64,000 bases of DNA from Phaeacidiphilus oryzae TH49 (GCF_000744815.1 NZ_JQMQ01000005.1:5847801-5911800), one strand, 5' to 3'. Counted from the first letter of the stretch, positions 1 to 64,000 are shown. Numbers and translations: made by a program. Notes: generated by a model not told the origin, from the sequence alone.

Positions 1-339
1 ATGTCAGATGACCGGAAACCGCCCCCCGGCCGGGCGCGAAGCGAAATTTCGTGCTTGGCCGGGGGATAGCGCTTAACCCCAAGTCGGCCACGGCCCGCGT
101 TCGCTGACGGTGGGTCAGCGCCGGGCCCGGGGATCGGGCGGTTTGGTGATCTCTCGTCGATCACCCGGTGAAACCGCAGGTGGGAAGCGTCCGGTAGGGC
201 GGCTGTGAAGGCACTTTCTGAGCACATGTCAACTCAGGGGGCCGGTTATCCGCCTTTTCCACTTTGGGTGATCGCCAGGCTACTCCCCGCAAGGTAGGTT
301 CGTGGCAGACGGGCCGTCGCGGCACCGTCCCCACCACCG
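1..339. other. Intergenic region with long imperfect hairpin
   Basis: I see no convincing gene in this stretch. The ATG at base 1 opens only a 22-codon frame with no visible upstream context. The notable content is a nested inverted repeat at 138-177: an outer pair GCGGTTT / AAACCGC and an inner pair GGTGATC / GATCACC around a 7-nt loop, with a 5-nt bulge on the right arm. It lies about 160 bp upstream of the first gene and could be an operator or the hairpin of an untranslated leader. Confidence 0.5.
138..177. repeat. Nested inverted repeat, operator or hairpin candidate
   Basis: Left arm 138-151 reads GCGGTTTGGTGATC. The right side reads GATCACC (159-165), then a 5-nt bulge, then AAACCGC (171-177). 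The inner arms are perfect 7-mers around a 7-nt loop and the outer 7-mers also pair perfectly. There is no T-tract on either side, so a simple terminator is unlikely. Confidence 0.5.
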
Positions 340-912
340 ATGCCCCGATCCCCCGAAAGCGCAGGCAGACCGGTGACGAATCCGCAGATCCCGCCGATAA
401 TGCTGACCCGTGTCCCGGACCCCAGGGCCGCCGGAGAGGGAGACCTCCTGGTGGCCCATGTCGTCCTGGGGGTGGTCCGGGGGACCGGAGGGGTACCGCA
501 GGATCCGCCTCAACCACCGCCTCCGCAGCAGCGGTTGGCGACGCAGACACCGCCGCATGCGCAGTCCCAGTCGCAGCCGCAGTCACCGCCGCACCCGTCG
601 GAGGAGCAGGACGGGGCCCCCGCCCGGCGCGGCGTCGTCGTCGACCGGGACCGCCGGCTTGCCTGGGCCGATGGTGAGCAACTCGACCTGACCTACCTGC
701 AGTTCGAGCTTCTCGACCACCTGGTGTCTCAGCCCGGCCGGGTCTTCCGCCGGGAGCAGCTGATCTCCGCGGTGTGGGGGTACGGCGGCGCCGGCTACGC
801 CTCGGACCGGACCGTGGACGTCCACATCGCCCGGCTCCGCCGCCGTCTCGGACCGGCCGGCCGGCACCGGATCGTCACCGTCCGCGGGGCCGGCTACAAG
901 TACGTGCCCTGA
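340..912 (+). CDS. OmpR-type winged-helix DNA-binding protein, no receiver
   Basis: 190-aa putative transcriptional regulator. The C-terminal ~85 residues form a Trans_reg_C winged helix: a start resembling LTYLQFELLDHLVSQPGRVF, then REQLISAVWGY, the recognition-helix stretch RTVDVHIARLRRRLG, and the closing IVTVRGAGYKYVP wing. The N-terminal half is low-complexity Pro/Gln-rich (residues about 45-90) and has no phospho-acceptor receiver domain, so it is not a classical response regulator. ATG 340 is the longest start. GTG 373 and ATG 400 are in frame, and none has a strong ribosome site. The target is unknown. DNA binding is supported by the family; regulation by phosphorylation is not. Confidence 0.8.
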   Translation: MPRSPESAGRPVTNPQIPPIMLTRVPDPRAAGEGDLLVAHVVLGVVRGTGGVPQDPPQPPPPQQRLATQTPPHAQSQSQPQSPPHPSEEQDGAPARRGVVVDRDRRLAWADGEQLDLTYLQFELLDHLVSQPGRVFRREQLISAVWGYGGAGYASDRTVDVHIARLRRRLGPAGRHRIVTVRGAGYKYVP

Positions 913-976
913 GGGGCGCATACGGTGGGGTGGCACGATCCGACGTCCGCAGATCCCACCGCCGAGGAGCCGCCCC

Positions 977-1300
977 ATGGAGCGCCACGCCCAGATAGTC
1001 CGCCTGCGTCCGGAGCACGAGGCCGAGTACCGCCGGATCCACCAGCAGGTGTGGCCGGCCGTGCTGCGCACCATCCATGCCTGCAACATCCGGAACTACA
1101 GCATCTTCCTGAACGACGGAGTGCTCTTCGCGTACTACGAGTACGTCGGGGAGGACCACGCCGCGGACATGGCGAAGATGGCCGAGGACCCGGAGACGCA
1201 GCGCTGGTGGAAGATCACCGACCCGATGCAGTCCCCGCTCGACGGCACTCCCGAGGGCCAGTGGTGGGCGCCGGCGGAGGAGGTCTTCCATACCGACTGA
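977..1300 (+). CDS. rhaM: L-rhamnose mutarotase
   Basis: 107-aa protein of the RhaM family (about 104 aa), small dimeric alpha+beta-barrel enzymes that interconvert alpha and beta anomers of L-rhamnose. Family features visible are the start QIVRLRPEHEAEYRRIHQQVWP with its His in H-x-x-VWP, NIRNYSIFL, the Y-Y-E-Y strand, and the C-terminal TQRWW-like segment read here as TQRWWKITDPMQ. No rhamnose kinase, isomerase or aldolase gene is adjacent, so it stands alone rather than in a rhamnose operon. The ATG at 977 is the only sensible start. Confidence 0.88.
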   Translation: MERHAQIVRLRPEHEAEYRRIHQQVWPAVLRTIHACNIRNYSIFLNDGVLFAYYEYVGEDHAADMAKMAEDPETQRWWKITDPMQSPLDGTPEGQWWAPAEEVFHTD

Positions 1301-1402
1301 GGCCGGGGAGAGGAGCCCATTGGAGCACACCTCCGCCCCCCGGACACTCCGTTCGCACAACTCCGCGTGGGGAGTGAAGGACGCGCGGTAACCTCCGGCG
1401 CC

Positions 1403-2206
1403 ATGGGGAACATGGGCGCGATGACGGAGCTGGGTTACGGCTGGCTCACCCCCCTGCTGTCGTACCTGATGGCGGTGGTGGGCTCGGCGTTGGCGCTGCG
1501 CTGCATGGTGCGCGCGCGGGCGGCGGAGCCGGGCAGCCGCGGCCGGTGGAACTGGCTGGCGGTCGCCGCGGTCTCGCTGGGCATCGGCATCTGGACGATG
1601 CACTTCATCGCGATGCTGGGCTTCGGGGTGACGGGCAGTGAGATCCACTACGACGTTCCGCTGACCGTCGCCAGCCTGGTGATCGCGGTGGCCTTCACCG
1701 GGGCCGGAGCGCTGCTGGTCGGCCGCGGCGGCGGGGCGGTCCGGCTGCGCCGGCTGCTGCCGGCCGGGCTCCTCACCGGGGTGGGCGTCGCGGCCATGCA
1801 CTACCTGGGCATGGCCGCGATGCGGCTGCACGGAGCGGTCTCCTGGGATCCGGTGCTGGTGGTCCTCTCCGTGCTGATCGCCGTCGTGGCGGCCACCGCG
1901 GCGCTGTGGGCCGGGCTGCGGGTGCGCGGGCGGGCCGCCGGGATCGGCGCCGCACTGGTCATGGGCGTGGCGGTGTCCGCCATGCACTACACCGGGATGG
2001 CCGCTATGCGGGTATCGCTGAGAGCCGCCGACCACACGCCCCTGGGAGGGGCCGGGACCATGGCCTTCGTCTTCCCCCTGGCCGTCGGTCTCGGCTCCTT
2101 CCTCTTTCTCACCTCGGCGTTCGTCGCCCTCTCCCCCGAGACGGAGGCGGACGCCGAGTCCGCGCGCGAGCGGCGGGGCGGGCCGAGCCTGCCCGTGCGG
2201 CCCTGA
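1403..2206 (+). CDS. MHYT-domain integral membrane sensor
   Basis: About 267-aa membrane protein of the MHYT family (PF03707), a seven-helix sensor proposed to bind copper near the outer membrane face and to sense O2, CO or NO. Three signature motifs sit at helix ends: WTMHFIAMLGF, AAMHYLGMAAMR and SAMHYTGMAAMR, spaced as the family requires. No GGDEF, EAL or kinase domain follows, so output must go through partners. ATG 1403, ATG 1412 and ATG 1421 are all possible; 1421 has the best upstream purine run (GGGGAA), and GTG 1367 is less likely. It ends 22 bp before cvnA on the same strand, so it is probably the first gene of the conservon operon. Confidence 0.87.
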   Translation: MGNMGAMTELGYGWLTPLLSYLMAVVGSALALRCMVRARAAEPGSRGRWNWLAVAAVSLGIGIWTMHFIAMLGFGVTGSEIHYDVPLTVASLVIAVAFTGAGALLVGRGGGAVRLRRLLPAGLLTGVGVAAMHYLGMAAMRLHGAVSWDPVLVVLSVLIAVVAATAALWAGLRVRGRAAGIGAALVMGVAVSAMHYTGMAAMRVSLRAADHTPLGGAGTMAFVFPLAVGLGSFLFLTSAFVALSPETEADAESARERRGGPSLPVRP

Positions 2207-2228
2207 AACCGAAACGAGGAGCCGATCG

Positions 2229-5051
2229 ATGCCGGACCAGCGCGAACAGCGCAGCAGGGCGCGGGCGCAGGGCCGGGACCGGCCACGCGGACGCGGGGCG
2301 CACGCCGGCCCGCCCGCCGACGAGAGTCCCGAACTCCTTCTGGGGCTGGGCGGATCGGCGCCGGGCCAGGACTCCGCGGGCGGCGGCGGGCAGACCGCGG
2401 CGGGGGCCGCCCTCGCCGTGCTCGCCGCCCGGCTCCGGCCGCGTACCGTGCGGGCCCGGGTGGTGGCGGTGCTCGCACTGCCGGTGGTGTCGCTGCTGGC
2501 ACTGTGGGCGCTGGCCGCGGTCACCACCGCGCAGTCCATCGACCAGCTGATCCGCGCCGGGCGCACCGACGCCCGCCTGCTCGGCCCACTGGACTCCGCG
2601 ATCGGCGCCCTCCAGGCCGAGCGCCTGGCCGCCGCCGCCTACGCCGCGGCCCCCAGTACCGGGCGCGCCCGGCAGTTGAGCGCGGGCGCGGCCGGCACCG
2701 ACGCGGCCGCCCGGGCGCTGCGCACGGCGCTGACCGTGGCCGGACCGGACGCCTCCACGGCGGCCGCCGATCTGCCGGCCCGGATGACCGCCCTCTCCGG
2801 TGGGCTCGACCGACTCGCCGATCTCCGGCGGGAGTTGACGGGAGATCAGCAGCCGCCGCAGCGGCCCGCCCCCGGCGCCTGGCGAACCGCCACCGCGGCT
2901 TACGGCGGGGTCGTCGACCAGGCGCTCTCGGTGGTGTCCGCGCTGTCCGCCGGGCGGCCCGCGCTGGTCGCCTCGGCCCGCGAGGAGGAACTGCTGGCCC
3001 GCGAGGACACCGCGGTCCGCTCGGCCCAGGCGGCGGGCCGGCTCACCCCGGACGAGTACCAACTCCTCGACGGGGCCGCGTACGCCCGCGCGCATCCGGA
3101 CCCGTCCGCCCCGAGCGATCCGATGGCGACCGACCTGGCGGACCCGGTCGCCGCCGCCGATCCCGCGGACGCCCGTACGGTGGCCGCGGCCGAGGCGGCC
3201 ATCCGGCAGACCGGGCCGGGCGCAGGAGCGGGCGCGGGGGCAGGGGCGGGCGGCGACGCGAGCGTCCGGCTACCCTCCGACCCCTCCCTGACCGGCTGGC
3301 CGGACGCCGTCGGCAGGCTCGAATCAGCCCTCCAGGCCCGGGTCTCGGCGCAGCGCGCGGCGCTGACCGCGGCCGTCGCCACCCCCTACCGCACCGCCCT
3401 GGCCTCACCGGCGGGCGTCGCGGTGCTCCTCGGACTGCTCGCGGCCTGCGTCTCGCTGCTGCTCTCGGTACGAGTCGGCCGGGCCCTGGTGGTCGAGCTG
3501 GTGGCACTCCGCAACTCGGCCCTCGACCTGGCCTTCCGCCGGCTGCCGGACGCGCTGCGCAGGCTGCGCTCCGGCGAGGAGGTGGACCTGGACCTGGAGA
3601 CCGCCCGGGCCCGGCCGGCCGGGGTGGCGGGCCGCGGGGAGGTCGGCGAGGTCGGCAACGCCCTCGGCCTGGTCCAGCGGGCCGCGCTGCAGGCGGCGGT
3701 CGAGCGGGCCGAGGTGATGAGCGGGGTCTCCGGGGTCTTCGTCAACCTCGCCCGGCGCAGCCAGGTGCTGCTCCACCGCCAACTCCGCCAGCTGGACGCG
3801 ATGGAGCGGCGCACCGAGGACCCGGCGGAGCTCTCCGAGCTCTTCCGCCTCGACCACCTCACCACCCGGATGCGGCGGCACGCGGAGAGCCTGATCATCC
3901 TCTCCGGCGCCTCCCCCGGACGCGGCTGGCGCCGGCCGGTGCCGCTGCTGGACGTGGTCCGGGCGGCCGTCGGCGAGGTGGAGGAGTACGCCAGGGTGGA
4001 CATCCGCCGGCTCAGCGACACCCGGCTCACCGGCGGCGCGGTCGCCGACGTCACCCATCTGCTGGCCGAACTGGTCGAGAACGCCACCGCGTTCTCCCCG
4101 CCGAACACCCCGGTGACGATCAGCGGCGACCGGGTCGGCGCGGGCTACGCGCTGGAGGTCGAGGACCGCGGGCTCGGGATGGGCGCGGATGCGCTGGCCG
4201 CGGCCAACCGCCGGATCGCCGAGTCCCGGCAGGGCGACTTCTTCGACGGCGACCGGCTGGGCCTGTACGTGGTGAGCCGGCTGGCCCAGCGCAACGGTCT
4301 CGACGTCGCGCTGCGCCGCTCGCCGTACGGCGGGATCACGGCCGTGGTGCTGATCCCGGCGGGGCTGCTGGCGGCCGGCGGGCCGGGCGAGGAGGCCGCC
4401 ACCGGCGGCCCGCGCCGCCCCGAGCGGCCGGCCCCCGTACCGCGCCGGGTGCCCGCGGCGCCGTCCGCGCCCACCGTGGAGTGGGGCCCGCCGGCGGCCT
4501 CGGCGGGCGGGGAGCCGGATCTGCCGCCGTCCGCGGGCGTCCGTCCGGGCGGGCCGATCGCCTCGCCCCGGCCGCTCACCGCGCTGCCCGGCGGCGGCGG
4601 GCTCTTCCCGCTCGATCCGCTGGAGCCGACGCCGCCGGTGCCCACGACGCCACCGGGGCCCGCGACGCCGCCGGAGCCCGCGACGCCGCCGGCCTCCCAG
4701 GCGCCGCCCGAACCCCCGGTTCCGCCGGAGCATCCGGCCCCGCCGACGCCCACGCTGCCTCCGCTGCCTCCGCTCCCTCCACTGGCCGCCGATCCGCCCG
4801 GTGCGGACGAGGCCCTGCCGCGCCGGGTCCGCCAGGCGAGTCTGGCGCCGCAGCTGCGCGAGGAGCCGCCGGCCCCCGGCGGGGCGGAGCCGGCCGAGTC
4901 GGTGGAGCCGGACCGGGCCCGAGCCACCATGTCCGCCCTGCAACGCGGTTGGACCCGCGGCCGGCTGGACGACGCCGAGCTCCTCGGCGAATCCGCCGAC
5001 GACCTCGGCGGCGCACACGACGTCACGAGGAAGGGACGGGGGTCAGCATGA
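2229..5051 (+). CDS. cvnA: Conservon sensor kinase-like protein with NIT domain (CvnA-type)
   Basis: 940-aa membrane protein. Order: disordered N-terminus; TM1 near residues 78-98; extracytoplasmic helical NIT (nitrate/nitrite-sensing) domain to about 395, with the LLGPLDSAIGALQAERLAAAAY helix; TM2 near 396-416; HAMP-like linker; kinase-like dimerisation region (FRLDHLTTRMRRHAESLIIL); and a HATPase_c domain with N box ELVENATAFSP, G1 VEDRGLGMG and G2 GLYVVSRLA. The last ~230 residues are Pro-rich. In characterised conservons the kinase-like protein forms a membrane complex with CvnB, C and D resembling a G-protein receptor. The ATG is preceded by GAGGAG. The stop overlaps cvnB by 4 nt (ATGA). 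Confidence 0.93.
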   Translation: MPDQREQRSRARAQGRDRPRGRGAHAGPPADESPELLLGLGGSAPGQDSAGGGGQTAAGAALAVLAARLRPRTVRARVVAVLALPVVSLLALWALAAVTTAQSIDQLIRAGRTDARLLGPLDSAIGALQAERLAAAAYAAAPSTGRARQLSAGAAGTDAAARALRTALTVAGPDASTAAADLPARMTALSGGLDRLADLRRELTGDQQPPQRPAPGAWRTATAAYGGVVDQALSVVSALSAGRPALVASAREEELLAREDTAVRSAQAAGRLTPDEYQLLDGAAYARAHPDPSAPSDPMATDLADPVAAADPADARTVAAAEAAIRQTGPGAGAGAGAGAGGDASVRLPSDPSLTGWPDAVGRLESALQARVSAQRAALTAAVATPYRTALASPAGVAVLLGLLAACVSLLLSVRVGRALVVELVALRNSALDLAFRRLPDALRRLRSGEEVDLDLETARARPAGVAGRGEVGEVGNALGLVQRAALQAAVERAEVMSGVSGVFVNLARRSQVLLHRQLRQLDAMERRTEDPAELSELFRLDHLTTRMRRHAESLIILSGASPGRGWRRPVPLLDVVRAAVGEVEEYARVDIRRLSDTRLTGGAVADVTHLLAELVENATAFSPPNTPVTISGDRVGAGYALEVEDRGLGMGADALAAANRRIAESRQGDFFDGDRLGLYVVSRLAQRNGLDVALRRSPYGGITAVVLIPAGLLAAGGPGEEAATGGPRRPERPAPVPRRVPAAPSAPTVEWGPPAASAGGEPDLPPSAGVRPGGPIASPRPLTALPGGGGLFPLDPLEPTPPVPTTPPGPATPPEPATPPASQAPPEPPVPPEHPAPPTPTLPPLPPLPPLAADPPGADEALPRRVRQASLAPQLREEPPAPGGAEPAESVEPDRARATMSALQRGWTRGRLDDAELLGESADDLGGAHDVTRKGRGSA

Positions 5052-5512
5052 TCGGCACCGTTCGACCGTCGACCGAAGTCGACTGGCTGCTGGACGAGTT
5101 GGTGGCGGGCTGCCGGGGCGTGCGCAGCGCCGTGGTCCTCTCCGACGACGGGCTGGCCATCGGCCGCTCCACGCATCTCGGCCGCGCTGACGCGGACCAT
5201 CTGGCGGCGGTCTCGTCCGGCTTCCACAGCCTGGCCAAGGGCACCGGCCGGCACTTCGGCGCCGGCTCCGTGCGGCAGACCATGGTGGAGCTGGAGGACG
5301 CCTTCCTCTTTGTGGTCGCCGCCGGGGACGGCACCTGCCTCGCCGTCCTCGCCGACACCCAGACCGATCTGGGCCAGGTCGCCTACGAGATGGCCCGGCT
5401 GATCCGGCGGGTCGGCGAGCATCTGCGCGCCGGCCCCCGGCAGGGGGCGCCGGGCGGCCCGTCCGCCGCCGCCGACCACTCGATCGGGAACGATGCGCAC
5501 CCCGGACTCTGA
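5048..5512 (+). CDS. cvnB: Roadblock/LC7 protein of the conservon (CvnB)
   Basis: 154-aa roadblock/LC7 domain protein, the family that binds small GTPases and often acts as a GTPase-activating or scaffold subunit. The core runs from about residue 8 to 125: LDELVAGCRGVRSAVVLSDDG, then the helix HLAAVSSGFHSLAKGTG, then VELEDAFLFVVAAGDGTCLAVLA. The Gly/Pro-rich C-terminal tail is variable in the family. The ATG overlaps the cvnA stop by 4 nt and the gene overlaps cvnC by 20 nt, so the unit is translationally coupled. Its probable partner is the CvnD GTPase. Confidence 0.93.
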   Translation: MIGTVRPSTEVDWLLDELVAGCRGVRSAVVLSDDGLAIGRSTHLGRADADHLAAVSSGFHSLAKGTGRHFGAGSVRQTMVELEDAFLFVVAAGDGTCLAVLADTQTDLGQVAYEMARLIRRVGEHLRAGPRQGAPGGPSAAADHSIGNDAHPGL

Positions 5513-5912
5513 CGACCGCCCCAACCAGCCCTCCTGGTACGACGAGGAGGCCGGTCCGCTGGTCCGGCTGTTCGCGCTGACCAGGGGGCGCACCCGGCCG
5601 GACGCGCGGGAGGCCTTCGACCTGATCGCCCTGGTCGTCGCGGACAGCGCGTACGGCGGGGCGGGCTCGCCCTACGGCTCCGAGCCGGGTCTCGCGCCCG
5701 AGCACCGGCGGATCCTCGACCGGTGCCGGGAGGATCCGGCCTCGGTGGCCGAGATCGCCGCCCACAGCGATCTGCCGGTCGGCGTCGTCCGGGTGCTCCT
5801 GGGCGACCTGCTGGACCTCGGGCTGATCCGGGTCAGCCGGCCGGTGCCGCCCGCGCAGCTCCCGGACGAGCGGCTGCTCCGCGAAGTGATCAATGGACTC
5901 CGGGCTCTCTGA
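5493..5912 (+). CDS. cvnC: DUF742 protein of the conservon (CvnC)
   Basis: 139-aa DUF742 protein, third subunit of actinobacterial conservons. It carries the family opening WYDEEAGPLVRLFALTRGRT, a central winged-helix-like fold (HRRILDRCREDPASVAEIAAH with DLPVGVVRVLLGDLLDLGLI) and the short C-terminal ERLLREVINGLRAL helix. DUF742 proteins bind the conservon GTPase and kinase-like protein; the biochemical role of this copy is not established. It overlaps cvnB upstream and cvnD downstream by 20 nt each. Confidence 0.93.
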   Translation: MRTPDSDDRPNQPSWYDEEAGPLVRLFALTRGRTRPDAREAFDLIALVVADSAYGGAGSPYGSEPGLAPEHRRILDRCREDPASVAEIAAHSDLPVGVVRVLLGDLLDLGLIRVSRPVPPAQLPDERLLREVINGLRAL

Positions 5913-6645
5913 GCCGAACCGAGGGACCCAGAACCGAGGGATGATGACCCCGACTCCGGAACCACCCGAGAACCCGGCTCCCGCCGGCACCCCGTCCGGC
6001 ACCTCTGCCACCTCCCCCGGCACCCCCGCCGGCACCTCCGCCGGCGGCCCGGCTGACCTGCTGGAGGCCGCGATGGCCCTGAAGATCCTGGTCGCCGGGG
6101 GCTTCGGGGTGGGCAAGACCACGATGGTCGGCGCGGTCAGCGAGATCCGCCCGCTGCGCACCGAGGAGACCCTCACCGCGGCCGGGGCGGGCGTCGACGA
6201 CCTGGGCGGGGTGGAGCGGAAGACCACCACCACGGTGGCCATGGACTTCGGCCGGATCACCATCCGGGAGGGGCTCTCCCTCTACCTCTTCGGCACCCCT
6301 GGACAGGATCGTTTCTGGTTCCTGTGGGACGAGTTGGCGAACGGCGCGCTGGGCGCGGTGGTGCTCGCCGACACCCGCCGGCTGTCCGACTGCTTCCCCG
6401 CGGTGGACTTCTTCGAGCGCCGCGGCATCCCCTTCGTGGTCGCGGTGAACTGCTTCCACGGGGAGCGCCGGCACACCCCGGCCGCGGTCTCGGCCGCGCT
6501 CGACCTGGAGCCTGACACGCCGGTGCTGCTCTGCGACGCGCGGCAGCGCGCCTCGGGGAAGCAGGTGCTGATCGACCTGATCGAGCACGCCTCCCGGCGG
6601 CATGCCGCCCGGGTGCTGGCCCGCGCCTCCGGCTCCGGAGCGTGA
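5893..6645 (+). CDS. cvnD: Conservon small GTPase (CvnD)
   Basis: 250-aa nucleotide-binding protein. After a Pro/Gly/Thr-rich N-terminus (about 55 residues) comes KILVAGGFGVGKTTMVGAVS with Walker A GGFGVGKT, then a switch region with TTTTVAMDFGRI, and FGTPGQDRFWFLWDEL equivalent to the DxxGQ switch II motif of Ras-like GTPases. The usual NKxD base-specificity motif is read as AVNCF, as is common in conservon GTPases. It is expected to act as the G-protein-like output switch of the CvnA-D complex. Start 5893 resembles family N-termini (MDSGLS) and overlaps cvnC; ATG 5941 is an alternative. Confidence 0.92.
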   Translation: MDSGLSEPNRGTQNRGMMTPTPEPPENPAPAGTPSGTSATSPGTPAGTSAGGPADLLEAAMALKILVAGGFGVGKTTMVGAVSEIRPLRTEETLTAAGAGVDDLGGVERKTTTTVAMDFGRITIREGLSLYLFGTPGQDRFWFLWDELANGALGAVVLADTRRLSDCFPAVDFFERRGIPFVVAVNCFHGERRHTPAAVSAALDLEPDTPVLLCDARQRASGKQVLIDLIEHASRRHAARVLARASGSGA

Positions 6646-6724
6646 TCCGGGCCCTCTTCCCCTCGCGGGGTCCTTCTCCGGAGAATCTGGGGAGATCCCC
6701 TAGGAGCAGAGAGAAGAGAGCAGC

Positions 6725-7711
6725 GTGCCACTCACCGATCTGTCGCTGGACCAACTCCGCGAGTACCGCCCGGAGGTCCCGGAGCCCGCGGACTTCGACG
6801 CCTTCTGGGAGCGGACGCTGAAGAGCGCCCGCGAGTACCCGATCGGGGCGGTCTGGACCCCGGTGCCGGAGGCGGAGCACCAGCTGACCGAGTTCGAGGT
6901 CTTCGACGTCCGGTTCAACGGCTGGGCCGGGCAGCCGGTCGCGGCCTGGCTGCTGCTGCCGCGGGTGCGCCGGGGCCGGCTGCCGGTGGTGGTGCGCTAC
7001 CTCGGCTACTCGGGCGGGCGCGGGCTCCCGCTGGAGCACGTCTTCTTCCCCGCGGCCGGCTACGCCCACCTGGTGGTGGACTCCCGCGGGCAGGGGCGGG
7101 ACACCCCGGACCCGGTCGAGGGCGGCGGCACCCAGTGGGTGAACGGCTTCATGACCCGGGGCATCGAGCACCCGGACAACTACTACTACCGCCGGCTGAC
7201 GACCGACTGCGTGCGGGCGGTCGAGGCGGTCCGCGAGCACCCGGAGATCGACCCGGACCGGGTCGTGGTGACCGGCGCCAGCCAGGGCGGCGGCCTCACC
7301 CTCGCGGTGGCCGGGCTGGTTCCCGACCTGGTCGCGGCGGCGATGGCGGACGTGCCCTTCCTCTGCCACTTCCGGCGGGCCGCGGAGATCGCCCCGCAGG
7401 CGCCGTACACGGAGTTCACCGACTACCTGAAGATCCACCACCGGGGGGCCGAGGAGACCGTCTTCGGCACCCTGGACTACTTCGACGGCGTCCACCACGC
7501 CGCCCGGGCCGACGGCGTCCCGGCGCTGTTCAGCGTGGCGCTGATGGACCCGATCTGCCCCCCGTCCACGGTCTACGCGGCCTACCACCGCTACGGCGGC
7601 CCGGCCGAGATGCAGGTGTGGCGGTTCGGCGACCACGGCGGCGGCCGCGCCGACCAGATCCGGGTGCAGATGGAGTGGCTGCGGTCACAGGGGCTCGCCC
7701 CGTCCCGTTGA
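6725..7711 (+). CDS. Acetylxylan esterase / cephalosporin-C deacetylase family (AXE1)
   Basis: 328-aa alpha/beta hydrolase of carbohydrate esterase family 7, which removes acetyl groups from xylo-oligosaccharides and cephalosporin C. Visible features: N-terminal PADFDAFWERTL, the RGQG oxyanion element (SRGQGRDT), the nucleophile elbow TGASQGGG (Ser about 182), the acid in SVALMDPICPPSTVYAAY, and the His in FGDHGGG. There is no signal peptide, so it should act in the cytoplasm on imported acetylated oligosaccharides. It starts at GTG 6725 after a GA-rich leader. It is probably a single-gene unit between the conservon and a two-component system. Confidence 0.92.
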   Translation: MPLTDLSLDQLREYRPEVPEPADFDAFWERTLKSAREYPIGAVWTPVPEAEHQLTEFEVFDVRFNGWAGQPVAAWLLLPRVRRGRLPVVVRYLGYSGGRGLPLEHVFFPAAGYAHLVVDSRGQGRDTPDPVEGGGTQWVNGFMTRGIEHPDNYYYRRLTTDCVRAVEAVREHPEIDPDRVVVTGASQGGGLTLAVAGLVPDLVAAAMADVPFLCHFRRAAEIAPQAPYTEFTDYLKIHHRGAEETVFGTLDYFDGVHHAARADGVPALFSVALMDPICPPSTVYAAYHRYGGPAEMQVWRFGDHGGGRADQIRVQMEWLRSQGLAPSR

Positions 7712-7777
7712 CCTCTCCCGCCCCTTCGAACCCCTACGCTACGGGGAAAGCGGGGCAGGGAACGGGGCGAAGAGGCA

Positions 7778-8542
7778 GTGAGCGAGACAAACGGGACGAT
7801 CTCGGTGATGATCGTCGACGACGAGACGCTGGTCCGGTCCGGGCTGAGTCTGATCGTCGGCGCCGCACCGGACATCGAGGTGGTGGCCACCTGCCCGGGC
7901 GGCCGCGCCGTCGAGGAGGCGCGGCTGCACCGGCCGGACGTGGTGCTGCTGGACATCCGGATGCCGGACGTGGACGGCCTCACCGTGCTGTCCCGGCTGC
8001 GGGCGATGCCCCGTCCGCCCGCGGTGGCCATGCTGACCACCTTCGACATGGGGGCGCCTCCGGTCCCCGGCGGGGACGGGGGAGAGTACATCGGCTCGGC
8101 GCTGCGCGGCGGCGCCGCCGGCTTCCTCCTCAAGGACACCGACCCGGACCAGCTGGTGCACGCGGTACGGGTGCTGGCGCAGGGCGGCAGCATACTGTCC
8201 CCCGGCGTCACCGAGACGGTGATCAGCGGATACCTCTGCTCCGGCCCGGACCGTGCGACGGCGGCCAGACTGCGCACCAGGACCACCCGCGAGCTGGACG
8301 TCCTCGCGCTGCTCGGCGAGGGCCTCTCCAACGCGGAGATCGCCCGCCGGCTCTTCCTCTCCACCGGCACGGTCAAGGACCACATCAGCGCGATCCTGGC
8401 CAAGCTGGGCTCGGCGAACCGGGTGCAGGCCGCGGTGATCGCCCACCGGGCGGGGCTGGTCGGGCTGGACGGCGACGGCAGCGGCGACGGCAGCGGCAGC
8501 GGCGGCAGCGGCGGCGGCCGGCCAGGGGCGGGCCAGGAGTGA
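7778..8542 (+). CDS. NarL/LuxR-family response regulator
   Basis: 254-aa two-component response regulator. The receiver domain (residues about 8-140) has the acidic pair VDDE, phospho-acceptor Asp59 in DVVLLDIRMPDVDG, the Thr of MLTTFDMG and the Lys of FLLKDTD. A LuxR-type HTH follows (RELDVLALLGEGLSNAEIA, then STGTVKDHISAILAKLG). The receiver carries an unusual insertion of about 10 residues (GAPPVPGGDGG) between FDM and EYIGSALRGGA, where family members normally read FDxDEYVY. The C-terminus is a Gly/Ser-rich tail. The GTG start overlaps nothing upstream; the stop overlaps the kinase start by 4 nt. Confidence 0.95.
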   Translation: MSETNGTISVMIVDDETLVRSGLSLIVGAAPDIEVVATCPGGRAVEEARLHRPDVVLLDIRMPDVDGLTVLSRLRAMPRPPAVAMLTTFDMGAPPVPGGDGGEYIGSALRGGAAGFLLKDTDPDQLVHAVRVLAQGGSILSPGVTETVISGYLCSGPDRATAARLRTRTTRELDVLALLGEGLSNAEIARRLFLSTGTVKDHISAILAKLGSANRVQAAVIAHRAGLVGLDGDGSGDGSGSGGSGGGRPGAGQE

Positions 8543-9678
8543 CCGAGCGCCGCTGGTACCAGGCGGGCTGGCTGAACGTCCTGGTGCCGTTCCTCCTCGC
8601 GGTCGCGGACGCGCTGCTCGCCGACGACCTCCACTCGGTCTCCGAGATGGCCACCGCGCTGCCGGCCGCGGTCGTGCTGCTGGTCCGCCGCCGCTGGCCG
8701 GTGCCGGTCCTGCTGCTGACCCTGCCGGGCATGATGATGAGCTACATCTGGCTGGCCCCGATGATCGCCCTCTACACGGTGGCCGCCCGCTACCGGAACC
8801 GCTGGCTGATCGGGATCTGCGGGCTGCTGGTGGCCTTGACCCAGTTCATCCCGTGGCCGATGGACATCCCCTTCGGCCTGGACCGCACCACCCTCCTCTC
8901 CGGCGTGTACGCGGCGCTCACCGCGGGCGCGCCGGTGGCGCTCGGCCTCCTCGTCGACACCCGGCGCGAACTCGCGGTCCGGGTGGACGAGTTGACCCGC
9001 GGGCAGGAGCGCGAGCAGCGGCTGCTCGCGGCCACCGTGCTGTCCACCGAGCGGGCCCGGCTGGCCCGGGAGATGCACGACGTGGTCTCCCACCAGGTCA
9101 GCCTGATCAGCATCCAGGCGGGCGCGCTCCAGGTGCGGGCGGACAGCCCGGAGCAGCGGGAGGCCGCGCAGGCCATCCGCCGGCTGGCCGTCACCACCCT
9201 CAAGGAGCTCCGGCACATGGTCGGCGTGCTGCGGGCGGCCGGCGGCGACGCGGGGGAGCTCACCCCGCAGCCGACCCTGGCCGAGCTGCCCCGGCTGCTG
9301 GAGGGGGCCGGTCTGGACGCGGAGCTGGACCGGTCGGCACTGCCGGACGGCCGCCGCTTCCCGGTGCCCGTGGAGCGCGCGGCGTACCGGACGGTGCAGG
9401 AGGCGCTGACCAATGTCCGCAAGCACGCGCCGGGGGCCCCGGTCGAGGTCCGGCTCGGCCTCGGTCTGGACGGCGGCGGGCCGGACCGCCTTGTGGTCCT
9501 GGTCACCAACGGACCGCCGGCGGACGCGGCGGCCGGCCCCCAGCTGCCCGGCGGCGGCCACGGCCTGGTGGGGCTGCGGGAGCGGGCGGCGCTGCTGGGT
9601 GGAGCCCTGACGGCGGGCCCGCGGCCGGACGGCGGCTTCCGGGTGCGCGCGGAGTTCCCGACCGGTTTCAAGCCCTGA
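8539..9678 (+). CDS. Sensor histidine kinase, HisKA_3 family
   Basis: 379-aa membrane kinase, partner of the preceding regulator. Four to five hydrophobic helices fill residues about 12-140 with only short loops, typical of the DesK/LiaS-like class that senses within or at the membrane. A dimerisation helix then carries the phospho-acceptor His180 in AREMHDVVSHQVSLI, and a HATPase_c domain follows (RTVQEALTNVRKHAPG, then GGGHGLVGLRERAALLGG). It starts at GTG 8539 inside the stop of the regulator gene (GTGA). The signal is unknown. Confidence 0.95.
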   Translation: MTERRWYQAGWLNVLVPFLLAVADALLADDLHSVSEMATALPAAVVLLVRRRWPVPVLLLTLPGMMMSYIWLAPMIALYTVAARYRNRWLIGICGLLVALTQFIPWPMDIPFGLDRTTLLSGVYAALTAGAPVALGLLVDTRRELAVRVDELTRGQEREQRLLAATVLSTERARLAREMHDVVSHQVSLISIQAGALQVRADSPEQREAAQAIRRLAVTTLKELRHMVGVLRAAGGDAGELTPQPTLAELPRLLEGAGLDAELDRSALPDGRRFPVPVERAAYRTVQEALTNVRKHAPGAPVEVRLGLGLDGGGPDRLVVLVTNGPPADAAAGPQLPGGGHGLVGLRERAALLGGALTAGPRPDGGFRVRAEFPTGFKP

Positions 9679-9803
9679 CGGCAGCACCGCGTTCAAGTTG
9701 TGACCCGACCTCTGCGGGACGATCCCGACATCTTCACGACAACGCGACTTGTGTGGGGAGGCGTTGTTTCCGTAAGTTAAACGCTAATCATCAGAACAGC
9801 GGC

Positions 9804-9826
9804 GTGTTCGTTCAAAGACTGAACAC
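9804..9826. promoter_or_regulatory. Inverted repeat upstream of sugar permease
   Basis: GTGTTC (9804-9809) and GAACAC (9821-9826) are perfect 6-bp arms around an 11-nt spacer, and a second nested pair GTTC / GAAC lies within. The site sits about 48-70 bp upstream of the GTG start at 9874, in a locally A/T-richer promoter region. It is a plausible repressor operator for the permease gene; the binding protein is not identifiable. Confidence 0.45.
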
Positions 9827-9873
9827 AACTGCTGCACCCGACCGGCTCGACGTTGAGCCGCCAGGAGTCATCC

Positions 9874-11319
9874 GTGAGCATCACCAAGTCGTCCACGGGC
9901 CGATCCGAGACCGCGCCCGGGGCTTCCGCTCCTCGGCAGGAGCGACTCGGCCGCGTTGTCTTCATCACGGCAGCCGCCGCGCTCGGCGGCTTCCTCTTCG
10001 GCTACGACAGCTCCGTCATCAACGGCGCGGTCACCGGCATCCAGGACCACTACCACGTCGGCTCGGGGGAGACCGGCACGGTGGTCGCCACCGCGCTGCT
10101 GGGCTCCGCACTGGGCGCGATATTCGCCGGCCGGCTGGCCGACCGCCTGGGCCGGATCCGCATCATGCAGATCGCCGCCGCCCTCTTCGCCGTCAGCGCC
10201 GTGGGCTCGGCCATGCCGGGCAATATCGTCGGCCTCGGCATCTGGCGGGTCTTCGGCGGCATCGCCATCGGCCTGGCCTCCGTGATCGGCCCGACCTACA
10301 TGGCCGAGATCGCCCCGCCGCGACTGCGCGGCGCGCTCTCCTCCTTCCAGCAGCTCGGCATCGTCGTCGGCATCACCGCCTCCCAGCTCATCAACTGGGG
10401 CATCGCGCAGGGCGCGGGCGGCGCCAGCCAGAACAAGCTGGGCTCCCTGGACGCCTGGCAGTGGATGCTGATGGCCTGCGCCATCCCGGCGATCATCTAC
10501 TTCGTCCTCGCCTCGATGATCCCCGAGTCCCCGCGCTGGCTGATCTCCGTCGGCCGGCACGAGAAGGCCGCAGCGGTGCTGCGCGACGTCGAGGGCGGAT
10601 CCATCGACGCCGACGCCCGGATCTCCGAGATCGAGCACGGTCTGAAGACCGATCACAAGCCGCGCTTCGGCGACCTGTTCAAGGGCAAGGCCGGGCTGCT
10701 CCCGGTGGTGTGGGTCGGTATCGGCCTCGCCGTCTTCCAGCAGCTGGTCGGCATCAACGTGATCTTCTACTACTCCTCGATCCTGTGGCAGTCGGTCGGT
10801 ATCGACCAGTCCAGCTCGCTGCTGATCTCGCTGTCGACCTCGATCATCAACATCATCGGCACCGTGGTCTGCATGCTGCTGATCGACAGGGTCGGCCGCA
10901 AGCCGCTGGCGCTGATCGGCTCGGCCGGCATGACGGTCTCGCTGGGACTGGCCGCCTGGGCCTTCTCCTACAAGACCGGTTCCGGGACGAACATCTCGAT
11001 CCCGCAGGTGGACGGCACCATCGCGCTGGTCGCGGCGCACGCCTTCGTCTTCTTCTTCGCGGTCTCCTGGGGCGTCATCCTGTGGGTGATGATCGGCGAG
11101 ATGTTCCCGATGAAGATCCGCGCGGCGGCGATGTCGGTCGCCACGGCCTTCAACTGGATCGCCAACTGGGCCGTCACCAAGACGTTCCCGCAGATGTCGG
11201 ACTGGAACCTGTCCGCCACCTACGTCATCTACGCCGCCTTCGCGGCCCTCTCCTTCTTCTTCATCGCCAGGTTCGTCCGCGAGACGAAGGGCAGGAAGCT
11301 GGAGGACATCACCGCCTGA
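9874..11319 (+). CDS. glcP: Sugar-porter MFS transporter, glucose permease GlcP-like
   Basis: 481-aa transporter with 12 predicted helices, of the sugar porter family (proton symport of hexoses). Signatures: GGFLFGYDSSVINGAV in TM1, GRLADRLGRIR after TM2, RVFGGIAIGLASVIGPTYMAEIAP, IPESPRWLISVGR, VFQQLVGINVIFYYSSILW and DRVGRKPLALIG. From memory the sequence closely follows the Streptomyces GlcP glucose permeases over its whole length. GTG 9874 is preferred over TTG 9853 because AGGAG lies 6 nt upstream. It is a single-gene unit ended by a strong terminator at 11350. Confidence 0.9.
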   Translation: MSITKSSTGRSETAPGASAPRQERLGRVVFITAAAALGGFLFGYDSSVINGAVTGIQDHYHVGSGETGTVVATALLGSALGAIFAGRLADRLGRIRIMQIAAALFAVSAVGSAMPGNIVGLGIWRVFGGIAIGLASVIGPTYMAEIAPPRLRGALSSFQQLGIVVGITASQLINWGIAQGAGGASQNKLGSLDAWQWMLMACAIPAIIYFVLASMIPESPRWLISVGRHEKAAAVLRDVEGGSIDADARISEIEHGLKTDHKPRFGDLFKGKAGLLPVVWVGIGLAVFQQLVGINVIFYYSSILWQSVGIDQSSSLLISLSTSIINIIGTVVCMLLIDRVGRKPLALIGSAGMTVSLGLAAWAFSYKTGSGTNISIPQVDGTIALVAAHAFVFFFAVSWGVILWVMIGEMFPMKIRAAAMSVATAFNWIANWAVTKTFPQMSDWNLSATYVIYAAFAALSFFFIARFVRETKGRKLEDITA

Positions 11320-11349
11320 GGCTGCCGCCTCGGCAGCCCCAGCGCGCAC

Positions 11350-11398
11350 GGCCCGCCCGCGCCACCGGTCGTTCCGGTGGACGCGGGCGGGCCGTTTT
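11350..11398 (+). terminator. Factor-independent terminator of glcP
   Basis: A perfect 12-bp G/C stem (GGCCCGCCCGCG at 11350-11361 with its complement at 11382-11393) closes a loop that itself pairs ACCGG with CCGGT. It is followed by GTTTT. It lies 30 bp after the permease stop. Confidence 0.88.
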
Positions 11399-11420
11399 GG
11401 CGGTGGTGCCGCTCTTGGTG

Positions 11421-11632
11421 GGCCGTCCGCGCCCGTCCGGGGCCGTCCGCGCCGGGCCGTCCGGGGCCGTCCCGCCGGGGCCGTCCGCGCCGGGGCCGTC
11501 CGGGGGCCGTCCCCGCCGGGCCGTCCCGCGCCGGGCCGTCCGGGGGCCGTCCCCGCCGGGGCCGTCCCGCGCCGGGGCCGTCCGGGGGCCGTCCCCGCCG
11601 GGCCGTCCCCGCCGGGCCGTCCGGGCCGGCGG
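11421..11632. repeat. G+C-rich degenerate tandem repeat tract
   Basis: Within the 349-bp gap between glcP and the next gene (convergent) is a tract built from GGCCGTCC and CCCGCCGG words. From about 11480 a roughly 41-bp unit (GCCGTCC, CGCGCCGGG, GCCGTCCGGGGG, CCGTCCCCGCCGG) recurs about three and a half times with 1-bp slippage differences. Translated frames here are only Arg/Pro/Gly repeats, so I treat it as non-coding. Apart from the terminator, the rest of the gap shows nothing. Confidence 0.8.
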
Positions 11633-11668
11633 CGGGCGCCGAGGGCGCGGCCCCCGGGCGGTGTGCGG

Positions 11669-12436
11669 TCAGGCGCGCTGCGCCGAGGGGGAGGCGAGCC
11701 AGGAGTCCACGTCCGGGCCGGCCACCCGGGCCGAGTCCGGGGCCAGCAGCACGCCCTCGGCCAGCTCCGGGAGGCGCGGCGGGACGGTGCGCACCGGGCG
11801 GGCGTCGCCGCGGGCCTTCAGCAGGCGGGCGGTCAGCTCCGGGAGGCGGATCCGCTGCGGGCCGGTGAGCAGCAGCGGTACCGGCCCCAGCGGCTCGCCG
11901 AGCGCGGTCTCCGCGAGCACCGCCGCCACGCTGTCCACCGCCACCGGCTGCACCAGCCAGTCCTGGACCACCACCTCGTCGCCGCTCTGCTCCACCGCCG
12001 CCGGGTTGGTCGCGAACTCGAACCACTGGGAGGTCTTGACGATGCTCGGCCGCACCGGGCCGGAGGCGACCAGCCGCTCCTGCTCGCGCTTGGCCAGGTA
12101 GTAGGGGAAGCCGTCGAAGACCGGCTGCTCGATGCCGATGATGGAGAGGAGCACCAGATGGCCGACGCCCTCGGCCGCGCAGGCGTCCAGCACGTTGCGG
12201 GTGGCCCGGGAGACCGCCTCGACCACCTCCGGGGAGGCCGATCCGGCGGCCGGGACCGGGTTCGAGGCGTCGACGACGGCGTCCGCCCCGCGCAGCGCCT
12301 CGGCCAGGCCCTCCCCGCCGACCAGGTCCACTCCGCGCGAGCGGGAGGCCTCGACCACCTCCGCTCCGCGTTCGCGCAGCGCCTCGGCGGTGCGCGAACC
12401 CGCGGTGCCGGTTGCTCCGAGCACGGTGATCCTCAT
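11669..12436 (-). CDS. NmrA-like NAD(P)-binding atypical SDR
   Basis: 255-aa Rossmann-fold protein of the atypical SDR / NmrA-like group. The N-terminal nucleotide motif is MRITVLGATGTAGS (GxxGxxG), followed by the acidic strand end and a DAVVDASNPVP segment. HLVLLSIIGIE and the YYLAKREQE helix supply the YxxxK-like position. The substrate is unknown; the family includes NADPH-sensing regulators and small-molecule reductases. The ATG at 12436 begins exactly at the Rossmann strand. A 21-bp palindrome lies about 65 bp upstream, so the gene is probably repressor-controlled. Confidence 0.85.
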   Translation of the reverse strand: MRITVLGATGTAGSRTAEALRERGAEVVEASRSRGVDLVGGEGLAEALRGADAVVDASNPVPAAGSASPEVVEAVSRATRNVLDACAAEGVGHLVLLSIIGIEQPVFDGFPYYLAKREQERLVASGPVRPSIVKTSQWFEFATNPAAVEQSGDEVVVQDWLVQPVAVDSVAAVLAETALGEPLGPVPLLLTGPQRIRLPELTARLLKARGDARPVRTVPPRLPELAEGVLLAPDSARVAGPDVDSWLASPSAQRA

Positions 12437-12500
12437 GGCGTCGGCCTTTCTCCGGTGTCGCCGGTCCACCGCCGGCTCGGGTGCCGCCCACGGTAACGAT

Positions 12501-12521
12501 CGTGGATAGTCGCTGTCCACG
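12501..12521 (-). promoter_or_regulatory. Palindromic operator of the NmrA-like gene
   Basis: On the minus strand the site has 9-bp arms CGTGGACAG and CTATCCACG around CGA, with a single mismatch between arms. A promoter-like TGGACA (minus strand) 18 nt before TACCGT overlaps the left arm, so a bound repressor would block the -35 region. TetR- and HxlR-type repressors of NAD(P)H-binding genes often use sites of this form; no regulator gene is adjacent here. Confidence 0.65.
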
Positions 12522-12551
12522 AATTGCGGCGGTGGGGGCTCCCGGGCCGGC

Positions 12552-13445
12552 TCATCCCTCCAGACCGAGTACCCGGTCCAGCACCTGGAGAACACCCGCG
12601 TCGGTGTGGGCCGGGGCCTCGTGCCGGGCCCGGCGCCTGATCTCCGGGTGGGCGCCGGCCATCGCGTACGACCAGTCGGCGGCGTCCAGGAGCTGGAGGT
12701 CGTTGAGGTAGTCGCCGAAGGCCATGGTCTGGGCGGGGGTGACGCCGAGCTCGCGCTGGAGGGCGCGGAGGGCGGTGCCCTTGTCGGCGTCCTTCCTCAG
12801 CACGTCCACCCAGTGCTGCCCCGAGACGACGACCTGGTGGCTCTCGGCGAAGGCGCGGAGGGCGGGGGCGGTGTTCCGCTCGCCGCTCTGGAAGTCGTAG
12901 AGGGCGATCTTGAGGACCTCGTCCACCGGGGCCAGGACGTCGTCCACGGTCTCCAGCGCGGCGTAGTAGGTGGCCGCCTCGGAGCGGAAGGCGTCGTCCC
13001 GGCGCTCTATGTAGGCGGAGCGCTTCCCGCAGACCACCACGCCCAGGTCCGCACCGCCGGCGGCCAGGCCGCGGGCGGTCCGCACGACGTCGACCACCGT
13101 CCGCCGGTCGAGCGGGGCGGAACTCAGCTCGCGCCCGTCGCGGACCACATAGGTGCCGTTCTCGGCGATGAAGACCATCTCGGACAGCGCCTCCGCGCCG
13201 GCCCGGGCGAACTGCCGGGCCAGGGTGGCGTACTGGCGGCCGCTGGCCGGGGCGAAGGCGATGCCGCGCTCGCGCAGCAGCTCCAGCCTCGGCCAGAGGC
13301 CGTCCGGTATCCGGCCCTCGCCGTCCAGCAGGGTTCCGTCCATGTCGGTGGCGACCAGGCGGATGTCGGGGGTGATGGCGGCGGGAGCGGTGGTGGCGGC
13401 AGCGGTGGTGGCGGGAGCGATGGCGGCGGGGGTGGTGCGGGGCAT
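12552..13445 (-). CDS. HAD-superfamily phosphatase, Cof-like
   Basis: 297-aa HAD hydrolase of the Cof/type IIB group, which dephosphorylates small phosphorylated metabolites. Motif I is VATDMDGTLLDGEG (nucleophile Asp34, acid Asp36). Then come the motif II region APASGRQY, a type IIB cap, Lys in RKDADKGTALRALQ (motif III), and MAFGDYLNDLQLLDAADWSYAM (motif IV). The first ~25 residues are an Ala/Thr run encoded by short GGC/GGT-type repeats and look like slippage expansion. Start 13445 is retained, although the fold begins at about residue 26. Confidence 0.9.
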   Translation of the reverse strand: MPRTTPAAIAPATTAAATTAPAAITPDIRLVATDMDGTLLDGEGRIPDGLWPRLELLRERGIAFAPASGRQYATLARQFARAGAEALSEMVFIAENGTYVVRDGRELSSAPLDRRTVVDVVRTARGLAAGGADLGVVVCGKRSAYIERRDDAFRSEAATYYAALETVDDVLAPVDEVLKIALYDFQSGERNTAPALRAFAESHQVVVSGQHWVDVLRKDADKGTALRALQRELGVTPAQTMAFGDYLNDLQLLDAADWSYAMAGAHPEIRRRARHEAPAHTDAGVLQVLDRVLGLEG

Positions 13446-13500
13446 GGTGCGGGTGCTTTCTCGGATCGGTCGGCGCGATCCCCGAGCCTAGCCCAACGGA

Positions 13501-14367
13501 TCAGGCCTCCCGCCGGACCGCCTTCACCAGCCAGGCCGAGGTGCGCAGCCGGACGCCGTCCGCGCCCTGGTGCGCGGCCAGCTTGCCGACCAGCGACTTG
13601 CGGGCGGTGGCCAGCGCCTCCGGGTCCAGACCGCTGGTCAGGTGCCGGCCGGGGCCGGAGCCCAGCATGAAGTCCGCGGCGGCCTCGGCGTCGGCGCCCC
13701 AGCGGGGCAGCGCCTCGGCGCGGTCCACAGTGATGCCGGAGAAGCCGGCGGCGGTCAGTGTCGAGCGGGTCCGCTCCGGGTCGGCGAGGGAGAACATCCC
13801 CGGCTCGGTCGGCGACAGCGGTGCCGCGGGGGCCGCAGCGCCGGGCGGCAGCAGGCCGCCCACCAGGGCCACCCAGTCGTTGCGGAGCGGTTCGCCGCCG
13901 CAGACGAAGGCCAGCCGCCCGCCGGGGCGCAGCGCGCCCGCGACATTGCGGAAGGCCGCCACCGGATCGGCGAAGAACATCACGCCGAACCGGCTGACCG
14001 CCGCCGCGAAGCGGTCCCGGGGGAGCGGATGGAGCTGGGCGTCGGCCTGCACGAAGTCGATGTTCTCCAGCCCCTCCGCCCGGGCCGTCTCGCGGGCCCG
14101 CCGCAGCATCGGACCGGAGAGGTCCACCGCGAGCACCCGGCCGGGCGCGGCCCGGCGGGCGGCCAGCCGGCTGACGGCGCCGTTGCCGCAGCCGATGTCG
14201 AGCACCTGGTCGCCCGGCCGGATCCCGGCGGCGTCCAGCAGCGGGTCGTTGAACTCGGCGTTGATGGCGTCCCACTGTGCCTGGTGGTCCGCCCAGTGGC
14301 GGCCCTCGTAGCCGTTCCAGGCCTCGGCCTGCGCGGGGGCGGCGGCGCGGGGTACTGACTCGGACAT
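13501..14367 (-). CDS. Class I SAM-dependent methyltransferase
   Basis: 288-aa methyltransferase of the Methyltransf_11/25 type. Motif I is QVLDIGCGNGAVSRLA (residues about 54-70), the acidic residue after strand 2 is in VLAVDLSGPML, motif II/III is in FVQADAQLHPLP, and ALRPGGRLAFVCGG is the post-I strand. The acceptor substrate is unknown. The ATG at 14367 is preceded by GGGGAGG. The gene is divergent from a TetR regulator, and its promoter contains two palindromes, so it is very probably the regulator's target. Confidence 0.9.
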   Translation of the reverse strand: MSESVPRAAAPAQAEAWNGYEGRHWADHQAQWDAINAEFNDPLLDAAGIRPGDQVLDIGCGNGAVSRLAARRAAPGRVLAVDLSGPMLRRARETARAEGLENIDFVQADAQLHPLPRDRFAAAVSRFGVMFFADPVAAFRNVAGALRPGGRLAFVCGGEPLRNDWVALVGGLLPPGAAAPAAPLSPTEPGMFSLADPERTRSTLTAAGFSGITVDRAEALPRWGADAEAAADFMLGSGPGRHLTSGLDPEALATARKSLVGKLAAHQGADGVRLRTSAWLVKAVRREA

Positions 14368-14383
14368 GGTCCCTCCCCTAATA

Positions 14384-14427
14384 TGGGCACTTGCCCAAAC
14401 TGTATGGGCGCTTGCCCAAACCCGCAA
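14384..14427 (-). promoter_or_regulatory. Methyltransferase promoter with two embedded TetR-type operators
   Basis: Reading the minus strand, -35 TTGCGG (14422-14427) and -10 TACAGT (14399-14404) are exactly 17 nt apart. The spacer holds palindrome 2 (14405-14418, TGGGCGCTTGCCCA on the plus strand). Palindrome 1 (14384-14397, TGGGCACTTGCCCA) covers the predicted +1 region. Centres are 21 bp apart, two helical turns. Palindrome 1 has perfect 6-bp arms; palindrome 2 has one mismatch. Confidence 0.82.
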
Positions 14428-14461
14428 CGGCCTTACGCGGAAAGGAAACTGACGAGGCGAC

Positions 14462-15043
14462 ATGTCACCACGCGGACGTGCGACACCGGATGTGCGAGGG
14501 CTGCTCTTCGACGCCGCCGAGCGGGTCGTCCTCAGATCCGGTCCGGCCGGGCTGACCAGCAGGGCGGTGACCACCGAGGCCGGCTGCGCCAAGGGCCTGC
14601 TGCACGCCCACTTCGGCGGGCTCGACGAGTTCGTCGCCGAACTCTGCCTGGACCGGATCGACGGGGTGGCGGCCCGCGCCTCCGCGCTGGCCGACCGGGC
14701 CGGGCAGGGCGAGGTCGCGGAGAACCTCCACACCGCGCTGGACGTCCTCCTCGGCTCGACCGGCCCCGCGCTCGCCGCCGCCGCGATGACCAGGGCCGGA
14801 TCCGCGCGGCGCGTACGGGAGGCGATGGCCTCGGGGGACCGCGGCTTCGCCGTCATCCAGGACGCGCTGGCCCGCTACCTCGCCGCCGAGCTGCGGCTCG
14901 GCCGGGTGCCCGCCGGGACCGACCCGCAGGCCGCGGCGCTGGCCCTGGTCGGCACCGCCCACCACCTGCTGATGACCGCCCCGCCCGGCGAGCCGGCGGC
15001 GGCCGGGGGGCTGTGGGCGGTGGTGGCGCTGATCCTGGGGTGA
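14462..15043 (+). CDS. TetR/AcrR-family repressor
   Basis: 193-aa regulator. The N-terminal HTH covers residues about 10-55: LLFDAAERVVLRSGPAGLTSRAVTTEAGCAKGLLHAHFGG, with the family's AGCAKGLLHAHF recognition helix. An all-helical ligand-binding domain follows. It is divergent from the methyltransferase, with the two operators lying in the shared 94-bp gap, which implies control of the methyltransferase and of itself. The ligand is unknown. Confidence 0.92.
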   Translation: MSPRGRATPDVRGLLFDAAERVVLRSGPAGLTSRAVTTEAGCAKGLLHAHFGGLDEFVAELCLDRIDGVAARASALADRAGQGEVAENLHTALDVLLGSTGPALAAAAMTRAGSARRVREAMASGDRGFAVIQDALARYLAAELRLGRVPAGTDPQAAALALVGTAHHLLMTAPPGEPAAAGGLWAVVALILG

Positions 15044-15091
15044 TCGGCGGGCGATCCTCGGGTGATCGGCGGGCCGCATAGGGTGGCCGCC

Positions 15092-15880
15092 ATGACGAGC
15101 TCTCATCTGCGGTTGGACGTGTCCGGTCCGGTGGCGACGATCACCATCGACCGCCCGGCGAAGCGCAACGCCATGAGCCTGGAGATGTGGGGGGCGATCC
15201 CGGCCCTCGTCAAGGAGGTGGAATCCGACCCCGCCGTCCGGGTGCTGGTCCTCCGCGGCAACGAGCACTTCTCCGCCGGCGCGGACATCTCCGAGTTCCA
15301 GACCCACCGGCAGGGCGCCGAGGGCGCCCGGAACTACAGCGCCGTGGTGCACGCCGCCGAACGCGCCCTGGCCGAGCTCGCCCTGCCCTCCCTGGCGGCG
15401 GTCCGCGGGTTCTGCATCGGCGGCGGCTGCGAGCTCGCCCTCGCCTGCGACCTCCGGATCGCGGCGGCCGACGCGCGGTTCGGGATCACCCCCGCCAAGC
15501 TCGGCATCGTCTACCACTACTCCTCCACCAAGCAGCTGGTGGACGCGGTCGGCCCGGCCTGGGCCCGCCAGATCCTGTACAGCGGCGAGCAGTTGGACGC
15601 CGCGACGGCGCTGCGCATCGGCCTGGTCAACGAGGTCCACGAGGTCGCCGACGGCGCCTTCGACCGCCGCGTCGACGAACTCGCCGAGACCATCGCCGCC
15701 CGCGCCCCGGTCTCCGTCCGCGGCACCAAGGCCATCACCCGCCGCATCCTCGACCAGGGCGCGGCCGGCGCCGACGCCCCCGAGGTCGAGGCCCTCTACC
15801 AGGCCTCCTACACCAGCCGGGAGTACGCCGAGGGCGTCCAGGCCTTCCTGGACAAGCGTCCGCCCCGCTTCGCTCCGTAA
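15092..15880 (+). CDS. Enoyl-CoA hydratase/isomerase-family protein
   Basis: 262-aa crotonase-fold protein. The CoA oxyanion-hole elements are present: SAGADISEF and GFCIGGGCELALACDLRIAA. By my alignment by eye the two catalytic glutamates of classical enoyl-CoA hydratase are not conserved: the first falls in FGITPAKLGIVY (Ala/Lys) and the second in WARQILYSGE (Gln). It may therefore be an isomerase, decarboxylase or hydrolase of the superfamily rather than a hydratase. ATG 15092 is chosen over the upstream frame because it begins the conserved strand. No partner beta-oxidation gene is adjacent. Confidence 0.88.
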   Translation: MTSSHLRLDVSGPVATITIDRPAKRNAMSLEMWGAIPALVKEVESDPAVRVLVLRGNEHFSAGADISEFQTHRQGAEGARNYSAVVHAAERALAELALPSLAAVRGFCIGGGCELALACDLRIAAADARFGITPAKLGIVYHYSSTKQLVDAVGPAWARQILYSGEQLDAATALRIGLVNEVHEVADGAFDRRVDELAETIAARAPVSVRGTKAITRRILDQGAAGADAPEVEALYQASYTSREYAEGVQAFLDKRPPRFAP

Positions 15881-15924
15881 CACGCGGTGCCATGCCTCGT
15901 CGGGCGATCGCCCCGCCGGCACCC

Positions 15925-16071
15925 TCGGCGATGTGGTCTGTGACGCGCTGGTGGCGACGACAGCGGTCGAGCTGGGGGCGGCCGGCGTGGCGAGCGCGGA
16001 TCCTGGGGACGTCCGTGGCTGCCTCGCCGAGATCCCAGGGGGGCACCGCCGTCGACGTCCTGCCGGTCTGA
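15925..16071 (+). pseudogene. Frameshifted PIN-domain (VapC-like) C-terminal remnant
   Basis: Reading from about 15925, one frame gives DVVCDALVATTAVELGAAG followed by VASADPGDVRGCLAEIP. This is the typical C-terminal PIN pattern (DvvDA..a..A...ga.v.TSDp.D...l). The reading then continues in another frame as GGTAVDVLPV and a stop at 16069-16071. A 1-nt slip within the G run at about 16037-16042 would join the two. No start codon, ribosome site or N-terminal PIN catalytic region is visible and no antitoxin gene is adjacent, so this looks like a decayed toxin fragment. Confidence 0.5.
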
Positions 16072-16104
16072 ACTCCCCTTTGCAGACCGAAAGCTGATCG
16101 GCCG

Positions 16105-16743
16105 TCAGTAATCGGCTCGGGCCAGCAGCATGGGGGCCGTCGGCGGGGCCAGGCGCGTCGGGGGGAGGCGGAAGCGGGTGAGGTCGCCGGGGCGGAGGGT
16201 GAAGCCTGCGGCGCGGAGGGCGGGGAGGGGGTCGCGGTGGGTGTGGCAGTTGCCGGCCAGACGGGGCCAGCCGCAGGCGTCCGCGATCCGCTGGAAGCGC
16301 TCCATCGGGGTGCCGGGCGGGGCCTGGACGTGTTCCCAGAGGCGCAGCCGGCCGCCGGGGCGGAGGATGCGGCGGGCCTCGCGGACGGCCGCGTCCATGT
16401 CCGCCACCGAGCAGAGGACCAGGGAGAAGACCACCGCGTCGGCCGAGTCGTCGGGGAGCGGCAGGCGTTCCGCCGTGCCGTCCACCACGCGGATCTCGGG
16501 GAGGGCGATCCGGCCCGCGGCGACGCCGGCGGAGGCCCGCAGTCGCCGTTCGGGCTCGACGGCCGTCACCCGGCGCACCGACCGCGGATAGTGGCCGAAG
16601 TTGAGCCCGTTCCCCGCGCCCACCTCGACCACCTCGCCCCCCAGCCCGGCCAGCAACCGCCGCCGGTACTCGGCGAGGAGGGGCTCCGCCCGGACGCTCA
16701 TCCGCGCGTAGTACCGGGCGAAGAGGGGGTGCTGCTCGGCCAT
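16105..16743 (-). CDS. Class I SAM-dependent methyltransferase, METTL7/UbiE-like
   Basis: 212-aa methyltransferase. Motif I is EVVEVGAGNGLNFGHYP (residues about 37-53), then VTAVEPERRLR for ribose binding, VVDGTAERLPLPDDSADAVVFSLVLCSV for adenine contacts and motif II, and RILRPGGRLRLWEHVQAP as post-I. The pattern GAGNGLNFxHYP and the CxDPxR-like C-terminus match the METTL7-like group of small-molecule methyltransferases. The substrate is unknown. It is a monocistronic gene convergent with the PIN remnant. Confidence 0.9.
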   Translation of the reverse strand: MAEQHPLFARYYARMSVRAEPLLAEYRRRLLAGLGGEVVEVGAGNGLNFGHYPRSVRRVTAVEPERRLRASAGVAAGRIALPEIRVVDGTAERLPLPDDSADAVVFSLVLCSVADMDAAVREARRILRPGGRLRLWEHVQAPPGTPMERFQRIADACGWPRLAGNCHTHRDPLPALRAAGFTLRPGDLTRFRLPPTRLAPPTAPMLLARADY

Positions 16744-16970
16744 TCCGGCTCCCGGCGGTGAGGGCGCGCACGGGCGCGTGAGGGGCGCCCGGGATCAGGA
16801 TGCGGGAGCGGGGACGGGCGGACAAGGCGGTCGGTGGGGCCGTCCGCGGGCTCGCGCCCCCGGTCGGGACTCCTGGTCCGGCCCGCGCTCCCCCGAAGGG
16901 GTGATCTGCGGTTACGGGCTACCGGCCCCGGCGGCCCGCAGGCTAAGAGTTGGCTGTGATCAGGGAGTTG

Positions 16971-19900
16971 ATGGCACGCCATCTCCGCACCGGGCTCCTA
17001 GTCGGCCTGGGCGTCTTCGGGGGCTGGGTCTCGCTGGTGTTCCTGCGGGACTCGCAGGGCTCGCAGGAGTTCATGGGCTACGCGGGCTTCGTGGTGTCGG
17101 CCGGGGCGCTCGGGGTGGCGCTCCTCGAACTGCCCCGCAGGGGCGTGCCCACCGACGCCGCGCGGCCGGCCGAGGAGCTGGCGAACGAGGTGCGGCAGCA
17201 GTGGGAGGAGGAGGCGCGGGTCCGCGGCCTCTTCGAGCCGGAGGCCGGGACGCTGCCGCTGAGCTGGACCGCCTCGGCCCGGGGGCTGCGCGACAGCCGG
17301 CCGGCCCGGCTCGCCTCGGTGGCCGGGGGAGAGCGGTACTCGCTGCCCGCGCGGGGCGGAATCAGCGGGGACGCGCGGTGTGCGGCGCGGGAGTTGGCCG
17401 AGCAGTACCGGCGGGTGCCGGGCGGCCGACTGGTCGTGCTGGGCGAGCCGGGGGCCGGGAAGACGGTGCTGGCACTGCTGCTGGTGCTGGGGCTGCTGGG
17501 CGAACCGGGAGGCCGGGAGCCGGGGCCCGTTCCGGTGCTGCTGGCCGCCGCCCGCTGGGACCCGGTCTGCGAGTCGCTCGACGACTGGCTGCTGGACAGC
17601 ATCGCCAGGCACTACTACGGCGGCCGGCGGGACGTGGCGCGGCGGCTGCTCGCGGCCGGGCTGGTGCTGCCGGTGCTGGACGGCCTCGACGAGGTCTCGG
17701 AGGTCGCCCGGCGGAGCGCGATCGAGCGGATCAACAGCGCCCTCTGCGCCGACGGTGACCGTCCGATCGTGGTCACCTGCCGGTCGTTGGAGTACGGCGA
17801 CCTGATCGCGGCCGGCTCGCCGGTGCTCCGGCGGGCCTCGGTGGTGGAGGTGGACCGGCTCACCGCCGAGGAGGTCGCCGACCATCTGCTGCCGCGCGGG
17901 GCAGGCTGGCTGACGATCCGTCAGGCACTGCTGGCCGACCGCGACGGGCCGCTGGCCGAGGCGCTGTCGACCCCGCTGATGGTGGGTCTGCTGGTCCGCG
18001 TCTGCGGGCGGTTGGACGGGGCGGTCGCGGCGGACAGCGCGGACGCGGCCGAGGGGGTGGCGGAGGGCGCGGAGGGCGCGGAGGGAGCGGCTGCGGCGGT
18101 CGGCGGCCAGGGGCCCGGCGGAACGGCCGGGAGCGCCGCGGCGGCCGAACTGCTCGCCGCCGCAAGGGAGTCCCGGACGGCGGTGGAGAACCACCTGCTG
18201 GACGCCTTCGTGCGGATGGCCTTCGAGGAGCCCGCCGCGTCCGGTGCGGCGGCCGGCCGCCGGTGGCCTGCGGACCGGGCCGAGCGGTGGCTGACCTATC
18301 TCGCCACCTACCTCCACGCCCACCGGGAGCGCGAGCTCGCCTGGTGGCGGCTGGCGCCGAGGCTGCTGTCGCCGTGGGTGGCGCCGGTGCTCGCGCTGGT
18401 CGGCGGAGGCGGGCTGGCCTGTGCGATGGCGGCGTGGATCGCCTGGCTGGACCCGGGGATGAGCCAGGCCCCCAGCGTGGGCGGCGGTGTGCTGTTCGCC
18501 GTGCTGGCGCTGGTGGTCTGGCTCGCGGTGCCGGCGCCCGAGCCGCGCCGTACGGTGCCCTCGCTGCACGGTGGGGCCGGCCGGTTGCGGCGGGGATTCC
18601 TGCGCGGCGCCGGGCTGGTGGCGCTGATCGCCGTGCCGGTGGTGGTCGGGCAGCTGGTGGTGGACGCGATGTCGCCGGGGGGTTGGACCGAGGAGCCGAT
18701 GGACGCGCTGGGGACGCTGCTCGGCGGAGGGGCCGGGGTGGCCTCGGCGTTTGGCCTCGCGCTCGCCGTCGAGCAGTGGCTCCAGGTCGAGCCGAGCCAG
18801 GCGCGGAAGGCGGCGGTGCTGGACTCCGTACGGCAGGACCGGAGGTCCTCGCTGGGCAGTACGCTCTGCACCGGCCTCGTGGTCGGGCTGCTCGGGCTGC
18901 CGGGGTGTGCGGCCGGGATGGGACTGGGGCGGGCGGTGTTCCAGGCGCTGACCGGGGGGTCCGGATTCCCCGGCGGCTGGGCGCCGTTCCGGGTGGTGCG
19001 CTGGTGCTGGGATGTGCTGCTGGAACGGCTGCCGGGGGCGGAGCAGCCGATTCCCGCCGCGCGCTCCGGGTTCCTGGTCCCGGTGGCGCAGTACGCGCTG
19101 CTCCCGGGGGCCGTCACCGCCGCGCTGGTGCTGCTGTCGCAGGCGTGGCCGCGCTGTGTGGTGGTGCGGTGGTTCCTCGCCGCGCGGGGGCGGCTGCCGT
19201 GGCGGCTGCTGTCCTTCCTCGAGGACGCCCGGGCGCGGGGGCTGCTGCGGCAGGCGGGCGGGGTCTACCAGTTCCGGCATGTGGCGCTGCAGGAGCGGCT
19301 GGCCGGGCGGCCGGGGAGGGGGGACCGTCACGCGGCCGCGGAGTCCCCCGCGGAGCCCTCCGCGGAGTCCCCTGGCGGGGCGGCGCGCCGGCGGACCCGG
19401 CGCAGCGTGCTGGCGGGGGCCGGGGTCGGGGCGGTGGCGGTGCTGGCCCCGGTGCTGCTGCGGGAGGCGGAGCGCAGCGGTGACGCGGCCTTCGCCGTCC
19501 AGGCGGATCGGCTGGGGGCCTGGGCGGTGGCCCCGGACCGGCCGTGGATCGCCCGGGTGCAGCGCCGGGCCGCCCCCGATCCGCGCTGCGACGTGGAACT
19601 GCTGCGGCTCGGCGAGGAGGACTGGCGGACCGTCCTCGCCCGGGACGTGGTGGCCGGGATCGGGGAGATCCGGGTGGGCGCGGGCGGGGCGTACACCGTC
19701 TGGACCGCCGACACCGGGGTCCTCTACCGGCACGACCCGGCGAGCGGTGAGGTGCGGTGGCTGCCGGTGGAATCGGGCTGCGCGCTGGCGCCCGACGGGT
19801 CGTCGGCCGTGCTGCTGGGCGCGGACGGGCGGCCGTTCCGGCTCGATCTGCGGGCCGGCCTGCGGGGCGGACGTGCGGGGTTGGGACCGGGGTTGGGGCT

Positions 19901-20612
19901 GGGACCGGGAACGGGGCCGCGGACGGGGCCGGGGACGGGGACGGGGACGGTGGTGGGGCGGAACCCGGCCCGCGGCTTCTCCGCCCCCGGCACGGTGCTG
20001 CTGCCGACGGTCGACGGGCGGTACTGCGCGGTGGTGGAGGACGGCGGGCCGTGCGCGGTGTGGGCGCTGGAGGGCGAGGGCACGCCGGTGCGGCTCGGCG
20101 GGATGCCGGGCGTCGGCTCCGGCGGCGAGCTGCTCGGCCTGCGGGCGGACGGCCGGGTGCTGGCGTATCTGGCCGGGTCCGGGGCGGCGGCGCCGAGGCG
20201 CTGCGTGCTGTGGTCGGTGGCGGACGGGAGGGAGACCGGCGGCTTTCCGTCCGGCGACGCGGCCCCGGCGGTGAGCGCCGACGGGCGGGTACTGGCCGCC
20301 TACGACCAGGACCGGGAGCGCTGGGCGGTCCGGTCGGGGAGCGGGGGGCGGCTGCTGGCCGAGGTGGGCGACTTCGGCGCGGAGGACACGCTGTATCTGA
20401 ACCCGACCGGGACGGTGCTGCTGGGGCCGGGGCCCGCCGACACCGTCCTGCTGTGGGACGTCCGTCCGGGCGCGGTAAGGAGGTTGAGGCATCCGCTGGG
20501 CGGTGACACCGGCGCGCTGGCGGCGGCGAACTTCTCCTTGGACGGGCGCTGGGCGGCGACCCACGACGGGCTGATGCTGCGGGTGTGGCGGGGTGGCTCT
20601 CCGAGAGGGTGA
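16971..20612 (+). CDS. Membrane NACHT NTPase with C-terminal propeller-like region
   Basis: 1213-aa STAND-class NTPase. Order: two N-terminal membrane helices (about 5-55); NACHT core with Walker A GEPGAGKT (about 158-165), Walker B VLPVLDGLDEV (about 233-243) and VVTCRSLEY sensor region; then about six hydrophobic segments (about 450-720); a conserved RGLLRQAGGVYQFRHVALQERL helix-turn; a basic RRRTRRSVLAGAG plus hydrophobic stretch (about 805-830); and a C-terminal ~380 residues with WD/YVTN-like blades (VLLWDVRPGAVRRL, SLDGRWAATHDG). NACHT proteins in bacteria are often phage-defence sensors; that role here is inference. ATG 16971 follows AGGGAG; TTG 16950 and GTG 16956 are alternatives. 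It stands alone. Confidence 0.88.
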   Translation: MARHLRTGLLVGLGVFGGWVSLVFLRDSQGSQEFMGYAGFVVSAGALGVALLELPRRGVPTDAARPAEELANEVRQQWEEEARVRGLFEPEAGTLPLSWTASARGLRDSRPARLASVAGGERYSLPARGGISGDARCAARELAEQYRRVPGGRLVVLGEPGAGKTVLALLLVLGLLGEPGGREPGPVPVLLAAARWDPVCESLDDWLLDSIARHYYGGRRDVARRLLAAGLVLPVLDGLDEVSEVARRSAIERINSALCADGDRPIVVTCRSLEYGDLIAAGSPVLRRASVVEVDRLTAEEVADHLLPRGAGWLTIRQALLADRDGPLAEALSTPLMVGLLVRVCGRLDGAVAADSADAAEGVAEGAEGAEGAAAAVGGQGPGGTAGSAAAAELLAAARESRTAVENHLLDAFVRMAFEEPAASGAAAGRRWPADRAERWLTYLATYLHAHRERELAWWRLAPRLLSPWVAPVLALVGGGGLACAMAAWIAWLDPGMSQAPSVGGGVLFAVLALVVWLAVPAPEPRRTVPSLHGGAGRLRRGFLRGAGLVALIAVPVVVGQLVVDAMSPGGWTEEPMDALGTLLGGGAGVASAFGLALAVEQWLQVEPSQARKAAVLDSVRQDRRSSLGSTLCTGLVVGLLGLPGCAAGMGLGRAVFQALTGGSGFPGGWAPFRVVRWCWDVLLERLPGAEQPIPAARSGFLVPVAQYALLPGAVTAALVLLSQAWPRCVVVRWFLAARGRLPWRLLSFLEDARARGLLRQAGGVYQFRHVALQERLAGRPGRGDRHAAAESPAEPSAESPGGAARRRTRRSVLAGAGVGAVAVLAPVLLREAERSGDAAFAVQADRLGAWAVAPDRPWIARVQRRAAPDPRCDVELLRLGEEDWRTVLARDVVAGIGEIRVGAGGAYTVWTADTGVLYRHDPASGEVRWLPVESGCALAPDGSSAVLLGADGRPFRLDLRAGLRGGRAGLGPGLGLGPGTGPRTGPGTGTGTVVGRNPARGFSAPGTVLLPTVDGRYCAVVEDGGPCAVWALEGEGTPVRLGGMPGVGSGGELLGLRADGRVLAYLAGSGAAAPRRCVLWSVADGRETGGFPSGDAAPAVSADGRVLAAYDQDRERWAVRSGSGGRLLAEVGDFGAEDTLYLNPTGTVLLGPGPADTVLLWDVRPGAVRRLRHPLGGDTGALAAANFSLDGRWAATHDGLMLRVWRGGSPRG

Positions 20613-20643
20613 GGGGAGGGGCGGAGCGGGGTCGGTGCGGCGG

Positions 20644-20872
20644 GGTGGGTGGTTGGCCGCGCAGTTCCCCGCGCCCCCTACTTGCGCCTGCGGCGCTGCG
20701 GTTGGGTGCGCGGTTGGGTGCGGCTGGGTGGGTGGTTGGGCGCGCAGTTCCCCGCGCCCCCTACTTGCGCCTGCGGCGCTGCGGTTGGGTGCGCGGTTGG
20801 GTGCGGCTGGGTGGGTGGTCGGGCGCGCAGTTTCGCGCGCCCCCTACTTGCGCCTGCGGTGCTGCGGTTGGG
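20644..20872. repeat. 83-bp-period tandem repeat, 2.75 copies
   Basis: Three near-identical copies follow the NACHT gene. The GCGCAGTTYC word starts at 20659, 20742 and 20825, an exact 83-bp spacing. Each copy holds a G/C palindromic core (GCGCAGTTCCCCGCGCCCC), then TACTTGCGCCTGCGGCG and a GGTTGGGTGCG run. The third copy has TTTCGCGCGC changes and is cut short at the transposase remnant. The core is the same dispersed element seen at 34246-34267. The 20613-20875 gap holds nothing else. Confidence 0.92.
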
Positions 20873-20874
20873 CG

Positions 20875-21072
20875 ATCGTCGGCGTCGGACTGCGCCGGCA
20901 GCGCGGTGAGCACTCGCCGCCAAGTGCCGTCAATGGCCCACATTCCGGTCTGGAACTTGAACGCGACGGCGTCGATGACCTGCCGGTGGTCTCTCCACCT
21001 GCCACCGCGCTTCGGTGTCCGACTCGGAGGAGGTGGCTCGACCCGCGCCCACCGGGCGTCGGTCAACGGCAT
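20875..21072 (-). pseudogene. IS5-family transposase remnant with internal deletion
   Basis: The minus-strand translation from ATG 21072 reads MPLTDARWARVEPPPPSRTP, then KRGGRWRDHRQVIDAVAFKF, QTG, and MWAIDGTWRRVLTALPAQSDADD. These are consecutive blocks of the N-terminal part of IS5-family transposases common in Streptomyces. The block normally lying between the TG and the WAIDGTW segments (about 20 residues on the W-x-x-LP and Y...W side) is missing. No DDE catalytic core, downstream part or terminal repeat is present. It is a decayed insertion abutting the tandem repeat on one side and the oxidoreductase gene on the other. Confidence 0.82.
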
Positions 21073-21112
21073 GCCCAGACCCACGATCAGGGGATCGAGA
21101 AGAAGCTCGGCT

Positions 21113-21967
21113 TCAGGTGGCGATGGGACCTGCGAGCCGTTCCGCGATGGTGCGCGGCCCGCGGCCGAGCAGTTCGGCCAGCAGGGGGCCGGCTTCGGCG
21201 AAGTAGCCGGCGCGGGCGGCCTGGTACCAGGTGAGCATGAGACGGGCCATCTGCTCCGGGACACCGATCGCGATCTGGTCGGCGACCCACTGCTCGTCGT
21301 CCACGACGATGCGCTCAACAGGGCGACCGGTGAGGGCAGACGCGGTCTGGGCGACATCGTCGAAGGTGACGGCGTTCGGCGCGGTGAGGTTGACGGGGCC
21401 GTCGAAGGCGCGGTCACCGGCGAGAAGGACCGCGGTGGCCTCGGCTATGTCGTCCCGGTCCGTATAGGGGACGGGGCCGTCTTGCGGCTGGGCGATCACG
21501 CCGGTGTGCTGCCACGGGCCGAGCACCTGATCCAGTGGGCCGTAGGCGCCGTTGCGCAGAGCGGTCCAGGCGATGCCCGAGTCGTCGAGGAGTGCCTCGG
21601 TGGCGATGTGGATGTTCGACGGCTGGTACGGGTTGCCGGGGACGGCGCCCTGCTGGCTGGTGTAGAGGATGCGCCGGGCCTCGGCTGCGACCGCGGCTTC
21701 GATGGCGTTGCGGTGCAGGCTGACCATGTCGGCGGCCGGGTCGTTACCGGATATCAGAAGGATCTGCTCGGCACCGGCGAAGGAGTGGCGCAGTGCGGCC
21801 GGATCCTCGTAGGTGCCCTGCCGTACGCGTATGCCGCGGTCGGCGAAGTGCTGCGCCTTGGCGGTGTCGCGGACGCTGACGCCGATCTGGTCAGCGGGTA
21901 GGCGGTTGAGGAGGTGCTCGACGACGGTGCCGCCCAGTCCGCCGGTGGCGCCGGTCACAACGATCAT
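21113..21967 (-). CDS. QorB-like NAD(P)-dependent atypical SDR
   Basis: 284-aa NmrA/QorB-type oxidoreductase. The N-terminus is MIVVTGATGGLGGTVVEHLL (GxxGxxG), with SVRDTAKAQHFADRGIRVRQ and SFAGAEQILLISG as family landmarks, ILYTSQQG at the catalytic strand, and TALRNGAYG. QorB reduces quinones with NADPH; the substrate of this copy is not known. Base use is less G/C-extreme than the surroundings. It is divergent from a TetR gene with two matching operators between them. The ATG at 21967 opens the Rossmann strand. Confidence 0.9.
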   Translation of the reverse strand: MIVVTGATGGLGGTVVEHLLNRLPADQIGVSVRDTAKAQHFADRGIRVRQGTYEDPAALRHSFAGAEQILLISGNDPAADMVSLHRNAIEAAVAAEARRILYTSQQGAVPGNPYQPSNIHIATEALLDDSGIAWTALRNGAYGPLDQVLGPWQHTGVIAQPQDGPVPYTDRDDIAEATAVLLAGDRAFDGPVNLTAPNAVTFDDVAQTASALTGRPVERIVVDDEQWVADQIAIGVPEQMARLMLTWYQAARAGYFAEAGPLLAELLGRGPRTIAERLAGPIAT

Positions 21968-21992
21968 GTTCTTGACCTCTCGGAGCTTAAGT

Positions 21993-22054
21993 TGACCAAG
22001 TGGGTCAGTTTCGCTTCTGGATGCGACCGTAGGTAAACTGACCAGGCGAGTCAA
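21993..22054. promoter_or_regulatory. Twin TetR-type operators and oxidoreductase promoter
   Basis: Two 15-bp palindromes share TGACC-N5-RGTCA: TGACCAAGTGGGTCA (21993-22007) and TGACCAGGCGAGTCA (22039-22053), with centres 46 bp apart. On the minus strand TTGACT (22049-22054) and TACGGT (22026-22031) are spaced 17 nt and form a good promoter for the oxidoreductase; operator 2 overlaps its -35. The adjacent TetR is the obvious binder. Confidence 0.82.
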
Positions 22055-22082
22055 GTTATGGCGATGAGGGGAGGTGAGTGCG

Positions 22083-22673
22083 GTGTCTTCGGGAACGGGG
22101 CTGCGCGCTGACGCCCGGCGCAATTCCGAACAGATCCGCTCTGCCGCGATCGACGCTTTCCAAGGGCAGGGCCTGACGGTGCCGCTGGAGCAGGTCGCCG
22201 AGGCGGCAGGGGTGAGCAAAGCCACGATCTTCAACCGGTTCGGCGGACGGGTCGGCCTCATCGAGGCCGTTATCGAGGAACTCGTAGCGAACGAGCTGTT
22301 CGCCGTCATCGACCACGCTCGGGCCATCGACGACGTGAGCGAGCGCATCACCTACTACGTCACCGCGCTCCGCGACCTCCAGTACCGCCAACCCGCCTTC
22401 AACGACGTGCTGTTGCAGACGTATCCGCATTCGCGGCAACTGATGAGGATCTGCCGGGTCGGAAGCGAGGCCAACGAGGAGCTCATCACAGCCGCTCAAG
22501 CCGCTGGTGCGCTGCGGCCTGAGTTCACGGCGGGCGACCTGCACGCACTCGTCGTCGACAACGCCCTTGCCCTCAAGCACGGCAAGCGGCCTCTCCGTGA
22601 CGACTACGACCGCCGAACCAGCTACCTCCTGGACGGAATCCGAGGCCCTTCCTCCGCTGTCGGCGAACGATAG
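22083..22673 (+). CDS. TetR/AcrR-family repressor of the QorB-like gene
   Basis: 196-aa regulator with an N-terminal HTH: IRSAAIDAFQGQGLTVPLEQVAEAAGVSKATIFNRFGGR (residues about 17-56). A helical ligand-binding domain follows. GTG 22083 is chosen because GGGGAGG ends 8 nt upstream; GTG 22074 is in frame but would sit in that ribosome site. It probably represses both itself and the divergent oxidoreductase, as in redox- or electrophile-responsive pairs. Codon use includes CAA, CCT and GCT codons that are scarce in neighbouring genes. Confidence 0.92.
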   Translation: MSSGTGLRADARRNSEQIRSAAIDAFQGQGLTVPLEQVAEAAGVSKATIFNRFGGRVGLIEAVIEELVANELFAVIDHARAIDDVSERITYYVTALRDLQYRQPAFNDVLLQTYPHSRQLMRICRVGSEANEELITAAQAAGALRPEFTAGDLHALVVDNALALKHGKRPLRDDYDRRTSYLLDGIRGPSSAVGER

Positions 22674-23103
22674 CTGCATCCTTGCCCTGCCCCGGAGCCG
22701 GAGGCCTGCCGTCGGCGCCCGGCGCCCGCGCGGCCGTCGACAAATCCCCGCCGGAGGAGGAGAGTTCACCCATGACGGCCGCGTCCGCCGCTCGCCGGAT
22801 CACCGGAGGCGAGCGCGGTGGGGACGGGCCGCGGGGGACCGCGAAGGCGGGTACCGGCGTCGCGTGACCGGGGAAGCGCCCCGGCGCCCGCCCGCCGGCG
22901 TACCGGTGGATTCCGGGTCTCCCCCGCCCGGGACCGCCCGATCCGACGACGCATCGGGCGAGGCGCGGGACGGTGCCGCGCGCCGGCCGCGCGCGGACCG
23001 CGCGAATCGAACACCGATCGCGCGCGAAACTCGTACAGTGGGCGCCCGCGAGTGGGTCCGTATGGGAACGGGCCACGCGGCGACGGGGAGGCGGGGGAGG
23101 AGC
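22674..23103 (+). other. 430-bp gap with one possible small ORF
   Basis: This gap lies between the TetR gene and the MFS gene. The only candidate is a 31-codon frame, ATG 22772 to TGA 22867 (MTAASAARRITGGERGGDGP and on), preceded by GGAGGAGGAGAG at a good distance. Its Arg/Gly-rich product has no recognisable domain. The last ~120 bp are the presumed promoter of the transporter, with a TACAGT hexamer at about 23034. Nothing else stands out. Confidence 0.4.
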
Positions 23104-25080
23104 ATGGCATCGAGACAGGCCGCGCCGGCGGCGGTGGCCGCGGCGGCGGATGCGGGACCGGGGGCGAGGGAGCGCTGGGTCCTGCCGATCGTGCTGGTCG
23201 GGACCTTCATGGCGATCCTGGACGTGGCCATCGTCAACGTCGCCATTCCGTCCATCAGGAGCGGACTCCACGCCGGCTTCGGGGCGGTCGCGCTGGTGGT
23301 GTCCGGCTACACCATCACCTACGCCTGCCTGCTGGTCACCGGCGGGCGGCTGGGCGACGTCCACGGCCGGCGGAGGCTCTTCGTCATAGGCCTGCTGGTC
23401 TTCACCGCCGCCTCCGCGCTCTGCGGGGCCGCCCCCGGGATCGGGGTGCTGGTCGGCGCCCGCGCCCTGCAGGGCGTCGGCGGGGCACTGCTCTACCCGC
23501 AGGTGCTGGCGATCATCCAGACCACCTTCAAGGGGGCCCGGCTCGGGCGCGCGCTGGGCACCTTCGGCGCGGTCATCGGCATCGCCTCGATCGCCGGGCA
23601 GTTGATCGGCGGGGCGCTGCTGGCCGCCGACCTCTTCGGCTGGACCTGGCGGCCGGTGTTCCTGGTCAACGTCCCGGTGGGGCTGATCGCGGCGGCCCTC
23701 GCCTGGGTGGTGCTGCCCGCGGACCGGCCCGATCCGGGCATCAGGCTGGACCTCGGCGGGGTGGGGCTGGTGACCCTCACCCTGGTGCTGTTCTGCGTGC
23801 CACTGCTGGTCGGCCGGGACGCCGGCTGGCCGGTGTGGCTGATCGTGGCACTGCTGGCCTCGCTGCCGGTGGGCTGGTGGTTCGTCAGGTACGAGCGGGG
23901 AGTGGCAGGCCGGGGCGGTCAACCGCTGGTGCGGTTCGACCTCTTCCGCAACCGCTCGTTCGCCACCGGGGTGCCGATCGCCATGTGCTTCATGGCCTCG
24001 TACGCCGGCTTCCTCTTCACCCTCGCCGTCTATCTGCAGACCGGCCTCGGCTTCTCGCCGATCCGCTCGGCGCTCGTCTACACGCCGTCGGCGCTGGGCT
24101 TCTTCGCCGCCTCGCTGCTGGCGCCGCGGCTGGTGCCGGTCTTCGGCCGGCACGTGCTGTCGGCCGGCTACCTGCTGGCGGCCTTCGGCCTGGCCGCGAC
24201 GGCGCTGGCGGTGTACGAGGCGGGGACCGGCCTCACCGTCTGGACGCTCGCCCCCAGCCTGCTGCTGACCGGCGTCGGGCAGGGACTCGGGCTGAGCCCG
24301 CTGGTCGGCACGATCGTCTCCGGCATCCCGCCGGAGGACGCCGGGTCGGGGTCGGGCGTCGTCACCACGTCGATGCAGACGGCCAACGTGCTGGGGGTGG
24401 CCGGGTTCTCGCTGCTCTTCTTCTCGCTGCTCGGGGCGGCGGGCGCGGGCGCGGGCCGTGGCTACGTCGACGCCTACGCCGAGGTGCTGCCGGTCTGCTC
24501 GCTGCTGCTGGTGGTGGCCGCGGTGCTGGTGCACCGGCTGCCGACCGCGCCGGGGCAGCCTGCCAACGCGCTGATCGAGCGGCTGCCGGGCTGGGCGGGC
24601 GGCTTCGCCTGGTCGATGTTCCTGGCCACCGGCGGCCGGGTCGGCGACGCGCTCTTCGCGGACGTACTGCGGGGGGTGCGGGCCCGGCGTCTCTCCCGGG
24701 TGGAGGCGGCGCCGGCCGGGCTCGGCGAGTTCCTCGCCTTCCACCACCGCGAGCAACTCGCCGGCGACCAGGCCTGGTTCCACTACCTGGAGCGGGAGGC
24801 CCTGGCGTACGGCGAGCGGCCGGTGCCGCACGAGGAGGAGCGGCGTCCGGTGATCCGGGCGCAGGTGGAGGAGATCGCCCGGCGGGCGGCCGAGGGCGGG
24901 CTGGACGACGCGGGCGACCCCGAGCTGTTCCGCCTGGTGTGCTTCGCCCTGGTCAGCTACCCGTCCCTGCTGCCGCAGATCACCCGGATGGTGACCGGTC
25001 TCGCGCCCTCGGACCCGGAGTTCACCGAGCGCTGGGAGGCGTTCCTGCGGGTGATGGGGGAGCGGCTGGCGCGGCCGTGA
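23104..25080 (+). CDS. DHA2-type MFS exporter fused to TetR C-domain-like region
   Basis: 658-aa protein. Residues about 20-485 form a 14-helix MFS drug:proton antiporter of the EmrB/QacA group: motif GTFMAILDVAIVNVAIPSI, motif A GGRLGDVHGRRRLF, motif C-like LGTFGAVIGIASIAGQLIGG. Residues about 494-658 are soluble and helical, with GLGEFLAFHHREQLAGDQAW, HYLEREALAYGERPV, and FRLVCFALVSYPSLLPQITR then MVTGLAPSDPEFTERWEAFL. This pattern resembles the ligand-binding half of TetR regulators, without any HTH. ATG 23104 has GGGGAGGAG upstream. The export function is likely from the family; the role of the fused domain is inference. Confidence 0.87.
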   Translation: MASRQAAPAAVAAAADAGPGARERWVLPIVLVGTFMAILDVAIVNVAIPSIRSGLHAGFGAVALVVSGYTITYACLLVTGGRLGDVHGRRRLFVIGLLVFTAASALCGAAPGIGVLVGARALQGVGGALLYPQVLAIIQTTFKGARLGRALGTFGAVIGIASIAGQLIGGALLAADLFGWTWRPVFLVNVPVGLIAAALAWVVLPADRPDPGIRLDLGGVGLVTLTLVLFCVPLLVGRDAGWPVWLIVALLASLPVGWWFVRYERGVAGRGGQPLVRFDLFRNRSFATGVPIAMCFMASYAGFLFTLAVYLQTGLGFSPIRSALVYTPSALGFFAASLLAPRLVPVFGRHVLSAGYLLAAFGLAATALAVYEAGTGLTVWTLAPSLLLTGVGQGLGLSPLVGTIVSGIPPEDAGSGSGVVTTSMQTANVLGVAGFSLLFFSLLGAAGAGAGRGYVDAYAEVLPVCSLLLVVAAVLVHRLPTAPGQPANALIERLPGWAGGFAWSMFLATGGRVGDALFADVLRGVRARRLSRVEAAPAGLGEFLAFHHREQLAGDQAWFHYLEREALAYGERPVPHEEERRPVIRAQVEEIARRAAEGGLDDAGDPELFRLVCFALVSYPSLLPQITRMVTGLAPSDPEFTERWEAFLRVMGERLARP

Positions 25081-25087
25081 GGCCCGG

Positions 25088-26011
25088 TCAGTGCCCGGGC
25101 CAGTCGGCCAGCACCCGGCGGGCGCAGGCGGCGACCGCCTCCGCCCGCCGGGTCGGCCGGGTGCCCGCCACCCGGGCCAGGGCGACCGGCAGCGCCGGCA
25201 GCTCGTCGCGGAGGGCCAGTGCGGCCACCCGGCCGCCGTCGTAGGTGCGGTCGCCGACCGGGCGCTGGTTGAGGATCGACCAGCCGTACCCGGCCGCGAC
25301 CAGCGAGCGCACCGTCTCGTAGCTGGTGGTGCGGTGGCGGACGATCGGCTCGGCGCCGGTCCAGGCGACCAGCGAGCGGAAGTAGTCCCTGCTGTGCGGC
25401 AAGTCGTAGAGGACCATCGGCTCGCCGGCCAGGTCGGCCAGCCGCACCGGACCGCCGCCGGCGGCCAGCCGGTGGTCCGGCGGGACGATCGCGTACGGCG
25501 GCGCCTCGGCGAGGATCTCCAGATCCAGGCCCTCGGCCCCGTCCAGGGCGTAGCCGATGGTGAGCTCGCACTCGCCGGAGAGGAGGGCGGAACGCAGCCG
25601 GGCGGCGTCGCCCTCGATGACCTCCAGGCTCAGCCCGGGGTGGCCGGCCGCGCAGGCCGTCAGCAGCCGGGGGAGGAGGAAGGGCGCGACCGAGGTGAAG
25701 CAGCCGACTGTGATCACGCCCACCGCCGTCGTCCCCAACCCCCGTGCCGTCTCGGCGAGTTCGGCGGCATGACCGAGGAAGCCGCGGGCCTCCTGAAGGA
25801 ACCGCTCCCCGGCGGGGGTGAGGGAGAGCCCGCGCGCGTGGTGCCGGATCAGCAGCTGCACCCCGAGCTCCCGCTCCAGCTGCGCCACCGCGGTCGACAC
25901 CGCCGACTGGGAGACCAGCAGCCGCTGTGCCGCGCCCGTCATCGACCGCGCCTCGGCGGCCGCGGTGAAATACCGCAGCTGCACCAGAGTGAACGGCGGC
26001 ACCTCGCCCAC
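25088..26011 (-). CDS. LysR-family transcriptional regulator
   Basis: 307-aa LTTR. The N-terminal winged HTH is FTLVQLRYFTAAAEARSMTG, then AAQRLLVSQSAVSTAVAQLERELGVQLLIRHHARGLSLTPAGE. A LysR_substrate effector domain follows (VGVITVGCFTSVAPFLLPRL; ELTIGYALDG). GTG 26011 is preferred over GTG 26068 since GGGAGG lies 9 nt upstream and the family fold starts a few residues later. It is divergent from an SDR gene, the usual LTTR target arrangement. The effector is unknown. Confidence 0.93.
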   Translation of the reverse strand: MGEVPPFTLVQLRYFTAAAEARSMTGAAQRLLVSQSAVSTAVAQLERELGVQLLIRHHARGLSLTPAGERFLQEARGFLGHAAELAETARGLGTTAVGVITVGCFTSVAPFLLPRLLTACAAGHPGLSLEVIEGDAARLRSALLSGECELTIGYALDGAEGLDLEILAEAPPYAIVPPDHRLAAGGGPVRLADLAGEPMVLYDLPHSRDYFRSLVAWTGAEPIVRHRTTSYETVRSLVAAGYGWSILNQRPVGDRTYDGGRVAALALRDELPALPVALARVAGTRPTRRAEAVAACARRVLADWPGH

Positions 26012-26215
26012 CCGCACCCACCTCCCTGCCGTCCGCGACCCGGTCCGAGCCGCTCGGGGGTACCACACGGTACCGAGGGGCGGGGGGATGCGGGGCGCGG
26101 GGGCGCGGGCGCGGTGGATTGTACTTGCCGGTCCATTTTTCGCTCGGCACAGTGGCCGTAGCGCCCCCGCGAAGGCAGGCGGGGGCGGAGCGACTGTCGA
26201 GGAGTGCCGGGCATC

Positions 26216-26989
26216 ATGTCAGGACGACTGCAGGGCAAGACCGCGCTGGTCACCGGTTCCACCAGCAACATCGGACGGGCCATCGCCGAGGCGTACGCCG
26301 CCGAGGGCGCGTATGTGCTGGTGTCCGGCCGGAGTGAGCGCCGCGGAGCGGAGGTGGTGGAGGGGATCCGTGCGCGCGGCGGGCGGGCGGACTTCCTCCG
26401 GGCGGAGCTGGACGGCAGCGCGGCGGCCTCCACCGAGCTGGCCGAGCGGGCCGAGCGGGCCGCGGCGCTCCTCGGCGGGCGGATCGACATCCTGGTCAAC
26501 AACGCCGGGATCTACCCGGGCGACGGAACGGCGGACACCGACGAGAAGACCTTCGACGCGGTCTACGCGGTCAATGTGAAGGCGCCGTTCTTCCTCACCG
26601 CGGCCGTCGCCCCGGCGATGGCCGAGGCCGGCGGCGGGGTGATCGTCAACATGGGGTCGTGGATCGCCCGGCTGGCCGTGCCGATGGGCGCCCTCTACAG
26701 CTCCACCAAGGGCGCCATGGAGACCCTCACCCGCGCCTGGGCCGCGGAGTTCGGGCCGCGGGGGGTCCGGGTGAACGCGATCTCCCCCGGGGTGGTGCTG
26801 GAGCCGTCGGAGGACGACTCCCACCCGGCCGGGCGGATGATGGCCGGCACCCCGGCGGGCCGGCTGGGCCGGCCGGAGGAGATCGCGCAGGCCGCGGTCT
26901 ACCTCGCCGCCGAGGAGTCCTCCTTCGTCCACGGCACCGTCCTGGACGTGGACGGCGGCCGCACGGGGGCGGCCGTCATCGCGGCCTGA
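26216..26989 (+). CDS. SDR-family NAD(P)-dependent oxidoreductase
   Basis: 257-aa classical short-chain dehydrogenase/reductase. Cofactor motif is ALVTGSTSNIGRAIAEAYA, then ILVNNAGIYPG, catalytic Ser in VNMGSW, and Y-x-x-x-K in LYSSTKGAMETL, followed by VRVNAISPGVV and the closing VHGTVLDVDGGR. The motif TGxxxxIG identifies the nucleotide site; the substrate cannot be read. GAGGAG lies 11 nt before the ATG. Divergent placement from the LysR gene (204-bp gap) suggests control by it. Confidence 0.93.
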   Translation: MSGRLQGKTALVTGSTSNIGRAIAEAYAAEGAYVLVSGRSERRGAEVVEGIRARGGRADFLRAELDGSAAASTELAERAERAAALLGGRIDILVNNAGIYPGDGTADTDEKTFDAVYAVNVKAPFFLTAAVAPAMAEAGGGVIVNMGSWIARLAVPMGALYSSTKGAMETLTRAWAAEFGPRGVRVNAISPGVVLEPSEDDSHPAGRMMAGTPAGRLGRPEEIAQAAVYLAAEESSFVHGTVLDVDGGRTGAAVIAA

Positions 26990-27001
26990 GCGGCGCCGCG
27001 G

Positions 27002-27859
27002 TCAGGCCGAGGTCGGGGGGACCCGCGCCAGCAGGAAGGCGAGCAGCCGACGGTTGAACTCCGCCGGCTGCTCGGCGCCGGGCAGGTGACCCGCGTCCGG
27101 GATCACGGCCAGCTCGGCGTCGGGCAGCAGTCCCGCCAGCTCCTCCGCCTGCGGCAGCGGGGTGTAGACGTCGTCCGCGCCGACCAGCACCAGCGCGGGG
27201 ACGGCGGCCGCGGACAGGGTCGGGCGGTAGTCGGGGCGCTCGGCGCGGCCGCGCAGCGCCGCGGCGGCCGCCCGCGGGTCGGTCTCGCGCATCATCCGCC
27301 GGATCCGCTCGGCGAGCCGCGGTTGGGCGTCGACGTTGTAGGGGGCGATCATCTTGTCGATGACCTCCTCGGCGTAGCCGGCCATCCCCTCCGCCAGCAG
27401 CCGGTCCGCCATCCGGTTGCGGAACTCCCTCCCGTCCGGGGTCTCCGGGGGAGCGGAGGTGTCCGAGAGCACCAGCGCGAGCACCCGTTCGGGGTGCTCG
27501 GCGTGCAGCGCCATGGCGATCTGGCCGCCCATCGACACCCCGCCGACCACGGCCTGCCGTACGCCGAGCCGGTCCAGCAGCTCGGTCAGATCGGCGGCGA
27601 AGTCGGACTGGAGGACGATGCCGGCCTCCGCGCCGTCCGCGCCGTCCGCGCCGTCCGTGTCATCCCCCAGCGGGCTCTCCCCGTAGCCGCGTAGATCGGG
27701 GGCGATCACCCGGTACCCGGCCGCCGCCAGCGCCTCGGCCTGCGGTCGCCACATCCCGCGCGCGAACGGGTGCCCGTGCACCAGCAGCACGGCGGTGCCG
27801 TCGGCCGACCCGAACTCGTCGTAGCCCAGGACGTGTCGGCCTATCGCAACACGTGGCAT
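27002..27859 (-). CDS. Alpha/beta-fold hydrolase
   Basis: 285-aa alpha/beta hydrolase. Features: oxyanion region LLVHGHPFARGMWRPQ; DLRGYGES; nucleophile elbow VGGVSMGGQIAMAL (Ser at about 111); acid in LVGADDVYTPLPQA; and His in PDAGHLPGAEQPAEFN. A short DGADGADGAE run (27630-27660) inside a surface loop comes from a 9-bp microsatellite. The substrate is unknown; the fold is close to 3-oxoadipate enol-lactonase and epoxide hydrolase types. It ends 12 bp from the convergent SDR gene. Confidence 0.9.
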   Translation of the reverse strand: MPRVAIGRHVLGYDEFGSADGTAVLLVHGHPFARGMWRPQAEALAAAGYRVIAPDLRGYGESPLGDDTDGADGADGAEAGIVLQSDFAADLTELLDRLGVRQAVVGGVSMGGQIAMALHAEHPERVLALVLSDTSAPPETPDGREFRNRMADRLLAEGMAGYAEEVIDKMIAPYNVDAQPRLAERIRRMMRETDPRAAAAALRGRAERPDYRPTLSAAAVPALVLVGADDVYTPLPQAEELAGLLPDAELAVIPDAGHLPGAEQPAEFNRRLLAFLLARVPPTSA

Positions 27860-28001
27860 GGAACGGCTCTCCCAACTGGCGTGGTGGTGAGGACACGATC
27901 ATGGCAGGGAACCCGCCCGAGATCGGTCCGCAGCCTACGGCGCCGGTGCCGGTGCCGAAAACCCTTGTCCTGATGGGCGGGAGACGTGGTAGTCCGTTGC
28001 C

Positions 28002-28508
28002 ATGGATGCTTTCCGCACCGCCCGGCTGCTGCTCCATCCGCTGTCCCCGGACGAGGCCGAGCGGCTGGTCGCCGGCGTGCCCGGGGCGGGTGAGGAGTGG
28101 GCGCCCGGCTACCCGCCGGAGGGCGACATCCGGGCCGCCAGTGCCTTCCTCCGCACCTGCGCGGAGGAGGGCGACCCCTGGCCGTTCGGCGTCTACCAGA
28201 TCCGCCTGCTCGGGGACGGCCGCGCGATCGGCGGCATCGGCTTCCACGGCGCTCCGGACGCCGAGGGCTGGGTCACCGTCGGCTACGGCCTCGTCCCGTC
28301 CGCGCGCGGCAACGGCTTCGCCTCCGAGGCGCTCCGCGCGCTCCTGCGCTTCGCCAGGGAACACGGAGTCAGCGGCGTCCACGGCGACACCGAGCCGGGG
28401 AACCTGCCCTCGCAGCGGGTGATGACCGCCGCCGGGATGTCCCCGCAGCCGGTCGGACGGGAGCCCGACGGCCTGCTGCACTACGCCGTCGCCTGGCCGG
28501 TGTCATGA
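28002..28508 (+). CDS. GNAT-family N-acetyltransferase
   Basis: 168-aa acetyltransferase of the RimJ/RimL-like GNAT group. It opens TARLLLHPLSPDEAERLVAG, carries IGGIGFHGAPDAEG and VTVGYGLVPSARGNGFASEA with the acetyl-CoA loop RGNGFA, and ends GDTEPGNLPSQRVMTAAGM (the N-x-x-S-x-x-x-x-x-x-x-G signature). The acceptor is unknown. Its stop overlaps the convergent YCII gene by 6 nt. Confidence 0.9.
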   Translation: MDAFRTARLLLHPLSPDEAERLVAGVPGAGEEWAPGYPPEGDIRAASAFLRTCAEEGDPWPFGVYQIRLLGDGRAIGGIGFHGAPDAEGWVTVGYGLVPSARGNGFASEALRALLRFAREHGVSGVHGDTEPGNLPSQRVMTAAGMSPQPVGREPDGLLHYAVAWPVS

Positions 28509-29051
28509 CGGGCGGCCGCCGAACTGCCAGGCGTGGACGTGGATCTCGGTGTGGCGGTCGGGGCTGAGGAGCGCGCGTGCGGCCTCCCGGTCCGGCGCGC
28601 GGAGGAGGGCCGCGGTGCCGAGGCGCCGCTCGCCGTCGTCGGAGAGGAGGGGGCCGTAGGCGATCAGCTCGCCGGCGTCCTGAGGCGCGGAGTCGTCCTT
28701 CTCGCCCTCGCCCAGGCCGAGCACCAGGTAGCGGTTGCCGCCCGTGCGGCCGCCGGGGAAGTCCCACATCGTGCGGCCCAGCAGGTTGCGCCACCGGCGC
28801 AGCAGCACGTCCCGGTAGACGCCGGCCTGGTAGCCGGGCTCGTCGAAGGCGAACGCCCGGGCCGCGGCCGGGTCCGGCAGGCGGACGATGTGGACGCTCC
28901 CGGTCGGCAGCCCCGCCGGGCCGTCCAGCGTCGGCCCGCGCGCGATCAGCTCGGCGGCGTACCGGTCCATGTACGCCCAGTGCTCCTCGACCAGCTTCTG
29001 ACGCAGCGTCAGCACACCGCGCCGGTCCCGGTGGTAGCAGAAGAACTCCAT
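28503..29051 (-). CDS. Double YCII-domain protein
   Basis: 182-aa cytoplasmic protein that reads as two YCII (YciI-like) ferredoxin-fold repeats. Repeat 1 is about residues 1-95 (HRDRRG...RQKLVEEHWAYMDRYAAEL, IARGPTLDG, VHIVRLPDPAAARAFAFDEP). Repeat 2 is about residues 105-180 (YLVLGLG...LIAYGPLLSDDG, AALLRAPDREAARALL). The conserved YCII His is present in repeat 1 (VEEHWAYM) but not clearly in repeat 2. YciI homologues are small dimers, so a fused double copy would mimic the dimer. No function is assigned. Confidence 0.75.
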   Translation of the reverse strand: MEFFCYHRDRRGVLTLRQKLVEEHWAYMDRYAAELIARGPTLDGPAGLPTGSVHIVRLPDPAAARAFAFDEPGYQAGVYRDVLLRRWRNLLGRTMWDFPGGRTGGNRYLVLGLGEGEKDDSAPQDAGELIAYGPLLSDDGERRLGTAALLRAPDREAARALLSPDRHTEIHVHAWQFGGRPS

Positions 29052-29116
29052 GCCGGGCAGTCTCGCCGGGGCGGCGTCCCTGGTACAGCGGATATCCGGG
29101 TCCGTACCCTCCCTCC

Positions 29117-29602
29117 ATGGACATTCGAGTCGCGCTCGACGAGGACTGGCCCCGGATCTACCCGTTCTACTCCGCGATCATGGCCGAGGGCCGGACCTAC
29201 GCCTTTCCCGAGGGGCAGAGTCCGGAGGAGGCGCGGCCGTGGTGGATGGAGCGGCCGCCGGGGCGGACGGTGGTCGCGGTGGACGGGGAGACCGTCCTCG
29301 GTTCGGCCAAGATGGGGCCGAACCGGCCGGGCCGGGGCGCCCACATCGGCACCGCCTCCTTCCTGGTCGACCCGGCTCACCGGGGCAGGGGGGTGGGCCG
29401 CGCCCTGGGCCGGGAGATGATCGAGTGGAGCCGCGGGCAGGGCTTCCGCGGCATCCAGTTCAACGCGGTGGTCGAGGTGAACGCGCCGGCCGTGCACCTC
29501 TGGAAGTCCCTCGGCTTCGAGGTCGTCGGCACCGTCCCGGAGGCCTTCGACCATCCCGAGGAGGGGCTGGTCGGCCTCCATGTGATGTACCGCCGGCTGT
29601 GA
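29117..29602 (+). CDS. GNAT-family N-acetyltransferase
   Basis: 161-aa GNAT enzyme of the phosphinothricin acetyltransferase-like group. It has the start IRVALDEDWPRIYPFYSAIM, a TASFLVDPAHRGRGVGRALG acetyl-CoA pocket (HRGRGVG), and NAPAVHLWKSLGFEVVGTVPEAF, a common ending in this group. The substrate is unknown. It is divergent from the double-YCII gene across a 65-bp gap. Confidence 0.9.
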   Translation: MDIRVALDEDWPRIYPFYSAIMAEGRTYAFPEGQSPEEARPWWMERPPGRTVVAVDGETVLGSAKMGPNRPGRGAHIGTASFLVDPAHRGRGVGRALGREMIEWSRGQGFRGIQFNAVVEVNAPAVHLWKSLGFEVVGTVPEAFDHPEEGLVGLHVMYRRL

Positions 29603-29647
29603 CCCGGGGCGGGCGGCCCCGGGCATCCCGGCCCCGGGCCTCCCGGC

Positions 29648-30109
29648 TCAGAGCCAGAAGGCCTTGATCACGGCGTCGCCGGAGTCGGCGGCGTCCAGGT
29701 AGAAGTCGAGGAGGTCTTCGTGGGTGTCCAGGTCGTCCTCCTCGTCCAGACCCAATTCGCGGCGCTGGGCCGTGAGTTCGTCTATCGGGAAGGCGGAGAG
29801 GAAGGCGGCGGCGCGGCGGACCTCGGTGGGGTCGAGGACCAGGACCGGCGGGTCGACGTCCTCCGGGTCGGGGTAGGAGCGGCCGCCGTAGACGGGGAGT
29901 TCGCCGTCGCCCGGGCCGTACATCCGGGCGATCCGGTGGGAGTTGCGGCAGAGGGAGGTGGCGATGCCGTCCTCGGTCTCCTCCTCGTGGTCCTCCCAGG
30001 CGTCCAGCATGAAGTCGACCAGCTCGGTGTAGTCGTCCTGGAGGTCCGCCAGCTCCTCCGGGGTGACGGCCCGGAGGTGGAGGTGGAGGGCGAGCTGAGG
30101 GAGGGTCAT
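29648..30109 (-). CDS. DUF1877-like hypothetical protein
   Basis: 153-aa acidic cytoplasmic protein. The layout (N-terminal RAVTPEELADLQDDYTELV, middle DPTEVRRAAAFLSAFPIDEL, C-terminal THEDLLDFYLDAADSGDAVI followed by KAFWL) resembles the DUF1877/YfbM family, whose function is unknown. Its ATG overlaps the stop of the DinB gene by 1 nt (TGATG on the coding strand), so the two are translationally coupled. Confidence 0.7.
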   Translation of the reverse strand: MTLPQLALHLHLRAVTPEELADLQDDYTELVDFMLDAWEDHEEETEDGIATSLCRNSHRIARMYGPGDGELPVYGGRSYPDPEDVDPPVLVLDPTEVRRAAAFLSAFPIDELTAQRRELGLDEEDDLDTHEDLLDFYLDAADSGDAVIKAFWL

Positions 30110-30645
30110 CAGACGCCCACCGTTCCGTCCACGGCCTCGCGGAGGAGGTCGGCGTGCCCGTTGTGCCGGGCGTACTCGTGCACCAGATGGTTGAGGATGT
30201 GGCGGAGCGAGACGTCCTCGCCCCAGCGCTCGGCGTGCACGGTGACGTCCAGCGAGGCCGCCTCGCGCTCGATCCGGCGGGCGTGCCCGACCTCGGCCTG
30301 CCAGGCGGCGAAGGCCTCCTGCCAGGTGCAGTCGCCCGGCTCGTAGGCGGCCTGGTAGTCCATCGAGTCGGACCAGACCAGCGGCAGTTCGCTCTCCCCG
30401 GCGAAGACGATCCGGAACCAGGTCCGCTCGACCTCCGCCATGTGCCGGAGGAGGCCGAGGAGGGACAGCGTGGAGGGCGGGCAGGCGCGCCGGCGCAGCT
30501 GCTCGTCGGTCAGCCCGTCGCACTTCAGCGCGAGGGTGGCGCGGTGGAAGTCCAGGAACTCGCGCAGCGTCCGCCGCTCGTCCGCGGTGCTGGACGGGCC
30601 TATCCGCTCGATGCCGCCGGCGCTCACGCCGCTGCTGGTGGTCAT
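30109..30645 (-). CDS. DinB-family (DUF664) protein
   Basis: 178-aa four-helix protein of the DinB/DUF664 group, putative metal-dependent enzymes that in actinobacteria often use mycothiol or bacillithiol. Candidate metal-ligand histidines are in LLGLLRHMAEVERTWF and in ILNHLVHEYARHNGHADLLR. The activity is unassigned. It is first of a two-gene unit with the DUF1877-like gene. Confidence 0.88.
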   Translation of the reverse strand: MTTSSGVSAGGIERIGPSSTADERRTLREFLDFHRATLALKCDGLTDEQLRRRACPPSTLSLLGLLRHMAEVERTWFRIVFAGESELPLVWSDSMDYQAAYEPGDCTWQEAFAAWQAEVGHARRIEREAASLDVTVHAERWGEDVSLRHILNHLVHEYARHNGHADLLREAVDGTVGV

Positions 30646-30685
30646 GGGCTAGAACCTAGCGCATGCGATACGCCGTCAGGCGAGG

Positions 30686-31786
30686 TCAGCCCAGGTGCTT
30701 CTGGAGGTCGTCGAGGACCGAGTCGGCCGCGGTGACGCCCAGGCCCAGGTACCAGGTCTCGTCCGGGACGTCGACGGCGTGGCCGGCCTTGACGGCGGAG
30801 AGGTTCCTCCACAGCGGGCTGTTCCGGGTCTGCGACTGCTTGGTCTGGTCGGCGGGGCCGTAGACGCCGGTGAAGATCCAGTCCGCGTCGGCCTGGTCGA
30901 TGTTCTCCGGGCTGGTCTCCACCGCCAGCTCGTCCACGTCCTGGTTCTTCGGCCGGGGCAGGCCGGTGTCCTGCAGGATGGTGCCGATGAAGGACTTGTT
31001 CGCGTAGAGCCGGATCCGGTCCGGCATGAAGCGCAGCATCGAGATGGTCGGCATCCGGCCGCCGTTGTGCCGCTTGACCGCGGCGCCGACCTGTTGCGCC
31101 TTCCGCTGGTAGGCGCTGAGTTCGGACTCCGCCTGCGCGGTCCTGTCCAGCGCGGCCGCGTTCAGCAGGAAGTTCTGCTTCCAGGTGTAGCCGGGGCGGA
31201 CCGAGAAGACGGTCGGCGCGATCTGCGACAGCGTCTTGTACTGGCCGCCGGCGCGCAGCTTGCTGCCCAGGATCAGGTCGGGGTGGAGGCCGGCGATGGC
31301 CTCTAGGTTGAGGTTGTCGATGGTGCCGACCGACTTCGGCGTGCCGGCCTTCGCCTTGAGGTAGCTCGGCATCTTCTGGGAGCCGTCGGTGTAGGCCACG
31401 CCGACCGGCTTGACGCCCAGCGAGACCACGTTGTCGAGCTCGCCGACGTCCAGCACCACCACCCGCTCGGGCCGGGACTCGATGACGGTGCTCCCCATCG
31501 CCTGCTTGATCGTCCGCGGGAACTGCCCGGCCTTCGCGGTGGTGCCGAAGGCGGCGCTGAGCTGCCCGGCGGTGCCGAACCCCTTGCTGCCCTGGGCGAC
31601 CGCCCGGTCCCCGGCGCCGCTGCCGGCACTGCCGCCGCCGGCGCCGCCGTCCGCGCTGGAGCCGGACGAGCCGCAGGCGGTGAGGACGACGGCGGCGGCC
31701 GCGGCCGCCGCGGTTCCGGCGACGATGCGACGGCTACGGCGGCGGCTTCGGCTGTGGCTTCCGCTGCGGCGGCGCTGCTGCTCCAC
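30686..31786 (-). CDS. Ferric-siderophore ABC transporter substrate-binding lipoprotein
   Basis: 366-aa lipoprotein. A basic N-terminus and hydrophobic core lead to the lipobox LTACGSS (Cys about 38), then a Gly/Ser linker, then a Fe/B12 periplasmic-binding (FepB/FecB) domain with RPERVVVLDVGELDNVVSLG, AIAGLHPDLILGS and SMLRFMPDRIRLYANKSFIG. It delivers an iron-siderophore to the FecCD-type permeases encoded just upstream. It starts at GTG 31786. A near-perfect iron box lies 56 bp upstream, so it is probably repressed by DmdR/IdeR with Fe2+. Confidence 0.93.
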   Translation of the reverse strand: MEQQRRRSGSHSRSRRRSRRIVAGTAAAAAAAVVLTACGSSGSSADGGAGGGSAGSGAGDRAVAQGSKGFGTAGQLSAAFGTTAKAGQFPRTIKQAMGSTVIESRPERVVVLDVGELDNVVSLGVKPVGVAYTDGSQKMPSYLKAKAGTPKSVGTIDNLNLEAIAGLHPDLILGSKLRAGGQYKTLSQIAPTVFSVRPGYTWKQNFLLNAAALDRTAQAESELSAYQRKAQQVGAAVKRHNGGRMPTISMLRFMPDRIRLYANKSFIGTILQDTGLPRPKNQDVDELAVETSPENIDQADADWIFTGVYGPADQTKQSQTRNSPLWRNLSAVKAGHAVDVPDETWYLGLGVTAADSVLDDLQKHLG

Positions 31787-31841
31787 GGGGCACGACTCCT
31801 CGGCAGGGGGGGCCGGGCCCGCGAGAAGACCCGGCTGTCAG

Positions 31842-31860
31842 TTAGGTAAGACTAACCTAA
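31842..31860 (-). promoter_or_regulatory. DmdR/IdeR-type iron box, lipoprotein gene
   Basis: TTAGGTAAGACTAACCTAA, a 19-bp palindrome that matches the actinobacterial iron-box consensus TTAGGTTAGGCTAACCTAA at 17 of 19 positions. It lies between the end of the second permease gene and the GTG of the binding-protein gene, giving the latter its own iron-regulated promoter. Confidence 0.9.
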
Positions 31861-31862
31861 CA

Positions 31863-32936
31863 TCATCCTCGACTGGCCTGTCCCGGCCGCCCCCTGACGA
31901 GCAGCCACATCAGATACGGCGCGCCGATGAACGCGGTCACCACCCCCACCGGCAGCTCCGTCGGGTCCAGCGCCGTCCTGGCCAGCAGGTCCGCCAGCAC
32001 CACCAGCAGCGCCCCGCCCAGCGCCGAGGAGGCCAGCGGGATCTGCGCGGTCCGCGCCAGTCGCAGGGCCACCTGCGGAGCGACCAGGGCCACGAAGTCC
32101 ACCGGCCCCGACGCCCCGACCGCGATCGAGGCGGCCAGCACGCCCAGCGCGGCCAGACCGAGGCGGCTGCGCCCCAGCCGGACGCCCAGCGAGGTCGCCG
32201 TCAAGTCGTCAAGACCGACCACGCGTTGGGCCCGGGCAGCCCACGGCAGCGCGCAGGCGACCACCGCCAGCACGCCGAGCACCGGCCAGGACTGCGACCA
32301 GACCGCCCCATTGAGGCTGCCGGACATCCACACCTTGGCCTGCTCGGCCTGCAGGGCGTCGCCCTTGGTCAGGAAGAGCTGGGTGACCGCGCCGAGGGCG
32401 ATGCTGATGCCCACCCCGATCAGCACGAAGCGCTGCGCGTTGATCCCGCGCCGCCAGGCCGTGCCCCAGACCAGCGCGGCGGTGGCGACGCCGCCGGCCA
32501 CGGCGGCCAGCGCGGCCTCCGCGGTGTCGTCCACCACCCCGTACGCGAGGAGGCCCACCGTCACCGCCGAGGCGCCGTGGCTGATGCCGATCACGTCCGG
32601 GCTGGCCAGCGGGTTGCGGGCGACCGTCTGCACCAGCGCTCCGGAGACGCCGAAGGCGGCGCCGACGAGCGCGCCGAGGACCACCCGGGGGAGGCGGAGG
32701 GTGCCGACGGTGAAGCCGTCGGGGTCCTGGCCGCCGAGAACGACCCTGAGCGCATGGGAGGGGGCGACCAGGGTCTCGCCGACGCAGAGGGAGAGGAGCA
32801 TCGCCGCCGCCAGCAGCACCAGCAGGCTGGAGGCGAGGAGGAGGGAGCGGCGGTGGGTCAGGAAGGAGGCCCGGCCGCGCCGGGTGAGGGCGTAGCCGGC
32901 GGGGCGGACCGCCGGCTCTCGGACGTCGGCGCTCAC
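31863..32936 (-). CDS. FecCD-family iron-siderophore ABC permease
   Basis: 357-aa permease with about 10 membrane helices. Family stretches: TLRLPRVVLGALVGAAFGVSG, VQTVARNPLASPDVIGISHG (the FecCD NPLASPD...G signature), VDFVALVAPQVALRLART, and the C-terminal LARTALDPTELPVGVVTAFI. It forms the heterodimeric channel with the preceding permease. Its GTG start overlaps the upstream permease stop by 4 nt. No ATPase gene is present in the locus. Confidence 0.94.
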   Translation of the reverse strand: MSADVREPAVRPAGYALTRRGRASFLTHRRSLLLASSLLVLLAAAMLLSLCVGETLVAPSHALRVVLGGQDPDGFTVGTLRLPRVVLGALVGAAFGVSGALVQTVARNPLASPDVIGISHGASAVTVGLLAYGVVDDTAEAALAAVAGGVATAALVWGTAWRRGINAQRFVLIGVGISIALGAVTQLFLTKGDALQAEQAKVWMSGSLNGAVWSQSWPVLGVLAVVACALPWAARAQRVVGLDDLTATSLGVRLGRSRLGLAALGVLAASIAVGASGPVDFVALVAPQVALRLARTAQIPLASSALGGALLVVLADLLARTALDPTELPVGVVTAFIGAPYLMWLLVRGRPGQASRG

Positions 32937-34000
32937 GACGCGACCACCGCCCGGCGGCGGACCAGGAACACCAGCACGGGAACTCCGATCAGCGCGGTCA
33001 TCACCCCGGCCGGGACCTCCGACGGCGGGAACAGGACGCGGCCGGCGACGTCGGCGAGGAGCAGCAGCGAGGGTCCGAGGAGGGCCGACATGGCCAGCAC
33101 CCAGCGGTGGGAGGCGCCGACCAGCGCCCGCGCGGCATGCGGAACGGCAAGTCCGACGAAGGCGATCGGGCCGGCCGCGGCGACCGAGGCGCCGGTCAGC
33201 ACGGTCGCGCCGAGCGCGCCCACGGCCCGAACGCCGCCGACCCTGCGGCCGAGCGAACGGGCCGCGTCCTCGCCGAGGGCGAGGGCGTCGAGCCCTCCGG
33301 CGACGGAGAACACCAGGACCGCGCCGACCAGAAGGAAGGGCAGCAGCTGCCAGGCCACCTCGCCGGTGGCGCTGCCCAGCGCGCCCACCTGCCAGAAGCG
33401 GAAGCGGTCCAGGGTGGCGGACTGGGTGGTCAGCACGGCGGTGATCAGGGAGGCGACGAAGGCCGAGAAGGCCGAGCCGGCCAGGGCGAGGCGGACCGGG
33501 GTGGTCGAGGCGGCGCGCCCCCGGCCGGCCAGTCCGTAGACCAGGAGGGCGGCGAGGACGGCCCCGGCGAAGCCGAACCAGACGTAGCCGACGAGGGAGC
33601 CGATGCCGAAGGCCGAGATGGCGAGGACGACGCCGGCGGCGGCGCCCTGCGAGACCCCGAGGATGCCGGGCTCGGCGATCGGGTTGCGGGTGATGCCCTG
33701 CATCACCGTGCCGGCCATGGCGAGCGAGGCGCCGACGACCAGTCCGACGACGGTGCGGGGCAGCCGGAGGGAGCGGACGACCAGGGCGTCGTTCGAACTC
33801 CCGCCGTGGAAGAGGGCGTTGAGGACGTCGCCGGGCGGGATGGCGCGGCTGCCGACGGCGAGGCTGAGCAGCGCGGCGAGCAGCAGCAGTGCGGCGGCGG
33901 CGAGCAGCCAGGCCGCGCGGCGGCGGGTGCTGCTGCGCGGGGCGGCGGCGGGCCGGGGCCTCGCGGGGGGCGCGGCGGGCGGCGCGGCGGGCGCGGGCAT
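32933..34000 (-). CDS. FecCD-family iron-siderophore ABC permease
   Basis: 355-aa permease with about 10 helices, first gene of the iron-uptake operon. It carries SLRLPRTVVGLVVGASLAMAG, TVMQGITRNPIAEPGILGVSQG, and PIAFVGLAVPHAARALVG, which is the EAA-like loop contacting the ATPase. The C-terminus is VLFPPSEVPAGVMTALIGVP. The N-terminus is Ala/Pro-rich. The promoter carries an iron box at 34024. The energising ATPase must be encoded elsewhere, as happens for several Streptomyces siderophore importers. Confidence 0.94.
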   Translation of the reverse strand: MPAPAAPPAAPPARPRPAAAPRSSTRRRAAWLLAAAALLLLAALLSLAVGSRAIPPGDVLNALFHGGSSNDALVVRSLRLPRTVVGLVVGASLAMAGTVMQGITRNPIAEPGILGVSQGAAAGVVLAISAFGIGSLVGYVWFGFAGAVLAALLVYGLAGRGRAASTTPVRLALAGSAFSAFVASLITAVLTTQSATLDRFRFWQVGALGSATGEVAWQLLPFLLVGAVLVFSVAGGLDALALGEDAARSLGRRVGGVRAVGALGATVLTGASVAAAGPIAFVGLAVPHAARALVGASHRWVLAMSALLGPSLLLLADVAGRVLFPPSEVPAGVMTALIGVPVLVFLVRRRAVVAS

Positions 34001-34023
34001 GGGTCTCCCGGCGGGGGTGGTGG

Positions 34024-34042
34024 GCAGGTGAGGCTAACCTTA
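34024..34042 (-). promoter_or_regulatory. DmdR/IdeR-type iron box, permease operon
   Basis: GCAGGTGAGGCTAACCTTA matches the iron-box consensus at 15 of 19 positions, with the core AGGTGAGGCTAACCT intact. It lies 24 bp upstream of the first permease ATG. Confidence 0.85.
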
Positions 34043-34136
34043 CCCGGCCGGCCCAGGCTTCTTCCCCGACCCCGCCCTTTCCTCGTTTCCCGGGGCTGCC
34101 GCCCTGCGCCCCGCGATGACGCCCGGAGGGCGAATC

Positions 34137-34267
34137 AAGGGGCGCGGGGAACTGCGCGGCCCGCCGCTAACGGTCCGCGGCCGGCGGCGGAGTTCGGGTT
34201 GCAACCCGGTAGCCGTTGCCGGGTGCGGCGCCGTAGCGGGCTGGGCGCGCAGTTCCCCGCGCCCCTT
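34137..34267. repeat. Inverted pair of a 22-bp dispersed G+C-rich element
   Basis: The 309-bp gap 34001-34309 holds the iron box and this pair. The element at 34137-34158 (AAGGGGCGCGGGGAACTGCG and CG) recurs as its perfect reverse complement at 34246-34267, 87 bp away. Its core is the same as that in the 83-bp tandem repeat at 20.7 kb, including the following CGCCTGCGGCGCTGCG. It could fold as a large hairpin and terminate transcription of the helicase gene that ends at 34310. Confidence 0.88.
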
Positions 34268-34309
34268 ACGCGCGCCTGCGGCGCTGCGTCCGGGGCGGTC
34301 GCGCGCGGC

Positions 34310-36847
34310 TTACAGCTTCGAGAGCCGGTTGACGCCGGTGACGCGGATCACCGCGCGGCCCTCCTCGTCGGAGGAGTGGAGGTCGACCTCCGCGGTGATC
34401 CCCCAGTCGTGGTCGCCCTCGGGGTCGTCGAAGGCCTGGCGGACCAGCCACGCGCCCTGCGTGGACTCCTCGTCGATCCGCAGCAGATGCGGGCCGCGGG
34501 CGTCGGGTCCGGTGCGGATCTCGTCGTACTCGTCCCAGTAGCCGTCCATCGCGTCCGCCCAGCGGTCCGCGTCCCAGCCGCCGCTCTCCTCCTCCAGCTC
34601 GGCGAGCTGCTCGTACTCCTCCAGCGCGGCCAGCTCGACCCGGCGGAACATCGCGTTCCGCACCAGCACCCGGAAGGCCCGCGGGTTGGCGGTGACCGGC
34701 GCCGGCTTGTCGTCGAGCGGGGTGCCCTCCTCGTCGGTGGCGTCCTCCTCGTCCTCCGGATTGGCCAGCTTCTCCCACTCGTCCAGCAGCGAGGAGTCGA
34801 CCTGGCGGACCAGTTCGCCCAGCCACTCGATGAGGTCGCGGAGGTCGTCGTTCTTGGTGTCCTCGGGGACGGCGTGCTGCAGCGCCCGGTACGCGGAGGC
34901 GAGGTAGCGCAGCACCAGGCCCTCGGTGCGCGGCAGCTCGTAGAAGCCGACGTAGTCGACGAAGGTCATGGCCCGCTCGTAGAGGTCGCGGGCGACCGAC
35001 TTCGGCCGCAGCGGGTGGTCGCCGATCCACGGGTGGGCGCGGCGGTAGACGTCGTACGCGTGCTCGAGCAGCTCTTCCAGCGGCTTGGGGTAGGAGATCT
35101 CCTCCAGCCGCTCCATCCGCTCCTCGTACTCGATGCCCTCGGCCTTCATCGCGGCCACCGCCTCGCCCTTGGCCTTGTGCTCCTGGGCGACCAGGATCTG
35201 CCGCGGGTCGTCCAGGGTGGACTCGACGACGGAGAGGACGTCCAGCGCGTAGGTCGGGGACTCCGGGTCGAGGAGCTCGAAGGCGGAGAGGGCGAAGGTG
35301 GAGAGCGGCTGGGTGAGCGAGAAGTCCGACTGGAGGTCGACGGTGAGGCGGACGAAACGTCCGGTCTCGTCCGGTTCGTCCAGGCGCTCGACGACTCCGG
35401 CGTCCAGCAGCGAGCGGTAGATCGCGATGGCCTCGCGGATGTGCCGGCGCTGGGCGCGGCGGTCGTCGTCGTTCTCGGTGAGGAGGTGGCGCATCGCCTC
35501 GAAGGCGTTGCCCGGCCGGTTGATGACCGAGAGGAGCATCAGGTTGCTCACCTTGAACCGGGAGACCAGCGGTTCCGGTTCGGCCTCGGTCAGCCTCTTG
35601 AAGGTCTCGTCGCTCCAGTTGACGAAGCCCTCGGGCGGCTTCTTGCGGACCACCTTGCGCCGCTTCTTGGGGTCGTCACCGGCCTTGGCCAGCGCCTTCT
35701 CGTTCTCCACCACATGCTCGGGGGCCTGCGCCTCGACGTAGCCGACCTCGTCGAAGCCGGCCCGGCCGGCCCGGCCGGCGATCTGGTGGAACTCGCGGGC
35801 GCGGAGCACCCGCACCCGCCGGCCGTCGTATTTCGACAGTGCCGTGAAGAGGACGGTCCGGATCGGGACGTTGACGCCCACGCCGAGGGTGTCCGTACCG
35901 CAGATCACCTTGAGGAGGCCCGCCTGGGCCAGCCGTTCCACCAGGCGCCGGTACTTGGGCAGCATCCCCGCGTGGTGGACGCCGATCCCGTGCCGGACGT
36001 AGCGGGACAGGTTGCGGCCGAACTTGGTGGTGAAGCGGAAGTTGCCGATCAGCTTGGAGATCTCCTCCTTCTCCGCCCGGGTGCACATGTTGATGGACAT
36101 CAGCGACTGGGCCCGCTCGACCGCCGCGGCCTGGGTGAAGTGCACCACGTAGACCGGGGCGCGGTCGGAGGAGAGGAGGTCCTCCAGGGTGTCGTGGAGG
36201 GTGGTGCGCCGGTACTCGTAGAAGAGCGGGACCGGGCGGGTCGCGTTGGCGACGGTGGTGGTCGGGCGGCCGGTGCGGCGGGTGAGGTCGCTCTCGAAGC
36301 GGCGGACGTCGCCGAGGGTCGCCGACATCAGCACGAACTGCGCCTGCGGCAGCTCGATCAGCGGCACCTGCCAGGCCCAGCCGCGGTCGGGATCGGCGTA
36401 GAAGTGGAACTCGTCCATCACCACCTGGCCGACATCGGCCAGCCGGCCGTCGCGCAGGGCGATCGAGGCCAGCACCTCGGCGGTGCAGCAGATGATCGGG
36501 GCGGTCGGGTTGACCGAGGCGTCGCCGGTCATCATCCCGACGTTCGAGGAGCCGAACATCTTGATCAGGTCGAAGAACTTCTCCGAGACCAGGGCCTTGA
36601 TCGGGGCGGTGTAGAAGGTGCGGCGGCCCTCGGCCAGGGCGGCGTAGTGCGCGCCCGCGGCCACCAGTGACTTGCCCGAGCCGGTCGGTGTGTTAAGGAT
36701 CACGTTCGATCCCGAGACCACCTCGATCAGCGCCTCCTCCTGGGCCGGATAGAGGGTGACCCCTCGCTCCTCCTGGGCCCAGGTGGAGAAGGACTCGAAC
36801 AGGTCGTCGGGCGTGGGGCTCTGGGGGAGGCGGTCGATAAGGGTCAC
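34310..36847 (-). CDS. DEAD/DEAH-box helicase with DUF3516 C-terminal region
   Basis: 845-aa superfamily 2 helicase of the Ski2/HelY-like actinobacterial group. Motif Q/I: GVTLYPAQEEALIEV, then NTPTGSGKSLVA (Walker A). Motif II: VVMDEFHFYADPDRG (DEFH). Motif III: VLMSATLGD. Motif IV-VI: HHAGMLPKYRRLVE, CGTDTLGVGVNVPIRTV, FHQIAGRAGRAGFDE. The last ~450 residues match the DUF3516 extension (RFKVSNLMLLSVINRPGNAF; a C-terminal acidic stretch ending in GITAEVDLHSSDEEGRAVIR). A likely role is RNA unwinding or turnover; no direct evidence. It starts at GTG 36847 with no strong ribosome site. Confidence 0.92.
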   Translation of the reverse strand: MTLIDRLPQSPTPDDLFESFSTWAQEERGVTLYPAQEEALIEVVSGSNVILNTPTGSGKSLVAAGAHYAALAEGRRTFYTAPIKALVSEKFFDLIKMFGSSNVGMMTGDASVNPTAPIICCTAEVLASIALRDGRLADVGQVVMDEFHFYADPDRGWAWQVPLIELPQAQFVLMSATLGDVRRFESDLTRRTGRPTTTVANATRPVPLFYEYRRTTLHDTLEDLLSSDRAPVYVVHFTQAAAVERAQSLMSINMCTRAEKEEISKLIGNFRFTTKFGRNLSRYVRHGIGVHHAGMLPKYRRLVERLAQAGLLKVICGTDTLGVGVNVPIRTVLFTALSKYDGRRVRVLRAREFHQIAGRAGRAGFDEVGYVEAQAPEHVVENEKALAKAGDDPKKRRKVVRKKPPEGFVNWSDETFKRLTEAEPEPLVSRFKVSNLMLLSVINRPGNAFEAMRHLLTENDDDRRAQRRHIREAIAIYRSLLDAGVVERLDEPDETGRFVRLTVDLQSDFSLTQPLSTFALSAFELLDPESPTYALDVLSVVESTLDDPRQILVAQEHKAKGEAVAAMKAEGIEYEERMERLEEISYPKPLEELLEHAYDVYRRAHPWIGDHPLRPKSVARDLYERAMTFVDYVGFYELPRTEGLVLRYLASAYRALQHAVPEDTKNDDLRDLIEWLGELVRQVDSSLLDEWEKLANPEDEEDATDEEGTPLDDKPAPVTANPRAFRVLVRNAMFRRVELAALEEYEQLAELEEESGGWDADRWADAMDGYWDEYDEIRTGPDARGPHLLRIDEESTQGAWLVRQAFDDPEGDHDWGITAEVDLHSSDEEGRAVIRVTGVNRLSKL

Positions 36848-37071
36848 CCGCCCATCTTGCCCGGTGAACGCCCTCGGAGGGGAATTCCGCCTGCTGCGCG
36901 GGCGGGGCGCGGGCGGCGCGCGGGGGCGGCGCGGCGGCGCCGCGGAGGCCGCCGTGAATCGATCGCACACAATCCCGACTGGCCCTCCGCCGGTCGTCCA
37001 TACAAGAATGCGGGGCTTTGAAGACGGATCAGCGCTGGAGTGACGAGGCGTGCAGAAGGGGTGTGGAGGAC

Positions 37072-37932
37072 GTGGCCGAGCGAGAGCCTGACGCCGCCGG
37101 CGGCGCGGGGAGCGACCCCGGCGGCGGCCCGGACGGCGGCGCCGGAGACCCGGCGGGGCCGGGTGGCGCCACCGGCTCGGCGGCCGAACTCCCGGGCCGG
37201 GGAGCCGGCCTGACCTCCCGTGCCGGCTCAAGCGCGACCGTGGTCGCGAGCGCCGGCGCCGACGCCGACGCGGGTGCGGGTGCCGCCGTGGACGCCGTAG
37301 TAGAGCAGCGGGCCGCGCGCCGGGCGCGGATCGCCGCCGCCCACCGGGAGGCCGGGGGAGGCTCCCCCCGCGCCCTGGACGCCCTGCTGCGCGAGGCCGC
37401 GGAGCTGGCCGCCTGGGAGCGCGCCACCGCGCTCCGGCTGGACCGGCCGGCGCGGCGGCGCAGCGTGCTGGCGCTCCGGGCGGCCGGTGCCGTGGTCTGC
37501 GTGCTGACCCTCCTTCAGATCGCCCTCGCGGCGGCCGGACTGACGGAGCTGTGGCGGATCGGCCCGGCGGGCCTGCTGCTGGCCGGCGGCCTGTACGAGG
37601 TGCTCGCGGCCGGGCGGGTCGGCTCCGGGGCCCGCCATCTCTGGCGCCGGGGCGGTGCGCTCGGGCTGCTGGTCGCCGCGCTGGCGGCGGGGGTGTGGGC
37701 CTGGGTGGACGGCTCCGCGCCGGCGCTGGTCGCCGTGGTGCTGGGGGCGGTGGGCGCACTCGGCTACCTGGCCGGCCTCTTCGGCGAGTGGTTCGTCGGC
37801 CGCCGGGACTCCGGCGCGGAGCCGCCGGACTCGGCCGAACCGGTCCGCCTCCCCGCCGCCGCGGCCTCCGGAGCCGCCGGCACCCCTGCCTCCCCGTCCT
37901 CCGCCGCCGCTTCCAAGGAGGCCGACGCATGA
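37072..37932 (+). CDS. Hypothetical four-helix membrane protein
   Basis: 286-aa protein without a recognised family. A disordered Gly/Asp/Ala-rich N-terminus (about 85 residues) leads to a basic helical segment (VEQRAARRARIAAAHREAGG), then four hydrophobic helices between about residues 140 and 245 and a short Pro/Ala tail. GTG 37072 is chosen because GGAGG lies 4 nt upstream. Its stop overlaps the next gene (ATGA), so it pairs with the coiled-coil protein; the two may form one membrane-anchored complex. Confidence 0.72.
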   Translation: MAEREPDAAGGAGSDPGGGPDGGAGDPAGPGGATGSAAELPGRGAGLTSRAGSSATVVASAGADADAGAGAAVDAVVEQRAARRARIAAAHREAGGGSPRALDALLREAAELAAWERATALRLDRPARRRSVLALRAAGAVVCVLTLLQIALAAAGLTELWRIGPAGLLLAGGLYEVLAAGRVGSGARHLWRRGGALGLLVAALAAGVWAWVDGSAPALVAVVLGAVGALGYLAGLFGEWFVGRRDSGAEPPDSAEPVRLPAAAASGAAGTPASPSSAAASKEADA

Positions 37933-39608
37933 GCTCCGACGAGCAGCGCTTCGACCGGGATCACGATCCGGACGCCGGCCGGGAGCCGGGCCGCGACGGA
38001 GGCGGTGAGCGCGACCGCCACCGCGACCGCGACCGCGATCGTCCCGGCCCCGCCTCCGCCCAGCCCCCCGGCCCGATCGCCCGCGTGCCCCGCCCGCGCC
38101 CGGAGACCGCCCGCCCGGAGACCGCCCGCCCGGAGACCGCCCGCCCGGGGACCGCCCGCCCGGACACCGCGCGCCCCGACGCCCTCCGTCCCGACGCCCT
38201 CCGTCCCGACGCCGGACGCCCCGACCCGGGCCGTCCCGACCCGGGCCGTCCCGATCCGGGCCGTCCCGACCCGAGCCGTCCCGACCCGGGACGCCCCGAC
38301 CCGGGCCGTCCGGAAACCGCCCGCCCCCGCCCCGACTTCGGCCGCTCGGAGCGGGTCGGCGGCGGCTCCGCCCGGGGCGGCGCGGACTCCGCCGGGGACT
38401 CCGCGCGCCGGCTCTTCGGCCTCCTCCAGCGCGACCTGGCCGAGCTCCAGCAGCGGATGGACACCCTCTCCGCCGAGGTCCGCTCCCGGGAGACCACCCT
38501 CCGCCTCTCCACCGCCGAGACCCGGCTGAAGTCCGCCGAGAACGCCCTCGCCGAACTCGACGGGCTGCCCCGCCGGCTGGCCGCCGACCTCGGCGCCAAG
38601 GTCGACGCCGCGGAGCGGGCCGCCACCGAGCGCGAGGAGGCCGCCCGCACCCGGGAGGCCGCCGCCCGGCAGGCCGCGTTCACCGAGCAGAACGACCGGC
38701 TGGAGGCCGAGCTCGAACGGTTCCGCGCCCAGGCCGCCGAACTCACCCGCCGGGTCTCCGGATACGAGGCGCGGCTGCGCGACACCGCCCGCCGGATGGA
38801 CCGGCTGGAGCCCCGGCTGGAATGGCTGGAACGCACCGGCCGGATCCGCTCGGGCGCCCACGAGGTCGACCTCGACCACTCGGACGACACCGTGCTCAGC
38901 CTCCGCGACACCATCCACACCGGCCGCCGCAGCGCGGACGACCTCCTGGACGAGCCGGCCAGGGAACGGGCCGCCGCCGAGGTCGAGCGCCATCAGCGGG
39001 CCTGGCGCGCCGCCCATGAGCGGGTCGCCGGCGCGTCCGCCGCGGCCGGCGCGCTGGCCACCGCGCCCGGCGCGGACTCCCCCCGCCCGGCCGGCCGGTA
39101 CCGGCGCGCGCTGCGGGAGTTCGAGCAGCAGCACGCCCGGCTGCGGAAGGCCGCCGCGGAGGAGCAGCGGCTGCGGGAGCCCGCCCGCCAGGCCCAGCAG
39201 CGCCTGGACCGGGACAAGCAGGCCCGGGCCAGCACGGCCGCCCTGCGTGCGGCGGCCGAGGCGGCCAGGGCGCGCCTGCTGGAGGTCGCCGAGCGGCGGA
39301 TCGAGCAGGCCTGTACGTCCGGCGCGGTGCCGCCGCTGTGGTTCTGGGAGACCTTCTATCCGGGCCCGCGCCCGCGCCCGAGCGGCAGTTGGGAGCGGCT
39401 CGCCTCGGATGTGCTGGCGTACCGGCTGGCCTGGGGCGTCCACGCGCCCTCGCCGCTGGGCGACGAGCCGCGGGGCGAGGAGGCCTCCGGCGGCCGGCTG
39501 GCCGAGTACCGGGCGCTGAGCGGCCGGCTGGCCGCCCTCGACCGCGCGGAGAACGCTCCGGCCGCGCCGGGGGAGGATCCCTCGCCGGCAGAGATTACGG
39601 ATCGCTGA
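37929..39608 (+). CDS. Hypothetical coiled-coil protein with pentapeptide-repeat linker
   Basis: 559-aa protein without a recognised family. Residues 1-56 are charged (HRDRDRDRDRPG-type). Residues 57-131 are fifteen tandem 5-residue units of the form RPxxx (RPETA, RPDAL, RPDPG). About 160-310 is a long coiled coil (heptads in DLAELQQRMDTLSAEVRSRE and ERAATEREEAARTREAAARQ). About 380-470 is a second Ala/Glu/Arg-rich coil, followed by the conserved-looking PPLWFWETFYPGPRPRPSGS and LAYRLAWGV. The architecture is a flexible spacer plus a structural coil, suggesting scaffolding. It is coupled to the membrane protein upstream. Confidence 0.75.
   Translation: MSSDEQRFDRDHDPDAGREPGRDGGGERDRHRDRDRDRPGPASAQPPGPIARVPRPRPETARPETARPETARPGTARPDTARPDALRPDALRPDAGRPDPGRPDPGRPDPGRPDPSRPDPGRPDPGRPETARPRPDFGRSERVGGGSARGGADSAGDSARRLFGLLQRDLAELQQRMDTLSAEVRSRETTLRLSTAETRLKSAENALAELDGLPRRLAADLGAKVDAAERAATEREEAARTREAAARQAAFTEQNDRLEAELERFRAQAAELTRRVSGYEARLRDTARRMDRLEPRLEWLERTGRIRSGAHEVDLDHSDDTVLSLRDTIHTGRRSADDLLDEPARERAAAEVERHQRAWRAAHERVAGASAAAGALATAPGADSPRPAGRYRRALREFEQQHARLRKAAAEEQRLREPARQAQQRLDRDKQARASTAALRAAAEAARARLLEVAERRIEQACTSGAVPPLWFWETFYPGPRPRPSGSWERLASDVLAYRLAWGVHAPSPLGDEPRGEEASGGRLAEYRALSGRLAALDRAENAPAAPGEDPSPAEITDR
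38097..38321 (+). repeat. 15-bp in-frame tandem repeat, 15 units
   Basis: Fifteen consecutive 15-bp units encode RPETA (3), RPGTA, RPDTA, RPDAL (2), RPDAG, RPDPG (3), RPDPS, RPDPG (2) and RPETA. Neighbouring units are often identical at DNA level, which indicates recent slippage expansion and likely length variation between strains. Confidence 0.9.
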
Positions 39609-39670
39609 CGTATCGCCCGGAACCGCCGAAGGGCCTGGCGGTCGGCCCCGGAGGGTGGTCGAATCGGCGT

Positions 39671-40483
39671 ATGGCGAGGGACAGGGAACCCGGTGCCTCG
39701 GCGGGATCGGACGATCCGGGGGACGAGCGCGCAGACGGCACGGCCGGGCGCGGGTCCGACCGCGCCGAGGCGCCGGGGAGGCCGGCCGGCGCGCCCGTCG
39801 GCCGGCGGGTGGTCCTCGGCCTCCTCGGGCTCGGGGCGGTCGGGGTGGCCACCGGGTCCGCCCTGCAGAACGGGCTGGACAACGCGCTCGCCGGGGTCGA
39901 GTCGCACGACCCGACCGGGGTCACGGGGCTGATCCCGGGCGGGGGCTTCGAGTTCTACTCGGTCGCCGACTCCATCCCGCACCGCTCGCCCGCCGCGTAC
40001 ACCCTCACCGTCTCCGGGCTGGTGGACCGGCCGCTGACCCTGTCGCTGGACCAGCTCAAGGCGCTGCCCCCGACCCGGCTGGTGCGGGACGTGCAGTGCG
40101 TCACCGGCTGGCGGGTGCCGCGGACCGCCTTCACCGGCGTCCGCCTCTCCGATCTCCTGGACCGGGCCGGCGTCCGCCCGGGCGCCCGGGCCCTCCGCTT
40201 CATCTGCTACGACGGCGTCTACACCGAGAGCCTGACCCTGGACCAGGCCCGACGCCCGGACATGATGGTGGCCTACGCCATGAACGACCGCCCGGTGAGC
40301 GACGCCCACGGCGGCCCGGTGCGGCTCTACGCGGCCCCGATGTACTTCTACAAGTCCGCGAAGTGGCTGGCCGGGATCACCGTGACGGACCATGTGCAGC
40401 CCGGCTACTGGGAGCACTACGGCTACGACGTCGACGCCTGGGTCGGCCGCTCCAACGGGCGCGACGATGAGCCGACCTCCTGA
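39671..40483 (+). CDS. Tat-exported molybdopterin-dependent oxidoreductase (sulfite oxidase fold)
   Basis: 270-aa protein. The N-terminus carries a twin-arginine signal (VGRRVVLGLLGLGAVG). The rest is an Oxidored_molyb (sulfite oxidase/MsrP-like) domain: FYSVADSIPHRSPAAYTLTV, VSGLVDRPLTLSLDQLKALP, the Mo-ligand Cys in VRDVQCVTGWRVPRTAFTGV, RALRFICYDGVYTESLTLDQ, and GPVRLYAAPMYFYKSAKWLAG. It should work outside the membrane as a reductase or oxidase using a molybdenum cofactor. The substrate is unknown. It overlaps the next gene, a cytochrome b, by 17 nt, so electrons probably pass between them. Confidence 0.9.
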   Translation: MARDREPGASAGSDDPGDERADGTAGRGSDRAEAPGRPAGAPVGRRVVLGLLGLGAVGVATGSALQNGLDNALAGVESHDPTGVTGLIPGGGFEFYSVADSIPHRSPAAYTLTVSGLVDRPLTLSLDQLKALPPTRLVRDVQCVTGWRVPRTAFTGVRLSDLLDRAGVRPGARALRFICYDGVYTESLTLDQARRPDMMVAYAMNDRPVSDAHGGPVRLYAAPMYFYKSAKWLAGITVTDHVQPGYWEHYGYDVDAWVGRSNGRDDEPTS

Positions 40484-41087
40484 GGCGCCGGGGACGGGCA
40501 CCGTCCTCCGGTTCAGCGCCGCCGAGCGCTGGGTGCACCGGGCCACCGCCTGGCTGATGATGACCTGCATCGTCACCGCGCTCTTCCTCTATGTCCCCGG
40601 CCTGGCCGAACTCGTGGGCCGCAGAAGGCTGCTGGTGGTCGTCCACGAGTGGTGCGGCGCCGCCCTGCCGGTGCCGCTGGCGCTGGGCCTGGCCAGCCGC
40701 GCCCTCCGCGCGGACCTGCGGATCCTCAACCGCTTCACCGACCACGACCGGCGCTGGCTGCGCGGCGCCGTCCGCCGTTCGGCGCGCGAACTGCCGCCCC
40801 CGGCGGGGAAGTTCAACGCCGGGCAGAAGCTGTACGCGGCCTTCGTGCTGGGCGCGGCGCTGGTGATGCTCGGCACCGGGCTGCTGATGTGGTTCACCCA
40901 CCTGGCGCCGCTGGTCTACCGGACCGGCGCCACCTTCGTCCACGACTGGCTGGCGCTGCTCACCGGCATCCTGGTGATCGGCCACGTCTGGATGGCCGCC
41001 ACCCATCCGGAGTCCCGCCGGGCCATGCGCACCGGCCGGGCCTCCCGGGCCTGGTCCCGGGCCGAACACCCGCACTGGGACCCCTGA
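40467..41087 (+). CDS. Cytochrome b-type membrane subunit
   Basis: 206-aa protein with four membrane helices of the cytochrome b561/NapH-like (Ni,Fe-hydrogenase b / formate dehydrogenase gamma) type. Candidate haem-ligand histidines sit in AERWVHRATAWLMM, VVVHEWCGAALP, ATFVHDWLALLTG and VIGHVWMAATHP. It is expected to anchor the preceding molybdoenzyme and to exchange electrons with the quinone pool, like MsrQ with MsrP but from a different membrane family. ATG 40467 is chosen; the helix begins soon after. Confidence 0.9.
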   Translation: MSRPPEAPGTGTVLRFSAAERWVHRATAWLMMTCIVTALFLYVPGLAELVGRRRLLVVVHEWCGAALPVPLALGLASRALRADLRILNRFTDHDRRWLRGAVRRSARELPPPAGKFNAGQKLYAAFVLGAALVMLGTGLLMWFTHLAPLVYRTGATFVHDWLALLTGILVIGHVWMAATHPESRRAMRTGRASRAWSRAEHPHWDP

Positions 41088-41100
41088 CCCGGCCCGCCGC

Positions 41101-41853
41101 CTACCGCTCGGCCGCGGCCAGCACCCGGTGGGGGAGGGGCCGCTCCAGGACGCCCTGCCCGGCGTCCGGCTCCACCCGGTAGGACCGGGACTCCGCCGTC
41201 CGGCTCACCGCCTCGGTCGGCCGCTCGTCCGTGAAGAGGACCGCCGCGCCGTCGTCCAGCGCCCAGCCGGCGGGCAGCGCCCCGGTGGACACCGCCTGCC
41301 GGTAGGAGGGGCGGCGGCCCGGCTCCGAGTCGTAGTGCGGGCAGACCGAGCCGGGCAGCAGCCCGAGGCCGTCCGGGAGGAAGGTCAGCGAGCCGAAGGA
41401 GTCCGTGTGGGAGCCCTCCGCCCAGCAGTTGGCACCTGCGCTGATCCCGCAGAGCAGCGTCCCGCCCCGGTACGCCTCGGCCAGCAGCCGGTCCACGCCG
41501 TGCACCCGCCACACCGCCGGCATGTTCGCGGTGTTGCCGCCGCCGACGTAGACCACGTCCTGGGAGAGGAGGTGCCGACGCAGCCCCGCGTCGTCCAACT
41601 GCCGCTGGAAGAGCGGCAGTACGGAGGCCTCGCAGTCGCGGCTCGCGAAGGCGGCGGTGAAGCGGTCGACGTACGAGGCGGCGTCGCCACTGGCGGTGGG
41701 GAGGAAGCAGACCTTCGGGCGCGGGTTCGGGGTCTGCGCCGGCAGCCAGTCGTCCAGCAGGCCGTCGTCGTCGAGGGAGAAGCCTCCGCCGAGCAGTGCG
41801 ATCCGCCGGCTGGGCGGCCGCTCCGCCGCTGCCGGCCCGGGGGCCTCGCCCAT
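41101..41853 (-). CDS. Peptidase E-like serine peptidase (family S51)
   Basis: 250-aa type 1 glutamine amidotransferase-like protein of peptidase family S51. It has IALLGGGFS, KVCFLPTASGDAASYVDRF, VVYVGGGNTANMPAVWRVHG, and the nucleophile elbow LCGISAGANCWAEG (Ser about 139), followed by LPGSVCPHYDSEPGRR with the His. S51 enzymes cleave Asp-X dipeptides or cyanophycin fragments. The length is close to the family's. It is separated from the downstream cytochrome gene by a 13-bp convergent gap and follows the sugar-acid genes. Confidence 0.9.
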   Translation of the reverse strand: MGEAPGPAAAERPPSRRIALLGGGFSLDDDGLLDDWLPAQTPNPRPKVCFLPTASGDAASYVDRFTAAFASRDCEASVLPLFQRQLDDAGLRRHLLSQDVVYVGGGNTANMPAVWRVHGVDRLLAEAYRGGTLLCGISAGANCWAEGSHTDSFGSLTFLPDGLGLLPGSVCPHYDSEPGRRPSYRQAVSTGALPAGWALDDGAAVLFTDERPTEAVSRTAESRSYRVEPDAGQGVLERPLPHRVLAAAER

Positions 41854-41875
41854 GGTTCCGCTCCTTCCCTGGCGG

Positions 41876-42796
41876 TCACTTCGCCCAGTTGAGGATGAAC
41901 AGGTCGCGGGCGCGAGCGAGTTCGAGGAGGGCGGCGGCCGTGGCCGGATGCAGCGGGGCCAGCGGGGCGCGGGTGCGGGGAGAGCCGATGACGCCGGCCG
42001 CGGCCAGCAGGTGCTTCTGCGCGCGCGGTCCGCACTGCCGGTTCTCGAAGTGGAGGAGGGGGAGGAGGTCCTCCCAGGCACGGGCGGCGGCCGGCCGGTC
42101 GCCGGAGCGGTGGGCGCGGACGACGGCGGCCAGTTCGTACGGGGCCGTGGCCGAGCACATGGTGCCGGTGGCGCCGGCGTCCAGATCGGGAAGGAGGGTG
42201 ACCGCCTCCTCCCCGTCGAACCGGCCGGGGAGGCGGTCGGCGGCGGCCTCGGTCAGCGCGCGGAGGGTGTCGGCGGCGCCCGGGGTCTCGATCTTGACGT
42301 GGGTGACCGCGGGGACCTCGGCGGCGAGCCGGACGATCAGGTCGGCCGGCAGCCGGGTGGGGGAGAGCGGGGCGTCCTGGACCATCAGCGGCAGCCCGGG
42401 GGCCGCCGCGGAGACGGTGCGGAACCAGTCGAGGACGCCGGCCGGCGGCACCGCCATGGTCGCGCCGAAGAACGGCGGCATCAGCATGGCCATCGCGGCC
42501 CCGGCCCGCTGCGCCTCCCGGCAGCGGGCGGCGGCGATCCGCGCGCTGTAGTGGCTCGCGGTGACGACGACCGGGACCCGGCCGGCGGCGCGGTCGAGGA
42601 CGGTGTGGAGGACCGCGTCCCGCTCCTCGTCGGTGAGGGAGAACTGCTCGGAGAAGTTGGCCAGCACGCAGAGGGCGTCGGCCTGGCCGTCGATCAGGAG
42701 GTCCACGACGCGGGCGGTGCCGGCCAGATCGAGAGACTCGTCCTCGTGGAAGGCGGTGGGGACGACCGGCACCACGCCGGACTCCGGGGCCCTCAC
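41876..42796 (-). CDS. DHDPS/NAL-family aldolase or dehydratase
   Basis: 306-aa TIM-barrel lyase of the dihydrodipicolinate synthase/N-acetylneuraminate lyase family. It reads VVPVVPTAFHEDESLDLAGT, VLANFSEQFSLTDEERDAVL, VVVTASHYSARIAA, and the Schiff-base Lys in VTHVKIETPGAAD. The variant active-site loop (ANFSEQ in place of GTTGE) argues against true dihydrodipicolinate synthase. With the UxaA- and FAH-family neighbours, the likely substrate is a 2-keto-3-deoxy sugar acid. The GTG start overlaps the FAH stop by 4 nt, so the two are co-translated. Confidence 0.88.
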   Translation of the reverse strand: MRAPESGVVPVVPTAFHEDESLDLAGTARVVDLLIDGQADALCVLANFSEQFSLTDEERDAVLHTVLDRAAGRVPVVVTASHYSARIAAARCREAQRAGAAMAMLMPPFFGATMAVPPAGVLDWFRTVSAAAPGLPLMVQDAPLSPTRLPADLIVRLAAEVPAVTHVKIETPGAADTLRALTEAAADRLPGRFDGEEAVTLLPDLDAGATGTMCSATAPYELAAVVRAHRSGDRPAAARAWEDLLPLLHFENRQCGPRAQKHLLAAAGVIGSPRTRAPLAPLHPATAAALLELARARDLFILNWAK

Positions 42797-43650
42797 ACCG
42801 TCACCACCGGGTTGCTGAGCCGCCCGATCGAGTCGATCTCGATGGCCACCGTGTCTCCGGCCCGCAGGGTGAAGGAGGAGTCCGGGACGGCCGAGGTGCC
42901 GGTGGCCAGGAGGACGCCGCGCGGGTGGTCGTCGGCGCGGAAGAGGTGCTCCGCCAGCTCGGTGAGCTCGCGGTGGAGTGAGCCGGTGTGGGCGCTGCCC
43001 CGCCAGACCGGCTCCGCGGCGCCGGGCCGGTGGATCTCGCAGGCGATGCCGAGGGAGCGCGGCGCCGGGACGGCCCTGGCCAGCCGGATCCACGGCCCGA
43101 CGGCGCAGGAGTGCCGGTAGACCTTGGCCTGCGGCAGGTAGAGGGGGTTCTCGCCCTCGATCGAGCGGGAGCTCATGTCGTTGCAGGCGGTGTAGCCGAC
43201 GATCTCGCCGAACGCGTTGAGCACCAGGGCGAGTTCGGGCTCGGGCACGTTCCAGGCGGAGTCCGCGCGGATGCCCACCGGGCCGCCGGGTCCCGAGGCG
43301 CGGCGGCCGGTGGACTTGAAGAAGAGCTCGGGCCGCTCGGCGCTGTAGACCTTGTCGTAGATGTCCGGCTCGCCGCTCTCCTCCATCCGGGCGGAGCGCG
43401 AGGTCTCGTAGGTGACGCCGGCCGCCCAGATCTCGGTCTCCGGGTCGACGGGGGCGAGGAGCGGGCCGCCGGCCGGCGCCCCGTCGACGGCCGGCGCGGA
43501 GTCGACGCGGGCGTGGAACTCCCCGCGGGGGAGCGCGAGGAGGTCGCCGAGCGAGCCGGGGAGGACGGCGGTGCCGCCGGAGGCGGTGACGGCGAACCAG
43601 CCGTCGGCGGTGCGGAACAGCGTGTCGGGGGAGCCGGGCGCGGAGGTCAT
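42793..43650 (-). CDS. Fumarylacetoacetate hydrolase-family enzyme, sugar-acid type
   Basis: 285-aa FAH-fold enzyme. Metal-site acids are in NVPEPELALVLNAFGEIVGY, with NDMSSRSIEGENPLYLPQAK and YRHSCAVGPWI after it. The segments SARMEESGEPDIYDKVYSAE and RPELFFKSTGRR resemble archaeal/bacterial 2-keto-3-deoxyarabinonate dehydratases more than fumarylacetoacetase. I infer a dehydratase or hydrolase acting on a 2-keto-3-deoxy sugar acid. ATG 43650 is preferred, with GTG 43659 possible. The promoter carries a 16-bp palindrome shared with the dehydratase promoter at 44.7 kb. Confidence 0.88.
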   Translation of the reverse strand: MTSAPGSPDTLFRTADGWFAVTASGGTAVLPGSLGDLLALPRGEFHARVDSAPAVDGAPAGGPLLAPVDPETEIWAAGVTYETSRSARMEESGEPDIYDKVYSAERPELFFKSTGRRASGPGGPVGIRADSAWNVPEPELALVLNAFGEIVGYTACNDMSSRSIEGENPLYLPQAKVYRHSCAVGPWIRLARAVPAPRSLGIACEIHRPGAAEPVWRGSAHTGSLHRELTELAEHLFRADDHPRGVLLATGTSAVPDSSFTLRAGDTVAIEIDSIGRLSNPVVTV

Positions 43651-43681
43651 GGGCGGCACCTTGTCGTCAGGACTCGGACTC

Positions 43682-43697
43682 GTCTGAAATCTCGAAC
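43682..43697. promoter_or_regulatory. IclR-type operator copy 1
   Basis: GTCTGAAATCTCGAAC, 32 bp upstream of the FAH gene start. It agrees with copy 2 (44692-44707) at 14 of 16 positions and has the same palindromic half-sites. Confidence 0.75.
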
Positions 43698-43852
43698 GGC
43701 GTACGGCGGATGGGACGGCCGGGGCCGAACATAGGCGGCCGCCGGAGACCGCGCAAGGGAGCCGCCCGGGGCCCGCCGCCGTGCCGCCCTGCCCCCTCCT
43801 CCTGCTCCTGCCCTGCCGCCCCTGCCGTGCCGCCCCGCCCCAGCCGAGCCGC

Positions 43853-44635
43853 TCAGCGCGCCCCGAGCTGCCGGGAGAGCCGGGAGGCGCCCTCCACCGC
43901 GAACCCGGCCCACTCCTCGGCCGCCCGCTGGGACCAGCGCATGTCCGGCACCGAGACGCTGACCGAGGCGACCACCGACCCCCGGTGGTCCCGCACCGGC
44001 GCCGCCGCGCAACTCACCTGCGGGGTGGACTCGCCGTACTCGAAGGCCAGGCCGGTCCGCCTGGTCTCGGCCAACTGGGCCAGCAGGGCGTCGGGTTCGG
44101 TGAGCGAGGCGCCGGTCAGCCGGGGCAGGCCGCCCTCCGCGCCCAGGTAGAGCCCGCGCACCACGTCGTCCGGCTGGTAGGCGATCAGCGCCTTGCCGAG
44201 GGCGGTGCAGCAGGCCGGCACCCGGCGGCCGACCGCCGACACCATCCGCACCGCCTGCCGGCTCTCCACCTTCGCCATGTAGACCACGTCCGGCCCGTCC
44301 AGCACCCCGACGTTGACCGTCTCGCCGCACTCGGCGGCGATCTCCCGGGCGATCCGCTGCCCCGCCGTCACCAGGTCCAGCCGCTCCCCGTAGGCGTTGC
44401 CCAACTGGAAGACCCGGAGGCCGAGATGGAAGCGGCCGGTGGGCTCGTCCTTGCGGAGATAGCCGCGGGCGGAGAGGGTGGTGAGGAGTTCGTGGACGGT
44501 GGTGCGGGGCAGTCCGGTGGCGCGGGCCACCTCCGGGGCGGACAGCCCGGACGCGCCGGCGTCCGCGTCCCCGGGCTCCAGGAAGAGCTCCAGGATGTCC
44601 AGACCGCGGGCGAGGGCCGGAGTGAGCCGGGGCAT
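43853..44635 (-). CDS. IclR-family transcriptional regulator
   Basis: 260-aa regulator. The N-terminal winged HTH is ALARGLDILELFLEPGDADA, then GLSAPEVARATGLPRTTVHELLTTLSARGYL. A C-terminal IclR effector domain follows (ETVNVGVLDGPDVVYMAKVE; VSAVGRRVPACCTALGKALI; CAAAPVRDHRGSVVASVSVS). It lies between the FAH/aldolase operon and the dehydratase gene, each of which carries the same palindrome, so it is almost certainly their regulator. The ligand is probably a sugar acid. Confidence 0.93.
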   Translation of the reverse strand: MPRLTPALARGLDILELFLEPGDADAGASGLSAPEVARATGLPRTTVHELLTTLSARGYLRKDEPTGRFHLGLRVFQLGNAYGERLDLVTAGQRIAREIAAECGETVNVGVLDGPDVVYMAKVESRQAVRMVSAVGRRVPACCTALGKALIAYQPDDVVRGLYLGAEGGLPRLTGASLTEPDALLAQLAETRRTGLAFEYGESTPQVSCAAAPVRDHRGSVVASVSVSVPDMRWSQRAAEEWAGFAVEGASRLSRQLGAR

Positions 44636-44691
44636 GGCGCACCACCTTCGGGATCGATACCGTGACCGCGATCGGCAAGATAGCGGACACC

Positions 44692-44707
44692 GTCCGAAAT
44701 ATCGAAC
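44692..44707. promoter_or_regulatory. IclR-type operator copy 2
   Basis: GTCCGAAATATCGAAC in the 93-bp divergent gap between the IclR gene and the dehydratase. Half-sites GTCCGA and TCGAAC (reverse complement GTTCGA) flank a 4-nt A/T-rich centre. Position suggests control of both genes. Confidence 0.78.
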
Positions 44708-44728
44708 GAAGCCCGTCGAGGAGGTCCG

Positions 44729-46225
44729 ATGCCGCAGCGACTGATCCAGCTCAGGAACGAGGACGACGTCGCCATCGCCGCCGAGGATCCCCCGGAGGAG
44801 GCCGGCGGGGGCGTCCCGCGCGGCCACAAGGTGGCCCTCAGGGACCTGACGGAGGGTCAGCCCGTCCTCCGCTACGGGCAGGTGATCGGCTTCGCCGCCC
44901 GGGACATCGCCGCCGGGGAGCACGTCCACCTCCACAACCTGGAGTACCGGGAGTTCGACCGCGAGTACCGGTTCGCCGTGGACGCGGCCGAGGTGCCGCT
45001 GGTCCCGGAGTCCGAGCGGGACACCTTCCAGGGCTACGTCCGCTCCGACGGCTCCGTCGGCACCCGCAACTTCCTCGGCGTCCTCACCACCGTCAACTGC
45101 TCGGCCACCGCCGCGAAGCAGATCGCCGCCCGGGTCAGGTTCTCCGGCCTGCTGGACGACTACCCCCACGTGGACGGGGTGGTCGCGCTCACCCACGGCC
45201 AGGGCTGCGGGATGGCCCCGGACGGCGAGGGGATGGCGGTGCTCCGCCGGGTGATGCACGGATACCTCCGGCACCCCAACTTCGCCGGCTTCCTGGTCCT
45301 CGGCCTCGGCTGCGAGGACAACCAGATCAGGGAGCTGACCGAGGGCCTGGAGCTCCGCCCCGGGCTCCCGCTGGTCACCAGCACCATCCAGGAGTTGGGC
45401 GGCACCCGCAAGACGGTGGCCGCCGGGGTCGCCGCGCTCACCGCGATGCTGCCGGAGGCGGACTCCGCCCGCCGCAGCACCGTCCCCGCCGACCGGCTGA
45501 TCCTCGGCACCAACTGCGGCGGCTCGGACTCCTATTCGGGCCTCACCGCCAACCCGGCGCTGGGCGACGCCGTGGACCGGCTGGTCCGCCAGGGCGGCAC
45601 CGGCGTGGTCGGCGAGACCCCGGAGATCTACGGCACCGAGCACATGCTGGTCCGCCGCGCGGCCAGCGAGGCGGTCGGCCGCCGCCTGCTGGAGCGGATC
45701 GACTGGTGGCGGGGGTACACCGCGCGGCACGGCGGCTCGATGGACAACAACCCCTCGCCGGGCAACAAGCAGGGCGGCCTGACCACCATCCTGGAGAAGT
45801 CCCTCGGCGCCGTCGCGAAGGGCGGCACCACCCCGCTCGCGGACGTCGTCGAATACGCGGAGCCGGTACGCAGCAAGGGCTTCGTCTTCATGGACACCCC
45901 CGGCTACGACCCGGTGTCGGTGACCGGCATCGTCGCCGGCGGGGCCAACCTGGTCTGCTTCACCACCGGCCGCGGCTCCGCGTTCGGCTGCGCGCCGGTG
46001 CCGAGCCTCAAGCTGGCCACCAATACTCCGCTCTACGAGCACATGTCCGAGGACATGGACATCAACGCGGGCGGCATCGCGGACGGCTCGGCCACCGTCG
46101 AGGAGATCGGCGAGGAGATCTACCGCCGGGTATTGGCGGTCGCCTCCGGCGAGCGGACCAAGAGCGAGGGCCTCGACTACGGCGAGGAGGAGTTCGTGCC
46201 GTGGCACCTGGGCACGGTGATGTGA
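44729..46225 (+). CDS. UxaA-family sugar-acid dehydratase (altronate/galactarate type)
   Basis: 498-aa dehydratase. An N-terminal SAF domain (about 1-90: [36 protein letters not shown]) is followed by the UxaA/GarD catalytic region: [92 protein letters not shown] and [20 protein letters not shown]. These are the conserved Cys/His/Asp metal-binding stretches. It would make a 2-keto-3-deoxy sugar acid for the FAH/aldolase pair. The exact aldonate or aldarate cannot be told. GAGGAGG precedes the ATG. Confidence 0.92.
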
Positions 46226-46292
46226 GCCGCCGGCCCGGGACGCGGCTCGTGGCGGGCTTGGTGGGCGCGGGCGATCACGGCAGGCTGTGGGG

Positions 46293-47279
46293 ATGCGAAA
46301 AGCGATCGTTCTCCTGGCGGTGACGGCCGGGTTGCTGCTCACCGGCTGCGGCGGCGGCAGCGGCAGCGGCGCCGACGGTGCCGCGGACGGCATCCCGGGC
46401 GGCCGGGCGAACGCCACCGCGAACGCCACCGCGAACGCCACCGCGCGCGGCGCCTCCGCCGCGGCCTCCGCGCCCGCAGCCGCGTCCCCACAGCACCCGG
46501 CGGCCGCCGCCGCCTTCGCCGCTCTGGAGCGGCGCTATCGGGCGCGGCTCGGCGTCTACGCCGTGGACACCGGCAGCGGCCGTGCCGTCGCCTACCGCGC
46601 AGACGAGCGGTTCGGGTACTGCTCCACCTTCAAGGCGCTGGCCGCCGGGCTGATCCTGGCCCGGGCCACCGACGCCCGGCTCGGCACCGTGCTCCACTAC
46701 CGCCGTTCCGACCTCCTCGCCCACTCCCCGGTGACCTCGGAGCACCTCGCCGAGGGGCTCCCGCTGCGGGCGGTGCTCGCCGCCGCCGTCCAGTACAGCG
46801 ACAACACCGCCGGCGACCTGCTGCTCAAGGAGCTTGGCGGGCCGTCAGGGCTGGCGGCGGCGCTCCGCGGCCTCGGCGACCGGGTCAGCCTCCCCGCCCG
46901 TACCGAGCCGGCCCTCAACGTCATCGCCCCGGGCGACACCCGGGACACCAGCTCCCCCCGCGCCTTCGGCACCGACCTCCGCCGACTGGCCCTCGGCGAC
47001 CTCCTCCCGGCCGCCCGCCGGGCGCAGTTCGCCGCCCTGCTGCGCGGCAACACCACCGGCGGCGCCTACATCCGGGCCGGCGTCCCCGCCGGCTGGCGGG
47101 TGGGCGACAAGACCGGCAGCAGTACCGCCGGCATCCGCAACGACATCGCCGTGCTGTGGCCGCCGCGGGGCGCCCCGATCGTGCTGGCCGTGATGACCGA
47201 CCGGGGCGCCGCGCAGCCGCCCGCCACCGACCCGCTGATCGCGGACGCGACGAGATCGGCTCTCGCGGCCCTGCGGTGA
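46293..47279 (+). CDS. bla: Class A beta-lactamase-like lipoprotein
   Basis: 328-aa lipoprotein with lipobox LLTGC (Cys about 20), then a Gly/Ala/Asn-rich linker containing three copies of ANAT, then a class A serine beta-lactamase domain. Active-site motifs are all present: S-x-x-K in [10 protein letters not shown] (Ser70), SDN in [11 protein letters not shown], the E-x-x-L-N of RTEPALNVI (Glu166), and K-T-G in [10 protein letters not shown]. All catalytic residues are intact, so hydrolysis of beta-lactams is plausible; the spectrum cannot be read. Membrane anchoring would keep it at the cell surface. ATG 46293 is chosen over GTG 46287. Confidence 0.93.
46407..46442 (+). repeat. 12-bp in-frame repeat in beta-lactamase linker
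   Basis: Three exact copies of GCGAACGCCACC, encoding ANAT repeats in the flexible linker after the lipobox. Confidence 0.9.
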
Positions 47280-47314
47280 CCCGGTGACCCGGTGACCCGA
47301 TGACCCGGTGACCG
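47275..47314. repeat. 8-bp microsatellite after beta-lactamase stop
   Basis: Five copies of GGTGACCC (fourth GATGACCC, fifth GGTGACCG); the gene's TGA lies in the first copy. A similar 14-bp repeat starting with the same GGTGACCC word is found at 51897-51938. Confidence 0.85.
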
Positions 47315-47330
47315 GAAGCGGCGCGAGCGG

Positions 47331-47651
47331 TCAGAAGACGTCCTCCAGCTCGCAGAGGGCGTTCGTCATGGTCGCCGTCTTCGCCATCAACTGCCCGTCC
47401 GCGCCGACCGCCTGGCCCTCGGGGGAGGAGAGCGCCGTCTTCATCGCGGCCATGTCGTCGAAGTCCAGCTCGGCGATCAGGTAGTGCGGCTCCCCGCCCC
47501 GCACCGGCCGGGCGTTGCGGATCACCGTGTAGCGCCGGAGGCCCGGAAGCTTGTTGGCCAGCGGGATGTGGACCTCCCGATAGTGGCGGTCGAACTCGGC
47601 CGGATCCTGCGGGTCGTCCCAGAAGACCAGGAGTCGCGCCTTGGTCGCCAT
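47331..47651 (-). CDS. EthD-family protein
   Basis: 106-aa ferredoxin-fold protein of the EthD family. It has the opening KARLLVFWDDPQDPAEFDRH, YREVHIPLANKLPGLRRY, and a HYLIAELDFDDMAAMKTAL strand. EthD-like proteins act as small dimeric enzymes or monooxygenase/cyclase auxiliaries; the role here is unassigned. The ATG has GGAGGTGGAGAG directly upstream. It is convergent with the beta-lactamase. Confidence 0.9.
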   Translation of the reverse strand: MATKARLLVFWDDPQDPAEFDRHYREVHIPLANKLPGLRRYTVIRNARPVRGGEPHYLIAELDFDDMAAMKTALSSPEGQAVGADGQLMAKTATMTNALCELEDVF

Positions 47652-47907
47652 CTCTCCACCTCCGTGAGGGGGCCGCCGTCGGTCCCGCCGGCCCGTGCGT
47701 CCTGCGGTCTTCTCACTACCCGAAGCGGAAGGCGTTGTCACCCCCGATGTCACCCGCCCGGACCGGCATCCCTCCGACCGGACAGATGCGCCCGTCCCGG
47801 GACAGAAGTGCCGGGAGTGCGCCCGCGGGGGCACCGGTCCTCTATGGGAACCCTGTGGTCGGGAGTACTCTCACGCCGTTCTGGTACCCGGTCTTCCGGA
47901 GGGGTTC

Positions 47908-50664
47908 ATGGGTTCCACGGCACCACAGCGCCGACGCAGACGAACTCTGCTCGCCGCTCTCATATCCGCCGCCCTGATCGGTGCGGCGGCCCCCGCCGCA
48001 CCGGTGTGGGCGGCGTCCGGCACCGCCGCCGGCACCGGCGGCACGACGGCGTCCGGCACCGGGGGCGCCAGCCCGAAGCACGACCAAGCCGGCGACGAGT
48101 CGGGCGAGTTGATGGAGGCCACCGACGCCTACAACGAGCCCAGGCTCGCCCCCGGCGGCTCGGTCGCCCAGGGCGCCTACCAGTCGGCCTGGCAGCACGC
48201 CACCGCGATGCCGGTGGCCGGCGGCGCCTTCAGCGAGGTCACCACCCAGCCGTACGACTCGGACGCGCTCCACTACCGCGACCACGCCGCCTCCAACAGC
48301 AGCGGCGGCGCCGGCTACTCCGCCGGCCGGATCGCCGCACTGGCCACCGACCCGACCCACGCCGGAGTGCTCTACGCCGGCGCGGCCGGCGGCGGCGTCT
48401 TCCGCTCCACCGACGACGGCGGCACCTGGACGCCGATCGCCGACCACCTGCCGGCCCTCTCCGTCGGCTCGCTGGCCGTCGCCCCGGACGGCTCCCTCTG
48501 GCTGGGCACCGGAGAGGCGACCACGGCCTCCGACAACTACCAGGGCAGCGGCGTCTACCGGCTCGCCGACCCGGTCACCGGCAGCTTCACCGCCGCCGAC
48601 CAGCTCGGCGGCACGGTCCTGGACAACACCTCGATCCACGAGATCCGGATGGACCAGGCGGCGGGCTACGCCTTCGCCGCCACCTCCCACGGCGTCTACC
48701 GGATCGCCCTCGGCTCCGCCGCCGGCGGCGCCACCTGGCAGCGCGTTCTGGCGCCCTGCGCGGGCGTCGGCGTCTCCGGGGTGACCTGCGGCACCAGCCA
48801 GTACTTCGCGGACATCGCCAACGACGTGGCCGTCCAGCCCGGAACCGGCGGCAAGCGGCTGGTCGCCAACGTGGCCTGGCGCTCCGGCGCCTCGTACAAC
48901 GGCTTCTACTACTCGGACGACGCGGGGGTCAGCTGGCATCCGGCCAACCCGCAGGGCGCGATCAACCCGAAGGACATCGGCAACGCCACCTTCGCCTACT
49001 CGGCGGACGGCAGCCGGCTGTACGTGGTGATGGAGTCGCCCACCCTGCTCAACAAGGCCTCCGGCGGCAACTCTCCCTACACCGTGCTGGCCGGCGTCTA
49101 CGTCAGCCCGAACGGCGACGTCGCGGGCCCGTACAACCAGGTGGCCAACTCCAGCGTGCTGGCCAACTCCGGCTCGGCGATGAAGAAGACCGTGATGGGG
49201 GCGGGCTACCAGCCCGGCACCCAGGCCTGGTACGACCAGTCGCTGGCGGTCGACCCGAACAACCCCCAGCACCTCTACCTGGGCCTGGAGGAGCTCTACG
49301 AGTCCTGGGACGGCGGCGCCAGCTGGCAGACGGTCGGCCGGTACTGGAACTTCGGCCTCGACTGCTTCAGCTACGTCGGCTCGCAGAACACCTGCGACGG
49401 CAACGTGATGCACTCCGACCAGCACGCGCTGGCCTTCTCCGAGTGGCCGGGCCACGCCCCCGAGGTCTACGCGGGCAACGACGGCGGCGCCTACGCCCGC
49501 CCGGTCGCGCAGACCGCGGCCGGCTGGCGGAACCTCAACAGCAGCGGCACCCTGCGCAGCCTCCAGTACTACTCGGTCGGCGTCGGCACCCTGCCCAACG
49601 GCAGCGGCACCGCGGTCTGGGGCGGCCTCCAGGACAACGGCGTGTCCATGCAGGTCGACAAGGGCGCGACCTACTCGTACACCTACCCGGGCACCAGCAC
49701 CCCGGTCACCGAGAACCTCAACCCGGACGGCCGAATGGTCGAGCCGTACGGCGGCGACGGCGGAGACCAGCTGGTCGATCCGGCCAACGGCTGCGAGACG
49801 CTGGGCGAGTACACCAACCTCACCCTGCAGATGACCGACAACTGCGGCTACACGGCCAACGACGACGGCACCCCGTCGGCGATCACCAACATCGCGCCCG
49901 GCGACCCGAACGCCCGCTTCACCGCGCCGTTCGCCGCCGACGCCAAGGACAGCGGCTACTGGGTGGCCGGCGGCGAGTACGTCTGGGGCAACGCCAAGAC
50001 CTGGGCGAGCACCTCGGGCGCCGACTGGACCAGGCTGGCCGACGCCGGCGCGGGGAACTCGATCACCGCGATCGCCTCCCAGCGGAACGCCGCCGGCGAC
50101 CACGTCATCTGGGCCGCCTGGTGCGGAGCCTGCAACGCGGGCAGCACCTTCGGCCGCGGCATCCTGACCAACTACGGCGGCAGCTGGCACCAGCTCGCCC
50201 TGCCGGCCGCCTTCCCGGACCGGTACGTCGCGGACGTCACCATCGACCCGGCCGACCCGAGCGGCAAGACCGTCTACGCCACCCTCTCCGGCTTCTCCCG
50301 GGCCTGGAACGAGGGCCCCGGCGAGGCCGGTTACGGCCACGTCTGGATGACCAAGGACGGCGGCGCCAGCTGGCAGGACGTCAGCGGCGCGACCGGGGCG
50401 GCCGACCAGCTGCCCGACGCCCCCGCCAACCGGCTGCTGGTCAGCCCGGACGGCACCCTGGTGGTCGCCACCGACCTCGGCGTGTACACCGACGACGTGG
50501 CGGCCGACGGCCTCGGCCACTGGAAGCGGCTCGGCCAGGCCGCCATCGACGCGGCCGGCAACCTGCCGACGGCGCCGGCCGTCTACCTCACCCCGAGCCC
50601 GGACGGCAAACGGCTCTACGTGGCCACCCACGGGCGGGGGATCTGGAGCACCCCGATGCCCTAG
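47908..50664 (+). CDS. Secreted Asp-box (BNR/sortilin-like) propeller protein
   Basis: 918-aa exported protein. A Sec-type signal peptide (RRRRRTLLAALISAALIGAA ending near PVWA-AS) is followed by a Gly/Thr linker and then multiple propeller blades with Asp-box motifs S/T-x-D-x-G-x-x-W: STDDGGTWTPI, SDDAGVSWHPA, SWDGGASWQTV and TKDGGASWQDV. The organisation resembles GH74 xyloglucanase and sortilin/BNR tandem propellers, but I cannot confirm catalytic acids. It may be a secreted polysaccharide-binding or -degrading protein. GGAGGGG is 4-9 nt before the ATG. It is monocistronic with a hairpin 50 bp after the stop. Confidence 0.85.
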   Translation: MGSTAPQRRRRRTLLAALISAALIGAAAPAAPVWAASGTAAGTGGTTASGTGGASPKHDQAGDESGELMEATDAYNEPRLAPGGSVAQGAYQSAWQHATAMPVAGGAFSEVTTQPYDSDALHYRDHAASNSSGGAGYSAGRIAALATDPTHAGVLYAGAAGGGVFRSTDDGGTWTPIADHLPALSVGSLAVAPDGSLWLGTGEATTASDNYQGSGVYRLADPVTGSFTAADQLGGTVLDNTSIHEIRMDQAAGYAFAATSHGVYRIALGSAAGGATWQRVLAPCAGVGVSGVTCGTSQYFADIANDVAVQPGTGGKRLVANVAWRSGASYNGFYYSDDAGVSWHPANPQGAINPKDIGNATFAYSADGSRLYVVMESPTLLNKASGGNSPYTVLAGVYVSPNGDVAGPYNQVANSSVLANSGSAMKKTVMGAGYQPGTQAWYDQSLAVDPNNPQHLYLGLEELYESWDGGASWQTVGRYWNFGLDCFSYVGSQNTCDGNVMHSDQHALAFSEWPGHAPEVYAGNDGGAYARPVAQTAAGWRNLNSSGTLRSLQYYSVGVGTLPNGSGTAVWGGLQDNGVSMQVDKGATYSYTYPGTSTPVTENLNPDGRMVEPYGGDGGDQLVDPANGCETLGEYTNLTLQMTDNCGYTANDDGTPSAITNIAPGDPNARFTAPFAADAKDSGYWVAGGEYVWGNAKTWASTSGADWTRLADAGAGNSITAIASQRNAAGDHVIWAAWCGACNAGSTFGRGILTNYGGSWHQLALPAAFPDRYVADVTIDPADPSGKTVYATLSGFSRAWNEGPGEAGYGHVWMTKDGGASWQDVSGATGAADQLPDAPANRLLVSPDGTLVVATDLGVYTDDVAADGLGHWKRLGQAAIDAAGNLPTAPAVYLTPSPDGKRLYVATHGRGIWSTPMP

Positions 50665-51109
50665 CCGGCCCCGCTGATCAGGGGAGTGATCCCCCGTCAG
50701 TTCGATGCAGAACGCGCCTCCCGGCCGCGCCGCACGCGCGGCCGGGAGGCGCGCGCGCATAGGTTCACCGGCACGTCCAGCCGCCTCCTCCGCCCAGCCG
50801 TCTCCTCCACACAGCGGCCGCCTCCGCCGCGGCCACCGGCCTCGGCCCCACCCCACTGCTGCTCAACCCGGCCGCCGAGGCCGCGCTCGGCGGGGCCCTG
50901 CCGGGCGGCGGCGCGGCGGCCCTCCCGTGGTCCAGGCGGCGGTTCGGCGACCGCCGCTGAGCAGGGGGCGGACGGCTGCTGACACCGCGTCAGCCGCCCG
51001 GTCCGCAAGCCGTCTGCCCGTCCGCGCCCCGCCACCGACCACACGGAAGGCGTCGGCTAGCCTGGCTCGCCTGCCCAGCGGGGCCGGAGCGAACCAGGGA
51101 GGGGATCCG
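50665..51109. other. 445-bp gap with a strong hairpin and possible coding relic
   Basis: The gap starts with a perfect 17-bp hairpin (separate entry). From about 50805 to 50960 one plus-strand frame reads ATGLGPTPLLLNPAAEAAL followed by a Gly/Ala stretch and ALPWSRRRFGDRR then a stop. It looks like a C-terminal coding relic, but it lacks a start or recognisable domain. The final ~100 bp are the presumed promoter of the hydrolase at 51110. Confidence 0.4.
50714..50752. terminator. Perfect 17-bp hairpin, U-tract-less terminator
   Basis: GCGCCTCCCGGCCGCGC (50714-50730) pairs exactly with 50736-50752 around a CGCAC loop. No T run follows, as is common for Streptomyces terminators. It lies 50 bp after the propeller-protein stop. 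Confidence 0.75.
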
Positions 51110-51901
51110 ATGCCGATCACCGTCGCCGCCGACGGCTACCGGCTGTGGTACGAGGCGGTGGGCGAGGCGGGCGCACCGGCGATCGTCCTCCCCGTCCGCA
51201 GGCGAGACGAATTCGGCGCGCTGGCAGAGGCGTTGGCCGAGCGCCACCGGGTGGTCAGGTACAAGCCCCGGCGGGTGGTCGGCGAGATGGAGCCCGATCC
51301 GGAGGCGGGCGGCGGCAGCGCCCCCTGGGACCCGGCCTCGCTGACCGAGACCCCCGTCGCCCTGGAGATCGCCGACCTCCACGCGGTCGCCGACGCGGCC
51401 GGCGCCGAGGGGTTCCTCCTCGCCGGATACTCCGGGATGGCCGCGCTCGCCGGCTTCCTCGCCCCGCTCAGCGAGCGCGTCCGCGGCCTGCTGCTCGGCG
51501 GCTTCCCGCTGCTGAGCGGCTGGGACTACTGGCTCGGCTTCGAGGAGGGCGCGCGGGCCGCCCTGATCCAGGCCGGCATGCCGGAGGCCGCCGCCCAGCA
51601 CCACCTCGGCCGGCTGCTCTTCCGCGAGTGGGCGGCCAGGGACGACCGCGCCGCCCTCGCCGCTCTCCCCGGCCCCAAGGTCCTCTGGTACGGAAGCCGG
51701 GACAGCACCCCCGACTGCCGGATGTACGACTACGTCGGCGGCGGGGCCATCGCCAGCCGGAACCGGGACGACGCCGGGCGGCTCCGCGAACTCGGCTTCG
51801 CCGTACTGGAGATCCCCGAGCAGGACCACATCGGAGCCCTGGCCGAGACCGCCCTGATCGCCCCGCAGCTCCTGGCCGCTCTGGAGAAGTCCCCCTGGTG
51901 A
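51110..51901 (+). CDS. Alpha/beta-fold hydrolase
   Basis: 263-aa alpha/beta hydrolase. It has a short YRLWYEAVG N-terminus, a nucleophile elbow LLAGYSGMAALAGF (Ser about 106), LWYGSRDSTPDCRMY carrying the acid, and IPEQDHIGALAETALIAPQL with the His. The usual HG oxyanion motif after strand 3 is replaced by IVLPVRRRDE, which is unusual and may affect activity. The substrate is unknown. The ATG has GGGAGGGG upstream. It belongs to a group of short Streptomyces hydrolases of no assigned pathway. Confidence 0.85.
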   Translation: MPITVAADGYRLWYEAVGEAGAPAIVLPVRRRDEFGALAEALAERHRVVRYKPRRVVGEMEPDPEAGGGSAPWDPASLTETPVALEIADLHAVADAAGAEGFLLAGYSGMAALAGFLAPLSERVRGLLLGGFPLLSGWDYWLGFEEGARAALIQAGMPEAAAQHHLGRLLFREWAARDDRAALAALPGPKVLWYGSRDSTPDCRMYDYVGGGAIASRNRDDAGRLRELGFAVLEIPEQDHIGALAETALIAPQLLAALEKSPW

Positions 51902-51938
51902 CCCGGCCGGGGTGACCCGGCCGGGGTGGCCCGGCCGG
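51897..51938. repeat. 14-bp tandem repeat after hydrolase stop
   Basis: Three copies of GGTGACCCGGCCGG (third GGTGGCCCGGCCGG). The hydrolase TGA falls in the first copy, the same arrangement as after the beta-lactamase gene. Confidence 0.85.
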
Positions 51939-51943
51939 GGGGC

Positions 51944-52648
51944 TCAGGGCGCCAGCGCGCCGGCCAGCACCGCGCGGGTCCCCTCGACATCGCCGGACCA
52001 GCTCAGCGAGGGATCGTCGGCGGGTATCCGCTTCCACAGCTGGAGCAGCAACCGCTCGGCCGTGCCGGTGACCTCACCCACCGGCTCGCCGGGTCCCCAG
52101 GTCCAGGAGCCGCCGGTGTCCGAGGCGGTCAGCCGAACGGCCCGCTGCGGAGCGGCCATCCGCTCCACCTTGACCTGGCGCGGCGCCATGGTGTCCAGCA
52201 CCTCGGCGACGCCGTCCGCCGCGAAGGCCGGGTCGAGCGGCGCCTCCTTCCCGGCGGCGTGCTCCGCGTCCCAGACGTGCACCTGCATCTCGTGCACCCG
52301 CCGGCGGCGCCAGAAGCCGACGGTGTGCGGGGGCCAGAAGGTCCAGACGTCGGTCTCCGGATCGAGCGCCAGGGCATCCGCCAACTCGGCCACCATGCCC
52401 TCGAACCAGGCCCGGACCCCGGCGTCCTCGGCCGGCGGCGGCGTGCCCCCGCGGTCCTTGCGGTGCTCGCGGATCGCGCCGACCACCCAGGCGTTGCCCT
52501 GGCCGACGTGGCCGGCCAGATCGCGCAGGGTCCACTCACCGCAGTGCACGACCGGCACGGAGAGGTCCCCGTCCAGGCAGTCCGAGAAGCGGCGCGAGAG
52601 CTCGTCGTGCTGCTTGAGATAGTCCAGGGCGTTCACGTCGTCTGCCAT
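51944..52648 (-). CDS. MDMPI-type maleylpyruvate isomerase-family protein
   Basis: 234-aa protein of the TIGR03083/MDMPI family. The N-terminal DinB-like metal-binding domain contains VHCGEWTLRDLAGHVGQGNA with the conserved W-T-L-R-D-x-x-x-H pattern and a C-terminal His in RRRVHEMQVHVWDAEHAAGK. The C-terminal MDMPI_C/SCP2-like domain spans about 140-230 (GSWTWGPGEPVGEVTGTAER). Some members are mycothiol-dependent isomerases; most have no known substrate. It is convergent with the hydrolase. Confidence 0.9.
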   Translation of the reverse strand: MADDVNALDYLKQHDELSRRFSDCLDGDLSVPVVHCGEWTLRDLAGHVGQGNAWVVGAIREHRKDRGGTPPPAEDAGVRAWFEGMVAELADALALDPETDVWTFWPPHTVGFWRRRRVHEMQVHVWDAEHAAGKEAPLDPAFAADGVAEVLDTMAPRQVKVERMAAPQRAVRLTASDTGGSWTWGPGEPVGEVTGTAERLLLQLWKRIPADDPSLSWSGDVEGTRAVLAGALAP

Positions 52649-52741
52649 GCGGCAGATGGTAGATCAGGGCACTGACAACCCACCGCCCACGGACCCTCGC
52701 GCCCACGTCCGGCACCTGAGCCATGCCAGGTGCCCTCCCGG

Positions 52742-53881
52742 TCACTGCGGCGGTGGCCAGGGCGGCTGTTGCGAAGGGGAGCGGTACGGCTGCTCTGGCG
52801 GGTACGGCTGCCCCGGCGGGTACGGCGGGTACGGCGGCCCCGGGGGGTACGGAGGCGGCGGCGGATACACCGTCTGTCCCGGTACGCCCGCGGCCGGCGC
52901 CTTCGCCCCCGCCTTCGCCCGCGGGAACCCCTTCGCCCGCGGCGCCCCCTTCGCCCGCGGCGGCAGCGGGCCGCGGAAGCCGACCCGCAGGCGGAGCCGG
53001 AGCAGCACCAGCTCGACCACGGCCGTCAGCGTGACTCCGATCGGCCCGGCGACCAGCCCGATCCACCACGCCGCCGTGTGCGGGGTCTCCACCGGCCCGT
53101 CGATCAGCTCCGCATGCCCCAGCGCCGTCAGCCACACCAGCAGCACGCTGGTCAGCGGACGCACCAGCGGATGCGCGCGGACGGCGAAGGAGTTCCGGTG
53201 CATCAGATACATCGCCGGAAGGGTGAACGCGAAGATCCAGAACATCAGGCCGAGCATCACGAGGAAGCCGAGGGCTCCCAGCACCCGGTTGTGGACGCCC
53301 AGGTCCGGCACGTGGCCGTTCTGCCGCTCCATGGCCATCACCAGTGCCGCGATGCCCGCCGTCAGCAGGGCGACCAGCAACGGCCGCAGCACCATCCGGG
53401 AGACCCGCAGCCGGGCCCCGTGCCTGGCCAGCCCGACCACTGCCGCGGATGCCAGGAGCAGCGCGAGCGGCCCGGTGAACAGCACCACGATGCTGTCCCC
53501 GAACACCTCGGTGAAGAGGTCGTTCATGCTGGTGCCGGTGGACAGCCGGACGATCAGCAGCACCACCCCGAGGCCGAGCAGCGCCCGCGGCAGCATCAGC
53601 CGCTCGATCAGCGGATCGAAGGCCTCCTCGGCGACACTGCCGGCGACCGGCCCTGCGTACGGGCCGATCAGTGGCCCCGAGGCGGCCACCAGCGCGGACG
53701 GGGTCAGCCTCAGCATCCGATAGGGCCCGTAGAACCGCCTCGCCAGCAGCCAGGGGAAGACCAGCTCCACCAGCCAGCGGAAGGCCGCTCGCTGACGCGG
53801 CGTCAGATCCTTCCCGAACCTGGAGGTCCGCTCCACCGCCTCCACCCGGTACGGCGGCCGGTCGTACCCCGCGTCCCCCAT
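52742..53881 (-). CDS. Hypothetical multi-pass membrane protein with Pro-rich tail
   Basis: 379-aa membrane protein. The soluble N-terminus carries LTPRQRAAFRWLVELVFPWL. About six hydrophobic helices follow between residues 95 and 310 (ALLGLGVVLLIVRL; VVLFTGPLALLLASAAVVGL; LLVALLTAGIAALVMAM; LGALGFLVMLGLMFWIFAF). The C-terminal ~75 residues are cytoplasmic and rich in Lys/Pro, with PYPPGPPYPPYPPGQPYPP-type repeats. No family is recognised. The tail resembles those of many actinobacterial membrane proteins that meet SH3- or WW-like partners. Confidence 0.72.
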   Translation of the reverse strand: MGDAGYDRPPYRVEAVERTSRFGKDLTPRQRAAFRWLVELVFPWLLARRFYGPYRMLRLTPSALVAASGPLIGPYAGPVAGSVAEEAFDPLIERLMLPRALLGLGVVLLIVRLSTGTSMNDLFTEVFGDSIVVLFTGPLALLLASAAVVGLARHGARLRVSRMVLRPLLVALLTAGIAALVMAMERQNGHVPDLGVHNRVLGALGFLVMLGLMFWIFAFTLPAMYLMHRNSFAVRAHPLVRPLTSVLLVWLTALGHAELIDGPVETPHTAAWWIGLVAGPIGVTLTAVVELVLLRLRLRVGFRGPLPPRAKGAPRAKGFPRAKAGAKAPAAGVPGQTVYPPPPPYPPGPPYPPYPPGQPYPPEQPYRSPSQQPPWPPPQ

Positions 53882-54166
53882 CCCCGCAGACCTCCCCCGT
53901 CGATCAACGCCCTACCGGAGTCTGCCAGAGACACCCGCGACTGGCGATCGCCCCGCACATCGAAAAAGTCCCCCGGCGCCCAGCCGAAAGCCCCCACCCC
54001 GCCCCTCACCGGCCCCGCCGGCCCCTCCCGGCCCCCTCCGGTGTCCGCCCCGCCGACCACCCGCCCGAAGGGCGTCCAGCGCCTCTCCAGCCCTTCGGTG
54101 CAACCCATCTGACCTGGTCTTTCGCCGAATCCCCGGATAGCCTGCGAGCCGACTGAAGGGGGTCCG

Positions 54167-54904
54167 ATGGACCGTTCGACACGCACCTTCGAAGACGTCC
54201 TCACACTCTTGGACGGCCTCTTCCGCAGTGCGGAGGAGGGGCGCCGCTCGACCGGCGACGCCGCCGACTACTGGGACCGGTTCTACGCCGACCGCGCCCG
54301 CGGCATCCCGTTCTTCGTGCCCAAGCCGGACGAGAGCCTCGTCGCCCACCTCGACCGCGGCACCATCGCCCCGGGACGCGCCCTGGACCTCGGCTGCGGC
54401 CCGGGCCGCAACGCGGTCCACCTCGCCGCCCGCGGTTTCCAGGTGGACGCCGTCGACCTCTCCCGCGTCGCCCTCGCCTGGGCCGGGGAGCGCGCCGCGG
54501 CCGCCGGCGTCGAGGTCCGCCTCCTCCAGGGCGACGCGTTCGCGCTGCTCCCGGACCAGCTGCCCGGGCCCTACGACCTGATCGTCGACTCCGGCTGCTT
54601 CCACCATCTGCCACCGCACCGCCGAGTCAGCTACCTCGGCCTCCTCGACCGGGTGCTCGCCCCCGGCGGCCATCTCGCGCTGACCTGCTTCGCCTCCGGC
54701 GCGATGGGCTCCGAGCTGTCCGACGCCGAGCTCTACCGCGCCCGCGACCTCCAGGGCGGCCTCGCCTACACCCCCGACGCGCTGCGCTGGATCTTCTCCG
54801 GCCTCGAAGAGCTGGAGCTCCGCAGAATGCGGGACGAACCCGCGGATGCCCCGGTCTTCGGGGAGTCCTTCCTCTGGGCCGGGCTCTTCCGCCGTCGCGG
54901 CTAG
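54167..54904 (+). CDS. Class I SAM-dependent methyltransferase
   Basis: 245-aa methyltransferase, thiopurine/tellurite-resistance-like group. Features: YWDRFYADRARGIPFFVPKP, motif I ALDLGCGPGRNAVHLAARGF (about 74-93), DAVDLSRVALAWAGERA, LLQGDAFALLPDQLPGPYDL, and DSGCFHHLPPHRRVSYLGLL. The YDLIVDSGCFHHL signature is typical of small-molecule thiol or selenium methyltransferases. The substrate is unknown. The start ATG 54167 follows AAGGGGG. Confidence 0.9.
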   Translation: MDRSTRTFEDVLTLLDGLFRSAEEGRRSTGDAADYWDRFYADRARGIPFFVPKPDESLVAHLDRGTIAPGRALDLGCGPGRNAVHLAARGFQVDAVDLSRVALAWAGERAAAAGVEVRLLQGDAFALLPDQLPGPYDLIVDSGCFHHLPPHRRVSYLGLLDRVLAPGGHLALTCFASGAMGSELSDAELYRARDLQGGLAYTPDALRWIFSGLEELELRRMRDEPADAPVFGESFLWAGLFRRRG

Positions 54905-54920
54905 GGCGCGCGGAGACGGC

Positions 54921-54955
54921 GAAGCGCCCCGCGCCGGGGAGGCGTGGGGCGCTTC
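54921..54955. terminator. Bidirectional hairpin terminator
   Basis: GAAGCGCCCC (54921-54930) pairs perfectly with GGGGCGCTTC (54946-54955) between the convergent methyltransferase and cold-shock genes. Confidence 0.8.
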
Positions 54956-54966
54956 GGTGGTACCGG

Positions 54967-55170
54967 CTACTGCGGGGTGACGTTCTCCGCCTGCGGGCCC
55001 TTCGGGCCCTGGGTCACGTCGAAGGTGACCTTCTGGCCCTCGTCCAGCGAGCGGAAGCCGCCGGCGTTGATGTTGGAGTAGTGGACGAAGACGTCGGGGC
55101 CGCCACCGTCCTGCTCGATGAAGCCGAAGCCCTTCTCGCCGTTGAACCACTTCACGGTGCCGTTCGCCAT
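54967..55170 (-). CDS. cspA: Cold-shock protein, CspA family
   Basis: 67-aa single cold-shock domain, the standard length. RNP-1 is KGFGFI and RNP-2 is VFVHYS, with the opening [20 protein letters not shown]. It binds single-stranded RNA/DNA and melts RNA secondary structure, probably constitutively in Streptomyces. The ribosome site GGGAG lies 8 nt upstream. The 84-bp leader after the upstream terminator has two short hairpins (CACCCC/GGGGTG and CGCGG/CCGCG), which may matter for temperature-dependent translation. Confidence 0.97.
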
Positions 55171-55253
55171 GCTGTTCTCCCTGCCGGGACACGGGGTCCG
55201 CGGAACCGCGCACCCCTGGGGTGTCGCCCTGGATCCTCGGACTGCTGAACAGC

Positions 55254-55282
55254 AAAAACGCCCGCGTCATCTGACGCGGGCG
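55254..55282 (-). terminator. Terminator of the GH47 gene, minus strand
   Basis: On the minus strand, CGCCCGCGTCA and TGACGCGGGCG (55272-55282 and 55259-55269) form a perfect 11-bp stem with a 2-nt loop, followed by TTTTT (55258-55254). It separates the mannosidase gene from cspA, so cspA must have its own promoter in the 84 bp that follow. Confidence 0.88.
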
Positions 55283-55444
55283 AACGACTTCGGAACCACG
55301 ACTTCTGATCACGACGCTACAGCATCGGCGGCCGATCGGCAGGGAACCGCGATCATCCTTCACCGATTCGGGCGGACGCGCCCCCCGAACGGGGGCGTCG
55401 GGGCCGGCCGCCCGAACCGGCGGCCGACCCCGCACGGCGGTCCC

Positions 55445-56911
55445 TCAGCGGACGCCGCGGATGATGTTGCCCTCGGTGGTGAGGTACCCGGTGCGGTAGT
55501 CGTACCGCGGGGTGTCGGCGAAGGTCAGATACAGGTACTTCATGTTCTCGGAGAACCAGTACGCCTGGGTCAGGTCGCCCAGCTGCATCGGCGACGTGGT
55601 CACGTCGTTGGCGATGGTGTAGCCGTTGGCGACCCGGAGGTTCTTCATCCCGATGAAGTACTGGTAGGCGGTCGCCCGGTACTTCGGGTGGCGGGTCTTC
55701 TGGTAGAGGTCGAAAGAGGAGTTGACGTACTCCGGTCGCATGTTGTTGCTGGCCGAGGTCACCGCGCCGGTGGAGTAGTCGATCTCCTCCGGGAGGACCG
55801 GGTACTTGTCCAGCACCGAGGTCCAGGAGTCGTAGTACGCGTCGCCGTCGGTGAGGTCGCCGCCCTTGCCGAGGAGGCCGGCGTAGAAGGCGGCCAGCTC
55901 GGAGGCGGAGCTGCCGGTCGGCTTGCCGGTCTTGTAGTCGACCTGCTGGAACCACAGGTGGCCGCCGGACCGGACGGCCATGTGCTTCAGGATCGCGGCG
56001 GTGGTCTGCCGGTACCAGGTCAGCAGCTCGCGGTCGCCGAACATGGTCCAGCCGCCCCACAGGTACTCGTAGAACGAGTCCACCGGCGGGTTCGGCGCCT
56101 GGTCGGTGCCGTCCGTCGGGAGCCCGGTCTCGACGTCGAGGTAGGTCGGCAGCAGCCCGATCGGGCTGACCTGCGTCATCGCCGCGCGGTAGGCCTTCTT
56201 CGCCGCGTCGTAGTACTTGCTGTCGCCGGTGAGCTTGGACAGCATGCCGAACTCGAGGATGTTGGTGCCGATCTCGGCCAGCGGCGGGGTGTTCCCGTGC
56301 ACCTCCCCGGTGGCCATGTTGCACTGCGTGTACGGCATGCCGGTCGGCGACTTGGTGAAGGCCGGCATCAGCCGGTCCGCCGCGTCCACGGCGAGGTCGA
56401 GGAGCTTGCTGTCCCGGGTGGTCATGTACCCGGAGAGCAGGCCGCCGACGACTCGTATGATCGCCTCGAAGACGTGGAAGTCCGCGTCGATGTCCAGGCT
56501 GAGCTCGCTGGTGATCCACTTCTTGGAGATCGCCAACTCCTGGTCCAGGCCCAGGAGATAGTGGGTGTCGAGCGCCTCGATGATGGACAGCCCGATCGGG
56601 TGGCCGTCCGCGAAGAACTCGTTGTAGCCGCCGGAGACCGGAAGCACCTGGTCGTGGCCCCAGGCGAACTTCTTGTAGCCGTTCCAGGCGTGGAGGAACT
56701 CCTCGCGCACCGCGGCGGCGATCTTCGCCGGGGACGGCATGGCGTCCGCCGACAGAGCCCCGCCGGCTCTGCCGGACAGGGCGGACGAGGTGGAGCTTGT
56801 CGCGGCGTGCGCCCGGGGGGCGCCAGCCAGTAGACCCGCGCCAGCGGCGCCGGTCACGGCGAGGGCGCTGAGGAAGGTGCGACGCGGGAGTGCTGCCGGA
56901 ATGCCGTGCAT
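55445..56911 (-). CDS. Secreted glycoside hydrolase family 47 (class I alpha-mannosidase)
   Basis: 488-aa Tat-exported enzyme. The twin-arginine signal is ALPRRTFLSALAV (residues about 7-20). The rest follows the (alpha/alpha)7 GH47 plan: EEFLHAWNGYKKFAWGHDQV, LSIIEALDTHYLLGL, FHVFEAIIRVVGGLLSGY, EIGTNILEFGMLSKLTGDSK, DSFYEYLWGGW, MRPEYVNSSFDLYQKTRHPK, and FSENMKYLYLTFAD. GH47 enzymes cleave alpha-1,2-mannosidic bonds, with Ca2+. The family is mainly eukaryotic and scarce in bacteria. ATG 56911 has GGAGG 8 nt upstream. A LacI-type operator precedes it. Confidence 0.88.
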   Translation of the reverse strand: MHGIPAALPRRTFLSALAVTGAAGAGLLAGAPRAHAATSSTSSALSGRAGGALSADAMPSPAKIAAAVREEFLHAWNGYKKFAWGHDQVLPVSGGYNEFFADGHPIGLSIIEALDTHYLLGLDQELAISKKWITSELSLDIDADFHVFEAIIRVVGGLLSGYMTTRDSKLLDLAVDAADRLMPAFTKSPTGMPYTQCNMATGEVHGNTPPLAEIGTNILEFGMLSKLTGDSKYYDAAKKAYRAAMTQVSPIGLLPTYLDVETGLPTDGTDQAPNPPVDSFYEYLWGGWTMFGDRELLTWYRQTTAAILKHMAVRSGGHLWFQQVDYKTGKPTGSSASELAAFYAGLLGKGGDLTDGDAYYDSWTSVLDKYPVLPEEIDYSTGAVTSASNNMRPEYVNSSFDLYQKTRHPKYRATAYQYFIGMKNLRVANGYTIANDVTTSPMQLGDLTQAYWFSENMKYLYLTFADTPRYDYRTGYLTTEGNIIRGVR

Positions 56912-56957
56912 GAAGCCTGCCTCCAGGGCGGTCGGAGCGGTCTGGTGAGACCGGCTA

Positions 56958-56969
56958 GACAACGTTGTC
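56958..56969. promoter_or_regulatory. LacI-type operator upstream of GH47
   Basis: GACAACGTTGTC, a perfect 12-bp palindrome with the central CG typical of LacI-family operators in Streptomyces carbohydrate genes. It is 47 bp upstream of the mannosidase start. No LacI-family gene is in the window. The 288-bp gap to 57200 otherwise shows nothing. Confidence 0.8.
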
Positions 56970-57199
56970 GTGGAACGCCTCGCAGAGCACGCTAGCGCTC
57001 TTCCGCCCCTCCTTCAATCCTCCATCACCGCCCACTTTTTGATGAACCCTCAGCTCAGAGGGAACCGGCGCACCCTCGGCCGGGGCAGCAGGCGCCCAGG
57101 TCAGCGCGGGGTGGACCGGCGCGTCGAGCCGTCCCGGCGCGCCGGGCGCGGGGGTCTCCGGGGGCGGCCGACCGCCGTCAGCGCCCCGTCATCGCTCCG

Positions 57200-57877
57200 T
57201 CAGCTCTCCGGCGTCGGCCGGGACCGCTCGGGGGCGGTGCCGGCCAGCATCTCGTCCACCAGGTGGTGGACGTAGGCCGGGCTCGCCGGCTCGGGGCCGA
57301 TCAGGACCCGGAAGTAGATCGGGGCGACCACGTGGTCCAGCACCCGTTCCAGAGAAGGCGGCGCCTCGTCCCGGGCCAGCGAGGCCTCCAGGATCGACTC
57401 GATCTGACCGGCCCGGGACCGGATGCAGGCGTTCCAGCTGTCGCCGCGGGCGACCGCCCCGCGCAGCAGCGCCTGGCTGTCCGGCAGGGTGATGCTGACC
57501 AGGGTGCGCTGGGCCCACTCGTGGAGGTCCGCGCCCAGGTCCCCGGTGTCCGGGGCCGGGTCCTGCGGGCGCAGCCGGTGCAGCGCGACGGCCTCCAGCA
57601 GATGCTGCATGTCGCCCCAGCGCCGGTACACCGTGGTCGGGTTGACGCCCGCCCGGGCGGCCACCAGGGGGATGGTGACCTCCTCCGCGCCCAGCTCCGC
57701 GATCAGCTCCACGACCGCCTGGTGCACCGCCGCCACGACCCGTGCGCTCCGGCCGCCGGGGCGCGCGGCCTTGCCGCCGGGCTCGCGGTCGCCAGGCTCA
57801 CGCTCACTGCGCTCGAGGGCGCCGGACTCGGGGGCGCCGGGCTCGTTGGGGTCGTGGTCGGATGCGGGGCCGTTCAT
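57200..57877 (-). CDS. TetR/AcrR-family repressor
   Basis: 225-aa regulator. A disordered acidic N-terminus (about 40 residues) is followed by the HTH: AAVHQAVVELIAELGAEEVT, then IPLVAARAGVNPTTVYRRWGDMQHLL. The helical C-terminal domain matches TetR_C-type ligand pockets (PIYFRVLIGPEPASPAYVHH). It starts at ATG 57877, 110 bp from the divergent MFS gene, with two matching operators between. It presumably represses the exporter and itself. Confidence 0.93.
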   Translation of the reverse strand: MNGPASDHDPNEPGAPESGALERSEREPGDREPGGKAARPGGRSARVVAAVHQAVVELIAELGAEEVTIPLVAARAGVNPTTVYRRWGDMQHLLEAVALHRLRPQDPAPDTGDLGADLHEWAQRTLVSITLPDSQALLRGAVARGDSWNACIRSRAGQIESILEASLARDEAPPSLERVLDHVVAPIYFRVLIGPEPASPAYVHHLVDEMLAGTAPERSRPTPES

Positions 57878-57888
57878 GGAATGCAGTC

Positions 57889-57956
57889 TAACGCAATGGG
57901 GTTTGCTTTTGTCAGTGGGCAGGGCTAGGCTCCCTAAAGCCAATCAGATTGCTTTA
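57889..57956. promoter_or_regulatory. Two TetR operators around the MFS promoter
   Basis: Site A (57889-57910) and site B (57935-57956) are 22-bp elements sharing TAA-x-GC-x-AAT-N4-TTGCTTT, 46 bp apart. On the plus strand -35 TTGCTT (57903-57908) and -10 TAGGCT (57926-57931) are 17 nt apart. Site A overlaps the -35 and site B covers the start region, so occupancy would shut the exporter promoter. Confidence 0.8.
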
Positions 57957-57987
57957 GCTTTCCTGCCCTCGGAGGCGAGGTCCCGCC

Positions 57988-59394
57988 ATGCCCCTGCTCG
58001 TCCCCCACTCCTCCCGATTCGGACGGCCCGCCGCGTTCGTCCTGGTCGGGGCGGTGCTGGCGGCGCTGATGTTCGCCGCCGGCGCGCCGTCCCCGCTGTA
58101 CGTCGTCTACCAGGGCGAATGGCAGTTCTCTGCGGGCGTGCTGACCACGGTCTTCGCCGTCTACGCCGTCTTCCTGCTGTTCGCCCTGCTCACGGTCGGC
58201 TCGCTGTCCGACTTCGTCGGGCGGCGGCCGGTGCTGATCGGCTCGCTGCTGCTGGAGGCCGCGGCGATGCTCCTCTTCGCGTTCGCGGACGGCGTCGGCT
58301 GGCTCTTCCTCGCCCGCGCGGTGCAGGGCTTCGCCACCGGAGCGGCGACGGGGGCGGTCTCCGCCGCCCTCCTCGACCACCAGCCCCGGCGCGGTCCCGG
58401 GCTGGGTTCGCTGGTCAACGGCGCCGCCGCCACCGGCGGGCTGACCCTGGGAGCCCTCGGCTCCGGGCTGCTGGTGCAGTACGCCCCGGCGCCGACCACC
58501 CTCGTCTTCTATCTGCTGGCCGCGGTCTTCCTGGCCGGTGCGGCGACACTGCTCCGGCTGCCCGAGACGGTGCCGGCGCGGGCGGGGGCGCTGGCCTCGC
58601 TGCGGCCGCGGATGCGGATACCGCGCGGCGGGATGCGGGTCTTCCTCGCGATGCTGCCGGCGCTGGTCGCGATCTGGGCGGTGATGGGGCTGCAGCTCTC
58701 CCTCGGCGGCTCGCTCGCGGCCGCGGTGCTGGGGGTGGGCAGCCACTTCGTCGCCGGGGCGCTGGTGGCGGTGTTCACCGGTGCCTCGACGGTGGGCGCG
58801 CTGGTGATGCGGTCGCGATCGGTGCGGAGTGCCGTGATCACCGGCACCGCGCTGCTGGTGCTGGGCATGGTGCCGACACTGGTCTCGCTGTCCGCGTCCT
58901 CGCTGTGGCTATTCCTGGCCGGTTCGCTGGTCGCCGGGTTCGGTACCGGGGCCGCGTTCTTCGGCGCGCTGAAGGGGCTGGGCGCGCTGGCGGCCCCGGA
59001 GGAGCGGGCGGAACTCTTCGCGGCCGTCTATGTGGTCAACTACCTGGCCTTCGGCGTCCCCGCGGTGATCGCAGGCTTCGCGGTTCCGCGCTTCGGCCTG
59101 GAGCCGACGGCGGTGGTCTACGGCGCGATCGTGGCGCTGCTGTCGCTGGCCGCCCTGGTGGCGACCGCGATACGCCGCACCGGCGCGACGTCGGCCGCGC
59201 CCGCGACGGCGGCCGCGCCCGCAGCGACGGCGACCCGGGTCCCGCAGACGGCGTCCACCGTGCCGGCCCCGTCGGCTCCTGCGGCCCCGATCCTTGCGGC
59301 TCCGCGTCCGGCCGGTCCACTCCCGGCGGGAGCAGGAGCCGGGGCCGGGACCGGCCCCGCGGCTGAGGCGGCGGGCGGATGCCCGGAGGGCTGA
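57988..59394 (+). CDS. MFS transporter, drug-efflux type
   Basis: 468-aa transporter with 12 predicted helices. TM1 is FVLVGAVLAALMFAAGAPSP, motif A is GSLSDFVGRRPVLIGS, and the TM4-5 region is ARAVQGFATGAATGAVSAAL. The C-terminal ~60 residues are a low-complexity Ala/Pro/Gly tail outside the MFS fold. Substrate unknown; the TetR pairing suggests efflux of a compound that the repressor senses. The ribosome site GAGGCGAGG precedes ATG 57988. Confidence 0.92.
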   Translation: MPLLVPHSSRFGRPAAFVLVGAVLAALMFAAGAPSPLYVVYQGEWQFSAGVLTTVFAVYAVFLLFALLTVGSLSDFVGRRPVLIGSLLLEAAAMLLFAFADGVGWLFLARAVQGFATGAATGAVSAALLDHQPRRGPGLGSLVNGAAATGGLTLGALGSGLLVQYAPAPTTLVFYLLAAVFLAGAATLLRLPETVPARAGALASLRPRMRIPRGGMRVFLAMLPALVAIWAVMGLQLSLGGSLAAAVLGVGSHFVAGALVAVFTGASTVGALVMRSRSVRSAVITGTALLVLGMVPTLVSLSASSLWLFLAGSLVAGFGTGAAFFGALKGLGALAAPEERAELFAAVYVVNYLAFGVPAVIAGFAVPRFGLEPTAVVYGAIVALLSLAALVATAIRRTGATSAAPATAAAPAATATRVPQTASTVPAPSAPAAPILAAPRPAGPLPAGAGAGAGTGPAAEAAGGCPEG

Positions 59395-59408
59395 CCTACC
59401 CTGGGTCC

Positions 59409-59669
59409 ATGACCCAGCCGCCCGAGGACCCCGTCGCCGAGCCGGCGCCGGCCGCACCGCGCACACCGGTCGCGCCGGCGGCGCCGGCCGCGCAGCCCGC
59501 GCCGGCCGCGCCGGTCATGGAGCGGCTGATCACCACCATGGACGACGACGGGGACCGGCGGACGGAGGCCCGGGTCGGTATCCGGGTCCTCTTCTTCTTC
59601 ATCGGCCTGCACGCGATCGCCGGACTGGTGATGCTCCTCTTCTACGTGGGCGACCACGCCCACCACTGA
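59409..59669 (+). CDS. Small single-helix membrane protein (DUF6126-like)
   Basis: 86-aa protein with a Pro/Ala-rich N-terminus (about 38 residues), a charged DDDGDRRTEARVGIRV segment and one membrane helix (VLFFFIGLHAIAGLVMLLFY) ending in VGDHAHH. The C-terminal pattern R-V-x(8)-H-x-x-A-G-x-x-x-L-L-F-Y resembles the small Streptomyces DUF6126 proteins. Function unknown. It lies 14 bp after the MFS gene and may be co-transcribed. Confidence 0.75.
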   Translation: MTQPPEDPVAEPAPAAPRTPVAPAAPAAQPAPAAPVMERLITTMDDDGDRRTEARVGIRVLFFFIGLHAIAGLVMLLFYVGDHAHH

Positions 59670-59713
59670 CCTGACCGGGCTGACCGGCCCGGCCGGTCAC
59701 GGCAGCGCCGGCC

Positions 59714-60253
59714 TCACGGCGTCCGGTAGTCCTTGATCCCCGAGATCAGCCGGGTGGCCAGGTCGCTCTGGACGGCCAGCCTCGTGGTGGTCGCATGCCG
59801 GCCGGTGCCCCAGGTGAGGGTGACCACCGACCACATGTGCCCCATCCCGGAGCCCTGGTAGGAGACGCTCCAGCGGCTCGGGGTGTCCTGGGCGCGCAGG
59901 ACGCCGTCGGCGTGGTTGCGCTGCTCCCAGATCGCCAGCTGGGTCTGCAGGGAGTGGGTGAGGTAGTCCATCCGCAGCACCCCGGCGAGCCGGGGGTGGT
60001 TGCCGTACACGGCGTCGATGTAGGCGCCGTAGAAGTCCGCGACCCGGTCCAGCGCCGAGTTCGGGGCGCCGCCGCGGACCGGCGCGATCGCGTCGGCCTT
60101 GACGGCCGGCCGGGCGGTGGGGTGCTCGGCGTTGCCGCCGAGCGGGGCGGCGGCCGCGGGGATCGCCGCCGAGCAGGCGAGTACCACCGCCGAGGCGGCG
60201 CTGACCAGCGCGGTCCGGCGGTGGGGTGGGCGGAGGCTTCGGGTGACGCGCAT
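59714..60253 (-). CDS. Hypothetical secreted protein
   Basis: 179-aa protein with a signal peptide (RRTALVSAASAVVLACSAAI, cleavage near AAA-APLG). The mature part (about 140 residues) has ALDRVADFYGAYIDAVYGNH, a YLTHSLQTQLAIWEQRNHAD helix and a strand-rich C-terminus (WSVSYQGSGMGHMWSVVTLT). The layout resembles NTF2-like or DUF3828-type secreted proteins, but I do not recognise a family. It lies next to a perfect inverted repeat in the 225-bp gap to the HAD gene. Confidence 0.8.
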   Translation of the reverse strand: MRVTRSLRPPHRRTALVSAASAVVLACSAAIPAAAAPLGGNAEHPTARPAVKADAIAPVRGGAPNSALDRVADFYGAYIDAVYGNHPRLAGVLRMDYLTHSLQTQLAIWEQRNHADGVLRAQDTPSRWSVSYQGSGMGHMWSVVTLTWGTGRHATTTRLAVQSDLATRLISGIKDYRTP

Positions 60254-60295
60254 GGGGCGACCTTCTCCGAGGAATCGACGACTGGTCGGCTCGAT

Positions 60296-60311
60296 GACAC
60301 ACCCATGTGTC
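60296..60311. promoter_or_regulatory. Inverted repeat between secreted-protein and HAD genes
   Basis: GACACA (60296-60301) and TGTGTC (60306-60311) flank CCCA, 43 bp upstream of the secreted-protein start on the minus strand. It is a candidate operator for that gene. The remainder of the 225-bp gap is a GT/GC-rich low-complexity stretch (GGGCCTGGGCCTGGGCC and GTGTCTGTGTCTGTG). Confidence 0.45.
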
Positions 60312-60478
60312 GACGAATGGTTTCATTGGCATCGCGTGTCGTCCCCGGGTTCGCCGGATCGGCCGCTTGTGTGACTGTGTCTGTGCCCTCGCCTGTATCC
60401 GGGCCTGGGCCTGGGCCTGCACCGGTGTCTGTGTCTGTGACCACGTCCGCCGTCCGCGCGGAAGGGAGCGCCGCCGCG

Positions 60479-61216
60479 ATGAGCCGCATGCTCTTCCCCA
60501 CCCCGACCGAGAACCACCCGGGTGAGGAGGCCCTGGCCGCCCCGGTTCCCCCGATCGAGGCGGTGCTCTTCGACTTCTCCAACACCCTCTTCCGGATGAT
60601 CCCGGTGGAGGAGTGGGTGCGCCGGATCGCCGAGCGCACCGGCCGCCGCGGCGTGCTCGACGCGCCGGGCGCGCCGGACGCGATCGCCGACCGGGTCGCC
60701 GAGGCGATGGCGCTCCCCGAGGTGGCCGCCGCCCAGGTCGGACGGGACAGTTCCCGGGAGCGGCACCGGGCCGCGATGGAGGCCCTCTTCTCCCGGGTGG
60801 AGTTCCTGGCCGGGGCGGAGGAGGCGGCCTACCAGGAGCTGTGCGCGCCGGACGCCTGGGTGCCGTACCCGGACACCGAGCCGGTGCTGCGCGCGCTGCG
60901 GGAGCGGGGGCTGCCGGTGGGGATCGTCAGCGACTTCGGCTGGGACCTGCGGACGCATCTCCGGCGTTTCGGATTGGACGGACTGATCGGATCCGTGGTC
61001 CTCTCCTGCGATCTGGGCCGCGAGAAGCCGGATCCCCAGCTGTTTCTGAAGGCGTGCGCGGAACTCGGCGCGGATCCGCGCCGGAGCCTGATGGTGGGTG
61101 ACAATCCGGTGCGCGACGGCGGCGCCAACGCGGTGGGTCTGAGGGCGTACATCCTGGCCGGCGAGCAGCGCACCGGGGAGCGCGGCCTCGCCGAGGTATT
61201 GCGCCTGGTCGGGTAG
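60479..61216 (+). CDS. HAD-family hydrolase with Ser-substituted motif I
   Basis: 245-aa HAD protein, subfamily I with an alpha-helical cap. Motif I is AVLFDFSNTLF: the nucleophile Asp is kept, but the usual second Asp is Ser. Motif II is VGIVSDFGWDL, motif III has Lys in GREKPDPQLF, and motif IV is LMVGDNPVRDGGANAVG. The second Asp is the general acid/base of phosphatases, so phosphatase activity may be altered; dehalogenases and phosphonatases also differ here. ATG 60479 has GAAGGGAG 10 nt upstream. Confidence 0.88.
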   Translation: MSRMLFPTPTENHPGEEALAAPVPPIEAVLFDFSNTLFRMIPVEEWVRRIAERTGRRGVLDAPGAPDAIADRVAEAMALPEVAAAQVGRDSSRERHRAAMEALFSRVEFLAGAEEAAYQELCAPDAWVPYPDTEPVLRALRERGLPVGIVSDFGWDLRTHLRRFGLDGLIGSVVLSCDLGREKPDPQLFLKACAELGADPRRSLMVGDNPVRDGGANAVGLRAYILAGEQRTGERGLAEVLRLVG

Positions 61217-61460
61217 GGGGCGCGGCGGCCGGCGAGCGGTTCGGGGGGACAAGGCGACATTCCGACAATGCGACGGACCGTCAAACCGCCGTTGCGGTAA
61301 AGCAGATGGAATTCCGAGTTCCGGACCCCCGCTGCGGGGGGGCGCGTGCGGGGCGGTACGGTGTGCATCCCGGTAATCGTTTTGAACAGTTGCGCTCGGA
61401 CCGCTCCTGGCGGATAGTCTTCGGTTCACGGCCCTGGTGCCTCCCAAGGGGTGGGATGTC

Positions 61461-61880
61461 ATGGAACAGATGCAGCAGCCGCGGCAGCGGCTCGACCGCC
61501 CGCGGATTCCCGCGGTCCAATGCGGTGCCGGTGCCACCAGCCGGCGGCTGGACCGGCACCTGGCGGTGCTGGGCGCCCCGGCGGGCTCGCAGGTGGACAG
61601 CGCCGCGGCGGCCAGCCTGATAAGGGAGTTGACGCCGCGCGGGGTCAACATGCCGCAGAACAGGACGACCACCCCGCAGCGCGAGACCTGGGCCGCCGTG
61701 GGCTCGGCCGCCGCGAGCGCGGCCAACGCGATGCCGGTCGGCGCCGGCGCGGCGGGAGCGTCCGCGAACGCCTCGGCCGCCGCCGAGAGCGGGATGGCCG
61801 GCCGCCGGGCGCGGATCGCCCGGGTGTCCCTCCTCGCCCCCCTTCGCAAGCTCCGCAGGACGCTCTTCGGCGGCCGCTGA
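61461..61880 (+). CDS. Hypothetical small basic protein
   Basis: 139-aa Ala/Arg-rich protein with no recognised domain. It has an opening MEQMQQPRQRLDRPRIPAVQ, a RRLDRHLAVLGAPAGSQVDS segment that I recall as conserved in Streptomyces hypotheticals, SLIRELTPRGVNMPQNRTT, an Ala-rich low-complexity middle, and a basic C-terminus (LLAPLRKLRRTLFGGR). It contains no membrane segment. ATG 61461 is preferred over the GTG-side frame at 61437. Confidence 0.6.
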   Translation: MEQMQQPRQRLDRPRIPAVQCGAGATSRRLDRHLAVLGAPAGSQVDSAAAASLIRELTPRGVNMPQNRTTTPQRETWAAVGSAAASAANAMPVGAGAAGASANASAAAESGMAGRRARIARVSLLAPLRKLRRTLFGGR

Positions 61881-62039
61881 CGGCGCGGGGGCCGACGCAG
61901 GGCCGGCCGCTGGGCCGGCGCCGGGCCGCGAACCACCGGACGCCACGCGGGGGGACTGCACCGGGTCTGCGGTGGGTAGTGACATCGCCAGAGGTTAGCC
62001 TGCTCTTGATCGCACACAGTGACGAGACGGAGGCTGAAC

Positions 62040-63665
62040 ATGGTGGACGCGCGCGCCGGCGAACGGGCGATCCCGGCGGACCTCGTCGATGTGTCCAGGC
62101 TGGTGACGGCGTACTACGCCCTCCGCCCGGACCCTGACGAGCCGTCGCAGCGCGTGGCCTTCGGCACCTCGGGCCACCGCGGCTCCTCGCTGCACACCGC
62201 TTTCAACGAGTGGCACATCGCCGCCACCACCCAGGCGATCTGCGACTACCGGGCCGCCCAGGGCATCGGCGGCCCGCTGTTCCTCGGCATCGACACCCAC
62301 GCCCTCTCCGAGCCGGCCCGAGCCACCGCCCTGGAGGTGCTGGCGGCCAACGGCGTCACCGTCCTGCTGGACGAGGGGGACGGCTACACCCCCACCCCGG
62401 CCGTCTCCCACGCCATCCTGACCCACCGTCAGCACCGGGCCGACGGCATCGTGGTGACCCCCTCCCACAACCCGCCCACCGACGGCGGCTTCAAGTACAA
62501 CCCGCCGAACGGCGGGCCGGCCGGCTCCGACATCACCGGCTGGATCCAGGACCGCGCCAACCAGCTGATCAAGGACGGCCTGGACGGCGTGCGCCGGATC
62601 CCGTACGCCCGCGCGCTGGCCGCGGAGACCACCCAGCGCTACGACTTCACCGGCCGCTACGTGGACGACCTGCCCAGCGCGCTGGACCTGGACGCGGTCC
62701 GGGAGGCCGGGCTGCGGATCGGCGCCGACCCGCTCGGCGGCGCCTCGGTCGGCTACTGGGGCCGGATCGCCGAGACCCACCGCCTCGACCTCACCGTGGT
62801 CAACCCGGAGATCGACCCCACCTGGCGGTTCATGACGCTGGACTGGGACGGGAAGATCCGGATGGACTGCTCCTCGCCGTATGCGATGGCCTCGCTGATC
62901 GAGCGCCGCGACCAGTACGCCATCGCCACCGGGAACGACGCCGACTCCGACCGGCACGGCATCGTCACCCCGGACGGCGGGCTGCTCAACCCCAACCACT
63001 TCCTGGCGGTGGCCATCGAGTACCTCTACGCCCACCGGGACGGCTGGCCCGCGGCGACCGGGGTGGGCAAGACCCTGGTCTCCTCCTCGATGATCGACCG
63101 GGTGGCCGCCGACCTCGGCCGCAAGCTGGTCGAGGTGCCGGTGGGCTTCAAGTGGTTCGTCGACGGGCTGCTCGGGGCGGCCATCGGGTTCGGCGGCGAG
63201 GAGTCCGCCGGGGCCTCCTTCCTCCGCCGCTCCGGCCATGTCTGGACCACCGACAAGGACGGCATCCTGCTGGCCCTCCTCGCCTCCGAGATCACCGCGG
63301 TCACCGGGGAGACCCCCTCCCAGCGCTACGCCAAGCTGACCGAGCGGCACGGCGCCCCGGCGTACGCCCGGATCGACGCGCCCGCCGACCGCGAGCAGAA
63401 GGCCCGGCTGTCCCGGCTCTCCGCGGACCAGGTCGGCGCCGAGAGCCTGGCCGGGGAGCCGATCACCGCGGTGCTCACCGAGGCGCCGGGCAACGGGGCG
63501 GCGGTCGGCGGCGTGAAGGTCTCCACCGAGAGCGCCTGGTTCGCCGCTCGCCCGTCGGGCACCGAGGACGTGTACAAGATCTACGCCGAGAGCTTCCGCG
63601 GACCGGAGCATCTGGCCCAGGTCCAGGACGCCGCGAAGGAGTTGGTGAACGGAGTGCTGGGGTGA
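62040..63665 (+). CDS. pgm: Phosphoglucomutase (alpha-D-glucose phosphate-specific)
   Basis: 541-aa alpha-D-phosphohexomutase, the family's usual length of about 545. It interconverts glucose-1-P and glucose-6-P, linking glycogen/trehalose metabolism to glycolysis. The phospho-Ser loop is [20 protein letters not shown]. The metal loop is [15 protein letters not shown] (DxDxDR). The sugar-binding loop is [12 protein letters not shown], and the phosphate loop is [15 protein letters not shown]. Start ATG 62040 follows ACGGAGG. Its stop overlaps the glycogen synthase start by 4 nt. Confidence 0.96.
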
Positions 63666-64000
63666 CGCCGCCGGCGGGTACGGACGCCGAGCGCCTTCGC
63701 ATCGGGTTGCTGACCCGGGAGTACCCGCCGTCCGTGTACGGCGGGGCCGGGGTGCACGTCGAGTTCCTCGCCCGCGCGCTGCGCTCGCTGGTCGATCTGC
63801 GGGTGCACTGCTGGGCGGAGCCGGACGCGAAGCCGCCGGCCGAGCCGGACGCCACCCCGCACACCCACGCGGCCGCGCTGGACCACGCCGATCTGGCGCT
63901 GCGTGTCCTCTCCACCGACCTGACCATGGTGGACGCCGTCGCGGGCGCCCAGCTGGTGCACTCCCACACCTGGTACGCCAACCTGGCCGGCCATGTCGCG
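63662..64000 (+). CDS. glgA: Glycogen synthase, corynebacterial type (partial, cut by window end)
   Basis: First 113 codons of a GT4-type glycogen/alpha-maltose-1-phosphate synthase. The N-terminal nucleotide-sugar domain reads [39 protein letters not shown], and [16 protein letters not shown], matching the actinobacterial GlgA/GlgM family. The frame is open to the end of the window. GTG 63662 overlaps the pgm stop (GTGA), so the two are co-translated and should act together in making glycogen-type glucan from glucose-1-P. Confidence 0.9.

What the first reader, a model, noticed from the sequence alone, without database searches (positions are those of the whole stretch)
16971..20612. Membrane NACHT ATPase with a propeller-like region behind a possible second signal/anchor
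One 1213-aa chain joins two N-terminal membrane helices, an intact NACHT (Walker A GEPGAGKT, Walker B LDGLDE), about six further membrane segments, a basic RRRTRRSVLAGAG + hydrophobic stretch near residue 805, and ~380 residues with WD/YVTN-like blades. If the late hydrophobic stretch crosses the membrane, the propeller would face outside while the ATPase is inside. That would be an unusual layout for a STAND sensor: outside sensing coupled to an inside NTPase switch. Bacterial NACHT proteins are commonly anti-phage sensors. The gene stands alone beside a tandem repeat and an IS remnant, consistent with an accessory defence locus. The blades are also invaded by a GPGTG low-complexity run (about 19880-19955).
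Basis: partly seen in the sequence, partly recalled or inferred. Interest (0 to 1): 0.7.

Follow-up and report, generated by a model that had tools for sequence, protein, structure and literature searches.

The report
Membrane NLR with outside-facing propeller
This Streptomyces-type bacterium encodes an immune-receptor-like ATPase that is threaded through the cell membrane nine times and appears to hold its sensing propeller outside the cell, whereas the known relatives of this class are generally thought to sense inside.

Summary
One intact 1213-aa ORF carries two N-terminal TM helices, a NACHT ATPase, six further TM helices, a ninth basic-flanked TM helix and a WD40 propeller. It belongs to an actinobacterial NACHT-TM family. 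A strongly supported 34-member clade has the ninth helix plus a C-terminal domain; 41 sampled relatives stop just before it. Within the clade the tail is a WD40 propeller (27) or an unrelated Cys-paired domain (7), on cores up to 59% identical, so the tail is exchangeable. It also diverges much faster than the core (81/49, 73/34, 63/36% identity). Loop charges across 24 propeller members follow the positive-inside rule, with NACHT inside and propeller outside. AlphaFold2 models the core confidently as an NLR NACHT (NLRP3, Z 20), with the six-TM bundle falling inside the stretch aligned to the NLR winged-helix region. In about 14 members, including this one, the ninth helix begins with RRxφL, like a twin-arginine (Tat) signal; Tat export is plausible but unproven. 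No defence genes flank it and no partner gene is conserved. Best reading: a self-contained membrane NLR with an exchangeable outside sensor. Ligand and output are unknown; the anti-phage role is untested. New variant of a known kind.

The parts
16971..20612 (+). whole gene: 9-TM NACHT ATPase with C-terminal WD40 propeller, 1213 aa
16974..17048 (+). TM1 (residues 2-26), N-terminus inside
17061..17126 (+). TM2 (residues 31-52)
17418..17870 (+). NACHT nucleotide-binding core (residues about 150-300); Walker A 17442-17465, Walker B 17667-17693
18378..19136 (+). six-TM bundle TM3-TM8 (470-493, 500-519, 535-567, 574-604, 616-661, 702-722), within the stretch that aligns with the NLR winged-helix region
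19143..19307 (+). C-terminal half of the winged-helix region, RLPWRLLSFLEDARARGLLRQAGGVYQFRHVALQERLA (within residues 725-779), where tail-less relatives end
19386..19418 (+). RRRTRRSVLAG: basic flank with Tat-like RRxVL motif
19404..19478 (+). TM9 (residues 812-836), N-in/C-out
19479..20609 (+). WD40 beta-propeller (residues 837-1213), predicted extracytoplasmic
19866..19970 (+). G/P/T-rich low-complexity loop inserted in the propeller (residues 966-1000)

Best explanation
The protein is a membrane-embedded bacterial NLR-like (STAND/NACHT) receptor. Topology (inferred from strong computed evidence): the N-terminus, NACHT ATPase and winged-helix segment are cytoplasmic; TM1-TM2 anchor the front end; TM3-TM8 form a bundle that the model places inside the winged-helix region, the part that moves when NLRs switch from ADP to ATP (family knowledge); TM9 carries the WD40 propeller to the outer face. 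Mechanism (inferred): the outside propeller binds an extracytoplasmic ligand, this is relayed through TM9 to the NACHT/winged-helix switch, nucleotide exchange and oligomerisation follow, and the six-TM bundle moves with the switch and is the likeliest output, for example membrane permeabilisation, because no separate effector domain or conserved partner gene exists. The tail is an exchangeable sensor cassette.
For: Intact NACHT; NLRP3-like fold Z 20.0 over 326 residues with model range 65-783 spanning the TM insertion. Nine helices predicted. Positive-inside pattern holds for every short loop in 24 propeller members: inside +3.3, +4.6, +0.8, +7.9, +2.7; outside -1.1, -1.5, -1.1, -1.4, -0.7. 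TM9 is recognisable in 33 of 34 tailed members; the exception, L018, carries a sequencing-adapter sequence at that spot. Tail exchange: WD40 versus Cys-domain in one 34-member clade, 3 changes in all; L008 and L010 share 59% core identity but have unrelated tails. The Cys-domain has paired cysteines, the first two 23 residues apart in 6 of 7, directly after TM9, as expected outside the cell. The tail evolves much faster than the core. The RRx-phi-L motif precedes TM9 in 14 of 33 members but in 0 of 31 for TM3, TM5 and TM7 and 4 of 31 for TM1; shuffles reach at most 8. TatC is encoded.
Against: No experiment and no trained topology or signal-peptide predictor was available. For the window protein TM9 is not unusually weak in hydrophobicity (fifth of nine), so Sec insertion is as possible as Tat. 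The Tat-motif/weak-TM9 association (p 5e-4) is not independent of ancestry. NACHT-WD40 proteins elsewhere (Apaf-1-like, fungal HET-E) have cytosolic propellers (family knowledge). The output step rests on elimination; ligand and phenotype are unknown.
Confidence: 0.55

Rival explanations
1. The propeller stays in the cytoplasm: the 812-836 stretch is a membrane-surface or re-entrant helix, and the protein is an ordinary membrane-anchored NACHT-WD40 sensor of intracellular signals.
For: In several Streptomyces relatives TM9 is weak (index 3.1-3.8, KD 1.4-1.7). Known NACHT-WD40 and Apaf-1-like proteins sense inside (family knowledge).
Against: Eight TMs precede TM9 and all short-loop charges fit; many relatives have a strongly hydrophobic TM9; sister members put a Cys-paired domain at the same spot; the RRx-phi-L motif makes most sense if the segment is exported.
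Confidence: 0.17
2. The propeller is outside, but the protein is not a defence receptor: it is a housekeeping envelope or hyphal sensor (cell-wall state, kin recognition, development) using the NACHT as an energy-dependent switch.
For: No defence neighbours at the window; in one subclade the gene sits near groES/groEL- and tsaD-like genes; ordinary flanking genes.
Against: The tail diverges much faster than the core and is swapped for an unrelated domain, more typical of conflict sensors; tested bacterial NACHT proteins are anti-phage (PMC12169576, PMC10907252).
Confidence: 0.35
3. The propeller is delivered by Sec like a normal C-terminal domain and the RRx-phi-L motif is only a strong positive-inside signal.
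For: Window TM9 is hydrophobic enough (KD 2.19) and ranks fifth of nine; many relatives with strongly hydrophobic TM9 lack the motif.
Against: RR occurs before TM5 and TM7 in 18 and 24 of 31 members without the RRx-phi-L motif ever forming; the window motif TRRSVLAGA closely resembles the signal of one of this genome's own Rieske proteins, GRRSVLRGA; the motif group has weaker TM9 and more positive charges after it.
Confidence: 0.45

Closest known systems
Animal NLRs (NLRP3, NOD2, NLRC4; NACHT-clade STAND)
   Same: NACHT-HD1-winged-helix order, Walker motifs, predicted fold (NLRP3 Z 20.0), C-terminal sensor position
   Different: About 250 residues with six TM helices inside the aligned winged-helix stretch, two TMs in the effector position, sensor predicted outside the membrane, WD40 instead of LRR
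Bacterial NACHT anti-phage proteins (bNACHT; PMC12169576)
   Same: Bacterial NACHT module, single gene, C-terminal variable part
   Different: The tested bNACHTs described there have a nuclease effector or a short SNaCT tail; none is described there as having a TM bundle or an outside sensor
KAP-family NTPases / Tmn defence (PMC11846954, citing Aravind 2004)
   Same: Transmembrane segments inserted into a P-loop NTPase module
   Different: Described as having two TM segments within the NTPase domain; no KAP Pfam hit was returned here; NACHT, not KAP; six TMs in the winged-helix region plus an external propeller
Dual Sec/Tat membrane proteins (actinobacterial Rieske, Sco3746, polyferredoxin, YkuE-like; PMC5449189)
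   Same: Even number of TMs, then twin arginine, then one final TM and a folded C-terminal domain
   Different: Families described there carry cofactor or metal domains; this would be a signalling ATPase with a propeller
Ser/Thr kinases with an external propeller (M. tuberculosis PknD; from general knowledge)
   Same: Inside NTP-using enzyme, one TM, outside propeller sensor
   Different: Kinase rather than NACHT; single TM

Membership tests
NACHT-clade STAND NTPase | Walker A GxxGxGK[ST] and NACHT-type Walker B with acidic tail (DGLDE) | tested here: met
   GEPGAGKT and LPVLDGLDE, mostly invariant in 71 relatives; Pfam NACHT above cut-off in P0002 and P0003, below it in P0001
NACHT-clade STAND NTPase | NLR-like NBD-HD1-winged-helix fold | tested here: met
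   AlphaFold2 core pLDDT 82.7, pTM 0.80; NLRP3 Z 20.0, 326 residues aligned
NACHT-clade STAND NTPase | ATP-dependent oligomerisation | not testable with these tools
   needs biochemistry
Anti-phage bNACHT/Avs | Demonstrated phage protection | not testable with these tools
   no phenotype data; PADLOC hit only weak mads_8
EruA (NCBIfam NF058535) | Score above the equivalog cut-off of 1000 bits | tested here: not met
   21.5 bits
KAP NTPase / Tmn | KAP P-loop domain match | tested here: not met
   no KAP family among Pfam hits up to E 1
WD40 propeller protein | WD40 repeats / propeller fold | tested here: met
Dual Sec/Tat membrane protein | Even number of TMs, then twin-arginine motif, then exactly one TM | tested here: met
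   eight TMs, TRRSVL, one TM
Dual Sec/Tat membrane protein | Low hydrophobicity of the final TM | tested here: inconclusive
   motif-group median is weaker (2.24 against 0.83) but the window protein ranks fifth of nine; own Rieske QcrA-like control TM3 4.59
Dual Sec/Tat membrane protein | Positive charges just after the final TM | tested here: met
   REAERSGD: two Arg in the first five residues after 812-830
Dual Sec/Tat membrane protein | Tat-dependent assembly | not testable with these tools
   needs tat mutant or reporter; TatC present

The most novel reading that the evidence does not exclude
A class of bacterial NLRs that sense outside the cell: the NLR winged-helix region is split by a six-TM bundle, the sensor is an exchangeable extracytoplasmic domain (WD40 or Cys-paired), and in part of the clade the propeller is folded inside and exported by an internal Tat signal, which would make these the first signalling proteins among dual Sec/Tat substrates known to me.
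Probability: 0.4. Interest if true: 0.85.

Novelty: new variant of a known kind. Interest (0 to 1): 0.66.

Why it matters
STAND/NLR receptors are generally regarded as internal sensors. A membrane-threaded NLR with an outside sensor would give bacteria a one-protein counterpart of a surface immune receptor, directly couple an NLR switch to membrane helices, and supply a ready set of natural sensor swaps. If the Tat reading holds, it also extends dual Sec/Tat assembly from cofactor enzymes to signalling proteins. Each step can be tested with standard reporter fusions.

Tried and rejected
Direct genome-contig scan with the single protein found no relative; the three-sequence alignment found 360. 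Whole-family genome scans did not complete, so prevalence among close kin is unknown; the genus holds only this genome in the collection. Defence island: rejected at the window; mads_2 hits are generic methyltransferases. EruA and KAP membership rejected. I first thought the Cys-rich tail was a periplasmic-binding-protein domain; Pfam and the PDB sequence search gave nothing, so it is left unnamed. Tree-corrected test of Tat motif against hydrophobicity: too few independent pairs. Pseudogene reading rejected: open frame and GC3 94% throughout. The antisense ORF 16998-20564 is a high-GC artefact. The tRNA-??? call inside the gene (18886-18979) is a chance match.

Full report
Observation. The 1213-aa frame at 16971-20612 is open and has about 94% GC at third codon positions in core and tail, so it is one coding unit; it occurs once in its 7.8-Mb genome. 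Pfam sees only a weak NACHT in this sequence, but phmmer finds the ATG16L1 WD40 (E 1.3e-7).

Family. tblastn against plasmids found Streptomyces relatives. Two of them, P0002 and P0003, have the full layout and pass Pfam cut-offs for NACHT and WD40. An alignment-based scan of genome contigs then gave 360 relatives, 80 kept. Their reading frames fall into two main sorts. One ends right after the motif DAxxRGLLRQxGxxYQFRHxxLQExLA. The other continues through a linker, a basic run and a hydrophobic helix into a C-terminal domain. One remote relative (L084) has a CHAT protease-like domain instead.

Exchangeable tail. In a tree of the core alone the tailed proteins are one side of a fully supported branch: 34 proteins, 27 WD40 and 7 with an unrelated domain, three label changes in all. 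The 41 tail-less ones are the other side. L008 (WD40) and L010 (other domain) have cores 59% identical. The other domain has no Pfam or PDB match but carries paired cysteines, the first two 23 residues apart in six of seven proteins, starting directly after the ninth helix, as expected of a domain outside the cell. The tail diverges much faster than the core: 81/49, 73/34, 63/36% identity for core/tail.

Topology. I mapped the nine segments of the window protein on 71 aligned relatives. In the 24 propeller members each segment is hydrophobic in at least 96% of sequences, and mean net loop charges are: N-terminus +3.3, L1 -1.1, L3 -1.5, L4 +4.6, L5 -1.1, L6 +0.8, L7 -1.4, L8 +7.9, linker +2.7, after TM9 -0.7. 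Inside loops are positive and outside loops negative throughout (the NACHT-bearing loop is too long for the rule to apply), which gives N-in, NACHT in, propeller out. The one tailed member without the ninth helix, L018, carries GTGTATAAGAGACAG, a transposase-adapter sequence, at that very spot, so its loss looks like an assembly error.

Structure. AlphaFold2 on residues 1-845 with 71 sequences gives pLDDT 82.7 and pTM 0.80, with helices at 2-26, 31-52, 470-493, 500-519, 535-567, 574-604, 616-661, 702-722 and 803-844, and a winged-helix hairpin at 759-768. It aligns with NLRP3 residues 135-536 over model residues 65-783, Z 20.0, 326 aligned, and with NOD2 and NLRC4 in Foldseek. The six-TM stretch 470-722 is therefore an insertion relative to NLRP3, and from its place it falls in the winged-helix region; the exact NLRP3 flanking residues were not given by the tool. 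The C-terminal model (mean pLDDT 64, good from about residue 1003 on) has a helix at 812-836 and a propeller that matches WD40 proteins, best Z 15.6 to ODA16. Its first blade region and the G/P/T-rich loop are poorly modelled.

Tat-like motif. In about 14 tailed members, the window included, TM9 begins RRx-phi-L followed by Ala/Gly-rich sequence, e.g. TRRSVLAGAGVGAVAVLAP here and VRRRAVLAAGAAAAAGA in L009. The published criteria for dual Sec/Tat proteins are an even number of TMs, a twin arginine, one last TM of low hydrophobicity and positive charges after it (PMC5449189). Even number, twin arginine, single last TM and trailing charges are met here. The hydrophobicity criterion is met by the motif group (median index 2.24 against 0.83, p 5e-4) but not clearly by the window protein, whose TM9 ranks fifth of nine. 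The index is a home-made weighting of the Hessa scale; on this genome's own Rieske QcrA-like protein it gives -2.03, 0.44 and 4.59 for TM1-TM3. This genome also has a small Rieske protein with the signal GRRSVLRGAAAVGVLGAAGAALAAC, nearly the same core as TM9. The motif precedes TM9 in 14 of 33 members against 0 of 31 for TM3, TM5 and TM7 and 4 of 31 for TM1; shuffling the start of the helix gives 2.3 on average and never more than 8. Relatedness weakens all these counts: the tree offers only four supported independent pairs. I hold Tat export of this propeller at about even odds.

Context and function. Neighbours are a NAD(P)-binding protein, a HAD phosphatase, methyltransferases, TetR, enoyl-CoA hydratase, an IS4/5 remnant, NmrA, TetR, MFS and LysR genes; PADLOC adds only generic methyltransferase matches. 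Across tailed loci no gene is shared beyond close relatives or common families; in one Streptomyces subclade the gene lies near groES-, groEL- and tsaD-like genes (names from reading the sequences). So it probably acts alone, and the locus is not a defence island. Reported bacterial NACHT proteins protect against phages (PMC12169576, PMC10907252), and for one DGR-diversified NACHT locus the NACHT and lectin domains of one target were predicted to be periplasmic (PMC10907252). That supports a conflict role by analogy only.

Mechanism. Shown by computation: intact ATPase motifs, nine helices, inside/outside charge pattern, propeller, tail exchange, fast tail evolution. Inferred: ligand binding outside, relay through TM9 to the NACHT and winged-helix switch, oligomerisation, and output through the six-TM bundle, chosen because no other effector is present. 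The literature searched showed no description of such a layout, but the library is open-access only.

Verdict. It is a new variant of the NACHT/NLR kind, of real interest because of the outside sensor, the TM insertion and the possible Tat export.

Noticed in passing
L018:8158-8178 and 12433-12447 (Actinoplanes liguriensis NRRL B-16723 contig KL571252.1): The transposase-adapter sequence GTGTATAAGAGACAG sits in the contig twice; in the NACHT gene it replaces the ninth TM helix, so this public assembly looks contaminated or misassembled there.
   Followed up: yes
window 20634-20872, also 34139-34157 (-) and 34247-34265 (+): The 83-bp tandem repeat carries GCGCAGTTCCCCGCGCCCC, found five times in the window with up to 2 mismatches (chance 0.02); it resembles a common Streptomyces intergenic repeat (memory), so the repeat is probably not specific to this gene.
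   Followed up: partly
L084:7426-9066 (Streptomyces albireticuli): A remote relative carries a C-terminal CHAT protease-like domain (Pfam E 2.4e-17) after the YQFRH..LQ motif, with no TM helix evident in between.
   Followed up: partly
L010, L026, L030, L032, L035, L036, L038 tails: An unnamed C-terminal domain with regularly spaced cysteines directly after TM9; no Pfam or PDB match.
   Followed up: partly
G000:C5:3936826-3937314, 4941660-4941992, 3367405-3367977 (L089-L091): Three other NACHT-domain matches in this genome, none a close relative of the window protein.
   Followed up: no
L006 upstream of the NACHT gene (about 1077-2500): A second P-loop reading frame (GPGGQGKT) lies just upstream of a relative that appears to lack TM1-TM2.
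   Followed up: no
window 18886-18979: ARAGORN reports a tRNA of unknown type with a two-base anticodon inside the NACHT gene: most likely a chance match.
   Followed up: no
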